NCBI GenBank assembly: GCA_026414725.1
Contig: JAOAIL010000011.1
Coordinates: 1 to 46,636 of the forward strand
DNA from: a bacterium
GTDB taxonomy: Bacteria; Ratteibacteria; UBA8468; B48-G9; JAFGKM01
DNA: 46,636 nt
Direction: 5' to 3'
Shown here: positions 1 through 46,636 of the stretch, piece after piece
Layout of the letters: every line of letters begins with the position of its first letter
Numbering within the stretch: position 1 is the stretch's first letter
Position numbers and translations under genes: made by a program
Notes under the pieces: generated by a model
Database searches by the model: none
Told to the model about the DNA's origin: nothing
Seen by the model: the letters and a program-made list of their open reading frames with translations, nothing else

Positions 1-353
1 TCCCACTGGTTTTCAGGGGATGCATAGTACATCGGACCTGATATAATAGGGAGAATCTGATTGCCAAACCCCATCTCTGTTACTGAAGAGGCAACCAGAA
101 CCATTATATAAACAAATAGTAATTCCCCTGATGAAAAAGCGAGGTTATATCTTATCAACTTTAATAACGTATTAAGGAACAAGACAAGTATGAAAAAAAG
201 AAATATACCACCTGCAGGCATATGGTCTATTGCCATATAAGAACTGTGCGTGATATTTACAGAGTATTGAGATATAAATGAAATTGCAATTGATAATACA
301 AGTCCTGTAAAAAATGCCCGTCTGGTAAGAAAATATTCCACTTTATCCTTCAT
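1..353 (-). CDS. DUF6785-like multi-pass membrane protein, N-terminal part (runs off the window)
   Basis: A reading frame opens with ATG at 351-353 and stays open to the window edge (117 codons seen). The translation shows a short charged N-terminus, a hydrophobic segment (about residues 14-32), a second (about 48-66) and a third (about 76-92), then a motif ending PMYYASPENQW. The pattern GELLxVY, followed by GPxYxATPENxW, is what I recall from DUF6785 proteins, large multi-pass membrane proteins of unknown function common in Planctomycetes-like and Omnitrophota-like genomes. The start lies inside the end of gatA (11-base overlap), so it is probably translated from the same message. Transport is only a guess. 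The C-terminus is outside the window. Confidence 0.7.
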   Translation of the reverse strand, partial: MKDKVEYFLTRRAFFTGLVLSIAISFISQYSVNITHSSYMAIDHMPAGGIFLFFILVLFLNTLLKLIRYNLAFSSGELLFVYIMVLVASSVTEMGFGNQILPIISGPMYYASPENQW

Positions 354-1764
354 TTATACATCTTTCTATAAAAGAGGCGACCTCTATAATTCTATCTTCT
401 CGGAAATGTGGTGCTATAATCTGTAATCCAGCAGGAAGATTATCAATAAAACCAGCGGGTATACTCATTGCAGGAAGTCCCGCTAAATTTACATTGGCAG
501 TGAATATATCGGAAAGGTACATTTTTAACGGATCTGCTGTTTTTTCACCTAACCGGAAAGGCAGTTCTGGAGTAGTGGGAGTTATAATTACATCCACTTC
601 CTTGAATGCTTCTGTAAAGTCCTTCCTTATAAGTGCACGTACCTTCTGTGCTTTAAGGTAATATGCCTCATAATAACCGGATGAGAGTACATAAGTACCC
701 AGTATTATCCTCCTTTTTACCTCTCTACCAAACCCCTCTCCTCTGGTATTTGTGTACATCTGGTAAAGGTCTGTATGATTATCTGTTCTGTAACCATATT
801 TTACACCGTCAAATCTTGCGAGATTAGAACTTGCCTCTGCTGTTGCCAAGATATAATATACAGCTATCCCATATTCAGTATGGGGTAAGGAAATTCTTTT
901 TACAATGGTTCCATTATTTTCAAGTATTCCCACCACATCCATAACTTTATTCTTTACTGTTTCATCTATCCCTTCAATAAAATATTCATCAGGTATCCCT
1001 ATTCTCAGTCCTTTAATATCCCTATCCAAAAACTCAGTATAGTCAGGCACATTTATATCCACAGAAGTAGAATCGTTCCTATCACTTCCGGATATGACAT
1101 TCATCATTATTGCTGTATCCCGAACATCTTTTGTAATAGGCCCTATCTGGTCCAGTGATGATGCAAAAGCAATCAGTCCATACCTTGAGACCCTACCGTA
1201 TGTTGGTTTTAAACCAACCACTCCACAGAAAGATGCTGGCTGTCTTATAGAACCCCCTGTATCAGAACCCAGTGCAGCAAAACAAAGATTTGCAGCAACC
1301 GAAGCAGCAGAACCACCGGAAGAACCACCAGGAACACATTGCAGGTTAAGAGGATTTCTCGTAGGACCAAAAGCAGAATTTTCTGTAGATGAACCAAAGG
1401 CAAACTCATCCATATTTGTTTTACCTACAATGATAGCACCTTCTTTTTTTATTCTTTCTATAACAGTTGCGTTATATGGAGGGAAAAAATTTTCAAGTAT
1501 TTTTGAGGCACAGGTTGCAGGCATTCCTTTCACACAGATATTGTCCTTTATTGCAACAGGAATACCTCCAAGTAGTCCTGTATTTTCTCCTCTGGCTATC
1601 TTTTTGTCTATTTCTTTTGCTTCTTCTATTGCACGTGGATTTATAGAGAGGTAACTATGGATATCCCCATCTCTATTTTCAATCTCTGATAGGATTTTTT
1701 CTGTTATTTCAACACTTGAAATGTCTTTCTTTTCAATCAGTTCTTTCAGCTCCCACAACTTCAT
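343..1764 (-). CDS. gatA: Asp-tRNA(Asn)/Glu-tRNA(Gln) amidotransferase subunit A
   Basis: GatA hydrolyses glutamine and passes ammonia to GatB, which amidates misacylated Glu-tRNA(Gln) or Asp-tRNA(Asn). The amidase-signature triad is visible: Lys73 in GIPVAIKDN, cis-Ser148 in GGSSGGSAA and nucleophile Ser172 in GSDTGGSIRQPA (numbered from the chosen start). Length about 473 aa is normal. The frame is open further upstream to a TTG at 1785 that abuts the previous stop, with another ATG at 1779. I chose ATG 1764 because MKLWELKEL aligns with the usual GatA N-terminus and a GGAG lies upstream; the choice is not certain. gatB and gatC are not adjacent. The neighbour leuC ends directly upstream, so the gene is read from the rplM-side operon. 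Confidence 0.95.
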   Translation of the reverse strand: MKLWELKELIEKKDISSVEITEKILSEIENRDGDIHSYLSINPRAIEEAKEIDKKIARGENTGLLGGIPVAIKDNICVKGMPATCASKILENFFPPYNATVIERIKKEGAIIVGKTNMDEFAFGSSTENSAFGPTRNPLNLQCVPGGSSGGSAASVAANLCFAALGSDTGGSIRQPASFCGVVGLKPTYGRVSRYGLIAFASSLDQIGPITKDVRDTAIMMNVISGSDRNDSTSVDINVPDYTEFLDRDIKGLRIGIPDEYFIEGIDETVKNKVMDVVGILENNGTIVKRISLPHTEYGIAVYYILATAEASSNLARFDGVKYGYRTDNHTDLYQMYTNTRGEGFGREVKRRIILGTYVLSSGYYEAYYLKAQKVRALIRKDFTEAFKEVDVIITPTTPELPFRLGEKTADPLKMYLSDIFTANVNLAGLPAMSIPAGFIDNLPAGLQIIAPHFREDRIIEVASFIERCINEG

Positions 1765-1785
1765 TCTCAGGATATCCATCTCCAA

Positions 1786-3045
1786 TCACTTTTTAAGATA
1801 CTTTCGTGGGTCTGTAATTTTTCCTTCTATAGCGCTTGCTGCAACTGTCGCAGGAGAGGCAAGGTATATAAAAGCATTCTGATTACCCATCCTACCCTTA
1901 AAATTTCTGTTAGCAGTTGATATAACATTTTCCCCATCGGAAGGAATACCCTGATGTGTTCCAACACAGGGACCACAACCAGGATTGGTTACACAACCAC
2001 CTGACTCAATGATGGTCTGGATATAACCCTTTTTCAAACATTCAAGATATATTGACCTGGACCCTGGAGTACATATAAGACGGACACCGGACTTTACCTT
2101 TCTTCCTTTCAGAATAGATGCTGCAACTGCAAAGTCCTCTGTTCTACCATTTGTACAGGTCCCTATAAACGCCTGATGTATCTCTGTACCTTTCACATCT
2201 TCTATGTCAGATACATTATCCACTGTATGAGGTTTTGCAACCTGAGGAGAAATGACTGATACATCTATCTCTACCTCCCTCTCATATACAGCATCTTTAT
2301 CAGGGAAAACCGGCTTATATTTTTTTATTTTAAGTTTTCTGAACCATTCCTCTGTCTTTCTGTCAAACTCCATTATTCCACACTTTGCACCAACCTCTGT
2401 AGTAAGATTACACAGAGTAAACCGTTCACTCATACTTATCTCTTTTAAGGCAGGTCCTGTAATCTCCACACTTTTATAGGTTGCTCCTTCTGCCGTAAGG
2501 GTCTTAACCATATAAAGTGCAATATCCTTACCGTAGATACCCGATGATTTTTTCCCTTTTAGAATTATTTTTATGGTCTGAGGCACCTTAAACCACTGCT
2601 GCCCTGTAAGTAACGCTATAGCAAGGTCTGTAGAACCCACACCACAGGACATAATATTAAGTGCTCCATATGTTGGTGTATGACTATCTGCTCCTAAAAC
2701 CAGATCTCCACTCTTCACCAGTCCTTTCTCCGGTACAAGTATATGACAGACACCTTCACCTATATCAAAGAGTTTTAGTCCGTATTTTTTTGCAAAGTCC
2801 CTCATCATTTTATGCAGTGATGAAACACCCTGACTTTGACTCGGACTGTTGTGGTCTATAACAAACGCGGCTTTTTTGGGATTAAAGACCTTTTCTCCAC
2901 CTAATTCTCCAAATACCTTGATTACAAGAGGCGCAGTGCCATCCTGTGCCATCACAAAATCAACATTTGCAAGTGCAATCTCACCTGCAAAAACCTTTTT
3001 CCCTGAATGTGAAGAAAGAATTTTTTCTGCTATTGTCTGTCCCAT
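1786..3045 (-). CDS. leuC: Aconitase-superfamily hydro-lyase large subunit (LeuC/homoaconitase type)
   Basis: This is a 419-residue large subunit of the short, archaeal-type LeuC/HacA family. These enzymes isomerise isopropylmalate, homocitrate or related tricarboxylates through a [4Fe-4S] cluster. Cluster ligands are visible as Cys297 in GTCTNGR and Cys357/Cys360 in TNPGCGPC; other family motifs are DHNSPSQ, GADSHTPTYG and NRNFKGRMG. The small subunit (LeuD) that completes the active site is not in the window. The upstream neighbour is a Re-citrate/homocitrate synthase-like enzyme rather than LeuA or LeuB, so the substrate may be citrate/isocitrate or homocitrate instead of isopropylmalate. 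A GGAG lies about 13 bases upstream of the ATG. Family is sure, substrate is not. Confidence 0.88.
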   Translation of the reverse strand: MGQTIAEKILSSHSGKKVFAGEIALANVDFVMAQDGTAPLVIKVFGELGGEKVFNPKKAAFVIDHNSPSQSQGVSSLHKMMRDFAKKYGLKLFDIGEGVCHILVPEKGLVKSGDLVLGADSHTPTYGALNIMSCGVGSTDLAIALLTGQQWFKVPQTIKIILKGKKSSGIYGKDIALYMVKTLTAEGATYKSVEITGPALKEISMSERFTLCNLTTEVGAKCGIMEFDRKTEEWFRKLKIKKYKPVFPDKDAVYEREVEIDVSVISPQVAKPHTVDNVSDIEDVKGTEIHQAFIGTCTNGRTEDFAVAASILKGRKVKSGVRLICTPGSRSIYLECLKKGYIQTIIESGGCVTNPGCGPCVGTHQGIPSDGENVISTANRNFKGRMGNQNAFIYLASPATVAASAIEGKITDPRKYLKK

Positions 3046-3100
3046 AAATGGTTAAACTCCAAAATCTAAACACTAAATAAGATTTTCTCCCTGTTTTAAT

Positions 3101-4333
3101 TCAGGGGGTTAGAGTAAGCAGTTCCTTTACCTCATCAGGATGCTGTGCAATAAATATCAGTTCTTCATCTGTAAGAGGCAACTGATTTTCAACATTTGCA
3201 TATCTTGCTAATTCAAGTATCTTCCGTGCCTCTTTCTCATCCTTAAACTCTATGGCAAGTTTCCCATAGACATTTCTCAGTCCCTTTATCCCGCTATATT
3301 CACCCATCAATATCATCCTTCCTGTTTCTACAATCTCTGGCTCTCCTCTGCCTAATTCTTCAAAGTCATAAAGTTCATAGTTCCTGCTGTCCTTTAATGC
3401 ACCATCCACATGTATTCCTGATGCATGAGCAAAAGCATTCTTACCCACACCCACCTGATTGATAGGGATAGGAACACCAAATGCATAGGAAGCATAGTGG
3501 CATATCTTCCACGCCATCTTAAGGTCTATATTCTCATCAAGTTTATACTTATCCGTAAATCCATCAGCATATTTTACCGCAAGAATAACAGAGACAAGGT
3601 CTGCATTACCTGCACGTTCACCCATACCGTTTACTGTTGTATTGATATATACATCCACACCTGCATCTATTGCTGCTTTTGCTCCTGCAACAGAACAGGC
3701 AACAGCCATCCCCAAATCATTATGGCAATGAAGTTCTATAGGAATCTTAACCTCTTTTGCCATTTTATATATCTTTTCATATATCGTAAAAGGAGAATCA
3801 AATCCGAGAGTATCACAGTATCTTACTCTATCTGCACCATTCTCCTTTGCAGTTGCGGCAAACTCAATCAAATTTTTGATTTTGGTTCTGGAGGCATCTT
3901 CAGCATTTACCCCTATGGTTTTTATTCCCTTTTCCCTCGCAAGTTTAAGTGCATCTATCATAGAAGAAAGAACATCCTTAAATTTCATCTTACCTAAAAA
4001 CTTACCCACTATCATCTGTTCAGAAGTGGAAATAGATATGTTCATATGTTCTATACAAGGGACATTCTTAAAAGCAAGTTCTACATCCTCAGGTATTGCC
4101 CGCATCCAGCCAGAAAGCCGTATTGGAGAAAGCACCCCTTTATTAGCAAGTTTCATATTGGCATTAAGATAATTTATCTCATGGGAGGTTGTGGGAAATC
4201 CCGCCTCGCTCTGGAATATACCCATCTTGTTTAAGTAATAATTTATCATCGTCTTCTGCAGTTTAGAAAGCCCCAAACGTGCTGTCTGAACTCCATCCCT
4301 GTTTGTTACATCAATAATATATATCTTGTTCAT
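3101..4333 (-). CDS. DRE-TIM acyltransferase, probable Re-citrate synthase or homocitrate synthase
   Basis: The enzyme condenses acetyl-CoA with a 2-oxoacid (oxaloacetate or 2-oxoglutarate). It opens with IYIIDVTNRDGVQT, a variant of the LRDGEQ motif, has the metal-binding pair His202/His204 in ELHCHNDLGMA and the NTTVNGMGERAGNADL segment. The NRDGVQT opening and the GIFQSEAGFPTT region match what I remember of the clostridial Re-citrate synthase (C. kluyveri type), a branch next to NifV/homocitrate synthase; this is from memory, not from a search. Length 410 aa lacks the LeuA regulatory domain, so leucine feedback is unlikely. A strong GGGGGGAG ribosome site sits between the rplM stop and this ATG. 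The neighbouring aconitase-family subunit fits a citrate-to-isocitrate or homocitrate route. Confidence 0.8.
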   Translation of the reverse strand: MNKIYIIDVTNRDGVQTARLGLSKLQKTMINYYLNKMGIFQSEAGFPTTSHEINYLNANMKLANKGVLSPIRLSGWMRAIPEDVELAFKNVPCIEHMNISISTSEQMIVGKFLGKMKFKDVLSSMIDALKLAREKGIKTIGVNAEDASRTKIKNLIEFAATAKENGADRVRYCDTLGFDSPFTIYEKIYKMAKEVKIPIELHCHNDLGMAVACSVAGAKAAIDAGVDVYINTTVNGMGERAGNADLVSVILAVKYADGFTDKYKLDENIDLKMAWKICHYASYAFGVPIPINQVGVGKNAFAHASGIHVDGALKDSRNYELYDFEELGRGEPEIVETGRMILMGEYSGIKGLRNVYGKLAIEFKDEKEARKILELARYANVENQLPLTDEELIFIAQHPDEVKELLTLTP

Positions 4334-4346
4334 TGTTTCTCCCCCC

Positions 4347-4778
4347 TTATATCTCTATTATCTGAGGGTTCTGTGCCTGATGTGGATGTTCATTTCCACG
4401 ATAGACCTTCAGTTTCTTAATCATCTGCCTTCCTAACTTTGTTTTTGGCAACATACCTCTAACAGCCAGCATGATAACCGTTTCTGGTTTTCTATTCATC
4501 AATGAACGGAGTGTTTCTTTCTTCAGTCCACCTAAATATCCGCTATGCCTGTAGTATATCTTATCATCTAATTTTCTACCTGTTACCTTTATCTTTTCAG
4601 CATTTATAACCACAACAAAATCACCTGTATCAACATTAGGAGTCCATATGGGTTTATTTTTTCCTGTAAGAATTTTTGCAACTTCACTTGCAAGACGTCC
4701 CAGTGTCTTATCTGTGGCATCAACAAGATACCACTTTCTATTAATATCCTGTTCCTTTGCTATTAATGTACGCGTCAT
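4347..4778 (-). CDS. rplM: 50S ribosomal protein L13 (uL13)
   Basis: L13 is an early-assembling large-subunit protein. The 143-residue product has the family landmarks [16 protein letters not shown] near the N-terminus, the [12 protein letters not shown] segment, [22 protein letters not shown] and the final HPHQAQNP. The frame is open to a GTG at 4790, but a GGAGG five bases before ATG 4778 fixes the start there. A consensus promoter (4813-4841) lies directly upstream. rpsI (S9), the almost universal partner of rplM, does not follow; a citrate/homocitrate synthase-like gene follows after 13 bases instead. Confidence 0.97.
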
Positions 4779-4812
4779 TTTTTCCTCCACAAGAATATTT
4801 TTTAAATAGTTT

Positions 4813-4841
4813 ATTATACCACCTTATCTATATATGGTCAA
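4813..4841 (-). promoter_or_regulatory. Sigma-70 promoter for rplM
   Basis: On the minus strand a TTGACC -35 box (4836-4841) and a perfect TATAAT -10 box (4813-4818) are 17 bases apart. The rplM start codon is 34 bases further on. The end of the preceding amidohydrolase gene is only 31 bases upstream of the promoter, and I see no hairpin terminator between them. Confidence 0.8.
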
Positions 4842-4872
4842 AAAATGAAAATTCTTATGGATAAAGTAAATA

Positions 4873-5670
4873 TCATGTAATCATGAGAAGTTTCTCGGAG
4901 TTTTTATAAAGGATGTTTCTACAGGCATCATCAGAAATACCTGAACCTAATAAAGCACCTATATAGTAATGGTGGTTAAACCATGGGAAGTCAGTCCCGA
5001 AAAGTATTCTTTCAGACCCTAACTCATCCACAAACCTTTCCAATATTCCTCTTTCATCAAGTACAGCACACAGTTCAAGATAAACATTGTCATATCTTTT
5101 TATAATCTCTATTGCATTTTCCCAGTCACCGTGTATTGAATGTCCTAAAAGTAGTTTCATCTTTTTATATTTCTTTAATATCTTTTCTACTTCTTCTGCC
5201 CCATCATAACCACTTCCACCCCAGGTATGTGACAACACAATAAGACCATTACTATCTGCATATTCAAGTACATTTCTGTATCTTTCTCCTGAAAGAGGAT
5301 GTTTGTGATAATCCGCAAGGAATTTAAATCCCACATATACATCATTAAAATATCTGTCAAATGTCTTAAGGTCTTTACTTATTGCTTCAGAATGGTTAGG
5401 GTTGATTGCACAGTACGCCCTGAATATGTCTGGGTATCTTTTTACTATTTCAATACTGATTTTGTTCCCTCCTTCAGGACTGAAAAGGGCAGAGTGATGA
5501 GAAAAGACAGAAAGTTTTACCCCTGCCATTTTCATTCTTTCAGCCATTGTCTCAGGTGATGAATAAGGCATATGGGAACCATAAAACAGGCCCATATGAC
5601 AGTGTATATCAATTATAGGACAGTTCTCAATCTTTCCTGAAGATAGAAATCCTTTCCACAAATTATTCAT
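4873..5670 (-). CDS. Amidohydrolase-2 family metal-dependent hydrolase
   Basis: A 265-residue TIM-barrel hydrolase or decarboxylase of the amidohydrolase_2 type. The full metal set is visible: His23 and His25 in DIHCHMG, a His in LSHTWGGSG, a His in LLLGHSIHGDW and the catalytic Asp near residue 227 in ILFGTDFPWF. The substrate cannot be read from sequence. It is the last gene of the rpe-hisD run and overlaps the degenerate paralogue upstream by 8 bases, so the two are probably made together. No signal peptide, so cytoplasmic. Confidence 0.85.
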   Translation of the reverse strand: MNNLWKGFLSSGKIENCPIIDIHCHMGLFYGSHMPYSSPETMAERMKMAGVKLSVFSHHSALFSPEGGNKISIEIVKRYPDIFRAYCAINPNHSEAISKDLKTFDRYFNDVYVGFKFLADYHKHPLSGERYRNVLEYADSNGLIVLSHTWGGSGYDGAEEVEKILKKYKKMKLLLGHSIHGDWENAIEIIKRYDNVYLELCAVLDERGILERFVDELGSERILFGTDFPWFNHHYYIGALLGSGISDDACRNILYKNSEKLLMIT

Positions 5671-6424
5671 ATTTTATATTATCTATTATCCGTTTGATAT
5701 TTTGATATGCTATCTTTTCTTTATCTTTTTCTGCTATCTTTGAATGAATGAGTTGCAATACCGCACCCTCAATATATCTTTCAGGATAACCACTACCGAA
5801 AATAACCCTCTCTGCACCATATTTTTTCACTGTTTCTTCAATAGAACCCTCATTGAGTGAGAGTAAACTGGACTCAAGATAAACATTGTGAAATTTTTCA
5901 AGCAGTGGCCATGTATATCTATCTGTATTCCATATACCTGGATTACACAATATACAGACAAGTTCCGGGAAATTTTCAAGAAGAGAATATATCTCTTCCC
6001 ATCCAACTGAAAAACCGCTCATAATATCAAAAAATACAGGAAAATGCCTGTGTTCAATCTCTGCAAGAAAATCTCCAAATGTTATTCTGTTTAAAAGATA
6101 GTTATGTTTTTTAGGAAAGAAGTTAAATCCAACAATTTTATTATCTTTTAGTTCCTTAAAATTAAATTTCTCTATCTCTCCTGTCTGGAAGGGTAAAACA
6201 GTTAATATCCCATATAGTTGTGGTTTATCTGAAATTTCCTTTATTAATATCTTATTTCCTGTGTCAGGATGTCCATCTCTTTGAGATATATGATAAACAA
6301 TTGATTTTTCTATGTTCAGCGATTTTATCTTATGTACAAGTTGCTCTGAAGAGATATAAATATCTCGTGGGTCATCCATTCTTTTTCCTATATAAACATT
6401 CACATCAAAAAATTTAAGTTTCAT
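5663..6424 (-). CDS. Amidohydrolase-2-like protein lacking metal ligands
   Basis: A 253-residue protein with the same layout as its downstream neighbour, but each metal position is altered: the HxH at the N-terminus reads DVNVYIG, the mid-barrel histidines are missing (FFDIMSG, LCNPGIW) and the catalytic Asp is Ser in ERVIFGSGYPERY. The fold is probably kept, since ERVIFGSGYP aligns with ERILFGTDFP of the neighbour. It is therefore likely a non-catalytic partner, for example a subunit of a heteromer with the intact enzyme. It overlaps both neighbours (4 and 8 bases), which favours translational coupling. Regular length and no stop argue against simple decay. Confidence 0.75.
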   Translation of the reverse strand: MKLKFFDVNVYIGKRMDDPRDIYISSEQLVHKIKSLNIEKSIVYHISQRDGHPDTGNKILIKEISDKPQLYGILTVLPFQTGEIEKFNFKELKDNKIVGFNFFPKKHNYLLNRITFGDFLAEIEHRHFPVFFDIMSGFSVGWEEIYSLLENFPELVCILCNPGIWNTDRYTWPLLEKFHNVYLESSLLSLNEGSIEETVKKYGAERVIFGSGYPERYIEGAVLQLIHSKIAEKDKEKIAYQNIKRIIDNIKYE

Positions 6425-7584
6425 ATACTTCTGCCTCCAAAAAATATTTCTGCACTGGAGAGGAAGTAGTGAAGATATTTTTTAAGTACAGGACTGTTAA
6501 AATTATCCACAAATGGCTGACCATATTTATTCATCTCTGTTCCACATACAACAGGCATTCCCATCTTCTGGCAGGTAGTGATAAAATCATCAAGTTTTCT
6601 TATTTTAAGTTCCCTTTCATCAGTATCTTTAATATTATAGTTCCTGTCAGGGATAATCGTAATAACCTTTATTCCTTTACTCTTCATCAGTTCTAGTAGT
6701 TTTTCAGGATTTTCTTCTCCAGGATTTGTTCCATCAAGCCAGGTGCCTGTGGGAATACCCCCTGCCTTTTCTGTCATCCTTACCACATCGTCAAAAAGTG
6801 GGAAATTCTCTCTCTCCGGTGGCATATATCCAGGACCACCATATTTTATAAGATGTTTCCTCAACAGTTCCTGAAAGTCCGCTTTCTTATTAGTCCTCAT
6901 CTCTTTTATCTGTTCTGCTTTCATTTTCAATATATCAGCCCAGAATATATCCACGCTTTCTCCTAATACCTCTTCTGACCTTTTCTGATATGCCTCTGTA
7001 ATATGCCTTTCTGTTGGATTTCCTGAAGGAGTTAATGGTAGGACATCATTTTCATAGTCCACCATTACATCTTTAAGATATGTATTGAGTTTTTCTATAA
7101 CCTTTCTGTTTCTTCCCTGTGCCAGTTCTTTCATATTTCTAAAAAACATCCCCGCTTCTTTATCCTCTTCTGGCTTTTTCAGAAAACCTTTCCCGCAGAG
7201 ATAATATATCCCCGGCTCTTTTGGAGAATTTATCACAACATCTTTCATTTCATCAAGAAAGACCCTTGATTCAAAACCACCCACCACTTTTATATCTAAT
7301 AATCTGCCTGCAAAAAGTGTCTCCTCAACTGCATCAAGTGAATCAAAGTCCACAGTTCCTGTATATTTAAGTCCTGTCTTCCAGCCCTCAAATACAATTC
7401 TTGAAGGAGACCAGTTGTTGTAGTTATAAGAATGAAATGTATGAAGATGCAGGTTAATCCATGGTTTTAAATCCATATATCTCTGAACTTTACCTTTTTT
7501 TATTAACTCTACAATAGTTTTAAGTGCTCCTTCTCTTTTTTCTTTATTAAAATCCGAAAGCAAAGTAATAGTATCTTCCATCAT
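6421..7584 (-). CDS. PHP-domain-like protein with divergent metal site
   Basis: A 387-residue protein. The N-terminal part shows NLHLHTFHSYN, matching the HxH of PHP-domain phosphoesterases, followed by VDFDSLDA where PHP proteins have TDHDT (the His is Phe), and a possible metal Glu in GGFESRVF. The central 200 residues are charged and helical. The C-terminal part has GTEMNKYGQPFVDNF, which may supply a late motif. A phosphatase or hydrolase role is possible but unproven. The gene overlaps hisD by 4 bases upstream and the degenerate amidohydrolase by 4 bases downstream, so it belongs to one transcription unit. The start is one of two adjacent ATG codons. Confidence 0.7.
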   Translation of the reverse strand: MMEDTITLLSDFNKEKREGALKTIVELIKKGKVQRYMDLKPWINLHLHTFHSYNYNNWSPSRIVFEGWKTGLKYTGTVDFDSLDAVEETLFAGRLLDIKVVGGFESRVFLDEMKDVVINSPKEPGIYYLCGKGFLKKPEEDKEAGMFFRNMKELAQGRNRKVIEKLNTYLKDVMVDYENDVLPLTPSGNPTERHITEAYQKRSEEVLGESVDIFWADILKMKAEQIKEMRTNKKADFQELLRKHLIKYGGPGYMPPERENFPLFDDVVRMTEKAGGIPTGTWLDGTNPGEENPEKLLELMKSKGIKVITIIPDRNYNIKDTDERELKIRKLDDFITTCQKMGMPVVCGTEMNKYGQPFVDNFNSPVLKKYLHYFLSSAEIFFGGRSI

Positions 7585-8780
7585 TTTCCTTTCCTTACAG
7601 AGAGAGAGGTTTTATGACAGGGAAGTCCTTCCAGTTCAGGAAGAAATTCCATTATATCCCCATATTTCTTGTATAAACCTTTTTTTCCTGAAATTACAGC
7701 ATAGCTTCTTAAAAAGGTATAAACGGAAATCCCGGAAGAAAAACGAGAACTTCTTCCTGTGGGTAGTGTATGACTGGGACCTGCAAAGTAATCACCTAAT
7801 GTAGCAGGAGAATAATCACCTACAAATATAGCACCTGCCACCACTTTATTTATAAATGTCTCAGGATTTTTACACATCAGTTGTAGATGTTCAGGAGCAA
7901 TATAGTTTATTATATCTATTATCTCTCTGTTATTTTTTACACAAATCCAGTAGCCCCCTTTAACATTCTTGCTTACCATCTCTGCCTGCTTTTCGGATGT
8001 CGTTATCAGTATTCCAAGTCCATCCCTGTGTTCTATCTGTGCATTCATATCTGCTGAAATAAACCCAGGGTCGCCTGTACCATCAGAAAATATAACCAGT
8101 TCACTGGGTCCTGCTGGAGTATCTATGTTAACATCGCCTGACACGAGAACTTTTGCTGTATTAACATATTTATTCCCTGGGCCTGCTATAATATCAACCG
8201 GAGGAACTGTCTCTGTCCCATAAGCAAAGGCAGCGATTGCCTGAGCACCACCAATAGCGAAAATATCCTTAACTCCAAGATATCCCAGTACCCCTGTAAT
8301 CAAAGGATGTACACTACCATTAAAAGAAGGAGGGCTTGCTACATATATCTTTTTTACTCCTGATACGGAAGCAGGAATAACTGTCATAAGCACTGTAGAA
8401 ACAAGGGGGGATTGTCCTGCGGGTATATAAATACCTGTACTCTCAACAGGAGAAAATCTAAATCCTACGGAGATGTCCTTTTCTTTCAAAATAAACCCTT
8501 TCGGAATCTGTCTTTTATGGTATCTCTCTATCCTTTTTTTTGTTATTTCTATAACTTTTAATATCTTTTTATCAACATTTTTTTTCGCTCTCTCTATATC
8601 TTCTTTAGAAACCTTAATTTTTACATTTTCTACCCCATCAAATCTTTCAGTGAACTTTATAAGCGCCCTATCTCCTCTACTTCTAACTTCATCTATAATC
8701 TCTCTTACCTTCTTCTCTATGTTAATCTCCCTTCTTTTTTTCAATAAAAATTTTAATTCATCAAATGTTATTCTTTTCAT
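7581..8780 (-). CDS. hisD: Histidinol dehydrogenase
   Basis: HisD oxidises L-histidinol to L-histidine in two NAD-dependent steps using zinc. Family residues are in place: the zinc Gln and His in NAQIEHRDG, the catalytic Glu-His pair in APEHLQLM, a zinc Asp in ATLGDYFAGPSHTLPTG and the C-terminal zinc His in LEGLPCHKTSLSV. IDTPAGPSEL and YVNTAKVLVSGDV are also typical. Length 399 aa is a little short of the usual 425-435, mostly at the N-terminus. No other his gene lies in the window; it overlaps rpe upstream and the PHP-like gene downstream by 4 bases each. Confidence 0.94.
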   Translation of the reverse strand: MKRITFDELKFLLKKRREINIEKKVREIIDEVRSRGDRALIKFTERFDGVENVKIKVSKEDIERAKKNVDKKILKVIEITKKRIERYHKRQIPKGFILKEKDISVGFRFSPVESTGIYIPAGQSPLVSTVLMTVIPASVSGVKKIYVASPPSFNGSVHPLITGVLGYLGVKDIFAIGGAQAIAAFAYGTETVPPVDIIAGPGNKYVNTAKVLVSGDVNIDTPAGPSELVIFSDGTGDPGFISADMNAQIEHRDGLGILITTSEKQAEMVSKNVKGGYWICVKNNREIIDIINYIAPEHLQLMCKNPETFINKVVAGAIFVGDYSPATLGDYFAGPSHTLPTGRSSRFSSGISVYTFLRSYAVISGKKGLYKKYGDIMEFLPELEGLPCHKTSLSVRKGK

Positions 8781-9430
8781 CTGCGCAGTCCCTCTATTAC
8801 CTCTTTATAGTTTTTATTACCGAAGATAAATGACCCTGCTATGATTATATCTACACCTGCCTTTTTTACAATATCTGCTGTTTTATAATTTATACCTCCA
8901 TCAACAGATATATCAAAAGAAAGTCCCTTTTTTTCTCTCATTTCAGCCACCATTTCTATCTTCGGGACAACATCTGTTATAAACTCCTGCCCTCCAAAAC
9001 CAGGATTAACTGTCATAATAAGCAACTGTTCAATATCTTCAAGAAAAGGATATATCAACTTTATATCAGTAGGAGGATTTATCACAAGACAGACCTGTCT
9101 TCCATATCCATGTATCTTCTCTATGAGTTGTTTATGGTTTACATCGCACTCTATGTGTATCCCTATTACATCTGCCCCTGCATCAGCAAAACTTTTCCAG
9201 TATCTTTCTGGTTGAGAAATCATAAGATGTGCCTCAAAAGGTAAATCAGAATATTTTCTTATTGCCTTGAGTACCATAGGACCAAACGTGATATTGGGAA
9301 CAAAGTGTCCATCCATTACATCAAAATGTATAAAATCCGCACCTGCTTCTGTTACTGCCTTTACTTCTTCTCCGAGACGGCTGAAGTCCGCAGAGAGAAG
9401 GGATGGTGATATTCTTATTCTTTTTGTCAT
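8777..9430 (-). CDS. rpe: Ribulose-phosphate 3-epimerase
   Basis: Interconverts ribulose 5-phosphate and xylulose 5-phosphate in the pentose phosphate pathway. The 217-residue product has the family signatures ISPSLLSADFSRL, the metal motifs DFIHFDVMDGHFVPN and FEAHLMI, MTVNPGFGGQEF and DGGINYKT. The ATG at 9430 has no Shine-Dalgarno sequence; a TAAAAT -10 box ends only 7 bases before it, so the mRNA is probably leaderless. It heads a five-gene overlapping unit with hisD and three hydrolase-like genes. Confidence 0.96.
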   Translation of the reverse strand: MTKRIRISPSLLSADFSRLGEEVKAVTEAGADFIHFDVMDGHFVPNITFGPMVLKAIRKYSDLPFEAHLMISQPERYWKSFADAGADVIGIHIECDVNHKQLIEKIHGYGRQVCLVINPPTDIKLIYPFLEDIEQLLIMTVNPGFGGQEFITDVVPKIEMVAEMREKKGLSFDISVDGGINYKTADIVKKAGVDIIIAGSFIFGNKNYKEVIEGLRR

Positions 9431-9437
9431 AGGTTTA

Positions 9438-9468
9438 ATTTTAGCATATTTATATTCTAATCTGTTAA
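9438..9468 (-). promoter_or_regulatory. Promoter for rpe operon, leaderless type
   Basis: On the minus strand there is an extended -10 (TGC then TAAAAT, the hexamer at 9438-9443) and a TTAACA -35-like hexamer at 9463-9468, 19 bases away. Only 7 bases separate the -10 from the rpe ATG, so transcription should start at or next to the A of the start codon. Confidence 0.55.
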
Positions 9469-10122
9469 TTTCTTCCCCAATACAAACCTGTACAATCTCT
9501 CAGGATAAATATAGGAAAAACATGTAATTATTTTCTTGCTTAATATGTTAAACCCCTGTCTTTCAAAAAATTTTACTGCATTATATGAGATGGTTGTAAG
9601 ATAAACACCTTTTATTTTCTCATCCTGTAGATAGGAAAGATACGCTTCTATAAGTTTCCTGCCTGTACCGATACCTCTATATTCTGAAGATATATTTATA
9701 TGAAGGGTAGCAGGATAATCTTTAGAAACATCTGTTGTGATTAACTCTTTTTTAAAGAGTGAAAGTAGGCAGTTGGAAAGAAACAGAAAATTTTTGCTGC
9801 TTAGAATTGAACGGCTTAAGAGAAATTTGATTACTACAGAAGGTAAGATTTTTTTCATAAATATCTTTTTCTGTTTTTTTATATCTTTACAGCCGGTGAG
9901 ATACCCCACAACTTCTCCATTAATCTCTGATACAAAGAGCGATTCTGGTTCATAATCAGTATAATAAACCGTAAATAAATCAGATAAGACATCACGCCCA
10001 TAAAAAAATTGCTCTGCGGACTCTCCGAGAAATGCAGTGTCATAGTATATTTTTCTTATTAACAATCTATCTTCTTTCTTATATTTTCTTACCGTGATAT
10101 TACATTGTTTATTGATATCCAT
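9457..10122 (-). CDS. GNAT-family N-acetyltransferase
   Basis: A 221-residue protein with the GNAT acetyl-CoA site: SSEYRGIGTGRKLIEAYL matches the Q/RxxGxG/A motif A, followed by GVYLTTISYNAVKFFERQGF (motif B). The N-terminal half carries NGEVVGYLTG. The acceptor substrate is unknown. The start overlaps the end of mfd by 14 bases and the gene ends 26 bases before the rpe start, so it closes the xseA-xseB-mfd transcription unit and contains the rpe promoter in its last codons. Confidence 0.85.
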   Translation of the reverse strand: MDINKQCNITVRKYKKEDRLLIRKIYYDTAFLGESAEQFFYGRDVLSDLFTVYYTDYEPESLFVSEINGEVVGYLTGCKDIKKQKKIFMKKILPSVVIKFLLSRSILSSKNFLFLSNCLLSLFKKELITTDVSKDYPATLHINISSEYRGIGTGRKLIEAYLSYLQDEKIKGVYLTTISYNAVKFFERQGFNILSKKIITCFSYIYPERLYRFVLGKKLTD

Positions 10123-13066
10123 TTATATTATTTAACAAACCCACCCATTCTTCAGGTGGAGGACCAAATCTGTCTTTCATTTCCTCAACCAGTCCATAAA
10201 TGTCTTTCTTATCTTTGATTTCTGCGATACGTCTGTAAAGGTACAATCTTATGGCAGGACTCTGTATATATTCATATGGTATAACCGGTATCTTTTTGAT
10301 TTTAAAGTGTTCTACACCCCTTTCTTTTCTGATTTCTCCCATTATCTCCTTCCAGAACATACAGTACAGTTCAAAACCAACCTGCTGGATAAATCCATGC
10401 TGTTGCCTTCCGAGTATATTCCCCGCACCTCTTATTTCAAGGTCCTTTAATGCAATCTTATAACCACTTCCTGGTTTATTCAACTGCTGTATGGCTGATA
10501 GACGTTCTTTTGCCTCTTTTGAAAGACAGGAAGGGTCAGGATAAAAGAAATACGCATAAGCACGCCATTTATATCTACCAACCCTACCTCTTAACTGATA
10601 AAGGTCTGCCAGTCCAAATGTATGGGCATTATCTACAATCAGGGTATTTGCTCTCGGTACATCTATACCACTTTCTACAATACTTGTAGCCACAAGAATA
10701 TCTATCTCCCCTGCTGAAAACCTCTTCATAATAGAGGCAAGTGTTCCGGGATTCATCCTTCCATGTGCTATCTCTACTGCTGGGGCAAAAGGAAGCATAT
10801 TAAGTATTTTATCTCTTACCTTTTCAATATCGTATATCCTGTTGTGAAGATAAAAGACCTGTCCCTTTCTTTCAAGTTCTCTTATAATTGCTTCTCTTAC
10901 AAGTTTCTCATTATATCTACCAACATAGGTAATCACTGAAAGCCGTCCCTGTGGAGGGGTCTCTATCACACTTATATCCAATATTCCTGAAAGAGCCATA
11001 TAGAGAGTTCTCGGTATAGGTGTTGCGGTAAGTGTAAGAACATCTATATTTTTAAATTCTCTTTTTATCTTTTCTTTATGTATGACGCCAAACCTCTGCT
11101 CTTCATCAATAATAAGCAGTCCTATATTGTTAAATCTAACATCTTCCTGTAACAACCTATGAGTTCCTATAACTATATCAATCTTTCCTTCTCTTAACTC
11201 CTCAAGAACTTCCTTCTGCTCTAAAGGAGTAATAACCCTTGAAAGCATCTCTACCCTTACGGGAAAGTCAGCGAAACGTTCTTTAAAAGTTAAAAAGTGC
11301 TGGAGTGCAAGAACAGTTGTAGGGACGAGCACAGCAACCTGCTTGCCACTTATAACTGCCTTACATGCTGCCCTCAATGCCACCTCTGTCTTTCCATATC
11401 CAGAATCCCCGCATACAATCCTGTCCATAATAATATCTGACATCATATCTTTTTTAACCTCATCTATTGCTTTCTGCTGGTCTTCTGTCTCTGTATAAAT
11501 AAAACTACTGTCAAATATCTTCTGAAATTCCTCATCCGGCATAAATACAAAACCCCTCTCCCTTTTCCTTGTTATATAAAGTTGATAGAGGTCTGCTGCA
11601 ATATCCCTTATTGATTCCCTGACCTTTTCTCTGATTTTTATCCAGCCCTTACCTCCGAGTGTAGATACCTTAGGCTTTCCTGTCCCTATATACTTATGGA
11701 TAAGAGGTATCTGGTTAAGTGGCACATATAATCTATCCCCTCTTTCATACTCTATTACAGCAAATTCTTCTCTTATGTCTCCTGTATCAAGTAATTTCAT
11801 CCCTTTGAAAATACCGATACCCTCATTATAATGTACAACATAATCACCTTCCTTTATTTCAGAATAACTTTTCACAGGTATTGTCTCTGCGTAGTGCCTG
11901 CCTGTATATCTTCTCACTCTGTATCTTCCAAATAGTTCATCATTACTCAAGATAGTAATACCTGCTTGGGGAAAGAAAAATCCAGAGGAGATACCACCCT
12001 GAAAGAATTTTATTGCAGATATATCTATATCCCTTTCTTTTAATATATCTTTCAATCGGGTCTCTTGAGAAACATTATCTGAAAATATAAAGATTTTCTC
12101 CTGTGAAAAAGGTATCCATTTAAACGGTTCGGTTAGATTGAACCTTTCAGAGACAGGTAAAACATTAAAATAAAATACTTCACATTTTCTGTCAGAACTC
12201 ATTTTGTCTTCCAGTATCACTGCTTTCTTTATCAGTGTATCAAATACATCTTCAGAAAAATATCCTGCCTTTTTAATTTCGCCAAATAACCGGGAATTAT
12301 AAAACCTCTCAGGTTCTATGATAAAAACCCTCACATTTTTAATATCCTCAGTAATATATGTCTCTTCCTCTCCTACAAATCTTTCGTTAAGTGGTATTAT
12401 CTTAAATTTGTTTATCTTTTCAAAAGAGACCTGGCTTGCCACCTCAAATCTTCTTATGGATTTAATATAATTCCCTGAAAACTCCACTCTCACAGGGAAT
12501 TCCCTATCCAGAGGAAAAACATCTACAATATATCCCCTTCTGGCAAAGTCCCCTGGTTCTTCAACCACATCTGTTTGTTCATACCCATAATCCAGTAAGG
12601 AAGAAATGAATTTATCCCTTCGTATATTATCTCCCGTATTGCAATAAATACATCTTTTTTTGAAAGCATCCATAGAAGGAATTTTTTTAAGAATTGATAA
12701 TGGTTGAGCAATAAGTAAGAATGGTTTTTCTCCAGAAGCGATTTCTGTAAAAACACTCACCCTTTCAAACATAACAGGAGATATCCTGTCTTCATCCTTA
12801 AGAAAAATCTCTGGAGAAGGAAGAAGTTTTATATCTTCTTTTTTCTCAATAAATGACTTAACATCATTAAAAAATGTATCAGCAAAGAGTTCATCGGGAA
12901 GAACAACGATGAAATTTTTTTGAATCTCTGTAAAAAAATACGCAATCAGTGCAGAAAAAAAAGATTTATTTCCACCTCTTATTGTATATACCTCGCCCTT
13001 TTCAGTCAGTTTTTTTATATAAGAAGTGTCATTCCCTTTGAACAAAGAATTTAAAAGGTTTTTCAT
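10109..13066 (-). CDS. mfd: Transcription-repair coupling factor Mfd
   Basis: Mfd removes RNA polymerase stalled at DNA lesions and recruits UvrA. Visible parts in order: a UvrB-like N-terminal module (about 1-330); the RNA-polymerase-interaction region with GDYVVHYNEGIGIFKG (about 400-480); and the RecG-like translocase with Walker A CGDSGYGKTE, DEEQ box LLIIDEEQRFGV, TLTATPIPRTLYMAL and motif VI QLRGRVGRYKW. The C-terminal TRCF domain begins (LYLYRRI...DRFGPPPEEW) but stops soon after, so the protein is 985 aa against about 1,150 in E. coli. It lies 6 bases downstream of xseB. Confidence 0.96.
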   Translation of the reverse strand: MKNLLNSLFKGNDTSYIKKLTEKGEVYTIRGGNKSFFSALIAYFFTEIQKNFIVVLPDELFADTFFNDVKSFIEKKEDIKLLPSPEIFLKDEDRISPVMFERVSVFTEIASGEKPFLLIAQPLSILKKIPSMDAFKKRCIYCNTGDNIRRDKFISSLLDYGYEQTDVVEEPGDFARRGYIVDVFPLDREFPVRVEFSGNYIKSIRRFEVASQVSFEKINKFKIIPLNERFVGEEETYITEDIKNVRVFIIEPERFYNSRLFGEIKKAGYFSEDVFDTLIKKAVILEDKMSSDRKCEVFYFNVLPVSERFNLTEPFKWIPFSQEKIFIFSDNVSQETRLKDILKERDIDISAIKFFQGGISSGFFFPQAGITILSNDELFGRYRVRRYTGRHYAETIPVKSYSEIKEGDYVVHYNEGIGIFKGMKLLDTGDIREEFAVIEYERGDRLYVPLNQIPLIHKYIGTGKPKVSTLGGKGWIKIREKVRESIRDIAADLYQLYITRKRERGFVFMPDEEFQKIFDSSFIYTETEDQQKAIDEVKKDMMSDIIMDRIVCGDSGYGKTEVALRAACKAVISGKQVAVLVPTTVLALQHFLTFKERFADFPVRVEMLSRVITPLEQKEVLEELREGKIDIVIGTHRLLQEDVRFNNIGLLIIDEEQRFGVIHKEKIKREFKNIDVLTLTATPIPRTLYMALSGILDISVIETPPQGRLSVITYVGRYNEKLVREAIIRELERKGQVFYLHNRIYDIEKVRDKILNMLPFAPAVEIAHGRMNPGTLASIMKRFSAGEIDILVATSIVESGIDVPRANTLIVDNAHTFGLADLYQLRGRVGRYKWRAYAYFFYPDPSCLSKEAKERLSAIQQLNKPGSGYKIALKDLEIRGAGNILGRQQHGFIQQVGFELYCMFWKEIMGEIRKERGVEHFKIKKIPVIPYEYIQSPAIRLYLYRRIAEIKDKKDIYGLVEEMKDRFGPPPEEWVGLLNNINGYQ

Positions 13067-13072
13067 CCTTTA

Positions 13073-13288
13073 CTATTTATTCTCTTTGTCTTCTTCAAGA
13101 GAAGAAAGGACTTCTTTTACTTCTGCTTCTGTATCTCTCAATTTTGCTTTACAATATTTGATAAGAAACGATGCCCTCTTTACCTTATCAAGAAGATTAT
13201 CAACATCTATCTCTTCATTCTCTATTTCTCTTACTATCTCTTCCAGTTCAGAAATCGCTTTTTTATAGGTGAGTTTATTATCAACCAT
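13073..13288 (-). CDS. xseB: Exodeoxyribonuclease VII small subunit
   Basis: A 71-residue, highly charged helical protein. The N-terminal segment KKAISELEEIVREIENEEI and following DVDNLLDKVKRASFLIKYCKAKL match the XseB family. XseB binds XseA to form the single-strand exonuclease. It overlaps the end of xseA by 8 bases, the expected partner and order, and sits just before mfd. Confidence 0.93.
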   Translation of the reverse strand: MVDNKLTYKKAISELEEIVREIENEEIDVDNLLDKVKRASFLIKYCKAKLRDTEAEVKEVLSSLEEDKENK

Positions 13289-14591
13289 TTTTCTCCTCCA
13301 CTCTGCTTTTTATTTTTCCCTTATACAGATATGTTTCTATTACGTCTCCTTTTTCTATATTCTGCGGGTCCTTTATAACCCTGCCTTCTTTAAATGTAAT
13401 GCTATACCCCCTTTTTAATATATTTACAGGATTCATCAGCACTACTTTCCCTTCATTTTTTTCAAGAAAATTTATATGTGCCTTCATATACAATCGTATA
13501 GAAGAAAATATATTTTCCGGCATATGTCTTAAAAAGAACTCCCTTGAAACGATACATTTTGAAACATTATTCTTGAAATCTGATATAGCGGTATTGAAAC
13601 TCTGTTTTACATTATGAATAAAAAAATCAGTAAATATATTAAATTGTTTTGCAGTATTTGCCAAAAATGTCTTCTGTTCAATAATGATATTACCTGTAAA
13701 ACTTACAAGACGGCTACCTGAATCTTCCAGCATATCTTCAAAACTCCTTGTTTTTTTTACAATAAACTCTCCTGTAGCAGTAGGTGTTATCATCTTTTTA
13801 TAAGAAACAATATCTACAACGGTCTCATCACGGGTATGTCCTATACCTGAAAGCACCGGTATAGGGAAGTCAGCGATTGCTTTCCCTAAATTATAACTGT
13901 CAAAACAGTGTAGGTCTATATTATCTCCTCCCCCTCTGATAATAACAAGAACATCATAATTTTTTACTCTATTTCTGCACATCCTCAAAGCAGACAGGAT
14001 AGATTCTTCTGCCTGTTCTCCCTGCATATATGCGGTGAAAAGTGCAACAGAAAATTTATACCCGTACGGGTTATTATGAAGCGTGTTAAGAAAATCCTCA
14101 TAGCCGGCTGATGACTCTGAAGATACAACTGCTATATGCTGAGGAACCAGAGGAAAAGGAAGTTGCTTATTTTTATTAATGAGCCCTTCTTTTTCAAGTT
14201 TTTCAAGGATTTTCTTACGTGTCAGGGCAAATTCTCCCAATGTATAGGAAGGGTCTATATCCACTATATTCAACCTTAACCCATATAATTCATGAAAACG
14301 TACTTCTATAAGTAGAAGGACCTTCATTCCCTCTCTCAGTTCTTCTCCCACTGTATCTCTGAATTTTTTAAGTATCCTGGTAAGATTACTATTCCAGATG
14401 GTCCCTGTGGCTTTTGCAACAACTGTTTCTTTCTCCTTTTCTACGAGGTCAAGGAAGCAATGCCCTGATGTACGGTGGATGTTGAGCCGTGCTATCTCCG
14501 CTGTGATTTTATACTGTAATGGATATGCCACTTCAAACACATTTCTGACCTGCTCAAGAAACTCCCTTAATGTTAATATCTCAGTTGCCAT
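13281..14591 (-). CDS. xseA: Exodeoxyribonuclease VII large subunit
   Basis: The catalytic subunit of exonuclease VII, 436 aa. The OB-fold N-terminus (about 1-100) has AEIARLNIHRTSGHCFLDL; the nuclease region has the typical AVVSSESSAGYEDFLNTL, VLVIIRGGGDNIDLHCFDS and PVLSGIGHTRDETVVDIVS; the C-terminus has NPVNILKRGYSITF. It begins the run xseA-xseB-mfd-GNAT. The ATG is preceded by only a weak GAGAT, with a TATAAT box 20 bases upstream, so the leader is short. Confidence 0.96.
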   Translation of the reverse strand: MATEILTLREFLEQVRNVFEVAYPLQYKITAEIARLNIHRTSGHCFLDLVEKEKETVVAKATGTIWNSNLTRILKKFRDTVGEELREGMKVLLLIEVRFHELYGLRLNIVDIDPSYTLGEFALTRKKILEKLEKEGLINKNKQLPFPLVPQHIAVVSSESSAGYEDFLNTLHNNPYGYKFSVALFTAYMQGEQAEESILSALRMCRNRVKNYDVLVIIRGGGDNIDLHCFDSYNLGKAIADFPIPVLSGIGHTRDETVVDIVSYKKMITPTATGEFIVKKTRSFEDMLEDSGSRLVSFTGNIIIEQKTFLANTAKQFNIFTDFFIHNVKQSFNTAISDFKNNVSKCIVSREFFLRHMPENIFSSIRLYMKAHINFLEKNEGKVVLMNPVNILKRGYSITFKEGRVIKDPQNIEKGDVIETYLYKGKIKSRVEEKNG

Positions 14592-14611
14592 ATTGTCATC
14601 TCTGTTATTTA

Positions 14612-14640
14612 ATTATACCGTATAAAACAAAAGGTAAAAA
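14612..14640 (-). promoter_or_regulatory. Likely promoter for xseA operon
   Basis: A perfect TATAAT lies on the minus strand at 14612-14617. The -35 is weak (TTTTTA at 17 bases, or TTTACC at 15). It is almost back to back with the strong plus-strand promoter at 14644-14671, so the two divergent units may compete for polymerase. Confidence 0.5.
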
Positions 14641-14643
14641 AGT

Positions 14644-14671
14644 TTGACAAAAGTAATGGAGTGTCTATAAT
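14644..14671 (+). promoter_or_regulatory. Perfect-consensus sigma-70 promoter for the glycosidase-like gene
   Basis: TTGACA at 14644-14649 and TATAAT at 14666-14671 both match the consensus fully, with a 16-base spacer. The start codon at 14713 is preceded by AAGGAG. Such a match predicts strong constitutive expression unless a repressor acts. Confidence 0.85.
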
Positions 14672-14712
14672 TCTTTCATATTCATAAATTTAATTAACTA
14701 AGGAGTGACAAA

Positions 14713-16647
14713 ATGAAAAGGATAGAGAAAACATCTTTTGGATGGCGTTTAAAAGGTGGAAAATTGTTGCTGGATATGGAGAGAAAAACCGGTGATATAA
14801 GAAGTATAATAATATCTGGAGATAAAAAGTTTGTATGGACACCTGCTAAATGTGGTGTATCTGTCTGTGATGACCTTACAGGTAGAAAATATACAGGAAA
14901 GGACGTTAAAAATTTACGATTTTTTATCAACAGAAATACACTGACTGTTCAGAAAACCTTCAAGGATGCACCTTTTATACTCACGGAGGAATATACTGTT
15001 GAAGACGATGAAATAAAATGGGATGCTACACTTAAAATGGAAAAAGGAGTTTTTCGTTCCTGTTCCATTGTGTATTCAATCCCCTGGGCACAATCAGCAT
15101 ATGGTAATGCTCTCTGGGCAGCAAAAGATGGTATGCCCTCTGAGTTAGGAAGATTTGGGGGTTTTTCCTTTGAATATGGAGATTTTAACTGTGGTATCCT
15201 TCTTCCTGCTCTTTGTGTATGGCGCAAGGAAGAGAAAACAGGACTGCTTATCACTATGCCTTTTGACTTTCAAACACCGAGGTTCCGTTTTGTTAGCGGA
15301 TATCGTGAACCATTTCTGGATGTAAGATACGACTGGCTTGCACTTTGTGAAAATCAACCTGCACGAGCATCCTTTATCCTCCGTGCCGCTTTCGGTGGCT
15401 GGAGACCTTCTCTCGGTTATCTTTATGAACGATTTAAGGAGTACTTTGCCCCTCGTTCCAAGACAATTCATAATCTATGGGGTGGCCATATAAGTGGTAA
15501 TTATACACTTTCTCAACAAGATGCAGAAACAATGTCAGAGTTAGGACTTAAGTGGTATGAGATACATGGACACTTCCCTTTGTATGGAAACTATCATCCT
15601 GAAGGTGTGAAGAAGTGGACGCCGGGACACCCGGTAAAATCAAAAAAAGGACCTTTTATTACAGTAGATATTATTAAAAAAACGATAAAGACCCTCCACA
15701 GTGTAGGTGCTGCAGCACTTCCTTATATACAGGTCTCAGGAGACGGGGATGATACATTGCCTGAAAAGATTGTTAAAAATTCATGGGTTAGAGACATCTA
15801 TGGTAATAAATGCTCTGCCTGGCCAGGTACTCACCTTTTAAACTCTGACCTTTCTCTACCTTTCGGAAAGGACATGGTAAGGCAGATAAAGGGAATGGTA
15901 GAAAGGTATCCTGAAATTGATGGGGTTTTTGTTGACCAGGCATGCTATAATTCTCTTGATACCGGTCACAGTGATGGAATTACTGCATTTAATAATCGTC
16001 CTGCATATATGACCGGGTTAAACTACCTTACGCATCTTGAACTCCTTTCAAAACTACTCCATCCCGATAAGGTTATCATCGGCAATGGCCCATTTGGCAT
16101 AGGAATTATGAAGTATATAGACGGTTTTATGGCAGAAAGTCATGGATGGTTGTGTAACCATTTACAATATTATGCTCTTGAAAAACCGATGTTCTTTCTT
16201 GATTACAGGAACAATGACCGTGCAGTAGAAGAGATGTTTCAGAACTGCCTGGTATATGGGGCTGGCTTCACAAGTTCCACACATGTTTATAAAACATCCA
16301 GAGACCTGTATAATATGTATATACCTGTCCTTCAGCGGCTATTCAGACGGAGATGGGTATTTGAGGAAAACCCTATTATTTTACCTCCTGGGTTCAATGG
16401 AAATCTGTTTTTATCCGAAAGAGGAACCTTTGTAGCAAGTATTGCAAGCAAAATAGGAAGAAATACAAACAGATACATTCCACCTGAAACTGTATATATA
16501 AACTCAAAGAAGGTAGATAAAACCCGCAAAGTTATTCTTTACAGACCCGGGGAAAAACCCGAAAGTGTAAAATTTTCAGTAAAAGGTACTACCCTTCAGT
16601 TTGATATTCCAGGCAATACTGTAGCAGGTGTGGCTGAACTCATCTGA
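14713..16647 (+). CDS. Putative (beta/alpha)8-barrel glycoside hydrolase-like protein
   Basis: A 644-residue protein I cannot place in a named family with certainty. The first 250 residues look like a beta-sandwich (many short strands, ending near LRAAFGGWRPSLGYLYERF), followed by a barrel-like region with acidic residues at strand ends: LKWYEIHGHFP, DGVFVDQACYN, IDGFMAESHGW and PMFFLDYRN. A beta-rich C-terminal segment follows. This architecture resembles retaining glycosidases of the GH36/GH31/GH66 kind; Asp in GVFVDQ and Glu in FMAESHG are candidate catalytic residues (inference). There is no signal peptide, so it would act in the cytoplasm. Start fixed by AAGGAG 7 bases upstream. Confidence 0.6.
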   Translation: MKRIEKTSFGWRLKGGKLLLDMERKTGDIRSIIISGDKKFVWTPAKCGVSVCDDLTGRKYTGKDVKNLRFFINRNTLTVQKTFKDAPFILTEEYTVEDDEIKWDATLKMEKGVFRSCSIVYSIPWAQSAYGNALWAAKDGMPSELGRFGGFSFEYGDFNCGILLPALCVWRKEEKTGLLITMPFDFQTPRFRFVSGYREPFLDVRYDWLALCENQPARASFILRAAFGGWRPSLGYLYERFKEYFAPRSKTIHNLWGGHISGNYTLSQQDAETMSELGLKWYEIHGHFPLYGNYHPEGVKKWTPGHPVKSKKGPFITVDIIKKTIKTLHSVGAAALPYIQVSGDGDDTLPEKIVKNSWVRDIYGNKCSAWPGTHLLNSDLSLPFGKDMVRQIKGMVERYPEIDGVFVDQACYNSLDTGHSDGITAFNNRPAYMTGLNYLTHLELLSKLLHPDKVIIGNGPFGIGIMKYIDGFMAESHGWLCNHLQYYALEKPMFFLDYRNNDRAVEEMFQNCLVYGAGFTSSTHVYKTSRDLYNMYIPVLQRLFRRRWVFEENPIILPPGFNGNLFLSERGTFVASIASKIGRNTNRYIPPETVYINSKKVDKTRKVILYRPGEKPESVKFSVKGTTLQFDIPGNTVAGVAELI

Positions 16648-16656
16648 ACTAATTTA

Positions 16657-16686
16657 TTGACTGATCAAGGCAAATCCTGATAGAAT
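16657..16686 (+). promoter_or_regulatory. Likely promoter for gltX operon
   Basis: TTGACT (16657-16662) and TAGAAT (16681-16686) are 18 bases apart and lie 30 bases upstream of the gltX start. An AGAGGAAGG ribosome site follows. Confidence 0.6.
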
Positions 16687-16716
16687 TATTGTATTATTAT
16701 AGAGGAAGGATATTAT

Positions 16717-18147
16717 ATGGTAAGGGTAAGATTTGCTCCAAGTCCTACAGGTTATCTTCATATAGGGAATGCAAGAACAGCGCTTTTTAACTATCTTTTT
16801 GCGAGGAAAAACAAAGGTAGTTTTATTTTGAGGATAGAAGATACAGATACAGAGCGTTCTAAAAAGGAATATGAAGCCGCGCTGATAGAAGACCTTAAGT
16901 GGATAGGGCTTGACTGGGATGAAGGTCCTGATATTGGAGGTAATTCTGGTCCTTACAGACAGATGGAACGGCTTGATATATACAGAGATATATCTGAAAA
17001 ATTATTAAAGGAAGGGAAGGCATATAGATGCTATTGTTCAAGAGAAGAGATAGAGAAAAGGAATGTATCAGCAGGTAAAAATGCCTCTGCTGGTTATGAT
17101 AACCGATGCAGAACATTAACAGAAGAAGATAAGAAGAAATATGCATCAGAAGGTAGAAAACCAGTGGTACGGTTTATTGTTCCTGAAAAAAATATAACCG
17201 TTGATGATATTATCAGGGGGCGTGTTGTATTTGAAAGCCAGCACCTCCCTGATTTTGTTATAATGAAGTCAGATGGACTTCCTACATTTCATTTTGCTGT
17301 AGTAGTGGATGACTTCCTTATGGAAATCACCCATGTAATAAGAGGAGAAGACCATCTCTCAAATACACCCAAACATATCCTTCTTTTTGAAGCGCTGAAT
17401 GCACCTGTACCACAGTTTGCTCATATGTCAATGACTCTCGGACCTGATAAAACCCGCTTAAGTAAAAGACATGGGGCTACATCTGTCAGGGCATATAGAG
17501 AATCAGGATATCTGCCAGAAGCATTCTTTAATTATATATCTCTGCTCGGATGGGGAACTACAGATAGCCAGGACATCTTCTCTAAGGAAGAGTTGATAGA
17601 TGCTTTCTCTCTTGAAAGGTGTCAGAAAGCCAGTGCTGTCTTTGACCCTGAAAAACTTCTCTGGATGAATGGCTATTATATAAGGAAGGCTTCTCCTGAA
17701 AGGTTGTTAGAACTTTCCATTCCATTTCTCAAAGAGTCAGGTATTGTGAGAGATGCTTTATCGGAATATGAAAAAGAGTATCTTGAAAAAGCGATAGCAC
17801 TGGAACAGGAAAAGATTAAGATACTGAAGGATATGCCGTACCACATAGGGTTCTTTGTCAAAGAGCCAAATTACGAGGAAGAAGCAGTGAGTAAATACCT
17901 CTCAGAGAAAGGGAAAAAAGTGCTTTCAGAGGTACTTCCAGTACTTGAAGTGTGTGAACACTGGTCAGGTTCGGTAATTGAAGAACATGTAAGAAAGTTC
18001 TGTGAAGAAAATAGATATAAACCATCTGATGTCTTTCATCCTTTAAGGGTTGCTGTAAGTGGAAAAACAAAAGGACCAGGACTTTTTGAAATGCTTGAAC
18101 TACTGGGAAAAGAAAAAGTGATAGAACGGCTAAGGAGGTGGATATGA
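16717..18147 (+). CDS. gltX: Glutamyl-tRNA synthetase
   Basis: A class I synthetase of 476 aa that charges tRNA(Glu), and probably also tRNA(Gln) where GatCAB then amidates. RFAPSPTGYLHIGNAR contains the HIGH-like motif (residues 15-18, HIGN) and DKTRLSKRHGAT the KMSKS-like loop. The region ILRIEDTDTERS is also typical. It starts an overlapping five-gene run; its TGA overlaps the next ATG (ATGA). gatA is in the same window and no GlnRS gene is seen, which fits a non-discriminating enzyme (inference). Confidence 0.96.
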   Translation: MVRVRFAPSPTGYLHIGNARTALFNYLFARKNKGSFILRIEDTDTERSKKEYEAALIEDLKWIGLDWDEGPDIGGNSGPYRQMERLDIYRDISEKLLKEGKAYRCYCSREEIEKRNVSAGKNASAGYDNRCRTLTEEDKKKYASEGRKPVVRFIVPEKNITVDDIIRGRVVFESQHLPDFVIMKSDGLPTFHFAVVVDDFLMEITHVIRGEDHLSNTPKHILLFEALNAPVPQFAHMSMTLGPDKTRLSKRHGATSVRAYRESGYLPEAFFNYISLLGWGTTDSQDIFSKEELIDAFSLERCQKASAVFDPEKLLWMNGYYIRKASPERLLELSIPFLKESGIVRDALSEYEKEYLEKAIALEQEKIKILKDMPYHIGFFVKEPNYEEEAVSKYLSEKGKKVLSEVLPVLEVCEHWSGSVIEEHVRKFCEENRYKPSDVFHPLRVAVSGKTKGPGLFEMLELLGKEKVIERLRRWI

Positions 18148-18674
18148 TAAGCAAGGAAAAACAGGAGGAACTAAAAAGAAGGTCTCTTGAACTTTTGAAA
18201 AAGGCAGGTATTGTTATTACAGAGAAAGAATATGAAAATATGGAAGTGGTGGAGTTAGAACTGGGTATTCCTGAGATGATAGGTGCCCAGATAATCGTAT
18301 ATGAGAATAATGACAGATACTGTGCAAAAGAACTGATTATGCTGCCACGACAGACCTGTCCTGAACACAGACATCCACCAATTTCACCATCCAATCCAGG
18401 TAAACAGGAGACATTCAGGTGTAGATACGGAGAGGTGTATCTTTATGTCCCGGGTGAGCCGGTAAAAAATCCAAAAGCAATACTTAAAGCGAGAAAGGAA
18501 TACTTTACTGTCTGGAATGAAATCATTTTAAAACCTGGGGACCAGTACACTTTACCACCTGATACACTACACTGGTTCCAGGCAGGGGATGAAGGTGCTA
18601 TTGTTTCTGAATTTTCATCAACGAGTATGGATGAAACAGATGTTTTTACAGACCCTGATATAAAAAGGGTATAG
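18144..18674 (+). CDS. D-lyxose isomerase-like cupin
   Basis: A 176-residue cupin that resembles D-lyxose ketol-isomerases, which interconvert D-lyxose and D-xylulose (and often D-mannose and D-fructose) with a Mn ion. Metal-site candidates are the CPEHRHPP stretch, the Glu in KQETFRCRYGEVYLY and the late His in LPPDTLHWFQAG. FSSTSMDETDVFTDP is a family-like tail. The frame is open to a GTG at 18138, but AAGGAGG five bases before ATG 18144 sets the start, giving an ATGA overlap with gltX. Its product could feed the pentose phosphate pool. Confidence 0.85.
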   Translation: MISKEKQEELKRRSLELLKKAGIVITEKEYENMEVVELELGIPEMIGAQIIVYENNDRYCAKELIMLPRQTCPEHRHPPISPSNPGKQETFRCRYGEVYLYVPGEPVKNPKAILKARKEYFTVWNEIILKPGDQYTLPPDTLHWFQAGDEGAIVSEFSSTSMDETDVFTDPDIKRV

Positions 18675-18685
18675 AGGGGTCTTCT

Positions 18686-19774
18686 ATGGAATTTAAACCA
18701 AATTTTGAAGAACTCCAGCCATATTATGAAGCATTCTGGAACTGTGAAGTACTTGATAAAATAGCAGTGATTGTAAAAGCACCCAAGAGGAAAGGTTCTG
18801 ATATCAGTTGGTTCAACCGGTTTACTCCTTATTTTCTCGTTACCCAGAAGCCAGATATTATTTTGGATGCCTTTGAAGAATATCTAAAAGAGGTTTATTA
18901 CGGAGGACTTGCGGTTCCATACTTTCTCCCTTTTTTAGGTCCGGATATACTTTCTGCTTTTCTCGGAGCAGAAATACAATTTTCTCCAGAATCAAAAGAA
19001 ACCTCCTGGATTGACTGGTCAAAACCTCTCTTGCCTGATTATAAAAATTTGGAACAACTTTATATAGATGAGAGCAACCCTTTATACCAGAAGTATTTAA
19101 ACCTTACCAAAGCGGCTGCAGAAAGGGGTAAGAATAGATATATTGTAGGAGTTACTGACCTGCACAGCAATTTTGATGCCCTATGCGTTTTAAGGGGTGG
19201 TCCTGATAGAGCATGTATGGATTTGATTGACTATCCTGAAGAGGCAAAAAAGGTAATAAACTTTTTATATAAGGCATGGCAGAAGGTCTATGATGATTAC
19301 TGGTCCATAGTAAAAGATATACAGAAAGGAAGCACAACATGGATAGACATATGGGCACCTGGCAAGATGTTTCCTGTCCAGAACGATTTTTCCTGTCTTG
19401 TTTCTTCTTCTGTATATAAAGAGTTTTTCCTTGAAGAGTTGTTATGGGAAATAGAATATCTTGACTACTCCATATATCACCTTGATGGAGTGGAGGCACT
19501 GCAACATCTTGATATTTTACTTGATATCCCTAAACTTAATGCAATCCAGTGGGTATCAGGAGCAAAGTTCAGCAGTGTAAGTATTGAAAGGTGGATACCT
19601 CTTTATCAGAAGATACAGGCAAAGAAAAAAGCAATTATAGTATATCCTAAATTACATGAGATAGATATTGTTCTTGAAAATTTGAGACCAGAAGGGCTTT
19701 TGTTATCATTAAGTTGTAGTTGTCAGGAAGAAGCAAAAGAAGTATTGAAAAAATTGGGATGGAAAAATGATTAG
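18686..19774 (+). CDS. URO-D/MtaA-fold protein of unknown substrate
   Basis: A 362-residue protein of the uroporphyrinogen decarboxylase superfamily, close to proteins often labelled trimethylamine corrinoid protein 2 in databases (my recollection). Family-like features are the DWSKPLLPDY region, FDALCVLRGGPDRACMDLIDYPEEA, WIDIWAPGKMFPVQNDFSCLVSS, YHLDGVEALQHLDILL and NAIQWVSGA. Members act in methyl transfer to or from corrinoids, or have unknown roles; the porphyrinogen-binding motifs of true HemE are absent. It lies 11 bases after the lyxose isomerase and overlaps cysS by 8 bases. Confidence 0.7.
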   Translation: MEFKPNFEELQPYYEAFWNCEVLDKIAVIVKAPKRKGSDISWFNRFTPYFLVTQKPDIILDAFEEYLKEVYYGGLAVPYFLPFLGPDILSAFLGAEIQFSPESKETSWIDWSKPLLPDYKNLEQLYIDESNPLYQKYLNLTKAAAERGKNRYIVGVTDLHSNFDALCVLRGGPDRACMDLIDYPEEAKKVINFLYKAWQKVYDDYWSIVKDIQKGSTTWIDIWAPGKMFPVQNDFSCLVSSSVYKEFFLEELLWEIEYLDYSIYHLDGVEALQHLDILLDIPKLNAIQWVSGAKFSSVSIERWIPLYQKIQAKKKAIIVYPKLHEIDIVLENLRPEGLLLSLSCSCQEEAKEVLKKLGWKND

Positions 19775-21149
19775 GTTTTACAATACACTTACAAAGAGAA
19801 AGGAAGAGTTTAAACCCCTTGAAGAAGGTACTGTTAAACTCTATACCTGTGGTCCTACGGTTTATGACCTTGCACATATAGGAAACTTCCGTGCCTATGC
19901 CTTTGAAGACCTGTTACATAGATATCTTGAATACAGTGGATATAAAGTAATAAGGGTAATGAATATAACCGATGTGGATGATAAGACAATAAAAGGTGCT
20001 CAAAGGGAAGGAATAAATCTGAGGGAATACACGGACAGATACATTTCTGCATTTTTAAAAGATATGGAGACACTCCGACTTAAAAAACCGGATTATCTTC
20101 CGAGAGCAACAGACCATATCCCTGAGATGGTTTCTCTTATAAAAAAACTTTTAGATAAAGGTTATGCTTATTATAAAGACGGTTCTATATACTTCAGTAT
20201 AGCAAAATTTCCTTCTTATGGCACACTTGCAGGTATAGATATTTCAGAGATAAAACCCGGCGCAAGGGTGGATGTGGATGAATACGAAAAAGAGGATGTG
20301 CGGGACTTTGCTCTGTGGAAGGAGGAAAAGGAAGGGGTATTCTGGGATACAGAGATAGGAAGGGGTCGGCCTGGCTGGCATATAGAGTGTTCTGCTATGA
20401 GTATGAAGTATCTGGGAGAGAGTTTTGATATACATACAGGCGGTGTTGATAATATCTTCCCGCACCATGAAAATGAAATTGCACAGAGTGAGGCAGCCAC
20501 AGGTAAAAAATTCGTAAACTACTGGTTACACTGGGCACATCTTCTTGTAAACAATGAGAAGATGTCAAAATCAAAAGGAAACTTTTATACACTCAGGGAT
20601 ATACTTAATAAAGGGTATAACCCTGTGGCTATAAGGTACCTTCTTCTTTCTACACATTACAGGGACCCGCTGAACTTTACAGAAAGGTCTCTTGTTCAGG
20701 CAGAAAACACAATAAAAAACTATAATGCCTTCTATCAGGCACTGGACTTCTGCAAAGGAGATAAAACGAATAAGGATATAAAGGACGCAATAGTTAAAGC
20801 AAGAGATGGTTTTACAGGTGGTCTTGATGATGACCTGAATATCTCTCTCGCTCTTTCAGAGGTCTTTAATCTTATGAAGAAGGTCAATACATACATAACA
20901 GATGGTTCTCTATCACTGGTAGATGCATTATATATCAAAAATTTTCTTGAAGAGATAGACAGTATCCTTGTAATACTTGATAAAGAGAAGATAGAACTTA
21001 CAGAACAAGAAAAAGCATTAGTTAAAGAAAGAGAAGAGGCAAGAAGGGCAAAGAATTTCCAGAAGGCAGATGAGTTAAGAGAGATATTGAAAACAAAAGG
21101 AATAATATTAGAAGACACCCCCTATGGAACAAGATGGAAAAGGTTATAA
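19767..21149 (+). CDS. cysS: Cysteinyl-tRNA synthetase
   Basis: A 460-residue class I synthetase. The HIGH-like motif is TVYDLAHIGNFRAY (H37-N40), preceded by zinc Cys28 in YTCGPTVYD. Other zinc ligands lie in WHIECSAMS and FPHHENEIAQSE, and the KMSKS loop is NEKMSKSKGNF. The C-terminal DALR-type anticodon helices are present (NARRAKNFQKADELREILKTKGI-like ending). It overlaps the URO-D-like gene upstream by 8 bases and the pseudopilin gene downstream by 26 bases. Confidence 0.97.
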   Translation: MIRFYNTLTKRKEEFKPLEEGTVKLYTCGPTVYDLAHIGNFRAYAFEDLLHRYLEYSGYKVIRVMNITDVDDKTIKGAQREGINLREYTDRYISAFLKDMETLRLKKPDYLPRATDHIPEMVSLIKKLLDKGYAYYKDGSIYFSIAKFPSYGTLAGIDISEIKPGARVDVDEYEKEDVRDFALWKEEKEGVFWDTEIGRGRPGWHIECSAMSMKYLGESFDIHTGGVDNIFPHHENEIAQSEAATGKKFVNYWLHWAHLLVNNEKMSKSKGNFYTLRDILNKGYNPVAIRYLLLSTHYRDPLNFTERSLVQAENTIKNYNAFYQALDFCKGDKTNKDIKDAIVKARDGFTGGLDDDLNISLALSEVFNLMKKVNTYITDGSLSLVDALYIKNFLEEIDSILVILDKEKIELTEQEKALVKEREEARRAKNFQKADELREILKTKGIILEDTPYGTRWKRL

Positions 21150-21582
21150 AAAAGGTATGACGCTTATAGAGATTCTTGTTGTAATTGCTATTATTTCTGT
21201 GATTGCTGCATTTTGTCTTCCTGTCTATCGTAAAGCAAAAGTAAGGGCTCTTATAGTAAAGACACAGGCAATAATAAACTCTCTTGAAGCAGCGCTCTCT
21301 ATGTATAGCACTGACTTTGGTGATTATCCACATTATACTGGAGAAGGAACAACCTTTCTTGTATTAATTCTACAGGGTCCAGTAGATAGCCCTTTCTGGA
21401 AAGGTCCTTATATGAGATTTAAGAAAGAAGACCTTGACAGCGCAGGAAACATACTTGATTCATGGAAGATGCCCCTTTATTATAGATACCCGCAGGATGA
21501 ATATCAAAATATTCCCTATCTTATCTTTTCTGCTGGTCCGGATAGAAAATATGACACCCCTGATGACATAGGCAACTGGTGA
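21124..21582 (+). CDS. GspG-type pseudopilin
   Basis: A 152-residue type II secretion or type IV pilus-like major pseudopilin. The prepilin peptidase site is Gly11-Met12 in YKKGMTLIEILVV, with Glu at position +5 of the mature protein and an adjacent hydrophobic helix. The C-terminal part ends SAGPDRKYDTPDDIGNW, the aspartate-rich calcium-binding pattern of GspG. The first ATG lies 26 bases inside cysS and has no clear ribosome site, so it may depend on translational coupling. No other secretion gene is in the window. Confidence 0.85.
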   Translation: MEQDGKGYKKGMTLIEILVVIAIISVIAAFCLPVYRKAKVRALIVKTQAIINSLEAALSMYSTDFGDYPHYTGEGTTFLVLILQGPVDSPFWKGPYMRFKKEDLDSAGNILDSWKMPLYYRYPQDEYQNIPYLIFSAGPDRKYDTPDDIGNW

Positions 21583-21639
21583 TTATTTCAAAGGAGCAAT
21601 TTTATTTATGCCACATTACTTATGGATTATTAACTTTAT

Positions 21640-21968
21640 CAATATCTAAGTCCTATATAGAGTGAAACAACAATTGTCAGCATACCCGGTTATTATAAGA
21701 AGCGTTATCTTTTCTTTTAAAAACCATGCAAAAATAAGTATAAAGATAGGGTTAGCATTCATAAGAATACTGGAGGATGTTGCTGTGGTATATTTAAGGG
21801 ATGTAAAATCAGAATATTTAATAAGAATATACAGGCGGACATACATCTCAGAAAGACAAGGATGACAGGGTTGACATTCTCATCACTTAATATAAATCTG
21901 CCAACAACAAAAACAGTTCCCCAGCTGATAGAGGCAAACAGAGTACAGATATATCCTTTTGTTTTCAT
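21640..21968 (-). pseudogene. Decayed EamA/DMT-type transporter, first half only
   Basis: On the minus strand a start at 21968 gives KTKGYICTLFASISWGTVFVVGRF in one frame, the typical N-terminus of an EamA-domain drug/metabolite transporter. The match then moves to a second frame (DFTSLKYTTATSSSILMNANP and IFILIFAWFLKEKITLL) and to a third (GMLTIVVSLYIGLRY) before a stop. So at least two frameshifts, and probably a small deletion between the first two parts, have broken it, and the second EamA domain is missing. It fills most of the gap between the pseudopilin gene and dnaJ. No mobile element is seen beside it. Confidence 0.75.
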
Positions 21969-22023
21969 ATGATTTTATTGTTTTAAGTAGAAACGATATA
22001 CTTCCATAAATAAAAGTATAGTT

Positions 22024-23210
<1,187 letters not shown>

Positions 23211-23223
<13 letters not shown>

Positions 23224-23241
23224 GGGCTTTTATACCCTTGC
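23211..23241 (-). terminator. Intrinsic terminator after 16S rRNA
   Basis: A 7-bp GCAAGGG/CCCTTGC stem with an 8-base loop is followed on the minus strand by nine Ts. It sits about 60 bases beyond the mature 3' end of the 16S gene, so transcription stops without reaching any 23S or 5S gene. Confidence 0.85.
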
Positions 23242-23265
23242 TTTCTTTTCCATTCAATAAGAAGT

Positions 23266-23282
23266 GGAGGTATACGGACCTC
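23266..23282 (-). other. 3' arm of 16S processing stem
   Basis: On the plus strand this reads GGAGGTATACGGACCTC. It matches the reverse complement of the leader arm (24860-24876) at 16 of 17 positions, so in the transcript the two arms can pair and bring the ends of pre-16S together for RNase III-like cleavage. Confidence 0.7.
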
Positions 23283-23296
23283 GGTTTATTACTCCA

Positions 23297-24852
<1,556 letters not shown>

Positions 24853-24859
24853 ATTTTTT

Positions 24860-24876
24860 GAGGTCCGAATACCTCC
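24860..24876 (-). other. 5' arm of 16S processing stem
   Basis: The leader RNA reads GGAGGTATTCGGACCTC. It pairs with the trailer arm with one mismatch, and pairing can extend outward through AAGT with a one-base bulge. Confidence 0.7.
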
Positions 24877-24880
24877 AACT

Positions 24881-24891
24881 TTTCAAAGAAC
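24881..24891 (-). promoter_or_regulatory. boxA-like antitermination site in the 16S leader
   Basis: The leader RNA contains GTTCTTTGAAA, close to the bacterial rRNA boxA bound by NusB/S10. It is between the promoter and the processing stem, the usual place. Confidence 0.55.
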
Positions 24892-24910
24892 TACTTTTTT
24901 TTAGCAGAGT

Positions 24911-24940
24911 ATTATACCCTGCTTTTCTACCTTATGTCAA
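24911..24940 (-). promoter_or_regulatory. Consensus promoter for 16S rRNA
   Basis: On the minus strand TTGACA (24935-24940) and TATAAT (24911-24916) match the sigma-70 consensus exactly with an 18-base spacer. The mature 16S start is about 59 bases downstream of the -10. Confidence 0.85.
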
Positions 24941-24983
24941 GAGATTTACTGCATTCCTCCATAATCCCCAAAAAACATAATCC

Positions 24984-25175
24984 TTATTCTGCTGGTGCAG
25001 GTGTTTCTGCAGGGGGTGCTGGAGGTGCAGGAGGCATTCCCCCTTCCATACCCGGAGGAGGAGTAACTGGAGCAGTCCTCTTCGGCATTGCCTGCTTGAT
25101 AATGAAGAAGAGCGCTACCAGAATGATGATTATCAGAATCACCACCGCCGCCGGATTGTTCTTCTTATCTGCCAT
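24984..25175 (-). CDS. Small membrane-anchored proline-rich protein
   Basis: A 63-residue protein: a short Lys/Asn-rich N-terminus (MADKKNN), one hydrophobic helix (about residues 9-27, rich in Val/Ile/Leu), a basic turn (KQAMPKR) and a Pro/Ala-rich tail with many PP and PAP units. The topology suggests an inner-membrane anchor with an extended tail; no function is known to me. It has a strong AAGGAGGG ribosome site and its own near-consensus promoter (25214-25241), which supports a real gene. It lies between tRNA-Pro(GGG) and the 16S promoter. Confidence 0.75.
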   Translation of the reverse strand: MADKKNNPAAVVILIIIILVALFFIIKQAMPKRTAPVTPPPGMEGGMPPAPPAPPAETPAPAE

Positions 25176-25213
25176 CTCTCATCCCTCCTTTCTTTTTTTC
25201 TAAATTGGTTTTA

Positions 25214-25241
25214 ACTTTAACATATCTAAAAAATTTGTCAA
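25214..25241 (-). promoter_or_regulatory. Promoter for the small membrane protein
   Basis: On the minus strand a perfect TTGACA (25236-25241) and TAAAGT (25214-25219) are separated by 16 bases, about 38 bases before the start codon. Confidence 0.7.
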
Positions 25242-25274
25242 GTCAATTTTATTTTTTTTCTCTTTCCTTAAAAG

Positions 25275-25350
25275 TCGGGGCGCCCGGATTTGAACCGGGG
25301 ACTCCCAGAACCCCATTCTGGTGCCCTAAACCGGACTAGGCCACGCCCCG
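25275..25350 (-). tRNA. tRNA-Pro (anticodon GGG)
   Basis: The minus strand folds as a full cloverleaf of 76 bases: acceptor CGGGGCG/CGCCCCG with discriminator A, D arm GCCT/GGGC with GG in the loop, anticodon stem CCAGA/TCTGG with loop ATGGGGT (anticodon GGG), five-base variable loop and T arm CCCGG-TTCAAAT-CCGGG. The 5' C1 paired to G72 is characteristic of bacterial tRNA-Pro. CCA is not encoded, so it is added after transcription. It lies 41 bases after the methyltransferase gene, which may share its transcript. Confidence 0.95.
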
Positions 25351-25391
25351 TAGTAAAAAACTCAAAATGCTAAACTTTAAAAACTTCACTT

Positions 25392-26201
25392 CTATTTTAT
25401 AGTATCGGACTGACGGCACATCTTTATATAATTCATACAATATTCATCTTTCCCTGTCAATGTCTCTGATACATTTATACCTTCTCTCATCCCTTCATCA
25501 ACAGGGTCAATGATTGCTGAATCAAGACCATATGCAATTGAAATTGCAAGAAAATATTTGTTCAATAATTTTCTCTTCGGCAATCCAAAAGAAACATTTG
25601 AAAGTCCACAGGTTGTTTTTATTCCAGGAAATTTTTCTTTTATTCTTACAACACTCTCCAAAAACATCATACCGTTTTTCACATCAACACTGATGGGCTG
25701 AACAAGAGGGTCTACAAAGATATTTTCTCTCTTTATTCCTGCTTCTTCTAAAATCATTACCAGTTTCTCTGTTATCTCTATTCTTTTCTCTACATTAACA
25801 GGAATACCAGCATCATCCATTGTTAAAGCCACTACCTTACTCGTATTGTTTTCTTTTATTACAGGAAGAAGATTCTCTATTCTTTTACTTTCTCCATTTA
25901 TAGAGTTTATCATTCTATCTGTACTTTTTATGCGACCGAGACATCTTTTTATAACAGCAGGGTCTGAACTATCTATGCTTACAGGAATTACTCCTATTTC
26001 ATTTACTATATCAATAAGCCACTCCATATCAGAGATTTCTATATCCTGTCCTCTGCCTGTACCTGCATTAAGGTCAATATAATTTGCCCCTGCTTCAATC
26101 TGTTTTATAATAATTTTTTTTATATACTCTTTATCTTTCTTTTCAATCGCTTCTCTTATTGGTTTTCTCGTAGCATTTACAAGTTCTCCTATAACTATCA
26201 T
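25392..26201 (-). CDS. AcsE-like methyltetrahydrofolate methyltransferase
   Basis: A 269-residue pterin-binding TIM barrel of the kind that moves the methyl group of methyl-tetrahydrofolate to a corrinoid protein, as AcsE does in the Wood-Ljungdahl pathway. Landmarks are the N-terminal IVIGELVN, GANYIDLNAG, VSIDSSDPAVI, MINSINGES, VALTMDDAGIP, VDPLVQPI and TCGLSNVSFGLPKR, which align with M. thermoacetica AcsE as I recall it. The corrinoid partner and CO dehydrogenase are not in the window; the URO-D-like gene at 18686 may be in related metabolism. GGGAGAG supports the start. Confidence 0.82.
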   Translation of the reverse strand: MIVIGELVNATRKPIREAIEKKDKEYIKKIIIKQIEAGANYIDLNAGTGRGQDIEISDMEWLIDIVNEIGVIPVSIDSSDPAVIKRCLGRIKSTDRMINSINGESKRIENLLPVIKENNTSKVVALTMDDAGIPVNVEKRIEITEKLVMILEEAGIKRENIFVDPLVQPISVDVKNGMMFLESVVRIKEKFPGIKTTCGLSNVSFGLPKRKLLNKYFLAISIAYGLDSAIIDPVDEGMREGINVSETLTGKDEYCMNYIKMCRQSDTIK

Positions 26202-26289
26202 TGTTCTCTCCCTGTCTTTTTCAAATTATCCCTCGGAAGGAAAACAGAGACATTATAGAACAGAAAATCATTTTATTCAAATTTTTTTA

Positions 26290-26298
26290 TGGTATACT
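26290..26298 (+). promoter_or_regulatory. Extended -10 promoter for the fucosidase gene
   Basis: TGG followed by TATACT forms an extended -10. No good -35 is seen, as is common for this type. AAAGGAG lies between it and the ATG at 26326. Confidence 0.55.
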
Positions 26299-26325
26299 AT
26301 TTATTTATTAAAAAAGGAGAAGAAA

Positions 26326-27606
26326 ATGGAAGGACTAAGAAAAGGGAAGGGTGATTATGGATGGTTTGTAAACGCAAGGTTTGGACTTTTTATACACTGG
26401 GGGCTCTATGCATTACCTGCAAGGCATGAATGGGTGAGATACCATGAAGAAATTACTGATGATGTTTATGATGAAAAATACTTCAAAAGGTTTAACCCTG
26501 ACCTATATAATCCTGAAGAGTGGGCAAGAATAGCAAAACAGACAGGAATGAAATATGCAGTTATCACAACAAAACACCATGAGGGTTTCTGCCTCTGGGA
26601 TTCAAAATACACTGACTATAAGGCAACAAACACACCTGCAAAAAGAGACCTGCTCCGCGAATTTGTTGATGCATTCAGGAAGGAAGGGTTAAGGATTGGT
26701 TTTTATTACTCCCTCATTGACTGGCACCATCCTCACTTTACAATTGATAAATTACATCCTTTAAGAAACCATCCTGCTAAAGAAAAATTGAATAAAGTAA
26801 GAGATATGTCTAAGTACAGGGAATATCTGCATAACCAAATAAAAGAGATTCTTACTGATTTTGGAAAAATTGACCTACTTTTTACTGATTTCAGTTATCC
26901 TGGAGAGGATGGTAAGGGAAAAGATGACTGGGGGAGTGAAGAACTTGTGAAAACGATCAGGAAATTACAGCCACATATCCTTATAAATGACCGTCTTGAC
27001 CTTAAGGATGAATGGGATTTCAAAACCCCTGAGCAAATAACACCATTTCAATGGCCTGAAGTTGATGGAAAGAAGGTTATATGGGAGTCCTGTCAGACCT
27101 TTTCTGGTTCCTGGGGATACCATAGAGATGAGGCAACATGGCGGGAACCAGAAGTAACAATAAAAACATTAATTGAATGTGTAAGTAAAGGGGGAAATCT
27201 TATCCTGAATGTAGGACCTACTGCGAGAGGTGAATTTGATTACAGGGCAAAACAGCATCTTGAAAAAGTTGGGGAATGGATGCACTATCACTCAGGCAGT
27301 ATTTACGGTTGTACCCAAGCACCGGAAGAATTTAAGGCACCTGAGTATTGTAGATTAACCTATAATTCTGATAAGAAATGTATTTATGTCCACCTGTTCT
27401 CCTGGCCTTATAAATTTCTACTTCTTGAAGGAAAGGTATGGCACCAGGTAAAATATGCCCAGCTTCTAAATGATGCGAGTGAAATTAAGATAGGAATGGA
27501 TGAATGGCATAAAAAACAGGTAGGAGAAAAGGAAGGCATTGTTCTTACATTGCCACCGGTAAAACCAAAAGTAGATGTCCCTGTGATTGAATTGTTCCTG
27601 ACATAA
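26326..27606 (+). CDS. GH29 alpha-L-fucosidase
   Basis: A 426-residue glycosidase of family 29 that removes terminal alpha-L-fucose with retention. The N-terminus RFGLFIHWGLYALPARHEWV, KYAVITTKHHEGFCLWDS and GFYYSLIDWHHP are hallmark segments, and the nucleophile Asp is in KIDLLFTDFSYPG. GNLILNVGPTARGEF closes the barrel and a short beta domain follows. The acid/base residue is variable in GH29 and I cannot assign it. No signal peptide is present, so it acts inside the cell on imported sugars. A small zincin gene follows 5 bases after its stop. Confidence 0.9.
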   Translation: MEGLRKGKGDYGWFVNARFGLFIHWGLYALPARHEWVRYHEEITDDVYDEKYFKRFNPDLYNPEEWARIAKQTGMKYAVITTKHHEGFCLWDSKYTDYKATNTPAKRDLLREFVDAFRKEGLRIGFYYSLIDWHHPHFTIDKLHPLRNHPAKEKLNKVRDMSKYREYLHNQIKEILTDFGKIDLLFTDFSYPGEDGKGKDDWGSEELVKTIRKLQPHILINDRLDLKDEWDFKTPEQITPFQWPEVDGKKVIWESCQTFSGSWGYHRDEATWREPEVTIKTLIECVSKGGNLILNVGPTARGEFDYRAKQHLEKVGEWMHYHSGSIYGCTQAPEEFKAPEYCRLTYNSDKKCIYVHLFSWPYKFLLLEGKVWHQVKYAQLLNDASEIKIGMDEWHKKQVGEKEGIVLTLPPVKPKVDVPVIELFLT

Positions 27607-27611
27607 TTTTT

Positions 27612-27950
27612 ATGAAGATACCAAAGGAAGAATTTGAAAAAATAGTAGCAGAGAAACTTGAGACATTGCCGGACATAATTAAACAACGGCTTGAAAATTT
27701 AGAATTCTTTGTTGAAGAAAGAACTTCACCAGAACTATTGGGGTTATATAACGGCATCCCTTTTCCTAAAAGAAAAAATCCTGGATACTCACTTGTTATG
27801 CCTGATAAAATCATACTCTTTAAAGAAAGTATAGAAAGGGGATGTAAAACTAAGGAAGAACTGGAAAGAAGGATTGAAAAGGTACTTTACCATGAAATTG
27901 GACACTACCTGGGACTTGATGAGAAAGAATTAAGAGAACTACATCTATAA
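27612..27950 (+). CDS. Small zincin-like metallopeptidase
   Basis: A 112-residue protein matching the short zinc metallopeptidase family PF06262 (zincin_1, formerly DUF1025). The zinc site HExxH is His94-Glu95-His98 in LYHEIGHYLGLDEKEL, with the usual following G-L-D/E-E pattern. The mid-protein GLYNGIPFPKR is also typical. Physiological role unknown. It follows the fucosidase by 5 bases, though a functional link is not implied. Its stop overlaps the convergent pabC stop region by 6 bases. Confidence 0.85.
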   Translation: MKIPKEEFEKIVAEKLETLPDIIKQRLENLEFFVEERTSPELLGLYNGIPFPKRKNPGYSLVMPDKIILFKESIERGCKTKEELERRIEKVLYHEIGHYLGLDEKELRELHL

Positions 27951-28784
27951 TTTTTCTAACTCTTCTCTTAAAAAAGATGAGATTTTGAATCCCTTGCTTT
28001 CAAATATCCCTTTTATTTCTTTAACAGGCATAAGACACATAAGGGTATTTGTAAGAAACACCTCATCTGCATCTTTTAATTCCTCTGGATAGAACTTACC
28101 TTCCTCTGTTTTTATTCCATATCTTTTACATATATTGAAAACCATATCTCTTACTGTCCCTTTCAGTATTCCGCACTCTAAGGAAGGTGTATATATCCTC
28201 TCTTTTTTTACAAAAAATAGATTTGATACAGCAGCACAGGCAAGATATTCAGAGGTATTCAGAAGTATAGCATCATCACACTTCTCTCTTCTTGCCTCCA
28301 TCCTCGCAAGTATGTTTTCAAGGTAGTTGAGGGATTTTATATATACCAGAGAGGACTTTTCATTTCTAAAATAATTTTTGCTTATAATACACCTTATACC
28401 CTCCCTGTAAAATTTCTCCGGATATGGATGGTATCTTCTCACCATAACAAGAATGTGTGCTTCCTTTTCTCCTGCTGGGTCAAAACTCTCAGGATTTTTC
28501 CTCCAAAGATTTATCCTGATATATGCATCTTTTATCCTGTGTTTTTTAAGAAGTTTTTCAATCTCCTCTTTCATACTATCTATATCATCAGGAATCTCCA
28601 GTCCACATACCATAGCACCTTTCTTCAGTCGTCTTATGTGCTGGTGCCACATAAAAATCTTGCTTCCTTTTGCACGGAGTGTTTCAAATATACCGTCTCC
28701 GTATAGAAAGCCCCTTTTGAGATAAGGAATTGTTATACTTTCTTCCTTAACCTTCTTTTTATCAAGTATGTAAAATGTCCTCAT
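27945..28784 (-). CDS. pabC: Aminodeoxychorismate lyase (class IV aminotransferase fold)
   Basis: Cleaves 4-amino-4-deoxychorismate to p-aminobenzoate and pyruvate with PLP, for folate synthesis. Visible motifs: RGFLYGDGIFETLRA near residue 30, the PLP lysine in SLVYIKSLNYLENI, DDAILLN, ACAAVSNLFFV and GILKGTVRDMV. The frame runs upstream to 28877, but ATG 28784, preceded by GGGAGGCG, gives the normal N-terminus and a length of 279 aa. It overlaps pabB by 23 bases, which with its neighbour favours PabC over branched-chain or D-amino-acid aminotransferase. Confidence 0.9.
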   Translation of the reverse strand: MRTFYILDKKKVKEESITIPYLKRGFLYGDGIFETLRAKGSKIFMWHQHIRRLKKGAMVCGLEIPDDIDSMKEEIEKLLKKHRIKDAYIRINLWRKNPESFDPAGEKEAHILVMVRRYHPYPEKFYREGIRCIISKNYFRNEKSSLVYIKSLNYLENILARMEARREKCDDAILLNTSEYLACAAVSNLFFVKKERIYTPSLECGILKGTVRDMVFNICKRYGIKTEEGKFYPEELKDADEVFLTNTLMCLMPVKEIKGIFESKGFKISSFLREELEKL

Positions 28785-30159
28785 AATCGCCTCCCAGTGT
28801 AAGAAAAAGTGCCTTTGCCTTTGTAAGTGTCTCCTCGTATTCTGAAGAAGGACTGCTATCCCATACAATACCACCACCCACAGGATAATAAAGTTTGTCT
28901 TCCTTCAGAAGTATTGTTCTTATAAGGATATTGAGTTCTGCATTTCCGTTAAATCCAATATATCCCATACTGCCGGTATAGAATGCCCTTTTATGTGGTT
29001 CAAGTGCTTCAATAATCTCCATTGCCCTTACCTTAGGAGCACCTGTGATTGAACCACCGGGAAAGGTTGCTTTCAATAAATCAACAACACTTTTATTTTT
29101 TTCCATCACTCCTTCTATTAAGGAGGTTGCCTGGAACACTGTTCTGTATCTCTCTATCTGTCTTAATGTTTTTACACTAACAGAGCCATATCTACAAACC
29201 TTTCCTAAATCATTTCTTTCCATATCCACAATCATTAAAAGTTCTGCCTTATCCTTTATTGAGTTTAAAAGTTCTTTTCTGTATCTATCATCTTCTTCTT
29301 TTGTTTTCCCTCGTGGTCTTGTACCTTTCATTGGCTTTGTAAAAACATTCATCCCTTCTTTTTTCAGGAAAAGTTCAGGTGAGTTTGAAAGGAGATAAAA
29401 GTCCCCACCATTAAAGTATCCAGAAAAAGAGGTTGGATTAACCTTCCTTATCCTTCTATATATTGTCTCCGGTGGAAAAATACCCTCTGCCTCTATCCGT
29501 TGAGCAAAGTTTATCTGATAAACATCACCGCTGGCTATATAGTCCTTTATTCTTTCTATTGCTTTTACATACCCATCATAACTCATATTTGAAAAAACAT
29601 TTTTTATCTCTACAGGACTGTTTTCAATCTTATAAGAATTTTTAGATATTTTTTTTATAAGATTATTTTTTGCAACAAATAAGTCCCTGAATAGTTTTTC
29701 TTTTTCTCTCTGTAGATTTGCAGATATTATGTAGAGAGAAGGTTCTTTATGGTCTATAACAAGTACTGTATCGTAAAAACCGAGGCAGATGTCAGGTATA
29801 CCAAGGTCGTCCTTTGCTATATCCGGAAGTTTTTCTATCTGCCATCCGAGGTCATAGGAAAAATAACCAAAAGCCCCTGGAGAAAAGAATGTGCTACATT
29901 GAAAAGAATACTTTTTCAACAATTCTTCAAGATAGTCAAAAGGACTTCCTGAATATGCTTTCTTATTGTTTTCTGTTTCAATAGTTATTCTGTCTTTTTT
30001 ACTTCTGAATATAAGAAATGGTTCAAAAGCAATCACTGAATATCTGTTATCTCTGTTTTTAAGAACTGTATCAAGCCATATAAAATATCTTCTATCTTTC
30101 AGCGCAAGGAAGAGTTTTTCAGGTAAAACAAAGGGATGTCTTTCTATTAAAAGGTTCAT
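28762..30159 (-). CDS. pabB: Aminodeoxychorismate synthase component I
   Basis: A chorismate-utilising enzyme of 465 aa that aminates chorismate with ammonia from PabA. The signature Lys is present in MKGTRPRGKT (PabB-type PIKGT; TrpE has Ala there), as are LLMIVDMERNDLG, FPGGSITGAPKVRAMEI and YTGSMGYIGFNG. pabA is not in the window, so it may be shared with TrpG elsewhere. The ATG overlaps the rpiB stop as ATGA. The operon partner pabC directly follows. Confidence 0.94.
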   Translation of the reverse strand: MNLLIERHPFVLPEKLFLALKDRRYFIWLDTVLKNRDNRYSVIAFEPFLIFRSKKDRITIETENNKKAYSGSPFDYLEELLKKYSFQCSTFFSPGAFGYFSYDLGWQIEKLPDIAKDDLGIPDICLGFYDTVLVIDHKEPSLYIISANLQREKEKLFRDLFVAKNNLIKKISKNSYKIENSPVEIKNVFSNMSYDGYVKAIERIKDYIASGDVYQINFAQRIEAEGIFPPETIYRRIRKVNPTSFSGYFNGGDFYLLSNSPELFLKKEGMNVFTKPMKGTRPRGKTKEEDDRYRKELLNSIKDKAELLMIVDMERNDLGKVCRYGSVSVKTLRQIERYRTVFQATSLIEGVMEKNKSVVDLLKATFPGGSITGAPKVRAMEIIEALEPHKRAFYTGSMGYIGFNGNAELNILIRTILLKEDKLYYPVGGGIVWDSSPSSEYEETLTKAKALFLTLGGDYEDILHT

Positions 30160-30593
30160 ACCTCTATCTTTTTTATTTTGTTGACCCTTCGTAAATGTCT
30201 TCCTTTCAGGAATGGTGTTTCAAGGAATGCTTTTGTAATCTCAATGGCAAGTTCATTACCCAGTAATCTTCCACCGAGTGTAAGGACATTAGCATTGTTA
30301 TGCTGTCTTGCAAGAACTGCATCCTGTATGGTACAACATCTCGCAGCACGGATTCCTTTAAACTTATTTGCGATAATACTCATACCTATACCTGTTCCAC
30401 ATACCAGTATTCCCATCTCAATATCTTTATTCTGGATTCCTTTTGCAAGTTTTTCAGCAAAGTCAGGATAGTCCACGGATTTTTTGATTTTAGTCCCGTA
30501 GTCAAACACCTCATATCCTTCCTTTTTCAGTTCTCCCTTCAAAAACTCCTTCAGTTCAAACCCTGCATGGTCACTTCCTATCCCTATTCTCAT
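30156..30593 (-). CDS. rpiB: Ribose-5-phosphate isomerase B
   Basis: Interconverts ribose 5-phosphate and ribulose 5-phosphate. The 145-residue product has GSDHAGFELKEFL, DYPDFAEKLA, the catalytic Cys65 in ILVCGTGIGMSIIANK and ARQHNNANVLTLGGR. GGGGAG precedes the ATG. It sits 11 bases after tsaC. Allose-6-phosphate isomerase activity is also found in the family. Confidence 0.95.
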   Translation of the reverse strand: MRIGIGSDHAGFELKEFLKGELKKEGYEVFDYGTKIKKSVDYPDFAEKLAKGIQNKDIEMGILVCGTGIGMSIIANKFKGIRAARCCTIQDAVLARQHNNANVLTLGGRLLGNELAIEITKAFLETPFLKGRHLRRVNKIKKIEV

Positions 30594-30604
30594 ATATCTC
30601 CCCT

Positions 30605-31177
30605 CTAACGTATTCTAACCGGTTCTTCACCACTTATATCCCAGATCTCAGATGGGATACCTTTTACCTTACCTCCGTCTATTATAACATCTACCATTTC
30701 CTTTAACCTATAAGGCATCTCTTCTATAGATGCAGGGGCTTTATCTCCTGAAAAGTTTGCACTTGTGGATGCAATTATATAAAAGTTCTTAGAAAGTTTG
30801 ATAATGAAGTCATATGCAGGGATTCTGAAGGCAATCTTTCCTGTCTTTGCTGTTATAAGATATATCTCCTGTGTCGCTTTAAGTATGTATGTCTTTGCTC
30901 CAGGCCAGTTGTCTTTAAGTATTTTTTCTTTTTCAGGAGGAACTTCTGCAAAATTTTTAATTTTCTCTATCTTATCCACAAAGCCAATAAGGGGTTTATC
31001 TTCAGGTCTTCCCTTTATCTCATATATCCTTTCCTTTGCCTTATTATTGAGCCCATCGCATATCAGACCATAAACAGTATCTGTGGGAACTATAGCAACA
31101 CCACCTTTTTTAAGAATATTTTCTACTTTAGAAATGATTTCTGCTTCTCTGTGTGGAGACACAACTATTGTTTCCAT
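30605..31177 (-). CDS. tsaC: Threonylcarbamoyl-AMP synthase (Sua5/YrdC)
   Basis: Makes threonylcarbamoyl-AMP for the t6A37 modification of ANN-decoding tRNAs. Motifs: GGVAIVPTDTVYGLICDG, the KGRPEDKPLIGF binding loop and ASTSANFSGDKAP. Only the YrdC domain is present (190 aa). ATGs also occur at 31192 and 31207, but codons before 31177 lie in a palindromic repeat and METIVVSP matches the normal start, so I chose 31177; its ribosome site GAGGGTGAG is supplied by the repeat. Confidence 0.9.
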   Translation of the reverse strand: METIVVSPHREAEIISKVENILKKGGVAIVPTDTVYGLICDGLNNKAKERIYEIKGRPEDKPLIGFVDKIEKIKNFAEVPPEKEKILKDNWPGAKTYILKATQEIYLITAKTGKIAFRIPAYDFIIKLSKNFYIIASTSANFSGDKAPASIEEMPYRLKEMVDVIIDGGKVKGIPSEIWDISGEEPVRIR

Positions 31178-31180
31178 TAC

Positions 31181-31220
31181 TCTCACCCTCATCTTTATCC
31201 TCTCCATTCAAGGGAGAGGC
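31181..31220. repeat. Degenerate REP-like palindromic repeat
   Basis: Contains TCTCACCCTCATC followed by a CCTCTCC/GGAGAGG stem (31199-31205 and 31213-31219) around ATTCAAG. This resembles the widespread intergenic element CTCACCCTAACCCTCTCCCTT and its mirrored half, and a related core (CTCCCTTCAAGGGAG) is at 46576-46592. It lies between nfnA and tsaC and carries the tsaC ribosome site. Confidence 0.6.
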
Positions 31221-31225
31221 AATTT

Positions 31226-32071
31226 CTATGTATCAAACCCTATCTTACACTTATGCAGGAACTGTTTCAGGGACTCTTCTTCGTACGGCTTATAAAGGTA
31301 TGTCCTTTTAAGTAGTTCATCAAAGTCAACAAGATGCGCATCAAAATCAGGTCCATCAACACAGGCAAACTTTACCTTACCATCAACAGTTACCCTGCAA
31401 CCACCACACATACCTGTACCATCAATCATTATGGGGTTTAAACTTGCCACGGTTTTTATATTATATCTTTTAGTTATCTCGCTTACCTTCTTCATCATAA
31501 CAATAGGACCTGCCGTTAATACATAGTCAATCTTCTTCCCTGAATTGATAACACTTTCTAAAACATCTGTTGTAAATCCCTTTGTTCCTTTGCTTCCATC
31601 ATCTGTGGCAATAAGTAGTTCATCACTTATTTCCCTCATCTGCTCTTCAAGTATAAGAAGTTTTTCACTCCTTGCTCCCATTATGGTGATGATATAATTC
31701 CCTCTTTCTTTGAATGCCTTTGCCATCCAGTAAACAAAAGCAGCACCCACTCCACCAACTACAATACACACATTTCCATATTCCTCTATATCCACTGGAT
31801 TACCGAGCGGTCCTACAAGATTAAGTATAGAATCACCCTCATTGAGCAATCCGAGTTTTGTTGTTGTTGTACCTGCTTCCTGAAATATAAGAGTAATCGT
31901 CCCTTTTTTAGTATCTTTCCCTGCTATGGTAAGCGGAATCCTCTCTCCTTTTTCATCCACACGTAGAATAATAAACTGTCCCGGCAATGCTTTTTCTGCT
32001 ATCAAAGGTACCTCTACCTCTATCTTCTTTATCTTTTCTCCAAGGACATCTTTTTTCACAATCCTGTTCAT
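31226..32071 (-). CDS. NfnA/SudB-like FAD/NAD(P)-binding subunit
   Basis: A 281-residue flavoprotein of the ferredoxin-NADP reductase family, like the small subunit of NADH-dependent ferredoxin:NADP reductase (Nfn) or sulfide dehydrogenase. FAD site RIPLTIAGKD, nucleotide loop CIVVGGVGAAFVYWMAK and a C-terminal [2Fe-2S] site in DGTGMCGGCRVTVDGKVKFACVDGPDFD. The large GltD-like subunit usually follows; here tsaC does. It overlaps the HPS-RraA gene by 4 bases. Partner likely elsewhere, or the protein serves another dehydrogenase. Confidence 0.85.
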   Translation of the reverse strand: MNRIVKKDVLGEKIKKIEVEVPLIAEKALPGQFIILRVDEKGERIPLTIAGKDTKKGTITLIFQEAGTTTTKLGLLNEGDSILNLVGPLGNPVDIEEYGNVCIVVGGVGAAFVYWMAKAFKERGNYIITIMGARSEKLLILEEQMREISDELLIATDDGSKGTKGFTTDVLESVINSGKKIDYVLTAGPIVMMKKVSEITKRYNIKTVASLNPIMIDGTGMCGGCRVTVDGKVKFACVDGPDFDAHLVDFDELLKRTYLYKPYEEESLKQFLHKCKIGFDT

Positions 32072-33372
32072 TTAGGTTTCTCCCACTTTAGAAGTTCCAT
32101 TACACTGCTTAAAGTTCCTCCATCCTTTATCTCTTTCCTTATTCTGTTTTCTCTTTCAAGTACATCCATTGCCCTGTTTGCTATTTCCACAACCTTTTCT
32201 GATGGTATAACAACCACCCCATCACTATCCCCGACTATCCAGTCCCCTGGTTTCACTGTATAACCGGATATCCTTATAGGTACATTTATCTCTCCAAATC
32301 CTCTCGGTTCTCCTGCTTCAGGACAGATAACCTTTGCAAATACAGGCAGTTTCATCTTTTTTATCTCTTCTACATCCCTTACCCCTCCGTATATGACAAC
32401 ACCTGCCACCTTTTTCATAATACAACTGTTTGTTGCAAGTTCTCCCCAACAGGCAGGTCCAACACCACCAGCATCTATGACAATGATATCTCCTTCTTCT
32501 GCTATATCTATTGCTTCAACTGGCTTTGCCCAGTCCCCTGGATATGTCCTTACAGTAACGGTTTTCCCCACCATTTTGGGCATATGCTGATACACAGGGA
32601 ATACATCCTTAATCCAGCCCCCTCTATGCAGGGCATCGGAGATATTTGCTGTTGAGACCTTCATAAATATCTTTTTCGCTTCTTTAACAGAAATAGTTCT
32701 TTTATAAAGTTCTGTCCTTATACTTTTTTTCTTTTCTATTGCTTCCTTTATTACATTCACTGCTTTCTTCACATCCTCTGCTTTTGTTATGGCACCTCCC
32801 ACAATAAGAATATCTGCACCTGCTTTTATTGCTTCAACAGCATTCTCAGAGTTTATCCCTCCTACAAGAGCCACAGGAATTTTAAGATCAGATGTTATTT
32901 CCTTCAGAAATTGAAAAGATATCTCCCCTTTCATCTGTTTGTCTATTGGAATATGAATACCTATATAATGAATACCTAATTTTTCTACGTCTTTTGCCCT
33001 CTTCACTGTTGCAGAATCTCCAAGCAGGTCCACCATCACCTTACCACCATAATTTAAAGATGCTTCTACTGCTTCCTGTATAGTGCTATCAGCGGCATTT
33101 CCCATCACAACTACAGTATCTGCTCCTGATTTAAAAGCCATCTCTGCTTCCAATCGTCCTGTATCCATAACCTTCATATCTGCTACTATTCTACACTCTG
33201 GAAATTCCTTCTTTAATATCCTTACGGCTGACAGCCCTTCTGCTTTTATCAAAGGGGTACCTGCTTCCAGACACCTTATACCTGCAGAGACCGCTTCTCT
33301 CGCAACCTTTAATGCCCTTTTTAGTTCTGTGAAATCAAGGGCTAACTGAATGATGGGAAATTCTTCTTTCAT
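32068..33372 (-). CDS. 3-hexulose-6-phosphate synthase fused to RraA-like domain
   Basis: Two domains in 434 aa. Residues 1-210: HPS of the orotidine decarboxylase suprafamily, with DxKxxD (Asp65, Lys67, Asp70) in ADMKVMDTG and PVALVGGINSENA. HPS condenses formaldehyde with ribulose 5-phosphate, or runs backwards to make ribulose 5-phosphate from fructose 6-phosphate after isomerisation. Residues about 225-430: RraA/aldolase-like domain with STANISDALHRGG, DAGGVGPACWGELAT and the YGGVRDVEEI motif. Such fusions occur in archaea and some anaerobes. The PHI isomerase is not in the window. rpiB and rpe nearby fit a pentose-supply role. Confidence 0.88.
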   Translation of the reverse strand: MKEEFPIIQLALDFTELKRALKVAREAVSAGIRCLEAGTPLIKAEGLSAVRILKKEFPECRIVADMKVMDTGRLEAEMAFKSGADTVVVMGNAADSTIQEAVEASLNYGGKVMVDLLGDSATVKRAKDVEKLGIHYIGIHIPIDKQMKGEISFQFLKEITSDLKIPVALVGGINSENAVEAIKAGADILIVGGAITKAEDVKKAVNVIKEAIEKKKSIRTELYKRTISVKEAKKIFMKVSTANISDALHRGGWIKDVFPVYQHMPKMVGKTVTVRTYPGDWAKPVEAIDIAEEGDIIVIDAGGVGPACWGELATNSCIMKKVAGVVIYGGVRDVEEIKKMKLPVFAKVICPEAGEPRGFGEINVPIRISGYTVKPGDWIVGDSDGVVVIPSEKVVEIANRAMDVLERENRIRKEIKDGGTLSSVMELLKWEKPK

Positions 33373-33392
33373 CTATTCCGTTTCCTATAATG

Positions 33393-33818
33393 CTATTTTG
33401 TAACCTTATGGTTATTAGTCCTTCTTCTGTACTTTAAAATACAGACCTTATTAAGGTCTTTTATCCTCTGGTATTCCACCTTATCAACCATCTTCTCTAT
33501 CATATAGGTTCCCATTGCACCGAGAGAACTCATCTCATCCTCATCAGGAGAAGGAGACAGAGGATTGTATGGTTCTCCTCTATCAATAATCTCAATCTTT
33601 ACACAGTTATCATCGGCTTTCCATACAACTCTCAGAAATCCTTCAGAGTCAGAGCGGGAAAGGATATTGGAACAGACCTCATCCACTACAAGCATCAGTT
33701 CCCATGTTCTTTTAAATCCCAACTTTATATCTAAACTTCTCTGTTGTATGAAGTCCGATATATACTCAAGACCACCTATTTTTTTTTCAATCTCAATATA
33801 ATCTTCTTTTCCTGCCAT
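33393..33818 (-). CDS. RsbW-like anti-sigma/serine kinase (HATPase)
   Basis: A 141-residue GHKL ATPase domain. The N box is in LMLVVDEVCSNIL, the G1 box is IEIIDRGEPYNPL and the G2-like region is SSLGAMGTYMIEKMVDKVEY. Such proteins bind a sigma factor or phosphorylate an anti-sigma antagonist. No STAS antagonist, PP2C phosphatase or sigma gene lies nearby. No Shine-Dalgarno sequence is visible before the ATG. It lies 32 bases after the GT4 gene. Confidence 0.8.
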   Translation of the reverse strand: MAGKEDYIEIEKKIGGLEYISDFIQQRSLDIKLGFKRTWELMLVVDEVCSNILSRSDSEGFLRVVWKADDNCVKIEIIDRGEPYNPLSPSPDEDEMSSLGAMGTYMIEKMVDKVEYQRIKDLNKVCILKYRRRTNNHKVTK

Positions 33819-33850
33819 TGTAATATAGGTAAATTAAAGTAGCGATTAAT

Positions 33851-35005
33851 TTATAATAACTCCATATATAACTTTTCTATCCTGTCCACCATCTTTTCAA
33901 CAGGAAAAAGTTCCTGGACTATCTTCCTTCCAGCATTCCCCATTTTATAAGAAATCTCTGAATTTTTCAATAGAAAGAGTAATTTCTCTCGCAACATTAC
34001 TATATCTTTCGGTGGTATAAGATATCCTGTTTTATCATTTATTACCAGCTCTTTTGCTCCATCCACATCAAAAGCAACAACAGGTCTTCCACCTGCAAAT
34101 CCCTGTGCTACTGCCTTAGGAAGCCCTTCTCTCAAACTGGTATGGGCAAGTATATCCATTACTGCAATATATTCTGGGATTTCTTCAGGTGGCACCAGCC
34201 CTGTAAAGATGACCTTTGACAGAATACCTTTTTCTCTTGCATAGTCCTCAAGTTGTTTCCGCAATATACCATCTCCAACAAGAAGAAGTTTTACATCGGG
34301 ATATTCCTTTACAATATCAGCAAATGCTTTTATAAGATACTCCTGCCCTTTAAGATAAAACAACCTGCCTACCATACCTATTACCTTTTCATTTTCTTTT
34401 ATTCCTAATTTTCTCCTGCTTTCCTCTCTACTTTTTTCTGCCTCAAGGTATGGCTTTATATCAAACCCGCTGTAGATAACTACATATCGGGACTGATTTC
34501 CTATTCCAGCACTGAGATACCTCTCTTTCATAATCTCTCCTACACATATAAATTTATCTGTAAAAAAAGAGGCAATCTTTTCCGCTGTTATATACAGAAA
34601 GTTCTGTAAAAATGGCTGATAGTCATAAAAGGAAGGACCATGTATTGTATGTATAACAACTGTACTTCTGTGTGCAATTTTTGCTGCAATCCGTCCTAAA
34701 ATCCCTGCCTTTGCACTGTGTGTGTGGACAATATCATACCTGTTTTTTTTAAAAAAGATAAATAGTTTTATAAGGCAGATTATATCCAAAACAGGGTTAA
34801 TCTCCCTTATCAGTTCTTTTACTATAACGAGTTTTATTCTTCTATCTCTTTCTATCTCGGGGATAAGAGACCCTTCGGGTCCTGTATCAGGACCGATTAC
34901 AAGTGCAACACTGTGTCCCTTTTCCACAAGCCCTTTTACTGTAAATATAGTGTTTTCCTGAGCACCACCAACAATCAGGCGGGTAATAATATGACATATC
35001 TTCAT
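33851..35005 (-). CDS. GT4-family glycosyltransferase
   Basis: A 384-residue GT-B fold enzyme of family 4. N-terminal IITRLIVGGAQENTIFTVKGL binds the acceptor side; HTHSAKAGILGRIAA and the C-terminal VIGMVGRLFYLKGQEYLIKAF, LLLVGDGILRKQLE and SLREGLPKAVAQG are donor-site motifs. In the usual E-x7-E pair the second Glu is Gln here. Sugar donor and acceptor unknown; cell-surface polysaccharide or glycolipid synthesis is likely. Its ATG overlaps the preceding stop as TAATG. Confidence 0.9.
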   Translation of the reverse strand: MKICHIITRLIVGGAQENTIFTVKGLVEKGHSVALVIGPDTGPEGSLIPEIERDRRIKLVIVKELIREINPVLDIICLIKLFIFFKKNRYDIVHTHSAKAGILGRIAAKIAHRSTVVIHTIHGPSFYDYQPFLQNFLYITAEKIASFFTDKFICVGEIMKERYLSAGIGNQSRYVVIYSGFDIKPYLEAEKSREESRRKLGIKENEKVIGMVGRLFYLKGQEYLIKAFADIVKEYPDVKLLLVGDGILRKQLEDYAREKGILSKVIFTGLVPPEEIPEYIAVMDILAHTSLREGLPKAVAQGFAGGRPVVAFDVDGAKELVINDKTGYLIPPKDIVMLREKLLFLLKNSEISYKMGNAGRKIVQELFPVEKMVDRIEKLYMELL

Positions 35006-35328
35006 TATATTTCACTTATGCTCGTATCAGGACCACCCTTAACCGCAGCAAAGGTTCTTGTACCACGTGTCTCTATCCTTATGTTTTCTATATCAAAATC
35101 ATCCGGTAGTATTCTTATATGTGCGATGTTTTCCCTCGGAATAAGAAGCACCCTTCTTTCAGCATCAATATCCGCAGGATGAACAGAACCTTTTACAACA
35201 AGAATCCCTTTTCCATCAAGCATTATCCAGTTTTCAGTAAACTTCAGCACCTTTCCTATAAACACCCACAACTTCTGTTCCGCATAGTACTTCTTAAACC
35301 TCACCTTCACAACTTTTCCTTCTATCAT
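35005..35328 (-). CDS. Hypothetical beta-rich protein, possibly LSm-like
   Basis: A 107-residue protein. The middle reads VFIGKVLKFTENWIMLDGKGI and, after a loop, LLIPRENIAHIRILPDD. This two-block pattern (Gly-lined strand, short Asn/Leu turn, then a Ile-rich strand after an R/N-I) recalls the Sm1 and Sm2 motifs, but the match is weak and unproven. No signal peptide. It has a GGGAGAA ribosome site and is coupled to GT4 by TAATG, so the two may share a role or only a message. Confidence 0.6.
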   Translation of the reverse strand: MIEGKVVKVRFKKYYAEQKLWVFIGKVLKFTENWIMLDGKGILVVKGSVHPADIDAERRVLLIPRENIAHIRILPDDFDIENIRIETRGTRTFAAVKGGPDTSISEI

Positions 35329-35360
35329 TTTTGTTCTCCCTTTTATCTTTTCCGGAATCT

Positions 35361-36194
35361 CTATCTCGTTATCAGTAATACCTTTGTCACTGCAGTATAA
35401 GTTTTCTTTTTAAAAGTAAAAACAATTTCATCTTCCTCTGAAACTGTCTCCCTATCGAAAAAATTATCAATACTTGTAAATATGAGACCGAAATCTCTTT
35501 TTAACTCCCAACTCCTCTCTGGATTATGTTCATCCAGTAATATTACAAATAATCTGTTATCTGCTCCAAATCTTTGAGCCCCTTGATTTTCATACATCCA
35601 AATTGCTAAATCTCTCGGGTTGTTCACCGCATCAACAGGATTATACCTTCGAGGTAAATAAGTTACTTTCAAATCAAAAGGCTGTCCATCAAAAAAAACA
35701 TCAATTCCTTTTATATTTTTTATAGTAGGCACCACTCTCGGATGTGTACTTATATGTTCCTCTATTAAAACAGTTGTCCAGTGGTTAAACCATGTACAAA
35801 GTACATAGTTCATAACTTCCCTATTAAGATTCTCTTCAACATTTCTTAATAAATCATCATACTTTACAATTTTTCTTACATATTCTGTCTGTATTTTTTG
35901 GTCCAATTGTCCTTGGACTACTCCCCAAGAAAAATCTTGGACCTTCATTAATTCTTTTTTTAAATCTTCATCTCTAATAATTGCCCTCCTTTTCTGAATT
36001 TTTTCGGCATATCTTTGCTTAATAAATTCATCTATTTCTTTTTCGGTTATCTCATTCTCTAATAAATACTTAATAATTTTTGTTGCTGAACTATCATTAG
36101 AGATATTTAAATTTAAAGTAAATTTTTTCAAATAAGATAAGGGAATACACCTTAATTTCAGATTTAAAACCTCTTTTGGACTAATCAATGGCAT
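35361..36194 (-). CDS. Probable type II restriction endonuclease
   Basis: A 277-residue protein with no close family that I recognise. A PD-(D/E)xK-like core is visible: KGIDVFFDGQPFDLKVTYLPR has Asp, then DLK about ten residues later. The N-terminal 100 residues are helical and charged. It lies after a DNA methyltransferase gene in the same orientation, the typical arrangement of a type II pair. AGGAGATAGATAT supports the start. Recognition site unknown. Confidence 0.7.
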   Translation of the reverse strand: MPLISPKEVLNLKLRCIPLSYLKKFTLNLNISNDSSATKIIKYLLENEITEKEIDEFIKQRYAEKIQKRRAIIRDEDLKKELMKVQDFSWGVVQGQLDQKIQTEYVRKIVKYDDLLRNVEENLNREVMNYVLCTWFNHWTTVLIEEHISTHPRVVPTIKNIKGIDVFFDGQPFDLKVTYLPRRYNPVDAVNNPRDLAIWMYENQGAQRFGADNRLFVILLDEHNPERSWELKRDFGLIFTSIDNFFDRETVSEEDEIVFTFKKKTYTAVTKVLLITR

Positions 36195-36256
36195 ATATCT
36201 ATCTCCTAATAATTACGCTATGTAATAAATATTTTGTGTATCTGTTTTGTTATATA

Positions 36257-36418
36257 CTAAGGTACCTTGTAAGCATAGTCAGGATACGCTGGCAAAGTAT
36301 GTCTTCCATACTCATCCCATTTGGCTAAAATATACCGCCATACCTTTCTTTCATCGATATACTCAATATCAATCACTTCGCCAATATCTCCACAAACATC
36401 TTTTACAATATCACAAAT
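36257..36418 (-). CDS. Small open frame between methyltransferase and endonuclease, start uncertain
   Basis: On the minus strand a frame of 67 codons, bounded by a TAA near 36462 and a TAG at 36257-36259, translates to a protein-like sequence with YIDERKVWRYILAKWDEYG and a Tyr/Pro-rich end. There is no ATG. An ATT at 36416-36418 lies seven bases after GAGGAG, and a GTG at 36374-36376 (39 aa) is the alternative. It could be a real small gene with a rare start, or a former C-terminal extension of the methyltransferase put out of frame. I do not recognise it. Confidence 0.3.
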   Translation of the reverse strand: MCDIVKDVCGDIGEVIDIEYIDERKVWRYILAKWDEYGRHTLPAYPDYAYKVP

Positions 36419-37574
36419 TTTTATCTCCTCTATCCTGTCCTCTCCTCTTTTTAAACAGCATTATATACTCATGCTTAAAAACATAGAAACCACCAACTAG
36501 TGCCCTGTATCTCCAGAGTTCCTTTTGATTCCTCTTTCCTCTTGTCTCTTCAAAATTTTTAACAATGATACTTTTCAACAGATATCCTCTTTTCAAAACC
36601 TCATTCATACAGTAAAATCCCAATGGTATCCATTCTCCCTTTGAATATTTATCTCCTATAACTAAAACAAAATACCTATCTTTTTCTAAATAAGGAGTTA
36701 TATTATCTACTACTTCTCCAAACATTTCTAAAAAATCCTTTGTGTTTTTCGCATTTGAAAGGTCTCTTGCATCTTTAGAAAATTTAATAATGTCATGGTA
36801 AGGTGGGTGCATAATAAGAAGTTGTACCTGCTCTATTTTATACTTCATTAACACTGCTTTCATATCAATGTTTCTACTATCCCCTGTCATTATATCTGAT
36901 ATAACCTTATCTTTATTCTGTTCCTTATCAATCAATTCGTTTGCTTTTTCTACTACATCTGGATTTAATTCTATTCCTATGCCATTTCTCCCCAATCTTC
37001 TGCATTCAATTAAAGTTGTTCCACTACCAGCAAATGCATCCAGTACCCATTCTCCTTTCTTTGTATACCTTAATATCATTTGGTGTGGAATCTGAGGAAT
37101 AAAATTACCCCAGTACCAGCCTAAATGTGCCCCAGTTGTATCTCTTCTATCCAGTATCCATAAACTATCTGTAATAATCTCCTCATATTCTTTCCACCTT
37201 AAAAGATTTATGTCATTAATCTTGCTTGTCTTAACCTTTTGAATTCCTTCTTCCAACCTTTTAATGTAATATCTTGCTCTTTCAAGTGTTCGTGTATCCA
37301 AAATCTGGTCTAATTCAGAAGCAACAACATCTCTTCTTAAAGAGATTGTATCTCCATTTGTATCAATATTTAATATGCCTTCTTCATCTTTTTTATAATT
37401 TGTTATAACATTTTTTAAGTAAACCACTTGTCTTTTTATGGAATTCAAGTCATTTAGGGCATATATATTTGATAAAATCTCTTTAATTTTTTCTTTATTT
37501 AATATCACCGCTCCATAAGTCATAGGAGTATCCTCTAAATTTTCAAACAAATGGTCTGTTTTTATTATCCTCAT
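36411..37574 (-). CDS. DNA methyltransferase (N6-adenine or N4-cytosine)
   Basis: A 387-residue amino-methyltransferase. AdoMet motif I is GEWVLDAFAGSGTTLIECRR with motif II acidic end GIELNPD; the catalytic motif IV is LLIMHPPYHDI, followed by a helical region and a final beta segment EYIMLFKK. Motif I precedes motif IV. The N-terminal 150 residues are probably accessory or target recognition. It lies 16 bases after nrdG and precedes the endonuclease. HPPY instead of S/DPPY leaves the base target open. Confidence 0.9.
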   Translation of the reverse strand: MRIIKTDHLFENLEDTPMTYGAVILNKEKIKEILSNIYALNDLNSIKRQVVYLKNVITNYKKDEEGILNIDTNGDTISLRRDVVASELDQILDTRTLERARYYIKRLEEGIQKVKTSKINDINLLRWKEYEEIITDSLWILDRRDTTGAHLGWYWGNFIPQIPHQMILRYTKKGEWVLDAFAGSGTTLIECRRLGRNGIGIELNPDVVEKANELIDKEQNKDKVISDIMTGDSRNIDMKAVLMKYKIEQVQLLIMHPPYHDIIKFSKDARDLSNAKNTKDFLEMFGEVVDNITPYLEKDRYFVLVIGDKYSKGEWIPLGFYCMNEVLKRGYLLKSIIVKNFEETRGKRNQKELWRYRALVGGFYVFKHEYIMLFKKRRGQDRGDKNL

Positions 37575-37590
37575 CCCTACATGTACCTCC

Positions 37591-38280
37591 TTATCTCACT
37601 TCACATCTTTTTACATACTTTAGCATAATTCTCCTTATCTCTTCAAACTCTGTATCTGAATATGTGTGATAAGAAAGAGCAACAGGGTCAACTGCCTTTG
37701 AAGGTCTGAAATGCTGCAGATAGAAAAGTTCTGCCCCTTGTATAAGTTTTCCTATGCCTTCAAAATCATCTATATCAAGCATCTCCTTTACCACTGTTGT
37801 TCTGAACTCATAGGGTACCTTTCCCTTCATAATCAAAAAAATGCTATCCTTTATTTTTCCCATATCCACTTCTACACCTGCAATCTTACTGTACTTTTCA
37901 GGTGGTCCTTTCACATCCATTGCTATATAATCCACAATGTTTTCTTTAAATATCTTCTCTAATACGTCTGGGAAACTCCCGTTGGTATCTATCTTTATTG
38001 CATATCCCATCTCTTTCAGTATTTTGATAAAAGGGATGAGGTCATTATCAGAACATGGTTCTCCCCCTGTGATAACAACCCCTTCAAGATACTTTCTCCT
38101 TTTTATAAGAAAATCCATCACTTCTGAAGTGGAAAGAGGAGGAACAAACTTCTCAGGAAGGACTAATTCTGGATTGTGGCAGTAAGGACATCTGAAATTA
38201 CATCCCTGAATAAATATTATACAACTGATACATCCCGGAAATTCAATAAGGGATGTTTTATGAAGTGCTCCTATCTTCAT
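37591..38280 (-). CDS. nrdG: Anaerobic ribonucleotide reductase activating protein
   Basis: A radical SAM protein of 229 aa that forms the glycyl radical on NrdD. The CxxxCxxC is Cys27, Cys31, Cys34 in GCNFRCPYCHNPEL, and VVITGGEPCSD is the GGE motif. The N-terminus KIGALHKTSLIEFPG is typical of this family. Its ATG abuts the nrdD stop, so the pair is one unit, oxygen-sensitive and used in anaerobic growth. Confidence 0.94.
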   Translation of the reverse strand: MKIGALHKTSLIEFPGCISCIIFIQGCNFRCPYCHNPELVLPEKFVPPLSTSEVMDFLIKRRKYLEGVVITGGEPCSDNDLIPFIKILKEMGYAIKIDTNGSFPDVLEKIFKENIVDYIAMDVKGPPEKYSKIAGVEVDMGKIKDSIFLIMKGKVPYEFRTTVVKEMLDIDDFEGIGKLIQGAELFYLQHFRPSKAVDPVALSYHTYSDTEFEEIRRIMLKYVKRCEVR

Positions 38281-40371
38281 TTATTTCATCATATATGTCT
38301 TTCTTACCTTAAACTCTGCTAATTTTCCCTTGTTCCACTGACTGATAGGCCTGAGATAACCCACTATCCTTGAATAGATCTCTGTTTCCCTGCCACATTT
38401 TTCACAGTGATGAACCTCTCCCTTGATATATCCATCCTCAGGACATACAGAAAATGTAGGTGTGATAGTAAAATAAGGAAGTTTAAAATTTTCGCATATG
38501 ACCTTTACAAGTTTTTTAACCCCTTCAGGACTGTCAACCTTTTCTCCTGTAAACAGGTGTATAACAGTCCCTCCTGTATAGAGGCATTGCAGTTCATCCT
38601 GAAGTTCAAGTGTTTCAAAAATATCATCTGTATAATTTACAGGAAGATGTGTAGAGTTTGTATAGAATGGTTCTGCTCCTTTTCTGTATTCTTCTTCATT
38701 GGCACAGATAATATCCGGATACTTTGCTTTATCGGCTCTCGCAAGACGATAACTTGTCCCTTCTGCTGGAGTTGCTTCAAGGTTGTAATAATTCCCTGTC
38801 TCTTCCTGGAATTTAAGAAGTTCTTCCCTCATAAACTTCATAACCCTTACCGCAAACTCTTTACCTTCAGGGCTCCCTATGTCCTTTCCTAAAAGATTAA
38901 CACACGCTTCATTCATCCCGATAAGACCAATGGTTGAAAAATGGTTTGTCCAGTACTTTCCAAATCTCTCCTTCACATTTCTCAGATAAAACGCAGAATA
39001 TGGATAAAGTCCTTCATCCGTTAATTTCTCTATTATCTTCCTTTTTATCTCAAGTGATTCCTTTGCTATCAACATCAAATCTTCCAGTCGCTTCAAAAAG
39101 TCCTCTTCTGAATTTGCAAGATACCCAAGCCGTGGCATATTAATAGTCACAACTCCAACACTTCCAGTTAAAGGATTTGCTCCAAAAAGACCTCCCCCTC
39201 TCTGTTTAAGTTCCACTGTATCCAGTCGTAAACGACAACACATACTTCTTACATCATCAGGGCTCATATCGGAATTGATGAAATTACTGAAATAAGGTAT
39301 CCCGTATTTTGCTGTTACCTGCCAGAGAAGTTCTGTGTTTTCATTATCCCAGTCAAAGTCCCGCGTAATATTATATGTGGGTATAGGAAAAGTAAAGACC
39401 CTGCCTTTTGCATCTCCTTCAAGCATAACTTCAAAAAATGCACGGTTGAGAATATCCATCTCTTTCTGAAACTCACCGTATGTCTCTCTCTTCATCTCTC
39501 CACCTATAATCACCGGCTGGTTTTTATAAATGGCTGGTACTGTAAGATCAAGCGTAAGATTTGTGAAAGGCGTCTGAAAACCTACCCTTGTAGGTACATT
39601 AACATTAAATAAAAATTCCTGTAGTGCCTGCTTTACCTCTTTATAACCCAGTCCATCATATCTAATAAAAGGAGCAAGTAATGTATCAAAATTTGAGAAT
39701 GCCTGCGCACCTGCTGCTTCACCCTGAAGTGTATAGAAAAAATTTACAATCTGTCCGAGTGCGGTTCTGAAGTGCTTTGCCGGTTTGCTTTCAACCTTCC
39801 CTACAGCACCCTTAAACCCTACAGTAAGCAGGTCCTGTAAGTCCCAGCCAACACAATATACAGAGAGGCAGCCGAGGTCATGTATATGTATATCTCCATT
39901 TATATAAGCAACCCTCACCTCAGGTGGATAGATACTGTTCAGCCAGTATGTCTTTGTCACTTCAGAAGAAACATAATTATTCAGTCCCTGAAGAGAAAAA
40001 CTCATATTACTATTCTCATTGACCCGCCAATCAATCTTTGTAAGATACTGGTTGACAAGGTCAAGGTTTGCCTTTGTGGTTATCTCTCTTAATCTCGCAT
40101 GCTGGTCCCTGTAAATAATATATGCTTTGGCTGTCTTCTTATAGGGGGATGTTATAAGAACCTCTTCAACTATATCCTGTATCTCTTCAACTGAGGGGAT
40201 TTTGTCTCCGATGATATCTATAGCAAGGTCCAGAACCCTCAAGGTAAGTTTTCTTGCTATATCTATCCCGAACTCACCTGTTGCCTGACCTGCTTTATAT
40301 ATGGCGTTTGTAATCTTTTCTGCCTCAAACTTCACTATCTCGCCATTTCTTTTTTTTATTTTATCAAACAT
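38281..40371 (-). CDS. nrdD: Anaerobic ribonucleoside-triphosphate reductase (class III)
   Basis: Makes dNTPs from NTPs with a glycyl radical. An ATP-cone domain is at the N-terminus (about 1-95: FDKIKKRNGEIVKFEAEKITNAIYKA-like), the 10-stranded barrel follows, and the radical Gly is about Gly671 in YSRIVGYLRPISQWNKGK near the C-terminus. Zinc site: CPEDGYIKGEVHHCEKCG, where the usual CxxC or CxxH in the first half is CPED. Length 696 aa is normal. Start has AAGGGAGG. Promoter and repeats upstream are listed separately. Confidence 0.96.
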   Translation of the reverse strand: MFDKIKKRNGEIVKFEAEKITNAIYKAGQATGEFGIDIARKLTLRVLDLAIDIIGDKIPSVEEIQDIVEEVLITSPYKKTAKAYIIYRDQHARLREITTKANLDLVNQYLTKIDWRVNENSNMSFSLQGLNNYVSSEVTKTYWLNSIYPPEVRVAYINGDIHIHDLGCLSVYCVGWDLQDLLTVGFKGAVGKVESKPAKHFRTALGQIVNFFYTLQGEAAGAQAFSNFDTLLAPFIRYDGLGYKEVKQALQEFLFNVNVPTRVGFQTPFTNLTLDLTVPAIYKNQPVIIGGEMKRETYGEFQKEMDILNRAFFEVMLEGDAKGRVFTFPIPTYNITRDFDWDNENTELLWQVTAKYGIPYFSNFINSDMSPDDVRSMCCRLRLDTVELKQRGGGLFGANPLTGSVGVVTINMPRLGYLANSEEDFLKRLEDLMLIAKESLEIKRKIIEKLTDEGLYPYSAFYLRNVKERFGKYWTNHFSTIGLIGMNEACVNLLGKDIGSPEGKEFAVRVMKFMREELLKFQEETGNYYNLEATPAEGTSYRLARADKAKYPDIICANEEEYRKGAEPFYTNSTHLPVNYTDDIFETLELQDELQCLYTGGTVIHLFTGEKVDSPEGVKKLVKVICENFKLPYFTITPTFSVCPEDGYIKGEVHHCEKCGRETEIYSRIVGYLRPISQWNKGKLAEFKVRKTYMMK

Positions 40372-40384
40372 CAGGGACCTCCCT

Positions 40385-40399
40385 TTGTAATAATTACAA
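40385..40399. promoter_or_regulatory. Palindromic operator candidate in the nrdD leader
   Basis: TTGTAATAATTACAA is a perfect 15-base palindrome, between the predicted nrdD transcription start and the ribosome site. A related half-site TGTAATAA is directly adjacent. It does not match the NrdR box as I know it. Confidence 0.45.
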
Positions 40400-40414
40400 C
40401 TTTTTACTTATTAC

Positions 40415-40443
40415 ATTTTACCCTGTTAAAACTTTTCTGTCAA
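40415..40443 (-). promoter_or_regulatory. Promoter for nrdDG
   Basis: On the minus strand TTGACA (40438-40443) and TAAAAT (40415-40420) are 17 bases apart, about 44 bases upstream of the start codon. The -10 is embedded in the left arm of the inverted repeat. Confidence 0.8.
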
Positions 40444-40511
40444 ATTTTTTCTCCAGAGGTATTATATAATAAATATCAAAAAATAAAAAATAGTTTTCAA
40501 CAGGGTAAAAT
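40415..40511. repeat. 97-base segment with 19-base imperfect terminal inverted repeats
   Basis: ATTTTACCCTGTTAAAACT (40415-40433) is repeated in reverse complement at 40492-40511 with one extra base; 13 bases at the ends match exactly. The inner part contains a palindrome, TATTATATAATA. It covers the nrdD promoter. It could be a pair of operators, an RNA stem-loop or a miniature element; no target duplication is evident. Confidence 0.6.
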
Positions 40512-40532
40512 TGCTATGTATATCAATGCCTT

Positions 40533-41708
40533 TCAGTTCTTTGTTTTTGCAAATGCCTTTATCAGAACCGCAAGGATTATATGAAGGAAAGCAACTACAA
40601 GGAAGGGTATACGAAGCCCTGTTAATTTGGCAAGCATCCCACCTGAAAAAGTTCCTAAAGCAAATCCAATCATACTGATGGAGGCAGACATCCCGTAAGC
40701 CCTACCTATATATTCCCTGTCTATGCTGTTATAGATAATAGCATTGGCAGCCGGTATCATCCCTGCAACACCCAGACCAAAAAGTATCCTGACAAAGAAC
40801 AATATGGGGATACTGAAAGCAAAAAAGTGTCCTGCTGATGATAGAGATGCCACGAGTGCACAAAATATTAATATCTTTTTCTGTCCGAGACGGTCTCCTG
40901 TGTGTCCGAACAGGGTAGCAGAGAAAGCACCCGCTAATGCAGAAACCGCAAGGATTGTACCTGTTATACTATTCAATTTCTCCTGTGATGAAAGAATCTC
41001 TTTTACAATCAGCGGGAAGGAAGGGCTTACCATAGAATTACTGAACTGAACCCCAAAGAGAATTGCTACAGCCATAAGAAATCCCTTTGTAGTAAGTATC
41101 CTTAAAAATCCATAGGTAGGGTTTCTCTTTTCATAATCAGGTGGAATGAAGACCTCTTTTGCTCCCATATATACAAGAAGTCCACCTAAAAATATTATCA
41201 GTGCCCCTGCCCTGAATGTAGCACGATACCCGTAAAGGTCTGCAAGGACTCCTCCAAAGAGAGGACCTAATGTAGTCCCGATATATACAGCGGTTTGCAT
41301 CATACCGAGAGCAAAACCACTTCTTTCCTCTGGAGTGACACTTGCGACAAGCGCAACACTTGAAGAGATTGTTCCTGTTAAAATACCCTGCAGAAGCCGA
41401 CAGGCAACAAGTTGACCCACATTCTGTACAACAGACATCAAAAGTAAAACAACAGTTCCACCAAACATTGACCTGCACACCATTGCCTTTCTGCCATACC
41501 TGTCAGCAAGAACTCCCCAGAATGGAGCAAATAATGCAAAGGTCATACCACTTGAACCCATAACAACACCTGCCCAGAATGCCTGCTGTCCTTTACTGAA
41601 AGTACCGAGTTCAGATATAAAGAATGGTAGGAATGGAAGGACAAACGAAAATCCAACCATTGAGAGTATCTGCGCAGTAAATGTAGATATAAATGTTTTC
41701 TTCCACAT
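40533..41708 (-). CDS. MFS transporter (DHA1-like)
   Basis: A 391-residue protein with about twelve hydrophobic helices and the motif A loop GVLADRYGRKAMV between helices 2 and 3; a related GHTGDRLGQKK appears in the second half. Probably an efflux or sugar permease; the substrate cannot be told. It is divergent from the glycerol-1-phosphate dehydrogenase gene. No Shine-Dalgarno site is seen and a TATAAT ends 10 bases before the ATG, so the leader is at most a few bases. Confidence 0.88.
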   Translation of the reverse strand: MWKKTFISTFTAQILSMVGFSFVLPFLPFFISELGTFSKGQQAFWAGVVMGSSGMTFALFAPFWGVLADRYGRKAMVCRSMFGGTVVLLLMSVVQNVGQLVACRLLQGILTGTISSSVALVASVTPEERSGFALGMMQTAVYIGTTLGPLFGGVLADLYGYRATFRAGALIIFLGGLLVYMGAKEVFIPPDYEKRNPTYGFLRILTTKGFLMAVAILFGVQFSNSMVSPSFPLIVKEILSSQEKLNSITGTILAVSALAGAFSATLFGHTGDRLGQKKILIFCALVASLSSAGHFFAFSIPILFFVRILFGLGVAGMIPAANAIIYNSIDREYIGRAYGMSASISMIGFALGTFSGGMLAKLTGLRIPFLVVAFLHIILAVLIKAFAKTKN

Positions 41709-41718
41709 AATGGTAGGT

Positions 41719-41747
41719 ATTATAAAGGAGATTATCTATAATATCAA
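41719..41747 (-). promoter_or_regulatory. Promoter for the MFS gene, near-leaderless
   Basis: On the minus strand TTGATA (41742-41747) and TATAAT (41719-41724) are separated by 17 bases. Ten bases later comes the start codon. Confidence 0.6.
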
Positions 41748-41751
41748 ATAC

Positions 41752-41779
41752 TGGACTTTGTATATGGCTCGTGTAAAAT
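41752..41779 (+). promoter_or_regulatory. Promoter for glycerol-1-phosphate dehydrogenase, leaderless
   Basis: TGGACT (41752-41757) and TAAAAT (41774-41779) are 16 bases apart. The ATG at 41786 begins six bases after the -10, so it is close to +1; no ribosome site precedes it. Confidence 0.5.
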
Positions 41780-41785
41780 AAAAGA

Positions 41786-43111
41786 ATGGAAGATATCTAC
41801 AGGTATCTCGGAAAAAGTTTTGTATGTGAGTTATGTGGAAGGACTCACAGTATACCTGTCAAAGCAATAAAAAAAGGAGATGTAAAGGACTTATCCTCTT
41901 TTGTCTCTTCCCTTCTTCCAGAGATAAAGGGTATATGTCTTCTGACAGATAATATTGTATGGGAGGTTATAGGGAAAAAGTGTAAAGAACTTCTTGATGT
42001 CAATTTTGATGTATTTCCTCACATTATCTATCCTTCAGGAGAAAAGCGGGTCACTGCAAGGCAGGATTACATTGAAGGGATAGTTTCTTCTTCCCAAAAC
42101 GCAGAAGTTATTATAACTGTAGGCACAGGGACAATCACTGACCTCGGTAAATATGCTGGGGACATATTAAAGAAGCCGGTCATATCCATCCCTTCTGCAC
42201 CTTCAATGAATGCCTATACCTCAGGTGTCTCTGCATTGATAAAAAATGGTGTGAAACTCACATTTTCTGTAAGTCCTGCTAAAGGTGTATTTATAGATGA
42301 ACAGGTCTTATTGGAAAGTCCGGTTGAACTTATAAAAGCCGGCTTTGCTGATAGTTCCGCAAAGGCATTTGCTAATGCTGACTGGAAACTCTCCTCTATC
42401 ATTACAGGAGAACCTTTCTGTGAACTTCCTTTAAGTATAGTAGGTAAGGCAGAAGAGAAATATATAGAAAAAGGGGAACTTCTATTGAAGAGGGATAAAG
42501 AGACCTTAATGTGGCTTATGGAAGGGCTTAACCTCGGCGGTATATCAATGTTAATAGCAGGAACTTCTTCTCCTGCATCTGGTGGAGAACACCTTATATC
42601 CCACTTTCTTGATATGTACAGTCATCAGAACAGTAGAGAGCCATTCGCCTATCACGGGCTTCAGGTAGGCACAGGGGTATATATATCCTCTGTAATATAT
42701 GAATATCTCGGGCAACTTTCTTCTGCAGAGATAAAAAAGATGATAGAAGATACTCATATTGAGTATGAGCATAAACTACAACAGATAAAAGAAATGTTTC
42801 CATCAAGCGCTGATATTATTGAAGGAGAATTTAAGAAAAAGATGGAGATTGATAAGATAATCAGACGTATCCTTCCTGAAAGCTGGGATAAGATAAAGAA
42901 AGATACTTTCCCGATGGTGTACAAGCCGTATGAAGTGAAAATGTTTTTAGAGAGTGCAGGGTGTCCTGTAAGATTAGAAGATATAGGGGTAGATAAAGCA
43001 CTTGCAGTAAAAGCCATCACGCTTTCAAGGTTCATAAGGGGACGGCTTGTTATTCTTGATATAGCAGAGATGTTAGGAATACTTGAAGAGATTATCCATA
43101 TTGTTAATTAG
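41786..43111 (+). CDS. sn-Glycerol-1-phosphate dehydrogenase family protein
   Basis: Iron-containing alcohol dehydrogenase fold of 441 aa, AraM/EgsA group, reducing dihydroxyacetone phosphate to glycerol 1-phosphate. Nucleotide loop VGTGTITDLGKYAG and the PSAPSMNAYTSG segment are typical; the metal ligands are Asp189 (GFADSSAKA), His269 (SGGEHLISH) and His290 (AYHGLQVGTG). The N-terminus has Cys14-x2-Cys17 and His21 (CELCGRTH), a possible extra metal site. In Archaea this enzyme sets membrane lipid stereochemistry; in bacteria, AraM makes archaeal-type heptaprenylglyceryl phosphate. A GGGP synthase is not in the window. The stop overlaps the convergent GH36 stop. Confidence 0.87.
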   Translation: MEDIYRYLGKSFVCELCGRTHSIPVKAIKKGDVKDLSSFVSSLLPEIKGICLLTDNIVWEVIGKKCKELLDVNFDVFPHIIYPSGEKRVTARQDYIEGIVSSSQNAEVIITVGTGTITDLGKYAGDILKKPVISIPSAPSMNAYTSGVSALIKNGVKLTFSVSPAKGVFIDEQVLLESPVELIKAGFADSSAKAFANADWKLSSIITGEPFCELPLSIVGKAEEKYIEKGELLLKRDKETLMWLMEGLNLGGISMLIAGTSSPASGGEHLISHFLDMYSHQNSREPFAYHGLQVGTGVYISSVIYEYLGQLSSAEIKKMIEDTHIEYEHKLQQIKEMFPSSADIIEGEFKKKMEIDKIIRRILPESWDKIKKDTFPMVYKPYEVKMFLESAGCPVRLEDIGVDKALAVKAITLSRFIRGRLVILDIAEMLGILEEIIHIVN

Positions 43112-44973
43112 AACGCCAGTTCCAGCACCCCTGGTGAAGGCAGTTTCCCGGAAAGTATCCAGTTATTCTTCCCTTTCTGTATCTGGGGTTCCCATTGTTC
43201 ATTATTGAATTTAAACTTATCTGGCTTTTGGCTTATTACAAGTTCCAGTTCTCCCTTATGGGCAAATTCAATATACAACTTTGAGTCCATCCTTTTAAGA
43301 GAATTAACCTTTATACTGGCATCAAGTATCTGGGGTGCACCATCAATAAGGTTGATACTGAAGAGTTTACAATCTCTGGGAGGTATCTGGATATCTGTCA
43401 GTTCCGCAAGAAGGGATGTCTCTCCTGACCATATCTCTGTAGCGAGATACTGTGCTCTGGTTAAAGAAAGTTTTTCTAAAGTTAAATTGTATTGAGATGT
43501 TGTTTCACCGAGATTAAATATAGCCACTGTGCGGAAAGGTAATGATGGACTCTCTCTAAGTAAAGAAAAGTGAGGTGTGTTGATGTACCATACAGGAGGA
43601 CCATATAACTGTGCTTCATCCCTGTAGTTATAGTCCGCAAAGAATACATCATCTCCATTGTTAGGACAGCAGAGTGCTTTTTTGAGCCACTTCATCCTCG
43701 GATGGTCAGGATATAAATGTAACCAGCCGGCAACCTCTACGATTGAACGGGAGATTAAACAGAAGGTGATAAGGGTTCTTACCTCATTATCACTTAACTT
43801 CGGAAAGATACCTACAGAATCACTGTTCGGAACAAACAGGTCTCCAATATGTAATGAGATACAGGCAGTTGCCCACTGGAAGTTGGTGAGAAAATTCTCC
43901 CAGTTGCCATCACCTATATCAATCCCGTATCTGTAGTTATTGAAGAACTCTGCAAGAAATGGATTAGCCATCGCTATATCACATCCGGACTGAAGATATC
44001 CATTCGGTATCAATCGTTTCCTTATCTCCCCGAGGAACCACCTGCGCCATTGATACCCTGACTTTTTCTTTTCCCGCAATAATGGGTGGCTGTCTTCAAA
44101 AGCATAACTCCAGAAATCCAGTTTTATTCCTTCAAATCCACTTTCTTTAATAAAATAGTCAAATGCCTGCTTAATGTATTCTCTGACCTCAGGTACACTG
44201 ATATCTAACGGAGATACCTCTTTTATACGATAGGAGTAGTCAATAAACCATTCAGGATGTTCTTTGAAAAGAACCGCATCGTGTGGAACATAAACACCTA
44301 TCCAAATAGCAGGTCTTAATCCACGATGTTTTATCCCATCAGTAAATGCCTTAAATCCATCAGGAAACTTTTTCTTATCAATCCCTTTCTCACCCTCATA
44401 AGGTACACCAAGTCCATGTGGAAGTTTGTTATACTTTGCATATCCGTCATCCAGTTGTATCCATTCAACTGTTGGGAAGTTTTCTTTTATAAATTCAGCC
44501 ACTGCAAAAATCCGTTGCTGGTCTATATCACGATATATACCATCATTCCACGAGCCCCATACGACTGTATTTCGGTTTGTTGTCTTAGCACCATAAAGAG
44601 GTGGAAGAAATTTTCTCAATACATTGATATATTTTACAAATACCTTTTCTATATCATCTGCATCCTCTGTTATCCCTAAATACCACATATCTTCAAGATA
44701 GTCCCCTGGCTGTATTGCAAAATGTTCAACTGCCTTAAAAGAGGAAATAATATCCCAGTGTATCAGTCCTTTTTCTGAATGTTTTAAGAGGTAGTTATGG
44801 AAGAATACCTTCTGCGACAGTGAACCATGGACAAGCCCTGTTTTACTCTGTAGATTGGAAAGAAGAACTGCTGGGAACGGTTGATATGGTGAAGCACCTA
44901 TCCGTTCACTAGCAACTTCAGGAGAAGCCCACTTTATTACCGGTAGTGGATGCTGGTCCATCCGTATAACCAT
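43108..44973 (-). CDS. GH36-like alpha-galactosidase, main part (frameshifted gene)
   Basis: A 621-residue fragment with the catalytic barrel of GH36. EWIQLDDGYAKYNKLPHGLG, the nucleophile candidate Asp in FEGIKLDFWSYAF and the acid/base-region QSGCDIAMANPF and YGIDIGDGNW are visible, then a C-terminal beta domain ending PSPGVLELAF. Enzymes of this kind remove alpha-galactose from oligosaccharides. It lacks the N-terminal beta-sandwich found in the family; that part is encoded in the overlapping frame at 44937-45338. The match SPEVASERIGASPYQPFPAV near its N-terminus continues the upstream part, so the two belong together. No signal peptide. Confidence 0.8.
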   Translation of the reverse strand: MVIRMDQHPLPVIKWASPEVASERIGASPYQPFPAVLLSNLQSKTGLVHGSLSQKVFFHNYLLKHSEKGLIHWDIISSFKAVEHFAIQPGDYLEDMWYLGITEDADDIEKVFVKYINVLRKFLPPLYGAKTTNRNTVVWGSWNDGIYRDIDQQRIFAVAEFIKENFPTVEWIQLDDGYAKYNKLPHGLGVPYEGEKGIDKKKFPDGFKAFTDGIKHRGLRPAIWIGVYVPHDAVLFKEHPEWFIDYSYRIKEVSPLDISVPEVREYIKQAFDYFIKESGFEGIKLDFWSYAFEDSHPLLREKKKSGYQWRRWFLGEIRKRLIPNGYLQSGCDIAMANPFLAEFFNNYRYGIDIGDGNWENFLTNFQWATACISLHIGDLFVPNSDSVGIFPKLSDNEVRTLITFCLISRSIVEVAGWLHLYPDHPRMKWLKKALCCPNNGDDVFFADYNYRDEAQLYGPPVWYINTPHFSLLRESPSLPFRTVAIFNLGETTSQYNLTLEKLSLTRAQYLATEIWSGETSLLAELTDIQIPPRDCKLFSINLIDGAPQILDASIKVNSLKRMDSKLYIEFAHKGELELVISQKPDKFKFNNEQWEPQIQKGKNNWILSGKLPSPGVLELAF

Positions 44974-45338
44974 CTTCCCATAATCCGTGGATTCTCAAGA
45001 TGGTAAAAATAATCATCTTCAGACGCTCCTTCAAGTTTTATCCCATCCATACTAAAGCCAATCTCTTTCAAAAGAACTATCTTACTGGATTTATTATGTA
45101 GAGAGCGCACTAAAACAATCTCATTTTTACCTGTATCTCTTAAATAAATATCTTCAAGGAGTCCGTCTTCATAAACGAGAGAAAGGTGGGCTGTCTCTGT
45201 TTCTGGTTTGCTTGACCAGTTTCCTTCTGATGGGCTAATCTTTTCTCTTTCTGGTGTGGAGATATAAGGAATAACTGTGATTTTTTCCTGATTTATCCTT
45301 TTACCTATCCACTTACTTAAAGAACTTAAACATTCCAT
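44937..45338 (-). CDS. GH36-like protein, N-terminal fragment
   Basis: A 133-residue frame made of beta strands (TAHLSLVYEDGLLEDIYLRD, EIVLVRSLHNKSSKIVLLKE), ending at YHLENPRIMGRW, after which the match to the family moves to the next frame (MVIRMDQHPLPV). It is the N-terminal beta-sandwich of the same gene as 43108-44973. One extra base near 44965 would restore about 740 aa, the normal GH36 length. The ATG follows GAGGAA and a promoter. Unless the frame is corrected, this product alone is not active. Confidence 0.65.
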   Translation of the reverse strand: MECLSSLSKWIGKRINQEKITVIPYISTPEREKISPSEGNWSSKPETETAHLSLVYEDGLLEDIYLRDTGKNEIVLVRSLHNKSSKIVLLKEIGFSMDGIKLEGASEDDYFYHLENPRIMGRWLYGWTSIHYR

Positions 45339-45347
45339 TTCCTCTTA

Positions 45348-45376
45348 ACCATATCACATTTTTTATTCTCCTGCAA
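45348..45376 (-). promoter_or_regulatory. Promoter for the GH36 gene
   Basis: TTGCAG (45371-45376) and TGA-TATGGT (hexamer 45348-45353) are 17 bases apart on the minus strand; the start codon follows after 9 bases, so the leader is only a few bases. Confidence 0.5.
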
Positions 45377-45476
45377 GATGTAAAAAAATAAATTCTTTAC
45401 TACGAAAGGTCTTGAAACATATTAAGGAATTGTCTTTATAAACTCATCCAGTAGTAAGGCAGTGATACAAAACTCA

Positions 45477-45707
45477 TTATTTTTGAGTTTCTGTAGTGTT
45501 GCTTTCATCCCTCCATCTGGTAAAGCATGTCTCACAGAAATGCAAATTTTCATCTCCACAGGCACTGTCAATATCGTATAACAATTCATAATTTTTAGAA
45601 TATTCTCCAGTAGCAGGATTATATCTCCACTTTATCCAGACCTTCTGAGTATTTATGGTGGCAGGTCTTCCACAATTTTCACATTTTACTTTAAATTTTA
45701 TGCCCAT
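45477..45707 (-). CDS. Small zinc-ribbon protein of unknown function
   Basis: A 76-residue protein with two knuckles, CENCGRP near residue 9 and CETCF near residue 63, joined by a Trp/Tyr-rich middle (VWIKWRYNPATGEY). A zinc-ribbon or treble-clef fold is probable, with a nucleic-acid or protein-binding role only guessed. The frame is open to ATG 45719, but that codon overlaps the -10 box; I prefer ATG 45707. The gene is divergent from the TauE/SafE exporter. Confidence 0.7.
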   Translation of the reverse strand: MGIKFKVKCENCGRPATINTQKVWIKWRYNPATGEYSKNYELLYDIDSACGDENLHFCETCFTRWRDESNTTETQK

Positions 45708-45717
45708 TGTATTTACC

Positions 45718-45746
45718 ATTTTACAGTTTTTAAAAGTAATTGTCTA
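45718..45746 (-). promoter_or_regulatory. Promoter for the zinc-ribbon gene
   Basis: On the minus strand TAGACA (45741-45746) and TAAAAT (45718-45723) are 17 bases apart. The chosen ATG is 10 bases after the -10 and no ribosome site is seen. Confidence 0.6.
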
Positions 45747-45750
45747 TAAT
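45721..45750 (+). promoter_or_regulatory. Possible promoter for the TauE/SafE gene
   Basis: TTACAG (45721-45726) and a perfect TATAAT (45745-45750) are 18 bases apart. It fully overlaps the divergent zinc-ribbon promoter, so the two cannot be occupied at once. A second, weaker candidate is TAAAAT at 45786. Confidence 0.5.
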
Positions 45751-45825
45751 ATCCTGCTTTTTTGAAGAGGAATATCAAAAAGTGATAAAATAAGCCGGAT
45801 ATTGAAATAATAAGGAACAGATATA

Positions 45826-46569
45826 ATGATATTATGGTTTCAGGGGATACTTACAGGGCTGTTGGCTGGGTTTATCTGTGGGCTTTTCGGTATGGGTGGT
45901 GGCTCTTTAATGGTACCTGCTATTGTCTATATATTTGACTTCCCAATAAAACAGGCAGTGGGAACAAGTTTGTTTGTTATTATCTTTTCCGCAATATCAG
46001 CACTTGTAAATTATATAAAGCATAACAAGGTCAACACAAAACTGGTCTTTTTTATTGTACCTGCAGGGATTGCAGGAGCACAGGCAGGTGCTTTTATTAC
46101 AAGTCGTCTTTCAGATGTTTTAGTGAAGTATATATTCGTTTTAGTGATTACAGGTCTCGGTATAAGGATGTTTTTTCAGAAAGAGAACAATGATGAAATA
46201 TGTAAAGAAGATGCCTTTAATAAGATAAAAGCGTTAATCATAGGACTTCTCTCTGGCTTTGTATCAGGTCTCTGTGGTGTGGGAGGAGCAGTACTTCTTA
46301 TCCCTCTTCTTTATATATTCCTTAAAGTTCCCATACATACCTGTATAGGAACAGCAGTGGTTGCTATACTTTTCAATGCTATATCAGGTGCTACAGGGTA
46401 TATGGTAAGAGGACTGGTTGACTTCCGTACAGGGATTATGCTCGCTATTGGCTCAACGGTAGCAGCACCTCTCGGAGCAAAGATAAGCATACGAACAGAA
46501 AAAGAAAAATTGAGGAAGATTTTTGCTGTTGTGCTTATGTTAAGTGGTATTGCAGTACTTTTAAAATAA
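45826..46569 (+). CDS. TauE/SafE-family anion exporter
   Basis: A 247-residue membrane protein with about eight hydrophobic helices and an internal duplication: GLLAGFICGLFGMGGGSLMVPAI in the first half and GLLSGFVSGLCGVGGAVLLIPLL in the second, the family's signature. Members carry sulfite, sulfonates or related organic anions; the substrate is unknown. AAGGAA precedes the ATG by about ten bases. Confidence 0.9.
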   Translation: MILWFQGILTGLLAGFICGLFGMGGGSLMVPAIVYIFDFPIKQAVGTSLFVIIFSAISALVNYIKHNKVNTKLVFFIVPAGIAGAQAGAFITSRLSDVLVKYIFVLVITGLGIRMFFQKENNDEICKEDAFNKIKALIIGLLSGFVSGLCGVGGAVLLIPLLYIFLKVPIHTCIGTAVVAILFNAISGATGYMVRGLVDFRTGIMLAIGSTVAAPLGAKISIRTEKEKLRKIFAVVLMLSGIAVLLK

Positions 46570-46636
46570 TCACCTTCTCCCTTCAAGGGAGATGGAAGAA
46601 CAGTCCTCCCCATATGAGGGGGGAGGAATTAGGTGG
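46570..46636. repeat. Palindromic repeat element at window edge
   Basis: Starts one base after the exporter stop with CACCTTCTCCCTTCAAGGG. Two stems: TCTCCC/GGGAGA (46576-46592) and CCTCCCC/GGGGAGG (46605-46626). It shares its core with the repeat at 31181-31220 and may continue past the window. It could serve as a 3' structure for the exporter mRNA. Confidence 0.6.

Follow-up and report, generated by a model that had tools for sequence, protein, structure and literature searches.

A probable PerR-type operator at the promoter of the sole ribonucleotide reductase found in a genus of Ratteibacteria

A perfect 15-base palindrome precedes nrdD, and it is very probably bound by the regulator PerR. 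It may be taken with high confidence, on comparative sequence evidence, as the operator of a metal- and peroxide-sensing repression of nrdDG. In this genus, which belongs to a poorly known anaerobic lineage, PerR appears to have the role that NrdR plays in sister genera, and it would directly regulate the sole ribonucleotide reductase.

Organization of the nrdD promoter

In the window (the whole stretch of 46,636 nucleotides that was analysed), nrdD is carried by the minus strand, from 40371 to 38281. It encodes a class III (anaerobic) ribonucleoside-triphosphate reductase of 696 amino acids (TIGR02487, 583 bits; PF13597, 683 bits) and is directly followed by nrdG (37591–38280, minus strand), which encodes an NrdG2-type activating enzyme (TIGR02495, 196 bits). 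Upstream of nrdD is an AT-rich intergenic region of 161 bp, bounded by the end of a transporter gene at 40533. Read along the minus strand, this region contains a TTGACA-17-TAAAAT promoter (40443 to 40415; −35 at 40438–40443, −10 at 40415–40420) matching the consensus at 11 of 12 positions, then 15 nucleotides, the palindrome TTGTAATTATTACAA (40399 to 40385), the ribosome binding site GGGAGG (40378–40383) and the ATG. The −35 hexamer is kept in genera g1 and g5 and in one further family. The preliminary description, whose coordinates are correct, had reported a perfect 15-base palindrome just past the start site; it is indeed found at 40385–40399, where it reads TTGTAATAATTACAA.

This palindrome is a 7-1-7 inverted repeat with the predicted nrdD start site on one side and the ribosome binding site on the other. 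Its perfect symmetry, its conservation and its occurrence at perR and peroxiredoxin genes of relatives make it the candidate main operator. A second, weaker PerR-like box, ATGTAATAAGTAAAA (40402–40416, minus strand), matches TTRTAATNATTAYAA at 11 of 14 positions; it abuts the −10, and its start lies 17 bp upstream of that of the main box. Farther upstream, about 40–50 nucleotides from the −10, a GTTATATAAT-like block (TTATATAAT in the window, 40461–40470, minus strand) is conserved in genomes G001, G003, G004, G008 and G011, and is shared by two genera. This block has no good −35; it may correspond to a second, upstream −10 or promoter, or to another upstream element.

On the other side of the operon, a gene for an N6/N4 DNA methylase (36411–37574) directly follows nrdG on the same strand. 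A gene encoding a 277-amino-acid protein with no Pfam match (35361–36194) also has the orientation of nrdG, and the two are perhaps a restriction-modification pair.

Conservation of the palindrome

A perfect 15-nucleotide palindrome of any sequence was obtained in 5.3% of shuffles and is thus not unusual for DNA with this much A and T. Conservation, and not symmetry, must therefore decide. The exact sequence was never obtained in 5000 shuffles, and the genome search proposed in the preliminary description found TTGTAATNATTACAA only once in the 1.52-Mb genome. Within the genus, nrdD is present in four of the five genomes, the fifth assembly being 54% complete. The congener records are Ca. Ratteibacteria STE_142 (L105), Omnitrophota QZM4_2.bins.330 (L106) and 'Elusimicrobia' AS06rmzACSIP_197 (L107). 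All four nrdD-bearing genomes keep the palindrome; it is perfect in three of them (the window's genome, G001 and G003) and carries one change in G004, where it reads TTGTAATTATTACAG. In the three congeners, the TTGACA, an A/T-rich −10 and the palindrome are retained while the spacer and the arms of a larger inverted repeat (see below) diverge.

The exact palindrome is also found in a second genus (G008), preceded by a TTGACG-17-TACAAT promoter and at 105 nucleotides from the ATG, versus about 30 in the genus of the window. Thus, when conservation upstream of other nrd genes is considered, the palindrome is kept at nrdD in the genus and in G008, and the inverted repeat is not. In G011, the box has decayed to TTGTAGGTGTTACAA and no Fur-family match was found in this genome; the coincidence is suggestive, although it is a single case. 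It may be added that G001 (L003; G001:C98, 3535–3721) has an insertion of some 188 bp that separates the upstream TATAAT block from the promoter. TTGACA occurs on either edge of this insertion, which leaves the −35 intact.

The Fur-family regulator and its operon

A single Fur-family gene was found in the window's genome, which is 96% complete; it lies on contig 14 of G000 (complement of 21334–21762) and encodes 143 amino acids. Its product scores 84.4 bits with PF01475 (cut-off 23.1), and its best PDB match is Bacillus subtilis PerR (2fe3, E = 1.5e-24). All five regulatory metal ligands are present, H34, D82, H88, H90 and D101 corresponding to H37, D85, H91, H93 and D104 of B. subtilis PerR, and the structural Cys4 site is complete (C93, C96, C130 and C133). 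N58 and D101, the equivalents of N61 and D104, are invariant across all aligned PerR orthologues; in B. subtilis, these two residues are diagnostic of PerR, N61 for PerR-box discrimination and D104 for H2O2 sensitivity (PMC8638851). The best NCBIfam family is PerR NF052545, with 101 bits for an equivalog cut-off of 180; the name of this model (TransRegPerRClab) suggests that it is tuned to one clade.

The perR operon also encodes an Ogg-type 8-oxoguanine glycosylase, rubredoxin, an FprA-type flavo-diiron protein, ferritin and superoxide reductase. The glycosylase gene (L062, 2763–3392) opens the operon, and its start codon comes directly after the −10/PerR box, with almost no leader.

PerR-type boxes at other promoters

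Repeats with the 7-1-7 organization of the TTATAATNATTATAA type are found at the promoter of nrdD, with TTGTAATTATTACAA, and at that of the perR operon, with GTATAATNATTATAT. At the perR operon, GTATAATGATTATAT overlaps the −10, and the box is kept in four of four genomes of the genus. In relatives, the box is found at perR or at a peroxide-defence gene. In genus g4, TTGTAATTATTACAA itself precedes perR in G014, and the box carries one change in G012 and G007; in G008, TTGTAATCATTACAA precedes a peroxiredoxin gene.

Over the whole genome, six perfect TRTAATNATTAYA sites occur, three of them in promoters (nrdD, the perR operon and the intergenic region between rex and a gene for a Lon-like ATPase) and three inside genes. 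Among those examined, sites with one or two mismatches are mostly intragenic, so that a long regulon cannot be read from the pattern alone. At the gene of the Lon-like ATPase, which is divergent from rex, a TATAATAATTATA box covers the −10 (L208, 1521; G000:C10:18120). It is kept in one congener (L209, 1532; G001:C11:2631), and this gene is possibly a further PerR target.

The position of the second box was studied by scanning 82 offsets outside the main box itself. An offset of 17 bp was the best of all in five nrdD promoters, four perR promoters of g1 and three of g4. In the perR sets, the companion box partly overlaps a −10-like TATAAT, and the match is inflated there. As no homology relates the promoters of nrdD to those of perR, the common spacing suggests that one regulator acts on both. 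The weaker box at nrdD would then be a second PerR site, a view for which the spacing is suggestive.

Alternative readings of the palindrome and of the inverted repeat

Another member of the Fur family, either Fur or Zur, might read the palindrome, in which case nrdD would answer to iron or zinc and not to peroxide. The 7-1-7 geometry is common to Fur, Zur and PerR boxes, TTGTAATNATTACAA contains the GTAAT of Zur boxes, and two congeners, G001 and G003, carry a second, Fur-like protein. This possibility is nevertheless unlikely: the only Fur-family gene of the window's genome is PerR-like, the Fur paralogue of G001 (P0008) has an R at the specificity position (VYRTL), and among the sites examined the box precedes perR or peroxiredoxin genes, not metal uptake genes. 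As for Rex, which senses NADH/NAD+, its operators are 18 bp long (TTGTTAA-N4-TTAACAA or TTGTGAA-N4-TTCACAA). The TTGT and ACAA ends of the palindrome match those of Rex sites and a rex-like gene is present in the genome (C10). However, the palindrome has 15 bp, three less than this consensus, with an AATNATT core, and promoters of perR and peroxiredoxin genes carry the box too, which leaves a Rex operator very improbable. The palindrome also belongs to the predicted transcript, one or two bases before the Shine-Dalgarno sequence, and could be imagined to act as an RNA hairpin in the nrdD leader. Yet the leader does not fold better than shuffled sequences (z = −0.87), the palindrome forms no stem of its own in the predicted fold, and a long stretch separates it from the ribosome binding site in G008. 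The equivalent box of perR promoters lies over the −10 and hence is not a leader element there. No RNA family of Rfam matched either. A riboswitch or hairpin was rejected for want of a fold signal and of an Rfam family, and such a role has hardly any likelihood. Binding of PerR thus remains the preferred reading of the palindrome.

The larger inverted repeat is a different matter. The preliminary description had pointed to imperfect repeats of 19 bases, 58 bases apart, with the −10 box inside the left arm, and both observations hold. The left arm, ATTTTACCCTGTT-AAAACT (40415–40433, plus strand), overlaps the −10 (TAAAAT, 40420–40415 on the minus strand) and the spacer, and is not conserved; the right arm, whose reverse complement is ATTTTACCCTGTTGAAAACT, lies at 40492–40511 (plus strand). 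Their identity is 16/17 without gaps, or 19/20 with one base gapped, and in 300 dinucleotide shuffles of the 161-bp region this repeat was never equalled; it is therefore non-random in the window. Such terminal repeats could be those of a miniature transposable element of 97 bp that brought a promoter, as also envisaged in the preliminary description. This idea was rejected and is extremely unlikely. A genome search with the arm gave matches with zero or one mismatch at the two known places only, the next ones having at least two mismatches, and no second copy of the 97-bp unit was found in the genome or in 30 relatives. Moreover, the −35 and −10 are conserved in relatives devoid of the arms, and the flanks of the right arm are common to G001, which shows an 8-bp flip and not an insertion at this place. 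This micro-inversion (ACCCTGTT in the window, AGCAGGGT in G001, between the same TTTT and GAAAA flanks) creates the inverted repeat of the window; in G001, 188 bp are also inserted between the two halves. Neither G003 nor G004 has the AACAGGG arms. The repeat as an operator or a looping pair was ruled out on account of this absence, the flip and the insertion. Since two congeners lack the repeat, the remaining one has it rearranged and its arm has no other close copy in the genome, it cannot be counted as a mobile element or as a conserved operator. Most likely, it is a chance or lineage-specific local arrangement, functionless and with no role in nrdD control. Thus, the suggestion of a new redox control of the class III reductase can be retained for the palindrome, with PerR as the named regulator in place of NrdR, Fnr or Rex, but not for the inverted repeat.

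PerR in place of NrdR

The absence of an NrdR box at the nrdD promoter, as first described, is borne out by the best match in this region, which has 6 mismatches over 16 positions. NrdR boxes typically occur in tandem with a spacing of 31–32 bp (PMC2892513), and no two tandem boxes about 31–32 bp apart were found at the nrdD promoter of the window. The NrdR gene (TIGR00244) was found in none of the five genomes of the genus; among all 31 genomes searched, 15 gave a match over the cut-off. With neither gene nor box, NrdR was rejected as the regulator of nrdD here. Furthermore, no class I or class II reductase (PF02867) was found in the window's genome or in the genus, so that nrdD is the only ribonucleotide reductase found in the genome. 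In genus g4 (G007, G010, G014 and G015), nrdR directly precedes nrdD, NrdR-box-like repeats about 31–32 bp apart are located upstream and there is no PerR box. In family f3 (G017 and G019), nrdD has a TTGACA-17-GAAAAT promoter with neither NrdR nor a PerR-type box. Loss of NrdR therefore does not require a takeover by PerR.

About 75 nrdD upstream regions were examined for boxes, and many of them contain NrdR-like boxes. Outside the genus, only two records in this set, both from Ca. Stahlbacteria (L129 and L130), have at most one mismatch to the PerR box. In these, TTATAATGATTACAT and TTAAAATGATTACAA are 17 bp apart at a TTGACA promoter of nrdD, and about 94 nucleotides after nrdD, on the same strand, comes a gene for a PerR with the same diagnostic residues; in L130, perR is followed by rubrerythrin and FprA genes. 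The corresponding stretches (L129, 4001–6610; L130, 4001–9962) thus carry on one strand, behind tandem PerR-like boxes, nrdD, perR and, in the longer arrangement, rubrerythrin, a flavin reductase-like gene and FprA. In G033, a third Stahlbacteria genome, a similar promoter directly precedes perR. The genomes behind L129 and L130 (G031 and G032) still have NrdR, which makes the link between PerR and nrdD independent of NrdR loss. On balance, we lean toward a scenario in which PerR replaced NrdR at the only reductase, with tandem operators 17 bp apart tying dNTP supply to peroxide and iron status, the same link in Ca. Stahlbacteria being either independent or inherited.

Comparison with known systems

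The PerR boxes and regulons of anaerobes, such as rbr1-perR-rbo of Clostridioides difficile (PMC8546684), and B. subtilis PerR share with the present case a 7-1-7 promoter repeat, canonical PerR residues, a perR operon with superoxide reductase, rubredoxin and a flavoprotein, and a box before perR itself. Here, in contrast, the target is nrdD, the sole reductase, the half-site at nrdD is TTGTAAT and not TTATAAT, and tandem boxes are 17 bp apart; the lineage is a candidate one, known in this analysis from metagenome assemblies only. As in NrdR control of nrd operons, a repressor would act at the nrdD promoter, and g4 uses NrdR for nrdR-nrdD, but the gene and the boxes are absent from this genus (PMC2892513). 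Fur control of Salmonella nrdHIEF also places a repressor of the Fur superfamily on a ribonucleotide reductase operon; it concerns a class Ib enzyme, iron and a Fur box, and not a class III enzyme with a PerR-type regulator (PMC2892513). Among the open-access papers searched, none was found to describe a PerR box at nrdD. The only link between PerR and nrdD found there is a perR microarray table for group A Streptococcus, taken from Grifantini et al. 2011, which lists nrdD with fold changes of −2.9 and −2.5 (PMC4487405). This entry resembles our case by the connection in expression; it differs by its negative values, and no box is claimed along with it.

A model for nrdDG control and its meaning

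From the observed sequences, their conservation, the gene content and the residues of the regulator, we infer a model for PerR binding, the direction of control, the inducing signal and the benefit. PerR loaded with Fe(II) or Mn(II) would bind just past the promoter, at the palindrome and probably also at the weaker box that precedes it by 17 bp, and would repress nrdDG. The position of the palindrome between start site and ribosome binding site fits repression. Peroxide, or metal loss, would inactivate PerR, and nrdDG would be induced together with the perR operon. The likely sense of this control would be that the sole dNTP source, destroyed by the oxidant, is replaced while DNA undergoes repair. 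Some points speak against PerR. The classic half-site of Bacillus PerR is TTATAAT; the box at nrdD differs from it by a G at position 3, which makes it look like a Zur half-site, and the perR promoter of the window's own genome has TATAAT and not TGTAAT in its box. In addition, unless repression were partial, it is hard to see why a strict anaerobe should repress an enzyme that it cannot do without.

The class III reductase is a glycyl-radical enzyme that oxygen destroys, and it is here the only detected route to dNTPs. If the model is true, its control by a peroxide sensor, jointly with 8-oxoguanine repair and the removal of oxygen and superoxide, would help to explain how strict anaerobes maintain DNA synthesis after exposure to oxidants. 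It would also provide a clear case in which the widespread NrdR has been replaced by another regulator.
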